A DNA stretch of 32,417 nt from a virus, in the IMG/VR virus record IMGVR_UViG_3300047359_000290, positions 1-32,417 of that record. One strand, written 5' to 3'. The notes under the pieces were generated by a model. The model searched no databases. It was not told the origin of the DNA and was given only the letters and a program-made list of their open reading frames with translations. Both the position numbers and the translations under genes were made by a program. Shown in pieces: positions 1-32,417 of this stretch (its first letter is position 1; every line of letters begins with the position of its first letter).

Positions 1-1
1 T

Positions 2-850
2 TTACCTAACAAGACATTAAACATATGTCTTGCAGGAACTGGTGTTGGTAAATCATTGTTTATGTGTCATTGTGCTTCTGCAAATCTTATGATGAACAAG
101 AATGTATTGTACATTACACTTGAAATGTCAGAGGAAAGAATTGCAGAAAGGATTGATGCAAACACATTGAACATTCCTATGAAAGATTTACCCGACCTAT
201 CTAAGAAACTCTTTGATAAGAAGATTGATAAAATTGCAGAGAAGACAAAAGGTAAACTTATTGTAAAAGAATATCCTACTGCATCAGCACACGTAGGACA
301 CTTCAGACATCTATTACAAGAACTTAGTATTAAGAAAGATTTCAAACCCGATATGATTTATATTGATTATCTAAACATATGTGCAAGTGCAAGAGTCAAG
401 CCAGGCAGTGGTGCAAACAGTTATACACTTATCAAATCTATTGCAGAAGAACTTAGAGGACTTGCAGTAGAGTTTGATGTACCAATCATGAGTGCAACCC
501 AAACAACAAGAAGTGGTTATGGTTCAACAGATGTGGAACTTACAGATACTTCGGAGTCCTTTGGTTTACCTGCTACTGCAGACTTTATGTTTGCACTGAT
601 ATCTTCAGAAGAACTAGAAGAGTTAGACCAAATGGTAGTGAAACAGTTAAAGAATAGATACAATGACCCAACCATATTCAAAAGGTTTGTTATAGGTGTT
701 GATAGAAGTCGTATGAAACTATATGATTGTGAACAAGAAGCACAAGAAGAGTTGTTTGAGAACACTGGTGTTGATGATTCTATTCCAGTTCATGACAGAG
801 GAAGGAATGATGGTCAAAGAAGAGATTATAGTTCATTTAAGGTGGAATAG
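2..850 (+). CDS. 41: Replicative DNA helicase, gene 41 / DnaB type (5' end outside window)
   Basis: The frame is open from base 2, so this is the C-terminal 282 residues of a longer protein (T4 gp41 is about 475 residues). It shows a Walker A loop (GTGVGKS, bases 38-58), a Walker B-like strand ending in acid (DMIYIDYLN) and the DnaB-type sensor region SATQTTRSGYG. The stretch VLYITLEMSEERIAERIDAN closely resembles the equivalent part of T4 gp41. The family forms a hexameric 5'-3' helicase on the lagging strand and works with the gene 61 primase, which is encoded here at 15453. An internal TTG at 56 is not the start, because the Walker A motif lies upstream of it. Identification is secure; the N-terminal domain is not visible. 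Confidence 0.95.
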   Translation, partial: LPNKTLNICLAGTGVGKSLFMCHCASANLMMNKNVLYITLEMSEERIAERIDANTLNIPMKDLPDLSKKLFDKKIDKIAEKTKGKLIVKEYPTASAHVGHFRHLLQELSIKKDFKPDMIYIDYLNICASARVKPGSGANSYTLIKSIAEELRGLAVEFDVPIMSATQTTRSGYGSTDVELTDTSESFGLPATADFMFALISSEELEELDQMVVKQLKNRYNDPTIFKRFVIGVDRSRMKLYDCEQEAQEELFENTGVDDSIPVHDRGRNDGQRRDYSSFKVE

Positions 851-855
851 ATGCA

Positions 856-862
856 CTAAATA
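856..862 (+). promoter_or_regulatory. T4-type late promoter motif CTAAATA
   Basis: CTAAATA lies 11 nt before the ATG at 874. The same core (TAAATA preceded by C, A or TA) stands before many gene groups in this window, which is how T4 late promoters are placed. Transcription would start about 6 nt after the motif, giving a leader of about 5 nt with no Shine-Dalgarno sequence. Confidence 0.55.
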
Positions 863-873
863 GTGTTGTTATT

Positions 874-1050
874 ATGAAGAAGAGTTTGACAGCATCAGAA
901 GTTTTAGAGTTAATTCAATCTAGAATTGAATTGAAAAAACAACTTCGCAATGCAAAGAAAACAAAACAGGTAGACGAAAGTAAAATTATCTCTAAAAAAT
1001 TGAATAAAATTGAAGATAAACTATCGTCTCGACCACTATCAAAAGTATAA
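874..1050 (+). CDS. Small basic hypothetical protein (58 aa)
   Basis: ATG at 874, TAA at 1048-1050. The product is highly charged (many Lys, Glu, Arg) and looks entirely helical: it begins MKKSLTASEVLELIQSR and continues with a heptad-like pattern, so a short coiled coil is likely. It fills the gap between the helicase and the next late promoter, and a CTAAATA motif sits just upstream. No family is recognised. Support is the frame, codon use like its neighbours and its position. There is no obvious ribosome-binding site. Confidence 0.6.
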   Translation: MKKSLTASEVLELIQSRIELKKQLRNAKKTKQVDESKIISKKLNKIEDKLSSRPLSKV

Positions 1051-1053
1051 ATA
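1046..1053 (+). promoter_or_regulatory. T4 late promoter TATAAATA
   Basis: Perfect T4 late-promoter octamer, overlapping the stop codon of the preceding small gene and 30 nt before the ATG at 1084. The leader carries a ribosome-binding site (AGAGGA, about 1075-1080). Confidence 0.75.
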
Positions 1054-1083
1054 TAGGTACATAAACTTACACTTAGAGGACTT

Positions 1084-1500
1084 ATGCCAAATTCAGAAAC
1101 ATACCCACAATCATCAATTGATTCATTGACAGAAGAAAAGAGTTATTTACAGGAATTACATGATTGGCATAGTAATGTTAATAAAACATACAACCTTTCA
1201 CTACTTCCACAAACGGATGATAATGGTGACAGAGTTTTTCCTGCATCAGGCAGTTTTACAGGAGAAGGTAGACTTGCATATTACACTCAGTGGAGAACTG
1301 ATAACCCAAATGCAATAGCATATGTTGATGGTTCGGGTGATGAATCTACAGGATATAATGTTTGGAATGAAGTAGTAAATGGAGTTGTTCATCCAAATGG
1401 AACATGTAAACCAACTTCTACACATTTAAGTAATATTCAAACCAAAATTGACGACCTTACTGCACTAATTGCCCATATGACGGACAACTTAATCTCGTAA
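1084..1500 (+). CDS. Hypothetical, probably virion-associated protein (138 aa)
   Basis: Starts at ATG 1084 behind AGAGGA and a perfect late promoter, so late expression is expected. The N-terminal 30 residues are Ser/Glu-rich. The middle is Gly/Asp/Asn/Tyr-rich (NGDRVFPASGSFTGEGRLAY) and looks like beta-structure. The C-terminus (STHLSNIQTKIDDLTALIAH) is a likely amphipathic helix. There is no signal peptide or membrane segment. No family is recognised; late control and composition suggest a small structural or accessory virion protein, which is inference. Confidence 0.75.
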   Translation: MPNSETYPQSSIDSLTEEKSYLQELHDWHSNVNKTYNLSLLPQTDDNGDRVFPASGSFTGEGRLAYYTQWRTDNPNAIAYVDGSGDESTGYNVWNEVVNGVVHPNGTCKPTSTHLSNIQTKIDDLTALIAHMTDNLIS

Positions 1501-1517
1501 AGTACCTTTCCAAATCT

Positions 1518-1525
1518 TATAAATA
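1518..1525 (+). promoter_or_regulatory. T4 late promoter TATAAATA
   Basis: Perfect octamer in the 62-nt gap before the gene at 1563, 37 nt from its ATG. A sigma70-type promoter for the same gene overlaps downstream (1527-1555), so this gene may be read both early and late. Confidence 0.65.
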
Positions 1526-1526
1526 G

Positions 1527-1555
1527 TAGACAGGATACACATTTTCGTGTATAAT
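1527..1555 (+). promoter_or_regulatory. Sigma70-type promoter, TAGACA-17-TATAAT, 7 nt before ATG
   Basis: The -35 TAGACA (5 of 6 consensus bases) at 1527-1532, a 17-nt spacer and a perfect TATAAT at 1550-1555. The ATG at 1563 begins 7 nt after the -10 element, so the transcript would start at or one base before the start codon (leaderless). The block CGTGTATAAT is identical to that at 15436-15445, where the spacing to ATG is also 7. Confidence 0.65.
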
Positions 1556-1562
1556 CTACTAT

Positions 1563-2765
1563 ATGGCAGTTAAAAATTTACATTTAGAACACTTAGAAGA
1601 TGAAATCATCAACAATGGTATCGATGGTGGTCGTGCAGCTATAAACTTCTTACAGGGTCTTAGAGACATGATGAAGGGAAACTCTAAGAAGAGTGTTAAT
1701 ATGACTGTTAAGTGGGATGGAGCTCCTGCAATCTTTTGTGGTAAACACCCCGAAACCAATCAATTCTTTGTTGCAAAGAAATCCTTATTTAATAAAGAAC
1801 CTAAGTTCTATACTTCAGAACAACAAATTAAAGATGCACCCGAACTAAGTGGTGCATTAGAATCTAAGTTTTTAGACTCATACAAGTATTTGTCTGCACT
1901 ATCATTTTCTGATATATTGCAGGGCGATTTAATGTTCACTGATGATAAAAATGAGAAAACTATTGATGGAGAAGACTTCATCACATTCCAACCCAACACT
2001 ATCTTGTATGCAATTCAGAAAGATTCTGAAGTGGGTAAAGAAATTGACCGTGCAAAACTAGGAATAGTATTTCACACAACCTATTCGGGGACTAGTATTG
2101 AAACACTAAGTGCATCATTCGGTGCAGATACATCTAAGTTGGGTAAGAGCAGTGATGTATGGGTAGACGATGCATCATATAAGGATGTCAGTGGTAAAGG
2201 TTCGATGACTGCAAAGGAAACATTAAAGTTAACACAAACACTAAGTGCAACAGGTAAACAATTCCATAAGATTACAAAACCAAACTTAGTTAAATTTCAA
2301 AAAGTGCAAGAGATGATTAATGCAAAAGGTGCTGGTGCATCTTATAAGACATACTGTAATGCACAAATCAGACAAGGAAAATTCAACCCAACCTATGAGG
2401 GATATCTAAAACACTTTGAAAACTACTGGAGAGATAAAGTAGTTGCAAAGGTTAAGATGGAAAAGACTAAACAAATCAAACAAGAGATTGGTGAACAAGT
2501 CTATGCAGAACTTAGAGGTCTTAAAACAACTATAGAAGCACTAACTAAATTCATGAATGGATTAGTGATATCAAAACAACTTATTATCAATGCATTAAAC
2601 AGAGTCAAATCAATCGGTACTTTTAAGAAGACTGCAACAGGATTTGAAACGGTAAACCCCGAAGGTTATGTTGCAATTGATACTAATGGTAAAGCAGTAA
2701 AACTTGTAGATAGAATGGAGTTTGCATTCAACAACTTTACTGTTGCAAAGGACTGGGACAAGTAA
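1563..2765 (+). CDS. Conserved phage protein with ligase-like KWDG motif (DUF6267-like)
   Basis: 400 residues. The N-terminal part (LHLEHLEDEIINNGIDGGRA) followed by TVKWDGAPAIFCG (lysine at residue 50) matches my memory of a family common in marine T4-like phages (DUF6267). KWDG resembles motif I (KxDG) of the DNA/RNA ligase and mRNA-capping nucleotidyltransferase superfamily, where the lysine is adenylylated. QGDLMF near residues 139-144 and GIVFHTTYSG further on could be equivalents of later ligase motifs. This would make it a nucleotidyltransferase or a derived relative, but the reaction is unknown. The C-terminal half is Lys-rich and helical. No ribosome-binding site is visible at the ATG, consistent with the leaderless promoter upstream. 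Confidence 0.85.
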   Translation: MAVKNLHLEHLEDEIINNGIDGGRAAINFLQGLRDMMKGNSKKSVNMTVKWDGAPAIFCGKHPETNQFFVAKKSLFNKEPKFYTSEQQIKDAPELSGALESKFLDSYKYLSALSFSDILQGDLMFTDDKNEKTIDGEDFITFQPNTILYAIQKDSEVGKEIDRAKLGIVFHTTYSGTSIETLSASFGADTSKLGKSSDVWVDDASYKDVSGKGSMTAKETLKLTQTLSATGKQFHKITKPNLVKFQKVQEMINAKGAGASYKTYCNAQIRQGKFNPTYEGYLKHFENYWRDKVVAKVKMEKTKQIKQEIGEQVYAELRGLKTTIEALTKFMNGLVISKQLIINALNRVKSIGTFKKTATGFETVNPEGYVAIDTNGKAVKLVDRMEFAFNNFTVAKDWDK

Positions 2766-2953
2766 TGAAATCATTTGGTCAGTTCAATGAGGATATTAGA
2801 GTCCGTATAAATATAGGTGATACTATACTTGGTGGTAAATTTAAGAACAAGAAAATTGTTGTTAAAGATATAGGTAAGAACGAAAAGGGAGACATTACAA
2901 TTAATGGTAAACCTTTACTTAAATACAGGATAATACCTAATGAAAACATTTAA
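2765..2953 (+). CDS. Small protein with capsid-targeting-like N-terminus (62 aa)
   Basis: Starts at ATG 2765, sharing one base with the previous TAA. The N-terminus MKSFGQFNED resembles the T4 capsid-targeting peptide (MKTYQEFIAE in internal protein III). The rest (VRINIGDTILGGKFKNKK, then GDITINGKPLLKYRI) is a compact beta-rich module that I recall recurring at the ends of other marine phage proteins. This would be a minimal internal protein: targeting peptide plus one module. The biochemical role is unknown. It overlaps the next gene by 14 nt, so the two are co-translated. Confidence 0.75.
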   Translation: MKSFGQFNEDIRVRINIGDTILGGKFKNKKIVVKDIGKNEKGDITINGKPLLKYRIIPNENI

Positions 2954-4220
2954 TAAATTCTTAACAGAAGCAACAGATAAAGGTGCAGTGTTTTCATTTG
3001 GAAGATTCAATCCACCTACAACAGGTCATGCTAAGTTAGTAGACAAACTCAAACAGGAATCTACTGGATATACTCCATTGATTTTTACATCACATTCAAC
3101 CGATACAAAGAAGAATCCTTTAAGTCATAGAGATAAGATTAAGTTCTTAAGAAAGTTCTTTGGTAGGATAATTGTTGACTCACAAACACGAACTGTATTT
3201 GAAATTGCAGTAGAGTTACACAACCAAAAGTATAACAAAATCAAAATGGTAGTTGGTTCAGATAGAATCAGAGAGTTTGAAATGTTATTGAAAAAGTATA
3301 ACGGAGTCAAAGCACGACATGGGTACTACAAGTTTGATGACATTCTTGTTGTATCTGCAGGAGAGAGAGACCCCGATGCAGATGACACTAGTGGAATGAG
3401 TGCATCAAAACTTAGAGGTCTTGCACAAGACGGAAGGTATGATGAGTTTGCAGAAGGTGTTCCAACAAGAAACAAGAAAGACAAAGAACTACTTTATAAA
3501 GCAGTAAGAAAGGGAATGGGTATTGCAGAAGGTACACTACCCACATACATGTATGAAGATTTGATTACAGAAGGGGTCTATGACCCTGGCACATTCAAAG
3601 CAGTTTTCTTTAGTGGAGGGCCAGGCAGTGGTAAGTCAACAGTAGTTGATGCACTTGCACTAAAATCACTTGGTCTTAAACTAGTAAATACAGATAAAGC
3701 ATTTGAACTAGGTCTAAAGAAAGCAGGAATGACACTTGACCTTAGAGGTGCAGACTTTAGTAAAGTAGACCCTATCCGTGCAAATGCAAAAAGGGTGACT
3801 GGAAAGGGTATGGATATGTATATTGATGGTAGACTTGGATTGATATTTGACACTACCAGTGCAAACTTAGATAAAGTCAAACAATACAAAGAAATGTTAG
3901 ATGGTATTGGATACGAATCTAAGATGATACATGTTAGTACATCACTTGCATTTGCACAAAAACGAAATGCAGAGAGACCAAGGAAATTACCACCCGAAAT
4001 AGTAGAGAAAGATTGGAATAATTCAACTCGAAACATGATAGCATTACAGAGAATATTCAAAGGTGACTTCTTATCAGTATCAAATGATGATGATTTAAAA
4101 TCACTACAAACTAAAGCAAACAAACTCTATGCAAAACTCTTGAGATGGACTACTTCATTCCCAAGTAATAAACTTGCAAAGAAGTGGAAAGACCAAGAAC
4201 TACAGTTAAAGAAATCATAA
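2940..4220 (+). CDS. NMN adenylyltransferase-like / P-loop kinase fusion with capsid-targeting-like N-terminus
   Basis: 426 residues. Residues 1-10, MKTFNKFLTE, match the T4 capsid-targeting pattern, ending in LxE. Residues 15-200 are a nucleotidylyltransferase: GRFNPPTTGH (21-30) is the family's ATP-binding HxGH-type loop and SGMSASKLR (151-159) is the C-terminal phosphate-binding motif. Residues 217-426 are a P-loop kinase with Walker A GGPGSGKST (226-234). The domain pair recalls NadR (NMNAT plus nicotinamide riboside kinase), but the kinase could instead be polynucleotide-kinase or zeta-toxin like. Between the domains is DLITEGVYD, an IxE-type site where a gp21-like protease could separate them. 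NAD-related or RNA-end chemistry is possible; the substrate is not decided by sequence. Confidence 0.88.
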   Translation: MKTFNKFLTEATDKGAVFSFGRFNPPTTGHAKLVDKLKQESTGYTPLIFTSHSTDTKKNPLSHRDKIKFLRKFFGRIIVDSQTRTVFEIAVELHNQKYNKIKMVVGSDRIREFEMLLKKYNGVKARHGYYKFDDILVVSAGERDPDADDTSGMSASKLRGLAQDGRYDEFAEGVPTRNKKDKELLYKAVRKGMGIAEGTLPTYMYEDLITEGVYDPGTFKAVFFSGGPGSGKSTVVDALALKSLGLKLVNTDKAFELGLKKAGMTLDLRGADFSKVDPIRANAKRVTGKGMDMYIDGRLGLIFDTTSANLDKVKQYKEMLDGIGYESKMIHVSTSLAFAQKRNAERPRKLPPEIVEKDWNNSTRNMIALQRIFKGDFLSVSNDDDLKSLQTKANKLYAKLLRWTTSFPSNKLAKKWKDQELQLKKS

Positions 4221-4223
4221 ATA
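4217..4223 (+). promoter_or_regulatory. T4-type late promoter ATAAATA, 5 nt before ATG
   Basis: ATAAATA (with preceding C) followed by GTACT and then ATG at 4229. In T4 late promoters the octamer spans -13 to -6, so +1 would be the A of this ATG. The motif decides the start of the following gene, since an in-frame ATG at 4184 would lie inside the previous gene and upstream of the promoter. Confidence 0.65.
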
Positions 4224-4228
4224 GTACT

Positions 4229-5701
4229 ATGGATTTATTAGATAAGATACTCAACGAAGTAAAACAAGACAAAGATGTCAAAGACAAGGATGGAACTCAA
4301 CCTGCAAAATACTATGCAGGAGATATGTCTAAGTCCACAAAAGATAAAAGAGATGCACACTTCAAAGCAAAAAAGAGTGGCCCAGCACCTGGCGATGCAT
4401 CTGCAGAGACTAAAAAGTCTAAACACACTATGAAATTTGATAGAATGTTTAATGAAGATAAAGGACTCGATGCAAAAGCAAAAAAATCGGGTATCTCTAA
4501 ATCTATCTTAAAGAAAGTTTACGATAGAGGATTAGCTGCATATAAGACTGGTCATAGACCTGGCGCAACTGCACCCCAATGGGCAATGGCACGTGTTAAT
4601 TCTTTTATCACTAAAGGTAAAGGAACATGGGGTGGTGCAGACCAAGACCTTGCAAAGAAAGTCAGAGGTGAATCAATCGAAGAATCAGTTGATGTCAAAA
4701 AGGTACTATCGAAAATTAAAGGTCTTAGTAAAAAACAATTAGAAGCATTATCAACAATGAACACTTCACAATTAACAGTTGTAGTTCAACAGTTAAGTGG
4801 TTTGGTCATGGGTGAACAAGATGAATGTTGGGACGGATACACACAAAAAGGTATGAAAAAGAAAGGGGACAAAATGGTGCCCAATTGTGTTCCCGAAGAA
4901 ACAGTCAACGAAAATGTTGCAGTTAAACAAGCAGAACTTAAAGCAAAACAAGTCGAAGAGATGGAAAGACTTAAAGAGAAACAAGAGAAAGAACTTGAAG
5001 CACTTAAGTTGAGACATGAAAGAGATAACGAAAAACTTTCAAAAGAAAAGGACGGGGAGTCAGAACGAGATAGACTTTCCAACGAATCGGTAGAAGAAGG
5101 TAAGTATGTTTCAGACTATAGAGATGTTTTGGGTGTTATTTTAAAGAAGATTGGACTCAAGGTTGAGAAAGAATTTCTAAAGAACCAAGAAAAAGGTGTA
5201 TCAATCATAAATACATTAGGTGCAATGGTTGGACATAAAGTAACCGATAAAGGACAAGACAAACACAGATTATTCCTTAAGTTCGGTGAAGAGTTAGAAG
5301 AAGGATATGCAGAGAGACTAAGAGACAAAACTAAGTCTCAACAGAAAGCACATCAAAAGGCAATGATGAAAATTGCAAGAAAATCTATCAAAGACTATGA
5401 TAAAAGAAATAAGAAATCTGAAGAAGTCGAAGAGGATAGAGATTACAAAAAGGAATATGAGAATTATCACTCAGACCCTAAACAGATTAAAAGACGTGCA
5501 AAGAGAAATGAAGCACGAAGAAGTTTAAAGAACAGTAAGAAACTTACTGCAGATAAAGACGTACATCATAAGGATAACAATCCTATGAACAACGATAAGT
5601 CTAATCTTAGTATTGTTTCTCAGAATTACAACAGAAAAGAACCTCGTATGAGGGACAAACTAAAGGAAAAGGGGTGTTTACCAAATGGCAAAAGGAAATA
5701 A
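4229..5701 (+). CDS. Modular phage protein: DUF5824-like domain, CWDGY module, coiled coil, C-terminal HNH nuclease
   Basis: 490 residues from ATG 4229. The start MDLLDKILNE ends in LxE like a capsid-targeting peptide. Modules in order: Lys-rich linker; residues 90-146, a domain with RGLAAYKTGHRPGATAPQW and ARVNSF (DUF5824-like from memory); residues 199-222, CWDGYTQKGMKKKG to NCVPE; residues 230-285, a charged coiled coil; residues 291-352, an alpha/beta module (YVSDYRDVLG to RLFLKFG); residues 405-470, HNH nuclease motif DVHHKDNNPMNNDKSNL (His446/His447, Asn residues). Modules are separated by acidic strings SIEE, TVNE, SVEE and ELEE, candidate prohead-protease sites. A polyprotein of internal head proteins delivering a nuclease is plausible but inferred. 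Confidence 0.82.
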   Translation: MDLLDKILNEVKQDKDVKDKDGTQPAKYYAGDMSKSTKDKRDAHFKAKKSGPAPGDASAETKKSKHTMKFDRMFNEDKGLDAKAKKSGISKSILKKVYDRGLAAYKTGHRPGATAPQWAMARVNSFITKGKGTWGGADQDLAKKVRGESIEESVDVKKVLSKIKGLSKKQLEALSTMNTSQLTVVVQQLSGLVMGEQDECWDGYTQKGMKKKGDKMVPNCVPEETVNENVAVKQAELKAKQVEEMERLKEKQEKELEALKLRHERDNEKLSKEKDGESERDRLSNESVEEGKYVSDYRDVLGVILKKIGLKVEKEFLKNQEKGVSIINTLGAMVGHKVTDKGQDKHRLFLKFGEELEEGYAERLRDKTKSQQKAHQKAMMKIARKSIKDYDKRNKKSEEVEEDRDYKKEYENYHSDPKQIKRRAKRNEARRSLKNSKKLTADKDVHHKDNNPMNNDKSNLSIVSQNYNRKEPRMRDKLKEKGCLPNGKRK

Positions 5702-7805
5702 ATTTAACAACGGAGTATGGGAACAGGGAACACCCGAAATCGTACTTGCATATCAACACGACACACCTGGCCAGAAGGTAGAAGAATATGTAGAAGGTCT
5801 TCAACTTCAGAATGAGAAGAAGAAACTTAATGCAAAAAAACAATTCACACAAGTATTCGATAATCCTCTAAAAGGTTTCCCTTACAACGAAGAGTTTGAA
5901 GTAAAGGAAATTAAAGAAGAAACTGTATCAGAAAATGCAGACATGGTAATCCATGTTGATGATAAACTTCAAACAAATCTTGTTACTAAAATGGCAAGTA
6001 AATTCGGACTAACATCAAAGAAAACTAAAATTTCTTGGTCAGGTAAAGACGGAGTTGTTGTATCAGGTGATGCAAATAAATTAAAGAAGTTTATGTCATC
6101 AGTTGAAAATGTGTTTAAAGAAGAAACTATAACAGAAATCAAACAACAAGAAGTTGATGCATTAAAGAAACTATCTAAAGAAATGCAATCAGTTCTAAAA
6201 GGTTATCAAAAGATTGCTAAAATGGGTGATAAAGAACTTACAAACACAAAGTATAATAAAGATTACGAAGCAGTTCTTAAGTCAAGAGACACTATCTTAC
6301 AACTTATTGGTAAAGTAAATACTCAGAAGATTTTAAACAAAGAAGAAATTGTAAATTCTTTAGAAGAAGATTACAAAAAAGTAATCAAAATGTTCCCAAG
6401 AGATAACGACTGGAAAAAACTTATCACAAAACATAGACGTGCAATTGATGATTTCAGAAACAATAACAAAGATTTACCTTCTAAAGTAGAGGATGAATTA
6501 TTAACTTGGGCATCACAAACTGGTGAAGTCAGTGGTAAACATGATGCAGAAGATTTCATACTAGATATCCTTGATGAGAAATTTAAACCTTACATGCCGA
6601 GAGGATATGAAAGAGTTACCGATATGTATATCCAGTTCAGAGGAAATGGAGAAGAGAAAGACTTTGCAAAGGCAAAGAAAATGGTTATGGATTACTCTAA
6701 AAAACATAAACTAGATATCAAAGATAACCCAAGAAACAAAGTATTCGGAACACCTCAAGAAGGTTCAAGTGCATATAAAATAAGTCTTTTTGCAAAGTTC
6801 ACTAAAGATGAAAATCATGACCTTGCACCACTGTACAAACAATTAGCAACATTGAAGACTGCAGAAGACCATGGTGGTGGTAATGCAGAACCAATCAAAG
6901 AGAACTACAGGACTGCAGCTAGACATGGTATGGGTACTGAAGGTAAGAAAGAGGCAAGAGTCGGTTTAGAATTAGACTATTACGATAAAACTGGTACAAA
7001 GTACATGGGTAAAATCGTAAAGAAAGATTCAAAAGGTTACACAGTCAAAGATGACAAAAGTGGTAAGATGCATACGTTTGTCTATCACGACAGAATCAAG
7101 GCAAGAAAATTCTTACAGAAAGTTGGTGAAGAAGGTGATAATATGTTAACTAAATTAAAGATTTCATTCAAAGAAGACACTCTTAAAGAAGGAACAATGG
7201 CTATTGGTATTAAAGATAGAGACCCAAAAGAAAGGGCAAAAGCACAAGCACAACTGAAAGTAATGTTAAAGAAAATTGGTAATAAAAAAGTAGGTTCTAA
7301 AGAAGGTCAAGACTTTGATGATAAATTGGATTACGACATATTGTCAGATGATATATTGGCAGATGAGTTTGCAAATCCAAAAAACAAAAATATGAAAGTC
7401 AAAGACTTGTTAAAGAAACATGCTAAAAGACTCAATGTTAATTTTGATGAATCTGTAGAAGAAGGAAATGCAGAATCAAGAGCTCAACAAGCTGCAATTG
7501 CAATCTCTAAGAAACAAAAAGAAAAGAATGAATCTGTTATGAACACATATAGAAACGTGTGGGAAGAGACCTTGCAAGAAGAGATGATTACTTACAGAGT
7601 TAAGAAGATGCAGAGACCCGAAGAAGATAAATTTAAAAGGTCTGCAAAAATGATGGGTCTAAAGATTACTATGGACAAAGGTAGAGACGATACAGTAATT
7701 GTTATGAGTGGAACTAAGAAGAAACTTAGAGACTTTGATGCAATTGCAAGAGGCAAATCATCATTTGGTGACCCTTCAACAATAACACACTTTGACGAGA
7801 AATAA
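5685..7805 (+). CDS. Large modular protein with repeated domains and internal protease-like sites (706 aa)
   Basis: The ATG at 5685 overlaps the previous gene by 17 nt. The protein is very Lys/Glu-rich and built of segments: 1-78 N-terminal region; 85-140 alpha/beta module ending GVVVSGDANKLKKF; 160-300 helical region; 300-400 module with RGYERVTDMYIQF; 405-470 module with HGMGTEGKKEARVG and KIVKKDSKGYTVKD; 505-585 helical; 595-610 with ESRAQQAAIAISKK; 635-700 a second alpha/beta module ending VIVMSGTKKKL. Between them are TVSE (80-83), TITE (148-151), PIKE (403-406), TLKE (499-502), SVEE (590-593) and TLQE (629-632), which fit an [ILV]-x-E prohead-protease site. No enzymatic motif is seen. 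Probable internal head polyprotein or scaffold-associated protein. Confidence 0.8.
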   Translation: MAKGNKFNNGVWEQGTPEIVLAYQHDTPGQKVEEYVEGLQLQNEKKKLNAKKQFTQVFDNPLKGFPYNEEFEVKEIKEETVSENADMVIHVDDKLQTNLVTKMASKFGLTSKKTKISWSGKDGVVVSGDANKLKKFMSSVENVFKEETITEIKQQEVDALKKLSKEMQSVLKGYQKIAKMGDKELTNTKYNKDYEAVLKSRDTILQLIGKVNTQKILNKEEIVNSLEEDYKKVIKMFPRDNDWKKLITKHRRAIDDFRNNNKDLPSKVEDELLTWASQTGEVSGKHDAEDFILDILDEKFKPYMPRGYERVTDMYIQFRGNGEEKDFAKAKKMVMDYSKKHKLDIKDNPRNKVFGTPQEGSSAYKISLFAKFTKDENHDLAPLYKQLATLKTAEDHGGGNAEPIKENYRTAARHGMGTEGKKEARVGLELDYYDKTGTKYMGKIVKKDSKGYTVKDDKSGKMHTFVYHDRIKARKFLQKVGEEGDNMLTKLKISFKEDTLKEGTMAIGIKDRDPKERAKAQAQLKVMLKKIGNKKVGSKEGQDFDDKLDYDILSDDILADEFANPKNKNMKVKDLLKKHAKRLNVNFDESVEEGNAESRAQQAAIAISKKQKEKNESVMNTYRNVWEETLQEEMITYRVKKMQRPEEDKFKRSAKMMGLKITMDKGRDDTVIVMSGTKKKLRDFDAIARGKSSFGDPSTITHFDEK

Positions 7806-7806
7806 T

Positions 7807-8133
7807 ATGACATATAAAAGTTTAGTACAAGTAATCAAAGAACATAATGCAGGTAAAGAAGAAATCATTGAAAGAATAGATTTTCATGGTAAAAGTCCTG
7901 CAGAGAAGAAGGGTTCAGAGTTTGATAGAAAATCAGAAATCAATGGTTATAAAAAGATTTTAAAGTCTATTGAAAAGATTAACAAAGACCACGAGAAGTT
8001 TCAATATAACAATCGTGCAGATGGCCCATCTAATATATTTAAAGGTCTACAACAAGTTGAAAGAACATGTTATGACATGATACGAGAAATCGAACAAGGT
8101 AAATGGGACGGTAAGGTAGATTTAGAAGAATAA
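7807..8133 (+). CDS. Hypothetical Lys/Glu-rich protein (108 aa)
   Basis: The start chosen is ATG 7807, two bases after the upstream TAA; the longer frame from 7792 would run into the previous gene. It begins MTYKSLVQVIKEHN, a short amphipathic N-terminus ending IKE, again similar to a cleavable leader. The remainder is helical (EINGYKKILKSIEKINKDHE) with a C-terminal QVERTCYDMIREIEQ helix. No family is recognised. It is packed between two modular proteins, sharing TAATG with the next. Confidence 0.7.
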   Translation: MTYKSLVQVIKEHNAGKEEIIERIDFHGKSPAEKKGSEFDRKSEINGYKKILKSIEKINKDHEKFQYNNRADGPSNIFKGLQQVERTCYDMIREIEQGKWDGKVDLEE

Positions 8134-8666
8134 TGAAAACATTTCATGAACTCGCAATCAACGAGACACTTGATACACTACAAGAGAATGGAACTAACCT
8201 AACCGACAATCCGTTTAGATTAGGTTCTATGATGTATTTTAAAGTCATAGAAGAAGCACGTAAAAGACTAAGTGAAGACAGGTACACACTCACAGAAGTC
8301 GACAAACAAATCATAGAAACAGACCTAGGTCAATTCGAAGTATACGAGGGCAATCTAGTCCCTCTCGATTGTCCTATGATGGAAGAAAAAGAAGAGAAAC
8401 AACCCGAACTCAATAAACCTAAAGTAGGTGGTAGTAAAAAATACTATGTGTATGTCAAAGACGGGGACAAAATCAAAAAAGTATCATGGGGAGACACAAC
8501 AGGTCTCAAAGTCAAATTAGACAACCCTGAAGCACGAAAATCATTTGTTGCAAGACACAAGTGTGATACTAAAAATGATAAAACTCAAGCAGGATACTGG
8601 GCATGTAGATTACCATACTATGCAAAACAACTCGGTTTATCGGGTGGTGGGTCGTTTTTTTGGTAG
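8133..8666 (+). CDS. Capsid-targeting-like N-terminus fused to a conserved Arg/Cys/Trp-rich phage module (177 aa)
   Basis: ATG 8133 overlaps the previous stop (TAATG). The N-terminus MKTFHELAINE again fits M-K-T-F...-xE. Residues 20-90 are helical and acidic. Residues 100-177 form a compact module: KYYVYVKDGDKIKKVSWGD, then EARKSFVARHKCDTKNDKT and YWACRLPYYAK, which I remember as a recurrent domain in marine T4-like virion proteins. Two cysteines and a His (RHKC, YWAC) could bind metal. No function is known. It ends GGGSFFW just before a late promoter, so it is the last gene of the 4229-8666 unit. Confidence 0.75.
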   Translation: MKTFHELAINETLDTLQENGTNLTDNPFRLGSMMYFKVIEEARKRLSEDRYTLTEVDKQIIETDLGQFEVYEGNLVPLDCPMMEEKEEKQPELNKPKVGGSKKYYVYVKDGDKIKKVSWGDTTGLKVKLDNPEARKSFVARHKCDTKNDKTQAGYWACRLPYYAKQLGLSGGGSFFW

Positions 8667-8667
8667 A

Positions 8668-8674
8668 CTAAATA
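8668..8674 (+). promoter_or_regulatory. T4-type late promoter CTAAATA
   Basis: CTAAATACTTGTATT lies directly after the stop of the preceding gene and 20 nt before ATG 8695; TTGGAG (8681-8686) supplies a ribosome-binding site. It marks the start of a new transcription unit. Confidence 0.65.
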
Positions 8675-8694
8675 CTTGTATTGGAGAATACATT

Positions 8695-8949
8695 ATGAAA
8701 GAATTATATCACACTTATGCAAAAGATGGTAAATATGCAGAAGTATTTAAGACCGAACAGGGATGGGAAGTAGATTTATTTACTGGTACAGAACTCATCG
8801 AAACAAGAAAAGTACACAATCATAGTGAATCGTATGCTGAAGATGTCGCAGACAATTGGGTTCATGAAATACTTAAGGTAGAAAAAGAAGGTAGTTTTTA
8901 TGGTTATAACGAAAAGAATAATAACTTCTATCCTGGCTTAGATGACTAA
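8695..8949 (+). CDS. Hypothetical acidic protein (84 aa)
   Basis: The start is set at ATG 8695 because it follows a late promoter and GGAG; the longer open frame from 8545 overlaps the previous gene. The sequence starts MKELYHTYAKDGKYAEVFKT and has a beta-hairpin-like first half (WEVDLFTGTELIETR) and a helix (YAEDVADNWVHEILK). I recall similar small proteins in marine T4-like phages but no function. It overlaps the next gene by 8 nt. Confidence 0.72.
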   Translation: MKELYHTYAKDGKYAEVFKTEQGWEVDLFTGTELIETRKVHNHSESYAEDVADNWVHEILKVEKEGSFYGYNEKNNNFYPGLDD

Positions 8950-9223
8950 ACCTTACGAAGAGATAATAGAACAACACGGAACAGGAACAAAGTTCGTTGT
9001 AAGAACTTTTGAAGATTCCGTAGACGAAGATGAACTGGTATGGCACAGAGATAAAGAATCTCGTCAAGTCCATGTTTTATCGGGAAGAGGATGGAAGTTA
9101 CAACATGACGATGAACTTCCTTTAGAATTAAACATTGGAGAAGACCATTACATCCCCAAAATGACCTACCATAGGTTAATAAAGGGTGAAGATAAATTAG
9201 TGGTTAGGATACAAATTACATAA
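8942..9223 (+). CDS. Small cupin-like protein (93 aa)
   Basis: The pattern WHRDKESRQVHVLSGRGW, then LPLELNIGEDHYIPKMTYHR and IKGEDKLVVRI, follows the strand-turn-strand layout of single-domain cupins: two histidines in the first motif, Gly at the turn and a His in the second motif. A metal-binding cupin fold is likely; the substrate is unknown. The ATG at 8942 lies within the last codons of the previous gene (8-nt overlap), so the two are probably translationally coupled. The gene ends next to a late promoter. Confidence 0.72.
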   Translation: MTKPYEEIIEQHGTGTKFVVRTFEDSVDEDELVWHRDKESRQVHVLSGRGWKLQHDDELPLELNIGEDHYIPKMTYHRLIKGEDKLVVRIQIT

Positions 9224-9226
9224 ATA
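9219..9226 (+). promoter_or_regulatory. T4-type late promoter CATAAATA, 5 nt before ATG
   Basis: CATAAATA followed by ATAAC and then ATG 9232. The 5-nt gap places the predicted +1 on the A of ATG, as at 4229 and 12673. The motif overlaps the stop codon of the upstream gene. Confidence 0.65.
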
Positions 9227-9231
9227 ATAAC

Positions 9232-9804
9232 ATGAGTTACAAATCAGAAAATTGGCATCAGAAACTTGCAGAAGTTCGTGGACACATTGCTAGAAAGGAT
9301 GGGTCTTTAGAAAAAACTGCAGACGAAATTATCAACGAAGAGATTGAGTCAGAACTTCGATTACTTGAAACTACAGAGGTAGAAGAAGAAACTCTCTTAG
9401 AAGCATCTGCTGGTGCAATGATTGATAAGTTATTCAATCTAAAAGGTGATAAAGATTCACAATACGGTGTTGCAAAAATGTTAAGTATGACTGGTGTTAA
9501 AGTTGTCCAATCAATGCAGAAACAAAATCCAAAAGGATTTGAAAAGTTAGTTGCTCAGTTAGGTAAAGAGAAGAAGATTACATTACCTACCAATAACAAA
9601 CTGATGGCAATGTTCAAAGATGCAGGTGTTAAACCAATACCTGAAGAAGTTGAAGTTGTAGAAGAAAAACTTTCAGTAGAAAAAACAATAGAAAAGTTGA
9701 CAGAAAAGAATATGTTAGGTAGACTTGCAAAATCAATGGAACTTAATGAAGACAATAAAGAAAAATTATTTAATTATTTCGACAAAGGAGAATTAGAACA
9801 ATGA
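9232..9804 (+). CDS. Modular Lys/Glu-rich protein, putative internal head protein (190 aa)
   Basis: It starts at the ATG directly behind a late promoter. The N-terminus MSYKSENWHQKLAEVRGHIA is followed by an acidic run (ADEIINEEIESELRLLETTE, then EVEEETLLEAS) rich in [IL]-x-E strings, then a helical domain (GAMIDKLFNLKGDKDSQYGV to FEKLVAQLGKEKKI) and a second acidic linker before a short C-terminal helix pair (MLGRLAKSMELNEDNKEKLF). The build matches the modular proteins at 4229 and 5685. No catalytic motif is seen. It overlaps the next gene as ATGA. Confidence 0.72.
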   Translation: MSYKSENWHQKLAEVRGHIARKDGSLEKTADEIINEEIESELRLLETTEVEEETLLEASAGAMIDKLFNLKGDKDSQYGVAKMLSMTGVKVVQSMQKQNPKGFEKLVAQLGKEKKITLPTNNKLMAMFKDAGVKPIPEEVEVVEEKLSVEKTIEKLTEKNMLGRLAKSMELNEDNKEKLFNYFDKGELEQ

Positions 9805-10430
9805 GTTTTACAGGACATAAACTAGGGTTATCAGATGACCTATTAGAAGCATCTAGAAAAGTTGTAGAGAACTCTGCAGAATACAAAAAGTTCTTTGACA
9901 GTGCATTAAAGAAGTTTGGTGTTACATCACCAGCAGAACTTGACGATGCAAAGAAGAAAGAGTTTTTTGATTACATAGACAAAAACTATAACTCTGATGA
10001 TGAAAAAGGTAAAGATGGAGTCAAAGAAGAAACTGTTGATGAAGTTTCTATGTCTGCAATGATTCAAAAGGCAATAGATATTGCATCCTCAATGGGTGGT
10101 AATATGACAGGTGCAGTTAAAAGAATTGAAGCAATCAAAAAAGGGTTATCAAAAAATAAGAATGTAGCAAAAGCATTACAACTAGCAAACGAATCTATAG
10201 AAGAAAAACTTGATATGAAAGGTAAAACTACTATAGATGCAGACTTCATGGGAAGTGATGCATTCAAAAAAAAAGTTGAGAAAAAGTATAGAGTAAAGAT
10301 TAAAACAACTTCAAATACTTCTGCAGATATCTCAGGAGATAAAAAGAATATTATTGCTCTACTAAAATCAGACGTATTCTTAATGGATGCAGATGAAATA
10401 GAAGATGTCTTTTCAGAACTTTCAGAATAA
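9801..10430 (+). CDS. Modular protein with conserved phage modules (209 aa)
   Basis: The first module contains AEYKKFFDSALKKFGVTSPA and KKKEFFDYIDKNY, a segment I remember from many marine T4-like phage proteins. The second is SAMIQKAIDIASSMGGNMTG followed by a helical LSKNKNVAKALQLAN. The last is an alpha/beta unit ending YRVKIKTTSNTSADISGD, which resembles the two 'VVVSGDANKL / VIVMSGTKKKL' units of the 706-residue protein. The modules are joined by EETVDE and ESIEEK, again [IV]-x-E sites. Function unknown; putative internal head or scaffold component. ATG 9801 overlaps the upstream stop. Confidence 0.75.
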   Translation: MSFTGHKLGLSDDLLEASRKVVENSAEYKKFFDSALKKFGVTSPAELDDAKKKEFFDYIDKNYNSDDEKGKDGVKEETVDEVSMSAMIQKAIDIASSMGGNMTGAVKRIEAIKKGLSKNKNVAKALQLANESIEEKLDMKGKTTIDADFMGSDAFKKKVEKKYRVKIKTTSNTSADISGDKKNIIALLKSDVFLMDADEIEDVFSELSE

Positions 10431-10438
10431 GGATAGTT

Positions 10439-10984
10439 ATGGATAAAGTCGATGCAAGACTTAAAGTTTTTAGAGAGAAGATAAAGAAACTCGGATACTC
10501 TAAAAAGGCTGCAAAAGAGATTAACAAAATCATGGAAAAGATTGGTGATTTTGGAATGATGTCTGATGCAGGTAATAAAAAAATTGCACGTGCAGTACAA
10601 CAGTCAAAGAATGAGAAAGAACTTCGTATAAAGTTGAATAAGATTTCTACAATGGCTGGTGGTAAGTATTCAGAAGCATCGGAAGATGAAGTGATGCAAA
10701 ATGCACTGAATGCTCTAGAGATGAAGGGTGCAAGTGGTACTCAATCATGGGCAGATAAGAACATATTAGTTCAGTTAGGAAACTTTAGAGATTTAACTAA
10801 AGATGGTGAAGTCTCAACAGACGACAACAAGAAGAGTAAAGTCAAAGCAGATGATGCTGCAAAAGTTTATAACACATTAATGAAGGTTAAACCAGCATTA
10901 AGAACTAAATACATACAGTTATTACAAAAAGACACTAAGTCTTTTAAAAAGACTTTTGATACAATATTAAGAGTTTCAAAATAG
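10439..10984 (+). CDS. Helical hypothetical protein (181 aa)
   Basis: Starts at ATG 10439 behind AAGGA (10429-10433). It is basic and helical throughout, with MDKVDARLKVFREKIKKLGY at the N-terminus and SEASEDEVMQNALNALEMKG in the middle. A linker rich in Asp and Lys follows, then a C-terminal helical segment (AAKVYNTLMKVKPALRTKYI). No signal peptide, membrane segment or enzyme motif. It sits between the modular proteins and two small virion-like proteins, so a head or neck-associated role is possible, but this rests on context only. Confidence 0.7.
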   Translation: MDKVDARLKVFREKIKKLGYSKKAAKEINKIMEKIGDFGMMSDAGNKKIARAVQQSKNEKELRIKLNKISTMAGGKYSEASEDEVMQNALNALEMKGASGTQSWADKNILVQLGNFRDLTKDGEVSTDDNKKSKVKADDAAKVYNTLMKVKPALRTKYIQLLQKDTKSFKKTFDTILRVSK

Positions 10985-10993
10985 GAGAAAAAA

Positions 10994-11278
10994 ATGGCAC
11001 TATGGGGATTATTAGACAACGAAGCTTCTAAACCAAAATATCTTAACACTGCAGATAAAGCAGAATGTTATGGTGCTGATACAGCTGAAGTTACTGCTAG
11101 TGCAGGTGTTAATTCTGAAGGTTGGGTATTAAGAAAGGTAGTAGGGTCAAGAACTCAATTTGAAACATTGGTTGCAATGTCTTCAGGTTCAATGGGTGCT
11201 GACGTTGCTGACTTTGACCATGATGATGATGTTAACACTGCTGCAATAGATGACGATACAGTATTATCAGATAGTTAA
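10994..11278 (+). CDS. Small probable virion structural protein (94 aa)
   Basis: ATG 10994 follows a strong ribosome-binding site (AGGAGA, 10983-10988). The opening MALWGLLDNEASKPKYL and the Gly/Ala/Ser-rich, Asp-rich body (SSGSMGADVADFDHDDDVNT) lack Lys blocks and differ sharply from the preceding charged proteins. I recall proteins starting this way as virion components in marine T4-like phages. The strong RBS suggests high copy number. There are no domains I can name. Confidence 0.75.
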   Translation: MALWGLLDNEASKPKYLNTADKAECYGADTAEVTASAGVNSEGWVLRKVVGSRTQFETLVAMSSGSMGADVADFDHDDDVNTAAIDDDTVLSDS

Positions 11279-11291
11279 TAGAGGATAAATC

Positions 11292-11555
11292 ATGAGATAT
11301 AAGTTATTACAATCAGAGACTGCATGTGGAGTTGGAACTGGAAACGGTTCTAACTTCGGTAGTTCAACTGCAGTCAGGGTTGTTAACTCTGGCACAACAA
11401 ATAGATTAATGTCTGTAGAAACTTCTGCAAATGTATTAATCGGAACATTTACACTAGGTGGTGGAAAGACTGAAGTTATTCAGAAAAGTCCTACTGATGA
11501 AGTATTCTCTGCTAGTGCAGAAGTACTTGGTGTTGGTGTTGCAATAAACGGATAA
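11292..11555 (+). CDS. Small probable virion structural protein (87 aa)
   Basis: ATG 11292 with GAGGAT about 7 nt upstream. The protein is Thr/Ser/Gly/Val-rich with alternating hydrophobic residues (VRVVNSGTTNRLMSVETSAN, then VLIGTFTLGGGKTEVIQKSP), so an all-beta, possibly surface-decorating or fibre-like fold is likely. It follows the 94-residue protein with 13 nt between, and the pair probably belongs to the same late unit. No family is recognised. Confidence 0.75.
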   Translation: MRYKLLQSETACGVGTGNGSNFGSSTAVRVVNSGTTNRLMSVETSANVLIGTFTLGGGKTEVIQKSPTDEVFSASAEVLGVGVAING

Positions 11556-11559
11556 TAAT

Positions 11560-11949
11560 ATGAAAACATTTAAAAACTTTTTAAACGAAGATTCAGGGTT
11601 ATCATCAACTCATGCACCATACGACCTTTCTGATGAATCAGTAAAAGCAAAGATTAATGCAATCTTAGGACATACTGCATCATCAGAATACATGACTGTA
11701 GAAGCTGCAGTCAATCAAATGGATGCAAAACTTAATCAATTAGGTCTGTTCAAAGAAACTATGGATGAAGATGTCGACTTTACTACAAGTGGTAATCATT
11801 CTGTTTCTTATAAAAGAATGGATGCTTTTGGTAAGTCAGTTGATACACCATTTGATGAGTTTGAAACAAATGCAGAAGGTTATACACTTTCATTAAAAGT
11901 AGAAAAATTAGAAACAGGTAGTTTCAAAGTTTACGGTTCTTTAGTTTAA
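11560..11949 (+). CDS. Capsid-targeting-like N-terminus plus unknown domain (129 aa)
   Basis: MKTFKNFLNE at the N-terminus is one of the closest matches in the window to the T4 capsid-targeting peptide, with FLNE providing the LxE cleavage site. The mature part would start DSGLSSTHAP and contains a helical half (SVKAKINAILGHTASSEY to MDAKLNQLGLF) and a beta-rich half (GYTLSLKVEKLETGSFKVYG). Function unknown; the prediction is an internal head protein. ATG 11560 lies 4 nt after the upstream stop, with no separate promoter seen. Confidence 0.75.
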   Translation: MKTFKNFLNEDSGLSSTHAPYDLSDESVKAKINAILGHTASSEYMTVEAAVNQMDAKLNQLGLFKETMDEDVDFTTSGNHSVSYKRMDAFGKSVDTPFDEFETNAEGYTLSLKVEKLETGSFKVYGSLV

Positions 11950-11963
11950 AAACCTTTCCGTTG

Positions 11964-11987
11964 AGTCCACTAAATAAAAGGTGGACT
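11964..11987 (+). repeat. Inverted repeat enclosing a late promoter (AGTCCAC / GTGGACT)
   Basis: AGTCCAC (11964-11970) and GTGGACT (11981-11987) form a perfect 7-bp stem, with a possible eighth G-T pair. The 10-nt loop TAAATAAAAG completes a CTAAATA late promoter with the last stem base (11970-11976). It could be a weak terminator for the upstream unit or a control element around the promoter; there is no clear U-tract. Confidence 0.5.
11970..11976 (+). promoter_or_regulatory. T4-type late promoter CTAAATA
   Basis: 32 nt before ATG 12009, in a spacing class shared with the motifs at 1046, 1518 and 30243. It lies within the loop of the inverted repeat at 11964-11987. Confidence 0.5.
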
Positions 11988-12008
11988 TAACAACATCTTT
12001 ATTATATT

Positions 12009-12380
12009 ATGGGTTTATTTGATAAAATAACAACAAAAAATTTTAATGCGTATGCATTACATCATTACGATGACCCTCAATGTGAGAGTGTTGAGGACTT
12101 CCAAGAAGACCTTCGTAGATTCCGATACTTAAAACGATTACTTCATAGATACCATGAGAGTGGAGAAATGAGAGAACGTCTTATGTTAAATCACACCATC
12201 ACCATATTCAATGTATTCGGATATGATGCATCAATGAGAATGTTGAGATTTAAGATTAAAGATGATAAATATTGGGCATCAATAAAAACAATGTTGTTAT
12301 ACTTAGGATATGTTGAGGAGAATTTTGAAGTAGAAATTCCCGTTGACGATGCACTTGCAAGGAGACTAAGAGAATTATAA
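12009..12380 (+). CDS. Conserved T4-like phage hypothetical protein (123 aa)
   Basis: Begins MGLFDKITTKNFNAYALHHY. The core RLLHRYHESGEMRERLMLNH followed by IFNVFGYDASMRMLRFKI and the C-terminal IKTMLLYLGYVEE matches a small family I remember as near-universal in T4-like phages, without known function. It is mostly helical, with no membrane segment. It ends two bases before the tRNA cluster. Confident as a gene, uncertain as to role. Confidence 0.85.
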   Translation: MGLFDKITTKNFNAYALHHYDDPQCESVEDFQEDLRRFRYLKRLLHRYHESGEMRERLMLNHTITIFNVFGYDASMRMLRFKIKDDKYWASIKTMLLYLGYVEENFEVEIPVDDALARRLREL

Positions 12381-12382
12381 AA

Positions 12383-12458
12383 GCTGGTTTAGCTCAGTAG
12401 GTAGAGCAACTGATTTGTAATCAGTAGGTCGTCAGTTCGATTCCGACAATCAGCACCA
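12383..12458 (+). tRNA. tRNA-Thr (anticodon UGU), CCA encoded
   Basis: Acceptor GCTGGTT pairs with AATCAGC (one G-U), D-stem GCTC/GAGC, anticodon stem ACTGA/TCAGT with loop TTTGTAA (UGU, reads ACA), T-loop TTCGATT, and an encoded 3' CCA. One A-C mismatch is seen in the T-stem. 76 nt. It is the first of three tandem tRNAs, all with U at position 34. Confidence 0.93.
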
Positions 12459-12468
12459 TTTTAACCGT

Positions 12469-12544
12469 GGGGTTATAGCTCAGTAGGGAGAGCGACTGGT
12501 TTGCAATCAGTAGGTCGTGGGTTCGATTCCCTCTAACTCCACCA
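12469..12544 (+). tRNA. tRNA-Ala (anticodon UGC), CCA encoded
   Basis: Acceptor GGGGTTA pairs with TAACTCC (one G-U), D-stem GCTC/GAGC, anticodon stem ACTGG/TCAGT with loop TTTGCAA (UGC, reads GCA), T-loop TTCGATT, encoded CCA. The T-stem has one T-T mismatch. GCA is by far the preferred Ala codon in these genes (about 18 of 20 in nrdB by my count), so this tRNA fits the phage's own codon demand. Confidence 0.93.
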
Positions 12545-12551
12545 CGTTTTC

Positions 12552-12641
12552 GGAAGATTGGCAGAGTGGTTGAATGCACTTGACTTGAAATCAAGCATAC
12601 CTTCACGGGTATCGAGGGTTCGAATCCTTCATCTTCCGCCA
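12552..12641 (+). tRNA. tRNA-Ser (anticodon UGA), CCA encoded
   Basis: Class II tRNA with a long variable arm (paired TACC and GGTA). Acceptor GGAAGAT pairs with ATCTTCC, anticodon stem CTTGA/TCAAG with loop CTTGAAA (UGA, reads UCA), T-loop TTCGAAT, discriminator G and encoded CCA. 90 nt. A spurious minus-strand frame runs across this cluster and is not a gene. Confidence 0.94.
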
Positions 12642-12645
12642 TATT

Positions 12646-12661
12646 GGTCTTTTAAAAGACC
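12646..12661 (+). repeat. Perfect 16-bp palindrome GGTCTTTTAAAAGACC
   Basis: Lies 4 nt after the last tRNA, and its final C is the first base of the CTAAATA late promoter at 12661. In RNA it could form a hairpin of up to 6 bp that might end or process the tRNA transcript; as DNA it could be a protein site next to the promoter. There is no U-tract beyond it. Confidence 0.55.
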
Positions 12662-12667
12662 TAAATA
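12661..12667 (+). promoter_or_regulatory. T4-type late promoter CTAAATA, 5 nt before ATG
   Basis: CTAAATA, then GTTGT, then ATG 12673. The predicted +1 falls on the A of the start codon; no ribosome-binding site is possible on such a transcript. Confidence 0.62.
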
Positions 12668-12672
12668 GTTGT

Positions 12673-13236
12673 ATGCCAAGAATAGTAGACACATTAATAG
12701 TTTTTAGAATCCTTAAACTCCTTACTACAAAGTGGGAGAACTTCAAAGCATATAAACTTGGAATCATTGATAAGAACGGAAATCGTATCAAATCCAAAGA
12801 TGTTGAGACTTCAGAAGAAAAGGATTCATTCGATTTACTTCATAGGTTGGTCTTTAACCTTAAAAGAATCATTAACAAAATTCCATTCGGTAAAACTGCA
12901 TTTGCATCATATGCTGTTGCACTTCTATTACTAAAAGAACATACTAATTTAAAAGAAGACCAAATGGAAGAACTATGTGAGAAGTTCTACCATCACTTAA
13001 AAAATGAAGACTTACTGATAACGGAGATGTTAACAGAAGCAATGGAAGTGGGAGATATTGAAGTTAATCATACATATCGTTTGAGAAGACAATTAAAAGA
13101 ACAGAACGACACTATCTATCCCGAAAAAACACAAGTGTCTATCTTACAAGAACATAGTAAAGTGTTTGGAATAACATGTTACATTGGGTTCATTGGAGAA
13201 GACAGAGTATTGGTAACTGCAGATGATGTTTATTGA
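12673..13236 (+). CDS. Conserved marine T4-like phage hypothetical protein (187 aa)
   Basis: The start MPRIVDTLIVFRILKLLTTK and the segments YKLGIIDKNG and FDLLHRLVFNLKRIINKIP match a family I recall from marine T4-like phages, of unknown function. The N-terminal half is helical. The middle contains an Ala/Leu-rich hydrophobic helix (SYAVALLLLKEH). The C-terminal half is mixed (QVSILQEHSKVFGITCYIGF). It has no catalytic motif or signal peptide. The ATG is fixed by the promoter directly in front. It overlaps the phosphatase gene by 14 nt. Confidence 0.8.
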   Translation: MPRIVDTLIVFRILKLLTTKWENFKAYKLGIIDKNGNRIKSKDVETSEEKDSFDLLHRLVFNLKRIINKIPFGKTAFASYAVALLLLKEHTNLKEDQMEELCEKFYHHLKNEDLLITEMLTEAMEVGDIEVNHTYRLRRQLKEQNDTIYPEKTQVSILQEHSKVFGITCYIGFIGEDRVLVTADDVY

Positions 13237-13981
13237 AGCAAGACTTAACGTAGATAAATTAATCTATTCAGAGAATCCACCTAAGAAGTTTAACAAAAAG
13301 GAATGTGATAAACTTTTCGATGATGGTTGGATGGACATGGAAGTACCACTACCACCTAAAAATAGTTCAAGAACAACTATACAAGAACTCAATGAGATAA
13401 TTGACAGAAGAGAGATGTTATCAGATTTTGATAAGATGGTTTATATTAATACTAATGATTCAACCACATATTATATTAGAGAGTTTTTAGATGGACAGGA
13501 CTTAGAATATAACCCAAAGGATATAGAAAAAATTACATTTGCTGCTAAACATATTGGTAGATATTACAAGAATAAGTTTAACCGACCAAGACCACACCAA
13601 GTTGCAGAGGCACTAGGAATGGATAAGTTTAGTTACGAAAAGTATGAAACAACAGGTTCACCTTCTTATCCATCTAATCATGCATTACAGGCACGAATGG
13701 TTGCACATTATTATGGAGAGAAGTATCCAGCACAAAAGAAACACCTTCTAAAAGCAGCTGATATGAGTGCAGAGGGAAGAATAAATGCAGGAGTACATTA
13801 CCCTTCAGATAAGTTTATTGCATATGAGATTGCAGATAAACTTGTAGAGTTTTTTAAAACGGATGAATTGACAGAAGATGCACCTATGAATGCAACAGGT
13901 GTATCAACTGCAACAGATACTTCAGTTGGACATATAAGAAAAAAGAAAAAAAAGAATGACCCGTTATTAAAACGATTTTAA
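13223..13981 (+). CDS. PAP2-superfamily phosphatase-like protein (252 aa)
   Basis: It carries the three phosphatase motifs of the PAP2 / class A acid phosphatase / haloperoxidase fold: K-x2-RPRP (about 118-124), PSYPSNH (147-153, usually PSGH) and GRINAGVHYPSD (185-196, with the R, H and D of motif 3). There is no signal peptide or membrane span, so it is probably a soluble enzyme acting on phosphomonoesters, perhaps nucleotides or lipid-like phosphates. The C-terminal tail (ELTEDAPMNATG to HIRKKKKKND) is low-complexity and follows a LTED site, resembling tails of putative head-packaged proteins. Start may be ATG 13223 or 13226. Confidence 0.85.
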   Translation: MMFIEARLNVDKLIYSENPPKKFNKKECDKLFDDGWMDMEVPLPPKNSSRTTIQELNEIIDRREMLSDFDKMVYINTNDSTTYYIREFLDGQDLEYNPKDIEKITFAAKHIGRYYKNKFNRPRPHQVAEALGMDKFSYEKYETTGSPSYPSNHALQARMVAHYYGEKYPAQKKHLLKAADMSAEGRINAGVHYPSDKFIAYEIADKLVEFFKTDELTEDAPMNATGVSTATDTSVGHIRKKKKKNDPLLKRF

Positions 13982-13985
13982 CATT

Positions 13986-15173
13986 ATGAAATATTTGAAT
14001 TACTTGGCATTAGTTACGTCTATAGGAATCGCATCGATTGCTGCATACTTTTCTGTATTAGGACTTGCAACTATATTTGCAGGTGCATTTATGGGTATCG
14101 TCATCATGGCAGGTGCATTAGAGTTCGGTAAGATTGTCAGTGCTGCCTACCTACATCTCTTTTGGGAAAGACTCAACTACTTTAAGTATTACCTAGTGTT
14201 CAGTGTTATAGTGTTAATGTTGATTACATCATTAGGTATATTCGGATATCTATCCAAAGCACATTCAGAACAAACAGGTGATACTGCACAAGCACAATCA
14301 GTGGTCACTCGTATTGATAATCAAATATTCAGAGAACAGAATAAGATAACAACATATGAAGAAAGAATATCATCACTGGGTGGTTCTAAGATAGATGTAT
14401 CAGAGTCTATCAAACAACAAGAAACTATTAGAGATGGTGCATGGGATAGGGTGCAAGGTGATATAGACTATGCAAAGGGACAAATAGAATCCCTTAGAGG
14501 ACAACTCACGACACTTGACACTGCAGTCAATGAACTAAGGAAAAAAGGAGTAGAGGTCATCACTACTGATGAGGGTGGTCTATTGGGTGGTGCAGAGACA
14601 GAAACCATTGACTATGTTTCACAAGCAAACACTTTGTTCGAACAACAGAAAAGTCAGAGAGAACAGATAAGAGACGACATTGCAGAACAACAGAGTAACA
14701 TAGACAAATATAGACAAAATGCACAAGACACTATTGACACTGCAAACATAGAGATAAAGAGTTTACAACAGTCATCCACGGGAGATGTAGATGACCTAAT
14801 TAAAAAAACTGATGAATTCAACTTGTTGATTGACCAATCTTATGATACAATAGATGAACTTAAGTTAGAGAAGTTTGATTCAGAACAGGTCATACTCAAC
14901 TTAGAAAGAGAAGTCGGCCCAATCAAGTATATTGCAGAGATAATATACGGACAAGAAGACAGTGTCAAGTACCTTGACAATGCAGTTAGATGGGTCATAT
15001 TCATGTTAATCTTTGTGTTTGACCCACTTGCAGTGTTACTACTAGTGTCATCACTTGCAATGATGACAAAGCAGAAGGAAATTATTGAAGAAAAAAAACC
15101 ACCAGTAATTGAACAAAGATATGTTTTACAAGTACCAAAAAAGAGAGTACAGACAGTAGAAACAGATAAATAA
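13986..15173 (+). CDS. Membrane protein with long coiled coil (395 aa)
   Basis: Three hydrophobic spans lie near the N-terminus (about residues 5-27, 29-48 and 68-90, including YYLVFSVIVLMLITSLGIFG). A roughly 230-residue Gln/Glu/Asp-rich coiled coil follows, and a fourth span near 337-363 (WVIFMLIFVFDPLAVLLLVS) precedes a basic cytoplasmic-type tail. Such an architecture suits an inner-membrane protein with a large coiled domain on one side. I recall similar hypothetical membrane proteins in marine T4-like phages. Host-membrane remodelling, exclusion or lysis timing are possible; nothing in the sequence decides. Only 4 nt separate it from the phosphatase gene. Confidence 0.8.
   Translation: MKYLNYLALVTSIGIASIAAYFSVLGLATIFAGAFMGIVIMAGALEFGKIVSAAYLHLFWERLNYFKYYLVFSVIVLMLITSLGIFGYLSKAHSEQTGDTAQAQSVVTRIDNQIFREQNKITTYEERISSLGGSKIDVSESIKQQETIRDGAWDRVQGDIDYAKGQIESLRGQLTTLDTAVNELRKKGVEVITTDEGGLLGGAETETIDYVSQANTLFEQQKSQREQIRDDIAEQQSNIDKYRQNAQDTIDTANIEIKSLQQSSTGDVDDLIKKTDEFNLLIDQSYDTIDELKLEKFDSEQVILNLEREVGPIKYIAEIIYGQEDSVKYLDNAVRWVIFMLIFVFDPLAVLLLVSSLAMMTKQKEIIEEKKPPVIEQRYVLQVPKKRVQTVETDK
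15165..15172 (+). promoter_or_regulatory. Possible late promoter GATAAATA
   Basis: GATAAATA overlaps the stop of the membrane protein gene and lies 35 nt before ATG 15208, the usual distance for these motifs. The bases also encode Asp-Lys-stop, so chance is not excluded. Confidence 0.35.
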
Positions 15174-15207
15174 ATGGTTAACAACAATCTAAATTTAGGA
15201 GAATAAC

Positions 15208-15405
15208 ATGACAGGAGAAGAAGTAACAAGTACTTTATCACCAGCTGAAATCAAACAGCACTTAACTGATAATCCACCAACAAGACCTGATGATTATGAT
15301 ACACTTGCAGACGACCATGGTGCAAAGGTTAATTATGATGCATCAATGGTAGACCACCAAGCAGCACTTGATGCTGTTCAAGCAATAATTGATGCTCAAG
15401 TATAA
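15208..15405 (+). CDS. Small acidic hypothetical protein (65 aa)
   Basis: Strong ribosome-binding site TAGGAG (15197-15202) before ATG 15208. The sequence is acidic with few Lys: it starts MTGEEVTSTLSPAEIKQHLT, has a Pro/Asp-rich middle (NPPTRPDDYDTLADDHGAKV) and ends in an Ala-rich helix (HQAALDAVQAIIDAQV). The style is like the small virion proteins at 10994 and 11292. No family is recognised. Confidence 0.7.
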   Translation: MTGEEVTSTLSPAEIKQHLTDNPPTRPDDYDTLADDHGAKVNYDASMVDHQAALDAVQAIIDAQV

Positions 15406-15416
15406 GTAAAAACACC

Positions 15417-15445
15417 TTGTAAATAACATTAGTATCGTGTATAAT
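15417..15445 (+). promoter_or_regulatory. Sigma70-type promoter, TTGTAA-17-TATAAT, 7 nt before ATG
   Basis: -35 TTGTAA (4 of 6) at 15417-15422, 17-nt spacer, perfect TATAAT at 15440-15445. The block TCGTGTATAAT is identical to the one before the gene at 1563, with the same 7-nt gap to an ATG (15453). The first ATG of the frame (15444) lies inside the -10 element and so cannot start this transcript. Confidence 0.62.
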
Positions 15446-15452
15446 GGTACTA

Positions 15453-16499
15453 ATGTTATGGTTAGAACGAAAATACTTGAGTATGGTCGTGTCCTCGTTG
15501 GACATGGCAAAATGGAAAGGGGATACTACCCTTAATCACCGTTGTCTCTATTGTGGAGACTCATCAAAAAACACTTACAAAGCACGTGGATACCACTTTG
15601 CAGTGGAACAGTCCTTTATCTATAAGTGTCATAATTGTGGTAAATCCACATCATCCGTAAACTTTATCAAAGACCATTTCCCTGTTATTCATAAAGAATA
15701 TGTAAAGGAGTGGTTAAAGGAAAGTGGTCGTAAACCTAAGAACCATGCAAGTGGACATAAGATGCCATCTGCAAACACTTTTAAATTTACACCCAAAACA
15801 GAGATAAATACAAAAGATATTATGACTGTTGAAAACCTAAAATTTCTAATGAAACCATGCAACGAAGTTGCAGTTGCAAAGAAATATCTAGAAGACAGAA
15901 AGATACCCAAAGTACATTTCAATGAGTTATGGTATACAGAACATCCACAATCTTTAAGCCTTTTATCTTCTAAATACAAAGACCGAGTTCTTGGAAACGA
16001 CCCAAGAATCATATTACCATTCTTCAGTGAGGATGGTGAACTCATAGGAATCAGTGGAAGAGCAATAAATGACTCACCACTAAGATACTTAACTATGAGA
16101 TTCAGAGATGATTTGCCACTCATCTTTAATCTTAATAAAGTGGACAGAACTAAAACAATCTATGTGACTGAAGGGCCGATAGATAGTTTATTCCTACCCA
16201 ATTCTATTGCAGTTGCAGGTAGTGATTTCAAAAAAATTGACGAGACGATAAAAGATAGTTCGGTACTCATATTTGATAATGAACCAAGAAACAAAGAAAT
16301 ACTAAAAAAGATAGACGAGGTAATAGACCTTGGATATTCGGTATGTGTATGGAACGATAGAAGAGTTGATGCTTACAAAGATATCAATGAAATGATTCTT
16401 AATGGATTGACAGAACAAGAAGTTAAGAGTATAATTGATGAATGCACAACCGATGGTCTAAGTGCTAAACTTAAATTACAGGAATACAAAAAGATATGA
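15453..16499 (+). CDS. 61: DNA primase, T4 gene 61 type
   Basis: 348 residues from ATG 15453 (MLWLERKYLS); T4 gp61 is about 342. An N-terminal zinc finger (HRCLYCGDS ... YKCHNCGKS, two CxxC pairs) is followed by a linker and a TOPRIM-type core with VTEGPIDSLFL (catalytic Glu) and SVLIFDNEPRNKEI (acidic metal site). The family makes pentaribonucleotide primers in complex with the gene 41 helicase, whose gene starts this window. The start was chosen at 15453 because 15444 lies within the -10 hexamer. It is followed by nrdA with an ATGA overlap, so primase and nucleotide reduction are in one operon. Confidence 0.93.
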   Translation: MLWLERKYLSMVVSSLDMAKWKGDTTLNHRCLYCGDSSKNTYKARGYHFAVEQSFIYKCHNCGKSTSSVNFIKDHFPVIHKEYVKEWLKESGRKPKNHASGHKMPSANTFKFTPKTEINTKDIMTVENLKFLMKPCNEVAVAKKYLEDRKIPKVHFNELWYTEHPQSLSLLSSKYKDRVLGNDPRIILPFFSEDGELIGISGRAINDSPLRYLTMRFRDDLPLIFNLNKVDRTKTIYVTEGPIDSLFLPNSIAVAGSDFKKIDETIKDSSVLIFDNEPRNKEILKKIDEVIDLGYSVCVWNDRRVDAYKDINEMILNGLTEQEVKSIIDECTTDGLSAKLKLQEYKKI

Positions 16500-18811
16500 G
16501 TCAGACAACAATACAAGTAATTAAATCAGATGGTTCTAAGGTAGAGATAAACTTAGAGAAGATTCATAGAATGGTAGAGAAAGCATGTAAAGGAATTACA
16601 GGTGTATCAGAATCATTAGTTGAAATGAATAGTGGATTACAGTTCTATGATGGAATTACCACAACAGACATCCAAAAGATTTTAGTTAAATCTGCAAGTG
16701 ATTTGATATCACTAGAGAATCCTAATTACCAATTCGTTGCAGCCAGACTATTACTGTTTGGAATACAGAAACAAGTATTCAATACCAAGTGGAAAGACTC
16801 AACAATTTATCCACCACTTTATGATATCATAGAAAGAAACATCAATAGAAATGTATACGATTCTAGTATCTTAAACATCTACACTAAAGATGAGATAGAC
16901 CAGTGCAACAAATACATAAGACACAACAGAGACTTAGACTTCACATATGCAGGACTACAGCAAATAGTAGACAAGTACCTAGTGCAAGACAGAAGTAATG
17001 GAGAGGTGTTTGAGACACCACAATTCATGTACATGTTAATTGCAATGACATTGTTTAGAAATTATGATAAAGAGAGTAGACTAGAATATGTTAAAAAATA
17101 CTATGATGCAATCTCAACATATAAAATCAATATCCCAACACCAATCATGGCAGGGGTCAGAACACCATTAAGACAATTTGCATCATGTGTTCTCGTTGAC
17201 TCTGATGATTCATTAGATTCAATTTTCAGTTCAGACATGGCAATTGGAAGATATGTTGCACAAAGAGCAGGTATAGGAATCAATGCAGGTCGTATTAGAG
17301 GACTAGGTTCTAAGATTAGAGGTGGAGAGGTTCAACACACTGGTGTCATTCCATTCCTTAAGAAGTTTGAAACAACTGTTAGATGTTGTACTCAAAACGG
17401 AGTGAGGGGAGGAAGTGCAACTGTTCATTTTCCTATCTGGCATCAAGAGATAGAAGATATCATAGTGTTAAAGAACAACAAAGGAACAGAAGATAACAGA
17501 GTCAGAAAATTAGATTACTCTATTCAGATATCAGAACTGTTCTACAAGAGATTTTTAAACAACGAAGACATAACATTGTTCAGTCCACATGAGGTAGATG
17601 GACTATATGAGGCATTCGGAACACCCGAGTTTGATGAACTCTATGAGAAATATGAACGTGCAACTTCTATACCTAAGACCAAAATAAGTGCAAGAGAATT
17701 ATTTACTGATATCCTAAAAGAAAGAGCAGAGACTGGTAGAATCTATATTATGAATATAGACCATTCTAATTCTCATAGTTCATTCTTAGATAAGGTCAAC
17801 ATGAGTAACCTATGTCAAGAGATTACATTACCAACAGACCCTATCAACCACATTGATGGTAAAGGTGAAATTGCACTATGTATCTTATCTGCAATCAATG
17901 TAGGTATTATTAAGATGGAAGAGTTACAGAGTTTATGTGACCTTGCAGTCAGAGGTTTGGAAGAACTAATTGATTTCCAAGAGTATCCAGTAGAAGCAGC
18001 CAAGAGGTCAACACTTGCACGTAGGTCATTGGGTATTGGTTACATCGGTCTTGCACATTTCCTTGCAAAGAATAAGGTGAAGTACAATGACCCCGAAGCA
18101 CATAAATTGGTGCATGACTTAACAGAACAGTTTCAATATCATTTACTATGTGCATCTAATCAAATTGCATCAGAGAAAGGTGCATGTGATTACTTCGATA
18201 GAACTAAGTATGCAAAAGGACTATTACCAATAGACCACTATAAGAAAGATGTCGACACAATTGTTCCTAATAAACTAACATGTGACTGGGATAAACTTAG
18301 AACTAGAATCAAAGTACATGGACTAAGACACTCCACATTGACTGCACAGATGCCGTCAGAGAGCTCCTCAGTCGTCTCTAATGCAACGAATGGGATAGAA
18401 CCACCAAGAGACTACCTTAGTGTTAAGAAGAGTAAAAAAGGAACACTTAAACAGGTAGTTCCACAATATTCTATGTTAAAAAACTCTTATACATTACTAT
18501 GGGACATGGAAGACAATGATGGATACATCAAAATAGTTGCAGTGATGCAGAAGTTCTTTGACCAAGCAATTAGTGGAAACTGGTCATACAATCCCGAGAA
18601 TTATGATAACGGAGAAGTTCCAGTATCAATCATGGCAAAAGACTTATTGAACACTTACAAATATGGTTGGAAGACATCATATTACCAAAACACTATGGAT
18701 GGTAAAACAGAAGATGTTGTTAAAGATGAGAACTCTGCAATGAATGATTATGTTCCACCAATGATGGATTCACCAAATGATGAGGAGGATTGTGATGCCT
18801 GTGCCATTTAA
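16496..18811 (+). CDS. nrdA: Ribonucleotide reductase class Ia, large (alpha) subunit NrdA
   Basis: 771 residues, full length. An N-terminal ATP-cone lies at about residues 5-95. Key residues align with E. coli NrdA almost position for position: Cys231 (FASCVLVD), Asn438/Cys440/Glu442 (NLCQEI) and Cys462 (ALCILSA) at the active site, Tyr729-Tyr730 (SYYQNT) of the radical path, and the C-terminal redox pair Cys766/Cys769 (DCDACAI). It reduces ribonucleoside diphosphates with NrdB, recharged by glutaredoxin (gene at 21742). No intein or split is seen. ATGA overlap with the primase gene; a strong AGGAGG inside its 3' end serves the next gene. Confidence 0.97.
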   Translation: MSQTTIQVIKSDGSKVEINLEKIHRMVEKACKGITGVSESLVEMNSGLQFYDGITTTDIQKILVKSASDLISLENPNYQFVAARLLLFGIQKQVFNTKWKDSTIYPPLYDIIERNINRNVYDSSILNIYTKDEIDQCNKYIRHNRDLDFTYAGLQQIVDKYLVQDRSNGEVFETPQFMYMLIAMTLFRNYDKESRLEYVKKYYDAISTYKINIPTPIMAGVRTPLRQFASCVLVDSDDSLDSIFSSDMAIGRYVAQRAGIGINAGRIRGLGSKIRGGEVQHTGVIPFLKKFETTVRCCTQNGVRGGSATVHFPIWHQEIEDIIVLKNNKGTEDNRVRKLDYSIQISELFYKRFLNNEDITLFSPHEVDGLYEAFGTPEFDELYEKYERATSIPKTKISARELFTDILKERAETGRIYIMNIDHSNSHSSFLDKVNMSNLCQEITLPTDPINHIDGKGEIALCILSAINVGIIKMEELQSLCDLAVRGLEELIDFQEYPVEAAKRSTLARRSLGIGYIGLAHFLAKNKVKYNDPEAHKLVHDLTEQFQYHLLCASNQIASEKGACDYFDRTKYAKGLLPIDHYKKDVDTIVPNKLTCDWDKLRTRIKVHGLRHSTLTAQMPSESSSVVSNATNGIEPPRDYLSVKKSKKGTLKQVVPQYSMLKNSYTLLWDMEDNDGYIKIVAVMQKFFDQAISGNWSYNPENYDNGEVPVSIMAKDLLNTYKYGWKTSYYQNTMDGKTEDVVKDENSAMNDYVPPMMDSPNDEEDCDACAI

Positions 18812-19751
18812 GGATAGAACTGAAAAAATTCAGTATCAAGATGAGACGGAAAAAATGCCAGGCAAAATATCACCTCTTACATTGAAGTTTATAGAAGATG
18901 GGTATGTGGTATTGAAGAACTTTATTCCTAAAGAAATTACTAACATGACATTGGATGCATGGAAAGTATCAGAGAGAGACCCAAAACACAATGAACATTT
19001 CTTTCATAGAGAAGACGACATCATTCATGATTCACCCCAAGAAACTTTAAATAAATCTGTTGGTGCATATAACTTTCCACCTGCAGTTGCTTTGCATAGG
19101 TGGATGAGAGATAATTTAGATAATGTATTTGATATTAAATTAGTTGATACCTATTCATATACTAGAAAATATGACAGAGGTGCATTTCTAAAAGCACATA
19201 CCGATAGACCATCATGTGAAATATCTTGCACTATATGTTTAGACTATGCATCTGATGATAATACTCCATGGAAGATATGGGTGCAGAAGGATAAAGACTA
19301 TGTTAATGCAGGTGCAGATGTAGAATTCTTAGGAAGTGTTTCACAAAAATTACCACATAGAGAAAGAGTTGGAACTCCAATTTCATTAGAGGTAGGAGAT
19401 GTTTTACTTTATCAAGGGCCAAATGCAATTCACTGGAGAGACAAATTTTTAGGTGAATATAGTTATCATATGTTTTTACATTTTATAAATCCTGCAGGAT
19501 ATATTACTGCATTTCCCGAGGCGTCAATAGGATATCTAGGAAGAGGTGCAGACGAAAGAGATGCATCTGTATTTGCATATGATGGAAGACCAAATAGATA
19601 TGCCCCATCAGAAGATAAGTATGAACAATTCGATAAGGCACAGAAAATTTGGGATGGTTGGGATGAGTTAGATGGGAAGTATGGGAAGAAATCTGATTAT
19701 CTAAATAACTATTCCTATTTAACCAAAGCAGAAATTAAGAAAAAGAAATGA
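18795..19751 (+). CDS. 2OG-Fe(II) oxygenase-like protein inserted between nrdA and nrdB (318 aa)
   Basis: The start is fixed at ATG 18795 by AGGAGG at 18783-18788 (6-nt spacer), inside the end of nrdA. The facial-triad pattern is visible: KAHTDRPSCEISC (H-x-D), NAIHWRDKF (distal His) followed by a candidate 2OG-binding basic residue, with TISLEVGDVLLYQGP between, typical of the double-stranded beta-helix. Leading motif GYVVLKNFIPKEIT is common in these enzymes. The substrate is unknown; its operon position suggests co-expression with nucleotide reduction rather than a direct role in it. The C-terminus (about 70 residues, Tyr/Asp/Lys-rich) is extra. ATGA overlap with nrdB. Confidence 0.85.
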   Translation: MPVPFKDRTEKIQYQDETEKMPGKISPLTLKFIEDGYVVLKNFIPKEITNMTLDAWKVSERDPKHNEHFFHREDDIIHDSPQETLNKSVGAYNFPPAVALHRWMRDNLDNVFDIKLVDTYSYTRKYDRGAFLKAHTDRPSCEISCTICLDYASDDNTPWKIWVQKDKDYVNAGADVEFLGSVSQKLPHRERVGTPISLEVGDVLLYQGPNAIHWRDKFLGEYSYHMFLHFINPAGYITAFPEASIGYLGRGADERDASVFAYDGRPNRYAPSEDKYEQFDKAQKIWDGWDELDGKYGKKSDYLNNYSYLTKAEIKKKK

Positions 19752-20845
19752 CAGTATTTAATAAAAATAAAGTTGACTTCACGAAGAACAAACTGTTCTT
19801 TGGAGAGGAGTTAAACACACAAAGATTTGATGAGTTCAAGTATCCAATATTTGATAAACTCACTCAAAAACAATTAGGATTCTTTTGGAGACCCGAAGAG
19901 GTATCTCTGCAGAAAGACAGAGCAGATTATCAGAATCTTAATGATGCACAAAAACACATCTTTACCTCTAATTTGAGGTATCAAACTTTACTCGACTCGG
20001 TTCAAGGTAGAGCTCCATCCATAGCATTTTTACCGTTTGTGACTTTGCCTGAACTTGAGTCTTGTATTATTACATGGGACTTTATGGAAACAATCCATAG
20101 TAGAAGTTATACCCATATCATTAAAAACATTTATGCAGACCCTAGTGATATCTTTGACACTATACTTGATGAAGAAGCAATTGTAAAACGTGCAGAGATG
20201 GTTACGGAGAAGTATGATGAGTTTATTGCACTTGGTCGTAGGAGATTACTAGGTCTTAAAGTAGATGAATACGATTTATATAAGGCACTATACCTTGCAT
20301 TGATATCAGTTAACATCTTAGAAGGAATTAGATTCTTCGTATCCTTTGCATGTTCATTCGGATTCGGAGAACTTAAGATGATGGAAGGAAGTGCAAAGAT
20401 TATCTCTCTTATTGCAAGAGACGAATCACAACACCTTGCAATATCACAACACATACTTAAAGCATATAAGAACCAAGAGAATGATAAGTTGATGAATCAA
20501 GTTATGAAAGATTGTGAGAAAGAAGTATATGAGTTATACGAAGATGCAGTCAAACAAGAAAAGGACTGGGCAGACTTCTTATTCCAACATGGTTCAATGA
20601 TTGGATTATCAACACAACTACTAGGAAACTATGTTGAGTTTATTGCAAACAAAAGACTTCGTGCTATAGGACTAAATCCTATCTATGAGATATCTTCAAC
20701 AAATAACCCTTTACCATGGACACAACATTGGTTCAACAGTAGAGGACTTCAGAATGCACCACAAGAGACGGAGATTGAATCTTATGTCATTGGTGGTATT
20801 AAACAAGATGTAGATGATTCTACCTTTGAGGACTTTAAATTATAG
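19748..20845 (+). CDS. nrdB: Ribonucleotide reductase class Ia, small (beta) subunit NrdB
   Basis: 365 residues. Diiron ligands and radical tyrosine are all present at one position less than in E. coli: Asp83 (TLLDSVQGR), Glu114 and His117 (ETIHSRS), Tyr121 (SRSYTHI), with Glu192 (LEGIRFF), Glu226 and His229 (ARDESQHL) further on. It therefore should carry a normal diferric-tyrosyl cofactor and pair with NrdA from 16496. I counted about 18 GCA and 2 GCT among its Ala codons, with no GCC or GCG. ATGA overlap upstream; the next ATG follows the stop directly. Confidence 0.97.
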   Translation: MTVFNKNKVDFTKNKLFFGEELNTQRFDEFKYPIFDKLTQKQLGFFWRPEEVSLQKDRADYQNLNDAQKHIFTSNLRYQTLLDSVQGRAPSIAFLPFVTLPELESCIITWDFMETIHSRSYTHIIKNIYADPSDIFDTILDEEAIVKRAEMVTEKYDEFIALGRRRLLGLKVDEYDLYKALYLALISVNILEGIRFFVSFACSFGFGELKMMEGSAKIISLIARDESQHLAISQHILKAYKNQENDKLMNQVMKDCEKEVYELYEDAVKQEKDWADFLFQHGSMIGLSTQLLGNYVEFIANKRLRAIGLNPIYEISSTNNPLPWTQHWFNSRGLQNAPQETEIESYVIGGIKQDVDDSTFEDFKL

Positions 20846-21472
20846 ATGGAAAGTATTGTTATGTTTAGTGGTGGAGTAGAATCCGTTGCACTATTGAATT
20901 GGTTAAAGGGAAGAAATGAGAATGTGGTTGCATTGCATAGTATTTTTCCCAATCCCGAATCACAAGCAAACAAGTTAAGAGAAAATGTAGTAGAGATATG
21001 TAATCTATTAAAGACACCACTTATCATACATGAACATCCAACCTATTCACCTAACCCGTATTTTGGTGAATCAGAGGAGTACTTTCATTCATCTAAACAC
21101 TGGATACTTGCATGTTGCACTGCTGCACTTAAGTATCCACAAGTTAAGAAATTCTACTGGGGAGTTAACAGTGGGATATTAGAATATGGTGATGGAGGTG
21201 ATTACCACTTCCTACCAAGAGCATGGGAATTTCAAATTGCATTTGAGTTCTTTGGAAGAATAATGAATGGACTTGACCATGACCAAAAAATGTATCCACC
21301 ATTGAGTGGATGGACTAAGAAAAAGATGTGGGAAAGTATTCCCGACAATATCAAACCACTTGTGGTGAGTTGTAGTTATCCAACAGATGATTTACAACCT
21401 TGCAATGTTTGTTATAAGTGTAAAGAATACCAATCCATGTCTCATAAACATATATACACGGAAGGACTATAA
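20846..21472 (+). CDS. QueC-like PP-loop enzyme (7-cyano-7-deazaguanine synthase family)
   Basis: 208 residues. The N-terminal PP-loop MFSGGVESVALLNWL (SGGxxS, with Glu where most QueC proteins have Asp) binds ATP. The C-terminal SCSYPTDDLQPCNVCYKCKE supplies four cysteines in the C-x8-C-x2-C-x2-C zinc pattern of QueC. QueC converts 7-carboxy-7-deazaguanine to preQ0, used for tRNA queuosine or, in some phages, for 7-deazaguanine DNA modification. No FolE, QueD, QueE or DpdA-type gene is in this window, so partners would lie elsewhere or in the host. It begins the base after the nrdB stop, within the nucleotide operon. Confidence 0.85.
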   Translation: MESIVMFSGGVESVALLNWLKGRNENVVALHSIFPNPESQANKLRENVVEICNLLKTPLIIHEHPTYSPNPYFGESEEYFHSSKHWILACCTAALKYPQVKKFYWGVNSGILEYGDGGDYHFLPRAWEFQIAFEFFGRIMNGLDHDQKMYPPLSGWTKKKMWESIPDNIKPLVVSCSYPTDDLQPCNVCYKCKEYQSMSHKHIYTEGL

Positions 21473-21639
21473 TGGATGGTGTAATTTTAATAGCAATACT
21501 TTGGTTGGCATTAGTGTCATTGATAACCTTTTTCTTTTTTGATGAGGGAACTAAAGGTGTTGAGAAAGACCCTTATTATGGTCGTAAAACTGGAACAATA
21601 TATACTGCAAAGAAAGAAAGGAGTGATTACTTATTATGA
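21472..21639 (+). CDS. Small membrane protein (55 aa)
   Basis: TAATG overlap with the QueC-like gene. The first 23 residues (GVILIAILWLALVSLITFFF) form one transmembrane helix, followed by an acidic then basic tail (DEGTKGVEKDPYYGRKTGTI) with YYGRK. It is too short for a named family. Continuous one-base overlaps with both neighbours support it as a real gene. Confidence 0.65.
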   Translation: MDGVILIAILWLALVSLITFFFFDEGTKGVEKDPYYGRKTGTIYTAKKERSDYLL

Positions 21640-21731
21640 TTAAAAAGTTTTTTAATGATATTAAAGAGGAACTCAAATCTGCTCATTGGTTATGGTGGGT
21701 AGGATTATTTTGTTTATTGGTACTATTATAG
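21636..21731 (+). CDS. Small membrane protein (31 aa)
   Basis: ATGA overlap with the preceding micro-gene; GGAG lies about 15 nt upstream. A basic amphipathic start (MIKKFFNDIKEELKSAH) is followed by a single hydrophobic helix (WLWWVGLFCLLVLL). Together with the 55-residue protein it makes a pair of tiny membrane proteins between the QueC-like gene and glutaredoxin. No family. Confidence 0.5.
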   Translation: MIKKFFNDIKEELKSAHWLWWVGLFCLLVLL

Positions 21732-21741
21732 AGGTAAAATT

Positions 21742-21981
21742 ATGATTGAAATATTTGGAAAAACACAATGTCCATTTTGTGATAAAGCAAAGTCTTTATG
21801 TGAAAAGGAAGGACTAGAATACACTTACAAACAGTTGGATACTGATTTCACTAGAGAAGAACTCTTTGAAGAGTTTCCTACTGCAAGAACCTTTCCACAA
21901 ATCAGAGTGGACGGTAATGCAATAGGTGGTTACGACCAACTTGCAGAATATGTAAAACACGGAGATGTTTGGGAAGACTAA
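21742..21981 (+). CDS. Glutaredoxin (79 aa)
   Basis: A compact thioredoxin fold with the dithiol active site CPFC (residues 10-13), the cis-Pro loop RTFPQIRVDG and the GGYDQLAEY glutathione-binding segment. The length is normal for phage or bacterial glutaredoxins. It most likely reduces the C-terminal disulfide of the NrdA encoded at 16496, as T4 NrdC does. GAGGT precedes the ATG. Confidence 0.92.
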   Translation: MIEIFGKTQCPFCDKAKSLCEKEGLEYTYKQLDTDFTREELFEEFPTARTFPQIRVDGNAIGGYDQLAEYVKHGDVWED

Positions 21982-22226
21982 TGAGAGAGTTTATTGCATA
22001 TCTATTACCCGAAGACCAACAAGGTGCTCAAGACTGGAGAATCATATCCATGTTAGAATCACTGGACATAATGGAAAATAGTGTTAGATATAAAATACAA
22101 GGAGTGGACTTTGCAAAAGCAGACATTGACCGTAAAGTTCCATTTGTTGAACTAAATGGAAAGGCAAAATCATTTGACAATCTTTGGAAAGAAGTTGTCG
22201 GGGAGAAAACACTAGATGAGAGTTAA
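21981..22226 (+). CDS. Hypothetical protein downstream of glutaredoxin (81 aa)
   Basis: Starts at ATG 21981 with a TAATG overlap; a longer frame from 21969 would start within glutaredoxin. Contains MREFIAYLLPEDQQGAQDWR and KVPFVELNGKAKSFDNLWKE. The last part faintly recalls the end of a thioredoxin-like fold (VPFVELNG), but no CxxC is present. Unknown function. Confidence 0.7.
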   Translation: MREFIAYLLPEDQQGAQDWRIISMLESLDIMENSVRYKIQGVDFAKADIDRKVPFVELNGKAKSFDNLWKEVVGEKTLDES

Positions 22227-22368
22227 AGTATATTGTGATGGATGTAAAAGTCAATCAGATGTAGAACATGAGATGGATTCATATCAGTATAATGTGGAGT
22301 ATTGTCCATTATGTGGTGCTGAAGTGGATGAGGATAACATTGAAGAACTAGAGGACTTTGATGATTAG
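22216..22368 (+). CDS. Small zinc-ribbon protein (50 aa)
   Basis: ATG 22216 is out of frame with the previous gene and overlaps it by 11 nt. MRVKVYCDGCKSQSD and YCPLCGAEVDED give two CxxC pairs about 20 residues apart, a classic zinc ribbon. An acidic tail follows (IEELEDFDD). Nucleic acid or protein binding is possible. Confidence 0.75.
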   Translation: MRVKVYCDGCKSQSDVEHEMDSYQYNVEYCPLCGAEVDEDNIEELEDFDD

Positions 22369-22375
22369 ATAGGTT

Positions 22376-22714
22376 ATGAATATATTATGTAACAATGTGA
22401 AATTGAGAGATAGAGCAATATACTTTGCAAATCAACTAGGAATAACCAATTCCAAAGTTACACTAAACATATTCAGACTACCACATCCCGATAAACGACA
22501 AGGATTCCTAGATTATCCACATAATGCAAGGGTCAATATGTATATGGAGATGTTCGTCAAGTATGATGAGGAGAGATACATAACACTTGCACATGAAATG
22601 GTGCATGTAAGACAGGTGATAAACAACGAATCTATCGATGAAAATGAGGCAGAAACACTTGCACATAGATTGAATAAAACACTTGACAATGCTACCCAAA
22701 AAGATGTATACTAA
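22376..22714 (+). CDS. Small HExxH metallopeptidase-like protein (112 aa)
   Basis: The motif TLAHEMVHVRQVI contains HExxH (H-E-M-V-H), followed 15-20 residues later by ENEAETLAHRL with a candidate third zinc ligand Glu; together this fits a minimal gluzincin-type metallopeptidase. The N-terminal part (NNVKLRDRAIYFANQLGI) is helical. No signal peptide, so it would act in the cytoplasm or in virions. Substrate unknown. ATG 22376 lies 8 nt after the upstream stop. Confidence 0.75.
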   Translation: MNILCNNVKLRDRAIYFANQLGITNSKVTLNIFRLPHPDKRQGFLDYPHNARVNMYMEMFVKYDEERYITLAHEMVHVRQVINNESIDENEAETLAHRLNKTLDNATQKDVY

Positions 22715-22718
22715 CAGT

Positions 22719-23216
22719 ATGGAAAATAAAGAAATAAAAAGAATCTTCGTTGATATGGACGGAGTATTGGCAGATTTCAACACTGGTGTTGAAACTTTAA
22801 CAGGGAGAGAATTCCCTAATACCGACCAAGGTCATAACGATTATGACGAAAGGAAGGAAGAGTTAACGAACAAGAGATTGTTCAGAATGTTACCACCTAT
22901 GCCAGATATGTATGACTTAGTTGCATACATAAGACATACAGGACTTCCTTGGGAAATCTTGACTGCTGCAGGTGTTATCAACAGAGAATTAGTAGTGTTC
23001 GATAAGAACGAGTGGATTAGAGAACATGTCAGTCCTTCAGTGGTAGTCACTTGTACTATGACTGGTAGTCAGAAAGGTATGTTTGCAATCAAAGGAAGTG
23101 TTCTTATTGACGACAGACAAAAGAACCTTGATGCTTGGGAAGAGCATGGTGGAATTGGTATTTTACATACTAGTGCAGAAGACACCATTAACCAACTAAA
23201 GGAGTTAAGAAAGTAA
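22719..23216 (+). CDS. HAD-family 5'(3')-deoxyribonucleotidase-like phosphatase
   Basis: The HAD motif I FVDMDGVLADF (two catalytic Asp), a Thr-containing motif II region (EILTAAGV), Lys in GSQKGMFAI and motif IV VLIDDRQKNLDAW are all present, as in the NT5C-type deoxyribonucleotidases. It would dephosphorylate deoxynucleoside monophosphates and balance pools next to the reductase operon. The start is taken at ATG 22719, just after the upstream stop; ATG 22704 (MYTNSMENKE) is an alternative. Size (165 residues) is typical. Confidence 0.87.
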   Translation: MENKEIKRIFVDMDGVLADFNTGVETLTGREFPNTDQGHNDYDERKEELTNKRLFRMLPPMPDMYDLVAYIRHTGLPWEILTAAGVINRELVVFDKNEWIREHVSPSVVVTCTMTGSQKGMFAIKGSVLIDDRQKNLDAWEEHGGIGILHTSAEDTINQLKELRK

Positions 23217-23222
23217 ACTAAC

Positions 23223-23825
23223 ATGAAATTCGAAAATAGGGGAGACCATATCGGTGTCTTCCATGATGCAATATCTGATAGAATCTGCAATTATATTCTT
23301 GATAATTACAAATATTATGAAGAGGGTGGATGGACTACACATAGAAGAGAATATGATGGTGGTCTTGCAATTGATAAATCTGATAGAGCTGCAACCTTTG
23401 GTGCAATTTCACAAAGACCCCAATACAATAGATTAAGAGCAGAAAGAGAAGGATTCTTCTTTGACATTCTTAACAATGACCTTTTCCCTGCATATAAACA
23501 TGCATATAGTTTAAGAGAGGATGTTGATGTCTTTAGTTTTGATGGAAAGATACAGAAGACCGAAAAAACTGAGGGATTTCATCAATGGCATTATGAGGCA
23601 GATGGCCCACGTTCAAGACATAGAGTTCTTGCATGGATGTTATATCTAAACGATATCGAAGAGGGTGGAGAAACAGAATTTCTATATCAGAGTTGCAGAT
23701 TTAAACCAAGAAAGGGAACTGTTTTGATATGGCCTGGGCAATTCACACATATGCATCGTGGAAACCCACCTTTAAATGAGACTAAATACATATGTACAGG
23801 ATGGGGAGAATATTACAATGAGTAA
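23223..23825 (+). CDS. 2OG-Fe(II) oxygenase, prolyl-4-hydroxylase-like (200 aa)
   Basis: FHQWHYEADGP provides the His-x-Asp/Glu pair. HRVLAWMLYLNDIEEGGETE is the typical strand-turn pattern, and FKPRKGTVLIWPGQFTHMHR carries the distal His and a basic residue for 2OG. Complete triad, so it is probably active. In phages this family is common but substrates are unknown. ATG 23223 follows the nucleotidase by 6 nt and overlaps the next gene by 8. Confidence 0.88.
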   Translation: MKFENRGDHIGVFHDAISDRICNYILDNYKYYEEGGWTTHRREYDGGLAIDKSDRAATFGAISQRPQYNRLRAEREGFFFDILNNDLFPAYKHAYSLREDVDVFSFDGKIQKTEKTEGFHQWHYEADGPRSRHRVLAWMLYLNDIEEGGETEFLYQSCRFKPRKGTVLIWPGQFTHMHRGNPPLNETKYICTGWGEYYNE

Positions 23826-24054
23826 ATTGAAAGAACAACTAATACTTTTTTGGAGATGGATTTTCTCTGAAGAGTACGAAATAACTGTTTATCGTCAACA
23901 AGGTTTACAGGGAAACATGTATAAGTCAGTTTATACAGCAAAGAAACTTCTAATTCAGAATGAAAAACATTTAAAGTTTAGAGATTGGGATACCAAGAAG
24001 ATGGTAGAGATTCGTTCATCCAGTGGTTTAGACTATAAGATAGAGGAGAAATAA
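23818..24054 (+). CDS. Hypothetical protein (78 aa)
   Basis: The start is set at ATG 23818, overlapping the oxygenase stop; the longer frame from 23776 is inside that gene. The sequence MSKLKEQLILFWRWIFSEEY has an amphipathic or membrane-skimming helix followed by beta-rich EITVYRQQGLQGNMYKSVYT and MVEIRSSSGLDYKIEEK. No family recognised. TAATG link to the spanin-like gene downstream suggests co-translation. Confidence 0.65.
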   Translation: MSKLKEQLILFWRWIFSEEYEITVYRQQGLQGNMYKSVYTAKKLLIQNEKHLKFRDWDTKKMVEIRSSSGLDYKIEEK

Positions 24055-24437
24055 TGAATCAATTTTTTATCGCAATTATACTTGTACTTGGATTAGGTTC
24101 TTGGTATCTCTTTAATGAGAATCAAACACTTACTGCAAACAATATGAAACTTGAAGGTGCAGTAGAAGAACAAAAAAGAACAATGGTTGCAATGAAGGAG
24201 TCATTTGAGAAACAGGGTCAATCCTTGTTGAACATGACTCGTAAAGCAGCTCAGGCAGAAACGGAGAAAGCAGAATATCTTGCAATTTTCTCTAGACATA
24301 ATTTAGATTTACTTGCACTAAAGAAGCCAGGCATGATTGAATTGAGGTTCAACAATGCAAGTGAATTAGTAATGGAGGGATTGGAAAATGATACAGAAGA
24401 ACTTTATAAACTTACTGTGCCTAACACTACTGATTAG
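24054..24437 (+). CDS. Inner-membrane spanin-like protein (i-spanin candidate, 127 aa)
   Basis: One N-terminal transmembrane helix (FFIAIILVLGLGSWYLF) with a tiny cytoplasmic end is followed by a long periplasmic coiled coil (ENQTLTANNMKLEGAVEEQK to KAAQAETEKAEYL). This is the type II topology of Rz-like i-spanins. The next gene, overlapping in a different frame, encodes a lipoprotein, the expected o-spanin partner. Assigned by topology and arrangement; sequence similarity to known spanins was not testable. Confidence 0.65.
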   Translation: MNQFFIAIILVLGLGSWYLFNENQTLTANNMKLEGAVEEQKRTMVAMKESFEKQGQSLLNMTRKAAQAETEKAEYLAIFSRHNLDLLALKKPGMIELRFNNASELVMEGLENDTEELYKLTVPNTTD

Positions 24438-24915
24438 TGGTTGTTCACTCATACCTACAAGAGGTATTGAGATTAACAGCACACCAGTTAAGATAGACAT
24501 TTTACAACCCGACTTACCTCGACCAGTAGAATTGACTGCACCAAAATGGTTCGTAGTATCTGAAGCAAAGATAGTCAACCCATGTGTTAAGTCTTTATCA
24601 TTCGAACCTAAGAAATTCAATGACGAAGGTGTAGAACAACTTAAAAGACCTAAAACATGTGAGTTAACAGAAAGAGAGAATCCCGAGTGGCCAGTAGGTT
24701 ATACATATCTCGATAGATTCTTAGACGAAATGAAAACACAAAACAATGGTGATGTGTTATTCGTTGCAACAACTGTTGGTGATTACAAAGTCATGGCAGA
24801 AGACATGCAAGAACTAAAACGATACATCAAACAAATTGGTGAAGTCGTAATCTATTATCGTAATGTAACCATTAACGATGAAGATGCAGTTGGTGTTAAA
24901 GTCAAAAAGAAGTGA
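24388..24915 (+). CDS. Lipoprotein, o-spanin candidate (175 aa)
   Basis: ATG 24388 preceded by GGAGGG, overlapping the i-spanin candidate by 50 nt. MIQKNFINLLCLTLLISGCS is a lipoprotein signal with lipobox LISG-C, so the mature protein would begin at Cys and anchor in the outer membrane. The segment EINSTPVKIDILQPDLPRPV is Pro-rich like o-spanins, and TAPKWFVVSEAKIVNPC follows. The extra roughly 100 residues with an alpha/beta look (GDVLFVATTVGDYKVMAEDM) make it much longer than classical Rz1, so it may be a bifunctional lipoprotein. Confidence 0.65.
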   Translation: MIQKNFINLLCLTLLISGCSLIPTRGIEINSTPVKIDILQPDLPRPVELTAPKWFVVSEAKIVNPCVKSLSFEPKKFNDEGVEQLKRPKTCELTERENPEWPVGYTYLDRFLDEMKTQNNGDVLFVATTVGDYKVMAEDMQELKRYIKQIGEVVIYYRNVTINDEDAVGVKVKKK

Positions 24916-25679
24916 AACCAATAACTAACATCAATAGGGCAAAATGGTCTCCTGCACCTACAGCAGAATTGTTGGAATTATTCCCAACTTCAATGTTAAA
25001 GGGTGAGTTTGATTTACCACATGATGTTATTGCAGAGGACTGTCGTAGATTAGTTGCAGAGGTTAAGAACAGATATCCTAATGACACTGCAAGGAACTAC
25101 ACCACTTACTTTGACGAAGACTTAAGAGAAGAGACACATCAATTGCCATGGTTTACTGATTTTAGTAATACTGCAAAGGATACTTACATTGCATACATAG
25201 AATCACAATACAACATAGAAGTCAGAAACCTATGCAGAAATGATATACACCTCTTTGCATGGATAAGTGTTTATAATACACCACATCATCATCCAACACA
25301 TAATCATGAACATTGTCATGTTAGTGGAACTTACTATGTTCAATGTGAGAGAGACCAACAACCAATTAAATTTTTGAACCCAAGTTTACTTGCAACTGCA
25401 AATTTAAGAGCAGTATCGAATCCCCAAGAACAAGTGAGGCCAGATATGACAGTTATTGGGTCGGATGGACATCAACAAGAAGTACACTTTCATAATCAGA
25501 CAGGTGAATTTTTACTATGGCCCTCCTATCTACAACATGAAGTTCCAGCACATACTAATGGAGATGTTGATACCTATGAGAGAATTGCAATATCATTTAA
25601 TTTCAAACACAATGAACCCATTACAGATAACATGACTGGAACAAACCTACATTACGGAGAGGTGCTAACAGGTGAATAA
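24912..25679 (+). CDS. 2OG-Fe(II) oxygenase-like protein, TIGR02466-like (255 aa)
   Basis: GTG start at 24912 overlapping the previous TGA (GTGA). The core reads LFAWISVYNTPHHHPTHNHE followed by CHVSGTYYVQ, then GEFLLWPSYLQHEVPAH, with a downstream RIAISFNFK. These match the iron and 2OG ligand regions of the phage TIGR02466 oxygenase family as I remember it. An unusually His-rich stretch (PHHHPTHNHEHCH) surrounds the first ligand. Substrate unknown. Part of a compact run of oxygenase-like genes. Confidence 0.82.
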   Translation: MKPITNINRAKWSPAPTAELLELFPTSMLKGEFDLPHDVIAEDCRRLVAEVKNRYPNDTARNYTTYFDEDLREETHQLPWFTDFSNTAKDTYIAYIESQYNIEVRNLCRNDIHLFAWISVYNTPHHHPTHNHEHCHVSGTYYVQCERDQQPIKFLNPSLLATANLRAVSNPQEQVRPDMTVIGSDGHQQEVHFHNQTGEFLLWPSYLQHEVPAHTNGDVDTYERIAISFNFKHNEPITDNMTGTNLHYGEVLTGE

Positions 25680-26352
25680 GACATTTATATACGATGAGTT
25701 GTTTGCAGTCAACCCAAAACTAGAACATGAGTTTGATGGACTAACAATTACTATTCGTAATTTCTACGAGAACCCACAAGATATACATGACTTCGTAATG
25801 AATCGTCAGTTCCCTATGTGGAAATACAACACTGAAAGACAATCAAAGAATGGTATTGAATACAATGACTGTAGAATTGTAGATAAGATAGGGCATCCTA
25901 CAAGAAAGTATTTTGCAGACTTCGATAGAATACAAAACATATGCAGACAGTATTATTGGAAAGGGAATTATGATTGGACAAAGTTGCATGAGTTCAACTG
26001 TTTCCAAACCATAACAGAGTTTGATACCAAGATGCAACACTATCCACATATAGATTCTACCTTTGACACCCCCGACCACTTATCAACACTTAACATGCTT
26101 GTATATTTGGATAAACATCAGAGTGGTGGAACTGCAGTTTATAGAGGTGAGTGGATAACCAACGAAGAACACTTAGGTGTTCTATATCCAGTAGAAGAAA
26201 CCTTTGAGGTAGAACGAATCATCCCTGCAGAGTTTAACACTTGTGTTATATTTCCAGGCAATAGATTGCACGGTGCATGGATTGACGACTACACTAAATA
26301 TTCGGAAGAAAACTGGAGAATATCACAAGTCCAGTTTCTACAACCAAAATAG
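25672..26352 (+). CDS. 2OG-Fe(II) oxygenase-like protein, DUF6445-like (226 aa)
   Basis: GTG start at 25672, overlapping the previous gene by 8 nt. MQHYPHIDSTF contains the H-x-D pair; STLNMLVYLDKHQSGGTAVY is the beta-turn core; NTCVIFPGNRLHGAWIDD carries the distal His; ENWRISQVQFL supplies the Arg. The N-terminal region (LTITIRNFYENPQDIHDFVM) resembles the start of DUF6445-type proteins from memory. Complete triad, probably active. The following gene starts 8 nt after its stop. Confidence 0.8.
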   Translation: MNKTFIYDELFAVNPKLEHEFDGLTITIRNFYENPQDIHDFVMNRQFPMWKYNTERQSKNGIEYNDCRIVDKIGHPTRKYFADFDRIQNICRQYYWKGNYDWTKLHEFNCFQTITEFDTKMQHYPHIDSTFDTPDHLSTLNMLVYLDKHQSGGTAVYRGEWITNEEHLGVLYPVEETFEVERIIPAEFNTCVIFPGNRLHGAWIDDYTKYSEENWRISQVQFLQPK

Positions 26353-26359
26353 GAAAATT

Positions 26360-26971
26360 ATGAATCCATTTGAAATACACATAACAAGAGACATCATAGA
26401 CCCATCAACAATTGAGGGTATTATTGACATATTTGATAAAGAAGAGGTTGAAGAGGTTACACATACTGATAAGGGAGTATTCCCAGTAGTAATAGGTAAA
26501 TCCAATTCAATTCTAAAATATAATGATGGAAATAGAGAAATTTTGCTATGCCAGTCAAATGATGATTCGGGTGTATTCCTAAAGGTCGTTGATTGGGTCA
26601 GAGAATTTGTCCATCCGACACAAGATTTTGACAAGGTTGATGAGTGGAGAATAATATCATATCCACAAGGGTCAACACAAAACTGGTCAAAGGAAGATGA
26701 TGATTCTGTATTCACGGGAATAGCAATCATCGAGTTATGCAATGATTACAAGGGTGGAAACCTAATCGTTGACAATAACGTAATTGTAATGGAAGAGGGA
26801 GATGTTATTCAATTCAATAACCCCTCTCAAAGAAATTACGGAATGCCACCAGTAATGGATGGTGAAAGGTTAGTCTTAGAGTTATGGTATAGTCCATTTG
26901 AAGATGAACCCGAAGAAGAAATACAGGAATCTAGTGGTAAAGTATACCAAAAGGTTCAAATTAAAAGTTAG
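26360..26971 (+). CDS. 2OG-Fe(II) oxygenase-fold protein lacking the iron triad (203 aa)
   Basis: The start is taken at ATG 26360 behind AGGAAAAT; the longer frame from 26243 overlaps the previous gene. The fold signature is clear (ISYPQGSTQNW, IAIIELCNDYKGGNLIVDN, EEGDVIQFNNPSQRNYGMPP, ERLVLELWYS). However, where the H-x-D pair is expected there is NWSKEDDDS, and where the distal His is expected there is SQRNYG. It is therefore probably a non-catalytic relative, perhaps a partner or a binding protein. The C-terminal tail is acidic (EDEPEEEIQESS). Confidence 0.72.
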   Translation: MNPFEIHITRDIIDPSTIEGIIDIFDKEEVEEVTHTDKGVFPVVIGKSNSILKYNDGNREILLCQSNDDSGVFLKVVDWVREFVHPTQDFDKVDEWRIISYPQGSTQNWSKEDDDSVFTGIAIIELCNDYKGGNLIVDNNVIVMEEGDVIQFNNPSQRNYGMPPVMDGERLVLELWYSPFEDEPEEEIQESSGKVYQKVQIKS

Positions 26972-26974
26972 TTT

Positions 26975-27136
26975 ATGGAACTCTTTACACTGAGGTGTTC
27001 TGTTTGTAATGAGAAGGTGATTATCCAAGATGTTAAATACCATTCTGCTGACAAACAATACATTTTCTGTGGTGTAGAATGTAGTCATAAACATTACATG
27101 GAAAAAAGAAATGAGAAAACAAATAACAATACTTAA
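26975..27136 (+). CDS. Small zinc-finger-like protein (53 aa)
   Basis: MELFTLRCSVCNEKVIIQDV gives a CxxC knuckle, and YIFCGVECSHKHY a C-x3-C followed by His, resembling a TRASH/MYM-type metal-binding finger. The tail is Lys/Asn-rich. ATG 26975 lies 3 nt after the preceding stop. Confidence 0.68.
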   Translation: MELFTLRCSVCNEKVIIQDVKYHSADKQYIFCGVECSHKHYMEKRNEKTNNNT

Positions 27137-27197
27137 AATACTAACGTCCTTAACTGCAGGTATTCTATTCCTAGAACTAATACAGGTGTTTACATAA
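27111..27197 (+). CDS. Possible micro membrane protein (28 aa)
   Basis: ATG 27111 overlaps the previous gene in another frame and its stop TAA is shared by the next ATG. MRKQITILKILTSLTAGILF followed by LELIQVFT has a basic start and one hydrophobic helix. It fills the space between two genes with one-base overlap, the pattern used throughout this operon. Too short to be sure. Confidence 0.4.
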   Translation: MRKQITILKILTSLTAGILFLELIQVFT

Positions 27198-27364
27198 TGG
27201 CAAAAGCAAGTTCAAAGAAAAAACATAAGTCCTCCATCAATGGTAAGGGCAGAAAGGTAACATCAATAGGTAAAGCAGGTAGAGGTCGTTCAGTAAAACT
27301 AGGGACATCTACTATGAATAAATCAAAGAAAAGAAACATATCAGTTAACAGAGGACAAGGATAA
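27197..27364 (+). CDS. Small very basic protein (55 aa)
   Basis: MAKASSKKKHKSSINGKGRK, then SIGKAGRGRSVKLG and NKSKKRNISVNRGQG: roughly one third Lys/Arg with Gly/Ser and almost no acidic residue, so probably unstructured and nucleic-acid binding. Linked by one-base overlaps to neighbours on both sides. No family name. Confidence 0.65.
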   Translation: MAKASSKKKHKSSINGKGRKVTSIGKAGRGRSVKLGTSTMNKSKKRNISVNRGQG

Positions 27365-27582
27365 TGCCAATTAAATACGGAAAGACAGTAATTGCTAAAG
27401 ATAGAAATACTGGAAAACTAACAACAACTCATGATTACATTAAACAGAAATCAATCCAAGAATTGATTGAAGCATTTAATAAACCAGTCGTACCTAAACT
27501 AAGACAAAAGGTTAAAAACGAACTTGTCAGAAGAGGTGGAGTGGTATTTGTGGAGAAAGAGAATGAAACCTCTCTCATCTAA
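27364..27582 (+). CDS. Conserved small phage protein (72 aa)
   Basis: MPIKYGKTVIAKDRNTGKLT then THDYIKQKSIQELIEAFNKP and a basic end. I recall short proteins with the pattern GKTVIAKDRxTGKLT in marine T4-like phages, of unknown function. TAATG overlap upstream and a 20-nt overlap with the following oxygenase-like gene. Confidence 0.78.
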   Translation: MPIKYGKTVIAKDRNTGKLTTTHDYIKQKSIQELIEAFNKPVVPKLRQKVKNELVRRGGVVFVEKENETSLI

Positions 27583-28261
27583 AAAGATACAACACTTTCC
27601 CGATTGGGAATCACAACCAATAAATGGTGAAACATTTTCACCATTCGGGCCAGTTGTATATCTCGGAAAAATACATGACGAATTTATAGATGAGTTGAAT
27701 ACACATATCACAAACCTAAATGCATCGGGTGATGCAACAGATGTAAAAGGTCAACTTGCAGGTAGAGTTGAGAAACAACTCTTTCTACAGGACTTGATAT
27801 CTGATAAGTTAGAAGGACATATAAGACAACATATCGTAAACTTCACTAACCAACAGAACATGGGAATGGAAGACCACCATATAGTATCTGAGGGAGTTTG
27901 GTGCAATTGTGCATCAGCAAGAGATTTCAATCCAAGACACCAACATACAGGTAATTTCTCTTATGTTATCTACACCAAAAACACTGTAGACCCTACAGAT
28001 GTTGCCAATAACCCGTATGATAATGCACATGGTGACGAACCTAGTATTGCAGGTAATATAGAGTTATACTATGGTGAAATGTTGTTTATGAATCAATCAA
28101 GATTTATGCATATACCAGCAGAAGGAGACATCCTAGTCTTCCCTGCATGGTTACAACATTCAGTATATCCATTCTATTGTGATGGAGAAAGATGGAGTGT
28201 TGCAGGAAACTATAGGTTTGCCACTTACGAGGAACTTAACCCACCACAAGAAACAGACTAG
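27563..28261 (+). CDS. 2OG-Fe(II) oxygenase-like protein (232 aa)
   Basis: The start is set at ATG 27563 (GGAG 10 nt upstream, MKPLSSKKIQHFPDWESQ); the longer frame from 27524 lies deeper in the previous gene. DFNPRHQHTGNFSYVIYT holds the first ligands (H-x-H type), and GDILVFPAWLQHSVYPFY the distal His, followed by RWSVAGNYRF. NPRHQHTGNFSYVIY is a motif I recall from a T4-like phage oxygenase family. Probable active Fe(II) enzyme; substrate unknown. Its stop overlaps the GTG of the next gene. Confidence 0.8.
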   Translation: MKPLSSKKIQHFPDWESQPINGETFSPFGPVVYLGKIHDEFIDELNTHITNLNASGDATDVKGQLAGRVEKQLFLQDLISDKLEGHIRQHIVNFTNQQNMGMEDHHIVSEGVWCNCASARDFNPRHQHTGNFSYVIYTKNTVDPTDVANNPYDNAHGDEPSIAGNIELYYGEMLFMNQSRFMHIPAEGDILVFPAWLQHSVYPFYCDGERWSVAGNYRFATYEELNPPQETD

Positions 28262-28959
28262 TGTACGGGATTAAGAACATGAAGACCGATGAATGGGTCG
28301 GTCTTTACATGCATATACCTAAGACTGGTGGAAGTCGACTGAGAAATTCCATATACGAACAATTGGATACAGGTGATTACGACTGTTTCTGTACTCAAAT
28401 GTCTAAGGTATTACCTATCAATCAGAGAACCCTCGACTCACTAAATGTCGATGGACTAGCACATCTAACATTAGACCAAGCATTTCAAGTATTCCCAACA
28501 CTGGATGATTGGATAACAGAGAACAACATAGATGTCTTCACCATTACTCGTAATCCCTATGAGAGATTTGTATCATGCCTTAGGTTTCTACCCACTATGA
28601 TGCAACATGGAATAGACAAGGGAGATAAGATTCCAAGATATGGTGGAAGTATGACCCCTAGTGAATTTCATGCAATCGTTACTACTGGTTTATTTCGACA
28701 ACAGAGTGATTGGATAAACAGAAATGGTACACCTTACACTAGAGTGTTACATTTAGACGAAATTAAGGGTAAGTCGAATGTTCACATCACAGAAAATCTA
28801 TACTGCGATTTCAGTCAAGTGGATGGGTCAATGGAACAAGTTGCAGAGCATATCCACAAGAGTTCCTATGTCATTCCTAAATTTACACTGGATGAAGAGA
28901 CAAAGAAGTTCGTGCAGTGGTTATGGAAAGATGATATCAAAAACCCTCTAGTCAGATAG
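28261..28959 (+). CDS. Sulfotransferase-family protein (232 aa)
   Basis: GTG at 28261 (or ATG at 28279). GLYMHIPKTGGSRLRNSIY is the 5'-phosphosulfate-binding loop of the sulfotransferase family, and VFTITRNPYERFVSCLRFL the 3'-phosphate-binding motif (RNPxER). This points to transfer of sulfate from PAPS, probably to a sugar or small molecule. PAPS would come from the host. It could modify host surface glycans or virion glycoconjugates. It is the last gene before the outer-membrane protein cassette. Confidence 0.85.
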   Translation: MYGIKNMKTDEWVGLYMHIPKTGGSRLRNSIYEQLDTGDYDCFCTQMSKVLPINQRTLDSLNVDGLAHLTLDQAFQVFPTLDDWITENNIDVFTITRNPYERFVSCLRFLPTMMQHGIDKGDKIPRYGGSMTPSEFHAIVTTGLFRQQSDWINRNGTPYTRVLHLDEIKGKSNVHITENLYCDFSQVDGSMEQVAEHIHKSSYVIPKFTLDEETKKFVQWLWKDDIKNPLVR

Positions 28960-28977
28960 ACTCATTTGTTGTATAAT
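28949..28977 (+). promoter_or_regulatory. Sigma70-type promoter for the outer-membrane protein gene
   Basis: A perfect -10 TATAAT (28972-28977), 17 nt after a weak -35 TAGTCA (28949-28954, 4 of 6), placed after the preceding gene's end. The start site would be near 28984, just before the TAGGAGG ribosome-binding site. Confidence 0.6.
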
Positions 28978-28997
28978 AGATGGTTAGGAGGTATATT

Positions 28998-29600
28998 ATG
29001 AAAAATATACTATTAGGACTATTTGTCCTATCAACATCTGCATTTGCAGGTGTAAATGGAAGCATAGGTTACTCAAGTGACTATATGTGGAGAGGTGTCA
29101 GTCAATCGGCAGGTGCATCATCGTTTAATGCAGGTATCGAATTGGATTCTAACGGATTCTTTGTTGGTGCATGGATTGGTGAGGTGGACTTCGGAGACGA
29201 AGCAACTCAAGAACAAGACCTATATCTAGGATATAACTTAGATGTCATGGACAATTTAGATGTCCAGTTAGGTCTCATTCAGTATCGTTATGACAAGGGT
29301 GATTACGATACAGTTGAAGAGGGATTTGTAAAGGTAGGATATAACAATCTAACCGTTTCATATTTCTTAGATACGGATACTGAAGACGACTATGCACATG
29401 TATCATATGATTTATGGTTTGTGAATGGTGTTGATGCTACTATCGGATATGGATATCACGATAGAAACGATGACTTCTCAACATTGAGTTTGTCCAAAGA
29501 CTTCAATAACTTTACACTAAGTGCATTGATTATGTTGGATGAGGCATTTGAGAATCAAACATCTGATTCAGTATCATTCGGATTATCTTATAATTTCTAA
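28998..29600 (+). CDS. Outer-membrane beta-barrel protein with signal peptide (TIGR02001-like, 200 aa)
   Basis: ATG 28998 is preceded by a near-perfect TAGGAGG (28985-28991); an upstream in-frame ATG at 28980 would add a tail before the signal. MKNILLGLFVLSTSAFAG is a cleavable signal peptide (AFA-G). The mature part alternates polar and hydrophobic residues in about eight strands (for example YSSDYMWRGVSQSAGASSFN, FFVGAWIGEVDFGDE, YLGYNLD), ends in Phe as outer-membrane barrels do, and resembles the proteobacterial TIGR02001 family. A host-type outer-membrane protein on a phage suggests receptor masking, superinfection exclusion or permeability change. It has its own promoter and terminator. 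Confidence 0.85.
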   Translation: MKNILLGLFVLSTSAFAGVNGSIGYSSDYMWRGVSQSAGASSFNAGIELDSNGFFVGAWIGEVDFGDEATQEQDLYLGYNLDVMDNLDVQLGLIQYRYDKGDYDTVEEGFVKVGYNNLTVSYFLDTDTEDDYAHVSYDLWFVNGVDATIGYGYHDRNDDFSTLSLSKDFNNFTLSALIMLDEAFENQTSDSVSFGLSYNF

Positions 29601-29623
29601 GATAACCATGGTAAAATAAAGAC

Positions 29624-29649
29624 AGGGGTCGGTTGACCCCTTCTTTTTG
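29624..29649 (+). terminator. Rho-independent terminator after the outer-membrane protein gene
   Basis: AGGGGTC (29624-29630), loop GGTT, GACCCCT (29635-29641) give a perfect 7-bp GC-rich stem, followed by TCTTTTTGT. It lies 24 nt after the stop codon and closes the cassette that begins at 28949. Confidence 0.88.
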
Positions 29650-29650
29650 T

Positions 29651-29662
29651 CTAAATACTATT
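29651..29662 (+). promoter_or_regulatory. T4 late promoter CTAAATACTATT
   Basis: CTAAATACTATT matches the extended T4 late consensus (TATAAATACTATT) and lies directly after the terminator. The transcript would begin near 29663 and run into the small gene at 29766. Confidence 0.7.
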
Positions 29663-29681
29663 GTGTCACATAAATGACACA
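29662..29681 (+). repeat. Hairpin at the 5' end of a late transcript
   Basis: TGTGTCA (29662-29668), loop CATAAA, TGACACA (29675-29681): a perfect 7-bp stem starting at the predicted +1 of the late promoter at 29651. A 5'-terminal stem of this sort could protect the mRNA from decay or act as a regulator site. Confidence 0.6.
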
Positions 29682-29765
29682 TAACCGAAACAATTAAGAC
29701 ACAAAGACTAAGTAGGGAAACCGAAGTGCAGTTGTCGGATAGTTTCAACATAACAGGAGATAACA

Positions 29766-29873
29766 ATGCGACATTATGCATCATTGTCTGCCTCGGTTCA
29801 TTCCTTTGCAGATAAATTTCATTCACTCATGAAGAGTGGCAGACTCAATAAAGTAATTAAACTTTCTTTCTAA
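29766..29873 (+). CDS. Small basic protein (35 aa)
   Basis: ATG 29766 with an excellent ribosome-binding site (AGGAGAT, 29755-29761). The product begins MRHYASLSASVHSFADKFHS and ends NKVIKLSF; it is His/Ser/Lys-rich with an amphipathic helix. The strong RBS, the dedicated late promoter and the roughly 100-nt structured leader argue for a real gene despite its size. Function unknown. Confidence 0.6.
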   Translation: MRHYASLSASVHSFADKFHSLMKSGRLNKVIKLSF

Positions 29874-29879
29874 AATTAC

Positions 29880-29909
29880 TTGACAGGACTCATGTGTTCG
29901 TAGTATAAT
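29880..29909 (+). promoter_or_regulatory. Consensus sigma70 promoter TTGACA-18-TATAAT, 6 nt before ATG
   Basis: Both hexamers are perfect (29880-29885 and 29904-29909) with an 18-nt spacer. The ATG at 29916 starts 6 nt after the -10, so the expected +1 is the A of the start codon. Likely an early promoter. Confidence 0.85.
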
Positions 29910-29915
29910 GGACAC

Positions 29916-30242
29916 ATGGGTATGATTAATTTAGGGTCATCATTACGATATGGGCCACATGGAAAACGAAGGAAAACCAAAGCATTTTCAAAACCTTCTA
30001 AATACAAACAAATGATAAACGTCCAACAGAAACTGTTCGACCAAGTCATGAAAGAAATAAAGGAAGAGTACCCGTCATACGAGGGAACGAGTACGGGTGC
30101 TATTACACCTAAACAAGAACCCATGCAATATACTGGTGAACGTAAGTTAATCGGTATTGCAACGATGCATAAATCCAATGCAGTCCCCATCTTTGAGGAC
30201 GACAAGGAACATGCAATCGATATTGCACGTATGAGAAGATAA
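29916..30242 (+). CDS. Conserved marine T4-like phage hypothetical protein (108 aa)
   Basis: Starts at ATG 29916 (a second Met at 29922 is possible). MGMINLGSSLRYGPHGKRRK followed by a Lys-rich helix (KYKQMINVQQKLFDQVMKEI) and the C-terminal RKLIGIATMHKSNAVPIFED, which I recall as a recurrent ending in small marine phage proteins. No enzyme motif. It would be translated from a leaderless mRNA if the consensus promoter in front is used. Confidence 0.75.
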   Translation: MGMINLGSSLRYGPHGKRRKTKAFSKPSKYKQMINVQQKLFDQVMKEIKEEYPSYEGTSTGAITPKQEPMQYTGERKLIGIATMHKSNAVPIFEDDKEHAIDIARMRR

Positions 30243-30249
30243 CTAAATA
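30243..30249 (+). promoter_or_regulatory. T4-type late promoter CTAAATA
   Basis: Directly after the preceding stop and 37 nt before ATG 30287, with GGAG (30274-30277) as ribosome-binding site. Confidence 0.62.
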
Positions 30250-30286
30250 CAACGAACAAACACATTTATATTATGGAGATTATATA

Positions 30287-31207
30287 ATGGCAACAGAAAT
30301 CGTACTGATAAAAAACGGAAACACCTCTGTCGAGGAAATTAATAGTGCTTACATCCGACTCAAAAACTTACGAGTCGACACCATATACCCTAAAGACCAC
30401 AACACCGTCAGTTTTAATTGTTATACCAATACAGGAACAGAGGGACTATTGGACGAAATCAAACCCATCGAATTTAATGCATTAGAGGGAGTCAATCCCG
30501 AATCACCATGGAATAAAATACTACTCATGAACAGAGGAGTCGGTGGATTCCAAGACCGTGCTAATCAGAACATTAAAGTCCTTATTATGGACACCAAACT
30601 ATTTCCAAGGAATACCAGTCAGAACACCATATTAGACTTCATTAATGCAAAGGGTAAAACCACAGAGGTCTATGAGATACTCGAACCCGAAACCATTAAA
30701 ACCATCAAAGAACAAGAACTCCCTTACATGGTGATGCCTACGAAATGGTGGACAGACGAAGATACCACGACACAAACGGACTATGCTCATTTCTTCACTG
30801 CATTCAACTACAGAGACCTGCATGAGATATACGAGACCTTTAAGGCAGACCCAACAGGACTCATATCCAAATACGGAGACACCAAACAAGGAGTGCAAAA
30901 GTACATCGAAGACACCTTTAAAGGAGTGGTATTACCTACAGGATGTGGAGAGTTCGGAATCTACTATATCAACAACAAAGAATCCAATCAAAGACTGATA
31001 CAAGAATGGGAAGACAATGTCAAATGTTATTTCCCACAAGAATGGTCAATCCCCAATGAAGAAGACATGGATGCCGATTATATATCCTATGACCACGAAT
31101 GGAGAGATATATCAGAACAAGCAAAGTTCGTCTATGCACAAACCCAAGACGAAGATACTCACACAAAAGCCGACCTCTACTTCAGAACATGGATACACAA
31201 AGAGTAA
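30287..31207 (+). CDS. Hypothetical protein, unusual codon habit (306 aa)
   Basis: A good frame with RBS GGAG and a late promoter. It starts MATEIVLIKNGNTSVEEINS and contains SPWNKILLMNRGVGGFQDRA, YMVMPTKWWTDEDTTTQTDY and VLPTGCGEFGIYYINNKESN. The Cys/Trp-rich centre could be a globular enzyme-like fold, but no motif is recognised. Codon use differs from genes upstream: ACC, GAC, CCC and GCC are frequent and Ala is about 7 GCA, 3 GCT and 2 GCC. This may mean recent acquisition or different selection. The next gene overlaps its 3' end by 19 nt. Confidence 0.8.
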   Translation: MATEIVLIKNGNTSVEEINSAYIRLKNLRVDTIYPKDHNTVSFNCYTNTGTEGLLDEIKPIEFNALEGVNPESPWNKILLMNRGVGGFQDRANQNIKVLIMDTKLFPRNTSQNTILDFINAKGKTTEVYEILEPETIKTIKEQELPYMVMPTKWWTDEDTTTQTDYAHFFTAFNYRDLHEIYETFKADPTGLISKYGDTKQGVQKYIEDTFKGVVLPTGCGEFGIYYINNKESNQRLIQEWEDNVKCYFPQEWSIPNEEDMDADYISYDHEWRDISEQAKFVYAQTQDEDTHTKADLYFRTWIHKE

Positions 31208-31821
31208 TCGACCACTATTCTCATGTAAGATACCCAAACTTCTTTACAGAGGACGAATGCAAACACATAGGGTACATACTCACACGGGACGAGCATAAGA
31301 TATTAGAGATAAAGAACACCTCTAAGTCCGTATATAAGGGACTCACCAAACAACACCAAGTATACAACTGGTTACAACACCCCGACATCAGACCACTGAA
31401 TATACCCAAACGTGTCTTCCAACTACCCGAATTCCAAGACGAAGACGAACTGAGGATACAATGCTGGGGGAACATACTACGACACGGAGAAGACCTATTA
31501 ACTCACAACCACGGTCATGACATAGAAGACGAAGAGAGACAATCGGGAATGCAACACTTTTATGCTATGAATACGTTTATAGATGGTGAAGAACCCTCGT
31601 ATACACACTATGATGACACTGGTAAGACACAGAATGTAAGAGGAGAACTCCATGTGATTGGATGCTTACTTATGCATGGTGTTAGACGTAATATGTATAA
31701 GAAACCACGAATAAGTCTTGCAATGGACGTACATCTCAAAGAAGCATTCGATACCATACCCAATGAGTATCTAAAATACCGTATATTACCCTTTAAAAGG
31801 AGTGAAGTAGAGGGACTCTGA
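31189..31821 (+). CDS. 2OG-Fe(II) oxygenase-like protein (210 aa)
   Basis: The start is taken at ATG 31189 (MDTQRVIDHYSHVRYPNFFT); the longer frame from 31099 is deep in the previous gene. LLTHNHGHDIEDEERQSGMQ holds a His-rich first ligand region, HFYAMNTFIDGEEPSYTHYD follows, and HVIGCLLMHGVRRNMYKKPR contains a distal His and the basic residues, then ISLAMDVHL. The layout is like the oxygenase genes at 24912 and 27563. It shares the C-rich codon style of the gene before it. The last base of its stop begins an inverted repeat. Confidence 0.72.
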   Translation: MDTQRVIDHYSHVRYPNFFTEDECKHIGYILTRDEHKILEIKNTSKSVYKGLTKQHQVYNWLQHPDIRPLNIPKRVFQLPEFQDEDELRIQCWGNILRHGEDLLTHNHGHDIEDEERQSGMQHFYAMNTFIDGEEPSYTHYDDTGKTQNVRGELHVIGCLLMHGVRRNMYKKPRISLAMDVHLKEAFDTIPNEYLKYRILPFKRSEVEGL

Positions 31822-31978
31822 GGTGGTTTTAATATAATTCTGAGGGTCTCATGGTGCTTGTGAATATAATGTGTGTGGAAGTGTGCAGAAGTGTGTAATT
31901 ATATTGGTATTTGATGATGTTTCTGATGTGTGGGAAATTCTTTGATTTGCTGCTGTTACTCGGAGACCCTAACCACCT
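31821..31978 (+). repeat. Nested long-range inverted repeats, candidate structured RNA or DNA element
   Basis: AGGTGGTT (31821-31828) pairs with AACCACCT (31971-31978), and inside it GGGTCTC (31844-31850) pairs with GAGACCC (31963-31969). Within the enclosed 112 nt, AATATAAT (31863-31870) pairs with ATTATATT (31898-31905) around GTGTG-rich repeats. No open frame of note lies here. The element begins at the stop of the preceding gene. It may be a structured non-coding RNA, a 3' end structure or a DNA site; no promoter was seen directly in front. Confidence 0.55.
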
Positions 31979-31994
31979 ATTTTATTCGGAGTCA

Positions 31995-32105
31995 ACCCCT
32001 CTGAAACCCCTACGGCTACAACCTTTCCGAGACCCCTCTGAGAACCTCTAAGGTACTCTAAGAACTGGAGAGACCCTCCGAGAACCCCGCAGCTACAAGG
32101 TTTAT
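31995..32105 (+). repeat. Three imperfect direct repeats, unit about 37-41 nt, GC-rich
   Basis: Copies begin at 31995 (ACCCCTCTGAAACCCC), 32032 (ACCCCTCTGAGAACCTC) and 32073 (ACCCTCCGAGAACCCC). Copies 1 and 3 continue with TACGGCTACAACCTTT and GCAGCTACAAGGTTT. The tract is C-rich, unlike the rest of the window, and lies just upstream of a consensus promoter. Function unknown; a protein-binding array or replication-related element is possible. Confidence 0.55.
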
Positions 32106-32111
32106 AGTGCC

Positions 32112-32141
32112 TTGACAATCCCCTCCACTTTTTGGTATTAT
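32112..32141 (+). promoter_or_regulatory. Sigma70-type promoter TTGACA-18-TATTAT
   Basis: Perfect -35 (32112-32117), 18-nt spacer, -10 TATTAT (32136-32141, 5 of 6). The block CCTTGACAAT is repeated at 32329-32338 in front of the next promoter. Transcription would start near 32148. No clear gene follows before the second promoter: the first ATGs there lead to frames of only a few codons, so the product may be an RNA. Confidence 0.75.
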
Positions 32142-32330
32142 AGAACCATGATGAATTGACGAGAGTAACAGGAAAATCCCCTAAATGCCTGAGACCATGG
32201 GGTGGAGAGAGGAGACAAGAGAGGCGTCTTAGTTATTGTTCTTCCCTTCATTACTACTAGAGTAAGACTAAGAACACAAAAATCCGAGAATGAAACATAA
32301 GAACCCTCTCGGATTAGTTGTATATGGGCC
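32142..32330 (+). other. Gene-poor segment between two early-type promoters
   Basis: About 190 nt with no supported open frame on the + strand. It contains a purine-rich run (GGGGTGGAGAGAGGAGACAA, 32199-32218) and a hairpin ATCCGAGA / TCTCGGAT (32282-32289 and 32307-32314, 17-nt loop) just before the second promoter. The segment could encode a short RNA of about 170 nt ending at that hairpin, though no U-tract follows. Confidence 0.45.
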
Positions 32331-32360
32331 TTGACAATGCTAGTCATAAAAGGTTATACT
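32331..32360 (+). promoter_or_regulatory. Sigma70-type promoter TTGACA-18-TATACT
   Basis: Perfect -35 (32331-32336), 18-nt spacer, -10 TATACT (32355-32360, 5 of 6). Start site near 32367; AAAGGAG (32379-32385) then serves the ATG at 32391. Confidence 0.78.
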
Positions 32361-32390
32361 ATGTACATAATGACAAACAAAGGAGACATT

Positions 32391-32417
32391 ATGAAACATT
32401 TAAAGAAACTTGGACTA
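32391..32417 (+). CDS. Start of an early-type gene, truncated by the window end
   Basis: ATG 32391 with ribosome-binding site AAAGGAGAC and a consensus promoter upstream. Only nine codons are visible (MKHLKKLGL), basic and amphipathic. An in-frame ATG at 32361 overlaps the expected transcription start, so the RBS-linked ATG is preferred. No identity can be given. Confidence 0.6.

Follow-up and report, generated by a model that had tools for sequence, protein, structure and literature searches.

A lone QueC-fold gene beside nrdB in marine T4-like viruses, an accessory gene that is probably not a preQ0 synthase

The stretch of DNA analysed here (the window) is the entire 32,417-bp IMG/VR record IMGVR_UViG_3300047359_000290, which is very probably a fragment of a genome. 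The 15 phage matches listed for its NrdA, all at 72–73% identity, are Synechococcus cyanophages and one marine Kyanoviridae virus, and the virus is therefore taken as a marine T4-like phage. The nrdB stop codon ends at 20,845; the ATG of a QueC-like gene is at 20,846 and its stop ends at 21,472, so that the two genes follow each other with zero gap. The first-pass annotation had placed at exactly these coordinates, inside the nucleotide-reduction operon, a QueC-like ORF with a PP-loop and a four-Cys site; the neighbouring genes for NrdA, NrdB and glutaredoxin are as it described, and both the loop (residues 8–13) and the four cysteines are present. The features of the locus are the following.

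16496..18811, + strand: nrdA
18777..19751, + strand: 324-aa ORF (X324) between nrdA and nrdB, with the PHROG label 'ferrochelatase' and no Pfam match
19748..20845, + strand: nrdB, directly 5′ of the QueC-like gene
20846..21472, + strand: lone gene of 208 aa, assigned to the QueC fold (N-type ATP pyrophosphatase) from its sequence, profiles and a predicted fold nearest Cap9/QueC
20867..20884, + strand: PP-loop SGGVES, residues 8–13, with Glu where Asp is usual; all 13 aligned rows have it
21161..21232, + strand: residues 106–129 (GVNSGILEYGDGGDYHFLPRAWEF), the region of QueC's YPDC motif, of low model confidence
21317..21319, + strand: K158 of a PL...TK motif, invariant, matching the conserved PL....K of QueC and Cap9
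21371..21421, + strand: four-Cys site C176/C186/C189/C192, placed by sequence and alignment at the position of the QueC zinc site
21472..21639, + strand: 55-aa ORF that overlaps the QueC-like gene at its stop codon (TAATG)
21742..21981, + strand: glutaredoxin gene (grx), the right border of a variable nrdB–grx gap
23223..23825, + strand: 2OG-Fe(II) oxygenase gene, whose relatives are commoner with the QueC-like gene than without it, not independently of descent

Five 2OG-Fe(II) oxygenase-like ORFs are found within 9 kb (23223–23825, 24912–25679, 25672–26352, 27524–28261 and 31099–31821); support is weak for the ORF at 25672, which also matches DUF6445, and for the one at 31099, which is below cut-off.

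The QueC-like ORF is a real gene and not a chance ORF. Four IMG/VR contigs encode the protein at 93–100% identity (the one at 100% may be the same virus), and dN/dS between the window copy and those of L002, L003 and L004 is 0.14–0.18, which indicates that the product is under selection. The nrdB gene of the same group is far more constrained (dN/dS 0.025–0.031).

Relatives were sought in several ways. A tblastn search with the protein in 50,697 phage records had no match at E 0.01; relaxing the threshold to E 10 yielded one weak match, 'ExsB' of PIS 136, with E 0.01. In PIS 136 (L037:4001–5436) the lone gene overlaps an ATP-grasp (RimK/D-Ala ligase-like) gene, possibly a ligase pair. Two scans of bacterial genome contigs, sensitive to close relatives only, gave zero relatives, and the SGGVES subfamily has so far been seen in viruses only. 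A DNA pattern for FSGGVES yielded 64 stretches, which were then filtered with an HMM, and an alignment scan yielded 21 loci; together they delineate a family at 46–50% identity, with the distant members L072, L123 and L124 at 27–35% from the alignment. An independent scan used NrdB as the query and retained the best 80 of at least 599 loci. Among these 80, 13 carry the QueC-like gene, in all 13 cases between nrdB and grx; four of the 13 (L164, L168, L178 and L182) were absent from the earlier scan lists, and all four have SGGVES. The same holds for two further copies found in fetched records (G015 and G016). The Glu of the loop is thus no artefact of a pattern anchored on Glu.

The gene is accessory in marine T4-like viruses. 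While X324 was matched upstream of nrdB in all 80 related loci (the best 80 of at least 599 NrdB loci), the region downstream varies: grx is visible in 72 of the 80, the nrdB–grx gap is 25 bp or less in 17 of these 72, and otherwise the gap holds a spacer, one of several small ORFs or the QueC-like gene. Among loci with at least 1,700 bp beyond nrdB, the gene is present in 12 of 70. In a quick tree of NrdB from 74 loci, five changes are required to explain the presence label, and supported branches force at least three of them. 'Absent' here means absent within 5 kb of nrdB, and two loci counted as absent, L180 (G016) and L186 (G015), have the gene at a second site, beside HSP20 and near the DNA polymerase gene. 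Accessory status follows from the variable gap, the tree changes and this second site taken together. The record G014, fetched whole, has zero copies at E 1e-5.

In L202, L203 and L207 the nrdB–grx gap contains a short ORF that, by our own reading of its sequence, resembles a MazG-type pyrophosphohydrolase. In G015 the QueC-like gene overlaps a 2OG-Fe(II) oxygenase gene. An oxygenase of the 23223 type is present in 7 of 8 loci with the QueC-like gene vs 5 of 45 without it (p = 3.7e-5); a linkage between the two was rejected, as the association comes down to just two independent pairs on supported tree branches.

Across the 13 aligned rows the invariant positions are SGGVES, W86, G106, K158, C176, C189, C192 and E194, the last directly after the four-Cys site; C186 is kept in 12 of 13. 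The spacing in the window protein is C176-x9-C186-x2-C189-x2-C192. With relaxed spacing the four-Cys site is found in 15 of 16 family rows (L124 is the exception; G015 and G016 have x5), and the site probably holds zinc, judging by its position. The first-pass annotation had remarked on the Glu in place of Asp in the loop, and Glu is indeed found in every aligned row. In QatC the SGGxDS loop holds the ATP phosphates, and its Asp coordinates them (PMC13279940). The Asp-to-Glu exchange could lower or abolish ATP use, and a protein that has lost ATP use might serve as a decoy or binding protein. We consider this extremely improbable: the remaining loop residues, K158 and three of the four Cys do not vary, C186 hardly does, and such conservation speaks for a retained catalytic site; Mg may still be bound by the Glu, and SGGVES is also found in other viral PP-loop families.

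The first-pass annotation had suggested that the gene makes preQ0 for 7-deazaguanine modification of phage DNA, with the caveat that other PP-loop chemistry was possible. A 2026 survey of PF06508 defines QueC by SGGxDS, YxQxHxxE, VPxRN, YPDC and C(x)8CxxCxxC (PMC13329287). In our alignment SGGVES is found in 16 of 16 family rows, and the controls have SGGxDS in 5 of 5. The motifs YxQxHxxE, VPxRN and YPDC are each found in 0 of 16 family rows, and all three are present in E. coli QueC, 2pg3 and 3bl5. The window protein shares with canonical QueC (PF06508 cluster 1, TIGR00364; structures 3bl5 and 2pg3) the predicted fold, the position of the four Cys and PL....K, but lacks the three motifs and the P-loop Asp. 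The QueC domain of phage 9g has VPxRN while YxQxHxxE and YPDC are missing; according to the account of that phage in PMC6884629 it works in vivo in DNA modification with DpdA, although an E. coli queC deletion was not complemented by gat-queC of 9g. Motif loss alone therefore does not exclude QueC activity.

The equivalog and canonical-profile scores point in the same direction as the motifs. The TIGR00364 equivalog model gave the window protein 14.4 bits (cut-off 150.3), and the Pfam QueC model (PF06508) gave 23.8 bits, just over its cut-off of 22 and for residues 3–54 only; in a six-frame search the Pfam score was 15.2 bits, below cut-off. PHROG 1550 ('QueC-like') matched the C-terminal part of the protein and, in the six-frame search, both ends in order. 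The sole phrog_1550 match of pelagiphage HTVC008M was set aside, as by our own reading it looks like an NAD synthetase. With a profile built from four canonical QueC domains, and 990 shuffles as background, the window protein scored 4.9 bits (best shuffle 7.5), eight other lone proteins 6.4–28.0 and the canonical QueC of the related record G017 148.6. The distant members L072 (28.0) and L123 (25.0) are well above the shuffles, and their kinship with QueC is visible in the sequence. When ten published lone proteins of phages were made into a profile, it gave 50.9 bits to the window protein, with 9.6 as the highest score among 1000 shuffles, and also scored canonical QueC at 50.1 and Cap9 at 38.9; it thus indicates superfamily kinship and is no proof of a separate clade.

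Partner genes were sought in the window record and in larger relatives. The first-pass annotation had noted the lack of partners, and in the 32-kb window record there are indeed zero matches to the folE, PTPS (queD) and radical SAM models; such genes do occur in a relative. The TGT model gave no match in the window either, but it likewise failed to detect the DpdA known from phage 9g, so that its silence says nothing about dpdA. In G017 (153,514 bp, the contig of L182) the lone gene follows nrdB at 32.1 kb. The ends of this contig carry, in order, HSP20, redoxin, queD, queE, DUF6884, queC, a probable amidotransferase, folE and a 459-aa protein, then DNA polymerase. This gene order led us to infer that the contig ends adjoin; an exact terminal repeat of 10–200 bases was sought and none was found. 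Here queD matches Pfam PTPS over cut-off (58.5 bits) with 36.9 bits of the 89.25 required by the QueD equivalog, queE matches radical SAM over cut-off (38.4 bits) and five QueE models at 44–66 bits, all under their cut-offs, and folE (188.7 bits) is over cut-off. The canonical queC scores over cut-off with both PF06508 (186.9 bits) and TIGR00364 (172.7 bits); with these two models the lone protein of G017 reaches 20.5 and 19.0 bits. The 459-aa protein may be a TGT, which a DSGGLQ motif alone suggests, and searches with Pfam, NCBIfam, PHROGs, PDB sequences and the 9g DpdA gave it no tie to DpdA. For the 226-aa protein, the assignment as a glutamine amidotransferase comes solely from its first residues, MCAIFG; searches with Pfam, NCBIfam and PDB sequences had no informative match.

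A canonical QueC is thus also encoded in G017, so the lone gene is not needed there as the pathway's QueC and its enzyme is probably not QueC. In G005 (145,922 bp), where the lone gene again follows nrdB, searches that had phage 9g as positive control did not find folE, queD or a relative of the 9g DpdA, and there was no match to any pathway protein of G017. Radical SAM searches gave four virus matches besides 9g, of which the G005 copy alone was read; as a candidate QueE it was rejected, since a second Cys region at its C-terminus and a neighbour that resembles an epimerase make it, by our own reading, unlike QueE. The preQ0 cluster was found in 1 of 11 records, five of which are shorter than 82 kb and four of which were not fetched to the last base. 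Accordingly the lone gene is not the QueC of a preQ0 pathway, nor does it appear to require one, with the completeness of G005 unproven.

The alternative of a functional QueC, which would convert CDG of host or phage origin to preQ0 and so supply 7-deazaguanine for the phage DNA, would be in keeping with the QueC fold, the four Cys, the narrow Pfam match, the presence of 7-deazaguanine synthesis genes in a relative and the functional 9g domain that also lacks two motifs. We nevertheless hold it to be very improbable, given the three missing substrate motifs, the equivalog and canonical-profile scores, the separate canonical QueC of G017 and the failure to find folE, queD and a 9g-type dpdA in G005. 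The lone gene is probably not a preQ0 synthase as far as its sequence can tell, and the caveat of other PP-loop chemistry proved well placed.

The part of the first-pass proposal that concerned restriction also has two sides. GATC is absent from the window as had been noted (0 found, 119 expected), and so is CCGG (0, with 17.5 expected). G005 has 0 GATC of 560 expected and 4 CCGG of 108, and G017 has 1 GATC of 529 expected and 0 CCGG of 73.5. With avoidance defined as observed/expected below 0.1, GATC is avoided in 11 of 12 loci with the gene vs 37 of 58 without the gene near nrdB (p = 0.087). Since so many gene-less loci avoid GATC, and L072 has the gene and a normal GATC count (58 of 62 expected), GATC loss is independent of the lone gene, and the linkage that had been drawn between the two is rejected. 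The use of GATC loss as proof of unmodified DNA was dropped as well: G017 combines GATC loss with a 7-deazaguanine cluster, so GATC loss and base modification are not mutually exclusive. What stands of the 7-deazaguanine idea is that the synthesis genes do occur in this virus group, in a virus with GATC loss; the assignment of this gene as their QueC does not.

Other DNA-modification genes are found in the relatives. A cassette with a C5 cytosine methyltransferase and a TET/JBP oxygenase is present in G005 (70–77 kb, L132), G007 (L250–L251), G009 (L267–L268) and G010 (L264); it also holds a P-loop kinase and a third protein that is well conserved in three of them and 24% identical in G007. The cassette lies between HSP20/redoxin and DNA polymerase, where G017 (L233, L226) has the 7-deazaguanine cluster instead, and G014 and G015 have other genes between redoxin and DNA polymerase. 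This is apparently a swap site for DNA-modification cassettes. TET is over cut-off in 4 of 11 records of one set (G005, G007, G009 and G010) and in 0 of 12 of a second set, in which three, G017 included, have weak matches; many of these records are fragments. A linkage of the lone gene with TET was rejected on these counts.

The lone enzyme might modify bases or nucleotides, either as dNTPs or within DNA; its reaction would branch off a hypermodification pathway for cytosine or guanine and exploit the position of the gene beside the ribonucleotide reductase (RNR) genes. Its location in the nrd operon in 13 of the 80 loci (best 80 of at least 599) suggests this, as do the G015 and G016 copies, which lie beside HSP20 near DNA polymerase, a site of DNA-modification cassettes in others, and the four relatives with TET over cut-off. 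There is, however, no constant cassette (G017 is without TET over cut-off, G005 without preQ0 genes), and the nrdB–grx gap also houses unrelated small ORFs; we regard this explanation as unlikely.

The fold was predicted with AF2 from 13 sequences (mean pLDDT 67.7, pTM 0.71). The quality of the model is moderate and the register of the active site uncertain, with pLDDT below 50 for residues 68–81, 109–124, 178–185 and 202–208. In the model the SGGxxS loop follows strand 3–6, which places it after strand 1 of a HUP-type Rossmann fold. The best structural match in the PDB is Cap9 of type IV CBASS (PDB 9nto; Z 16.0, rmsd 3.1, 170 residues), followed by the QueC structures 3bl5 (Z 15.2) and 2pg3 (Z 14.2), Cap9 and 3bl5 being tied within 1 Z; ThiI (Z 13.7), TtuA/NcsA (about 12) and QatC (11.9) are lower. 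The named enzymes among the best 50 structure rows are, we assume, all PP-loop enzymes; the title of row 9kpv names no enzyme. An hhalign comparison with a five-row QueC/Cap9 set gave 98%, and a profile search of PDB sequences ranked QueC first (31.1 and 30.4 bits) and Cap9 next (25.1); a phmmer search of the PDB with the single protein found just two matches, both at E close to 0.9. In its predicted fold the protein is closest to Cap9 and QueC.

PP-loop enzymes of the QueC-type fold also carry out sulfur transfer, and an enzyme of the ThiI, TtuA or NcsA type acting on phage or host tRNA would belong to the same superfamily, as the structural matches reflect. The window has three tRNA genes at 12383–12641, for Thr(TGT), Ala(TGC) and Ser(TGA). 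Sulfur transfer appears quite improbable to us, because the four Cys align with the QueC zinc site, the structural scores with these enzymes are lower and Pfam shows no further domain.

The substrate region deserves separate consideration. Cap9 and QueC share ATP-dependent chemistry on a carboxylate, that of CDG, and hold the 7-deazaguanine ring with a Tyr and an Asp; in QatC two Thr replace these residues, which its authors take to suggest another substrate (PMC13279940). In the window protein Y114 and D116 are in the right region for such a pair, in a poorly modelled loop, and Y114-x-D116 could match the CDG-binding Y-x-D, which would speak for a working QueC. Within residues 106–129, G106 is invariant and D119 is found in 12 of 13 rows, but L164, L168 and L072 have not kept Y114, and G015 and G016 have Phe in its place. 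From the loss of Y114 and the poor modelling of the loop we infer a different substrate. A mapping of Y114-x-D116, K84-H85 and F34-x-N36 onto YPDC, RN and YxQ is possible by spacing and was not used as evidence, because the alignments disagree and model confidence is in part low.

Phage proteins of this general kind have been described before. Hutinet et al. 2019 kept the singleton QueC-like proteins of SP-15, SFP10, ECML-4 and Muddy apart and judged that they probably form a different branch of the N-type ATP pyrophosphatases (PMC6884629). Like those of Salmonella phage SFP10, Escherichia phage ECML-4, Bacillus phage SP-15 and Mycobacterium phage Muddy, the window gene is lone and its product has a PP-loop and four Cys; all stand apart from canonical QueC and without pathway neighbours (for the window, within the 32-kb record). 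The ten singletons compared have SGGxDS, or TGGVDS in 2050H1, where the window protein has SGGVES, and they are 15–25% identical to it. Judged by sequence, the window gene belongs to an SGGVES subfamily of these already described proteins. For phage Sajous1, the list for purified virions includes a single spectrum of the QueC-like protein gp66 (PMC10892097). We found no paper in the open-licence PMC literature that assigns a function to the singleton group.

We give about an even chance to the reading that the product is a divergent QueC-fold ATP pyrophosphatase, carried as accessory cargo, that is not a preQ0 synthase and that would adenylate and form an amide on another substrate. Such an enzyme would bind ATP-Mg and work like Cap9 or the first half of QueC: it would adenylate an oxo group, a carboxylate or the like, on some substrate that is not free 7-carboxy-7-deazaguanine bound for preQ0, and the activated group would pass to an amine to give an amide. 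The substrate may be a small molecule, the N-terminus of a protein, or a base or nucleotide that carries a modification.

QueC-fold proteins have lately been found to act in CBASS and Qat immunity (PMC13279940). Given these roles, a branch seen so far only in viruses, in which both the loop and the substrate site are altered, is a promising place to look for ATP-dependent conjugation chemistry of a new kind. A ligase like Cap9 or QatC would attach a 7-deazaguanine-type base or related acid to the N-terminus of a phage or host protein, for example to sabotage CBASS IV or Qat. Cap9 is the best structural match (with QueC within 1 Z of it), nearly the full length (residues 2–199, 33.5 bits) is covered by the PADLOC model named QueC, and the protein is compact like Cap9, which has about 185 aa (PMC13329287). 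Cap9 retains SGGxDS, YxQ(x)5E, RN and H(x)4YxDC (PMC13329287), whereas SGGxDS, RN and YxDC are missing in 16 of 16 family rows and a YxQ(x)5-7E pattern is found in L056 only. QatC (qatABCD) likewise has a QueC fold with an altered substrate site (PMC13279940) but keeps SGGxDS and has about 400 aa (PMC13329287), and the 208-aa window protein is without the QatC extensions. The gene adjoins RNR genes, and no candidate substrate protein emerged. On balance a Cap9- or QatC-like ligase of this description is rather unlikely.

A bolder version, on which we would stake little, is that a virus-encoded QueC-fold ligase, closest in fold to the CBASS effector-modifier Cap9, joins 7-deazaguanine or a similar acid to a protein (an immune protein, for instance) and is traded as a one-gene accessory at RNR or DNA-modification sites. 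We found no report of nucleobase–protein conjugation by phages in the open-licence PMC literature. For experimental tests the family offers compact proteins as well as related viruses with and without the gene.

Phage genes of the lone type are often labelled as queuosine or preQ0 synthesis genes, for example 'QueC-like queuosine biosynthesis'. The occurrence of a canonical QueC and the divergent lone form in one contig (G017) separates the two kinds, and a lone QueC-like gene is by itself no sign of 7-deazaguanine DNA.

In phage Muddy the lone gene lies between the genes for the major tail protein and the tail assembly chaperone. SGGVES was also seen in two other viral PP-loop families (loci L044, L054, L067, L075 and L096; L045, L046, L048 and others): one, without the four Cys, has proteins of about 320–360 aa, and the second, of about 260 aa, resembles PAPS reductase by our own reading.
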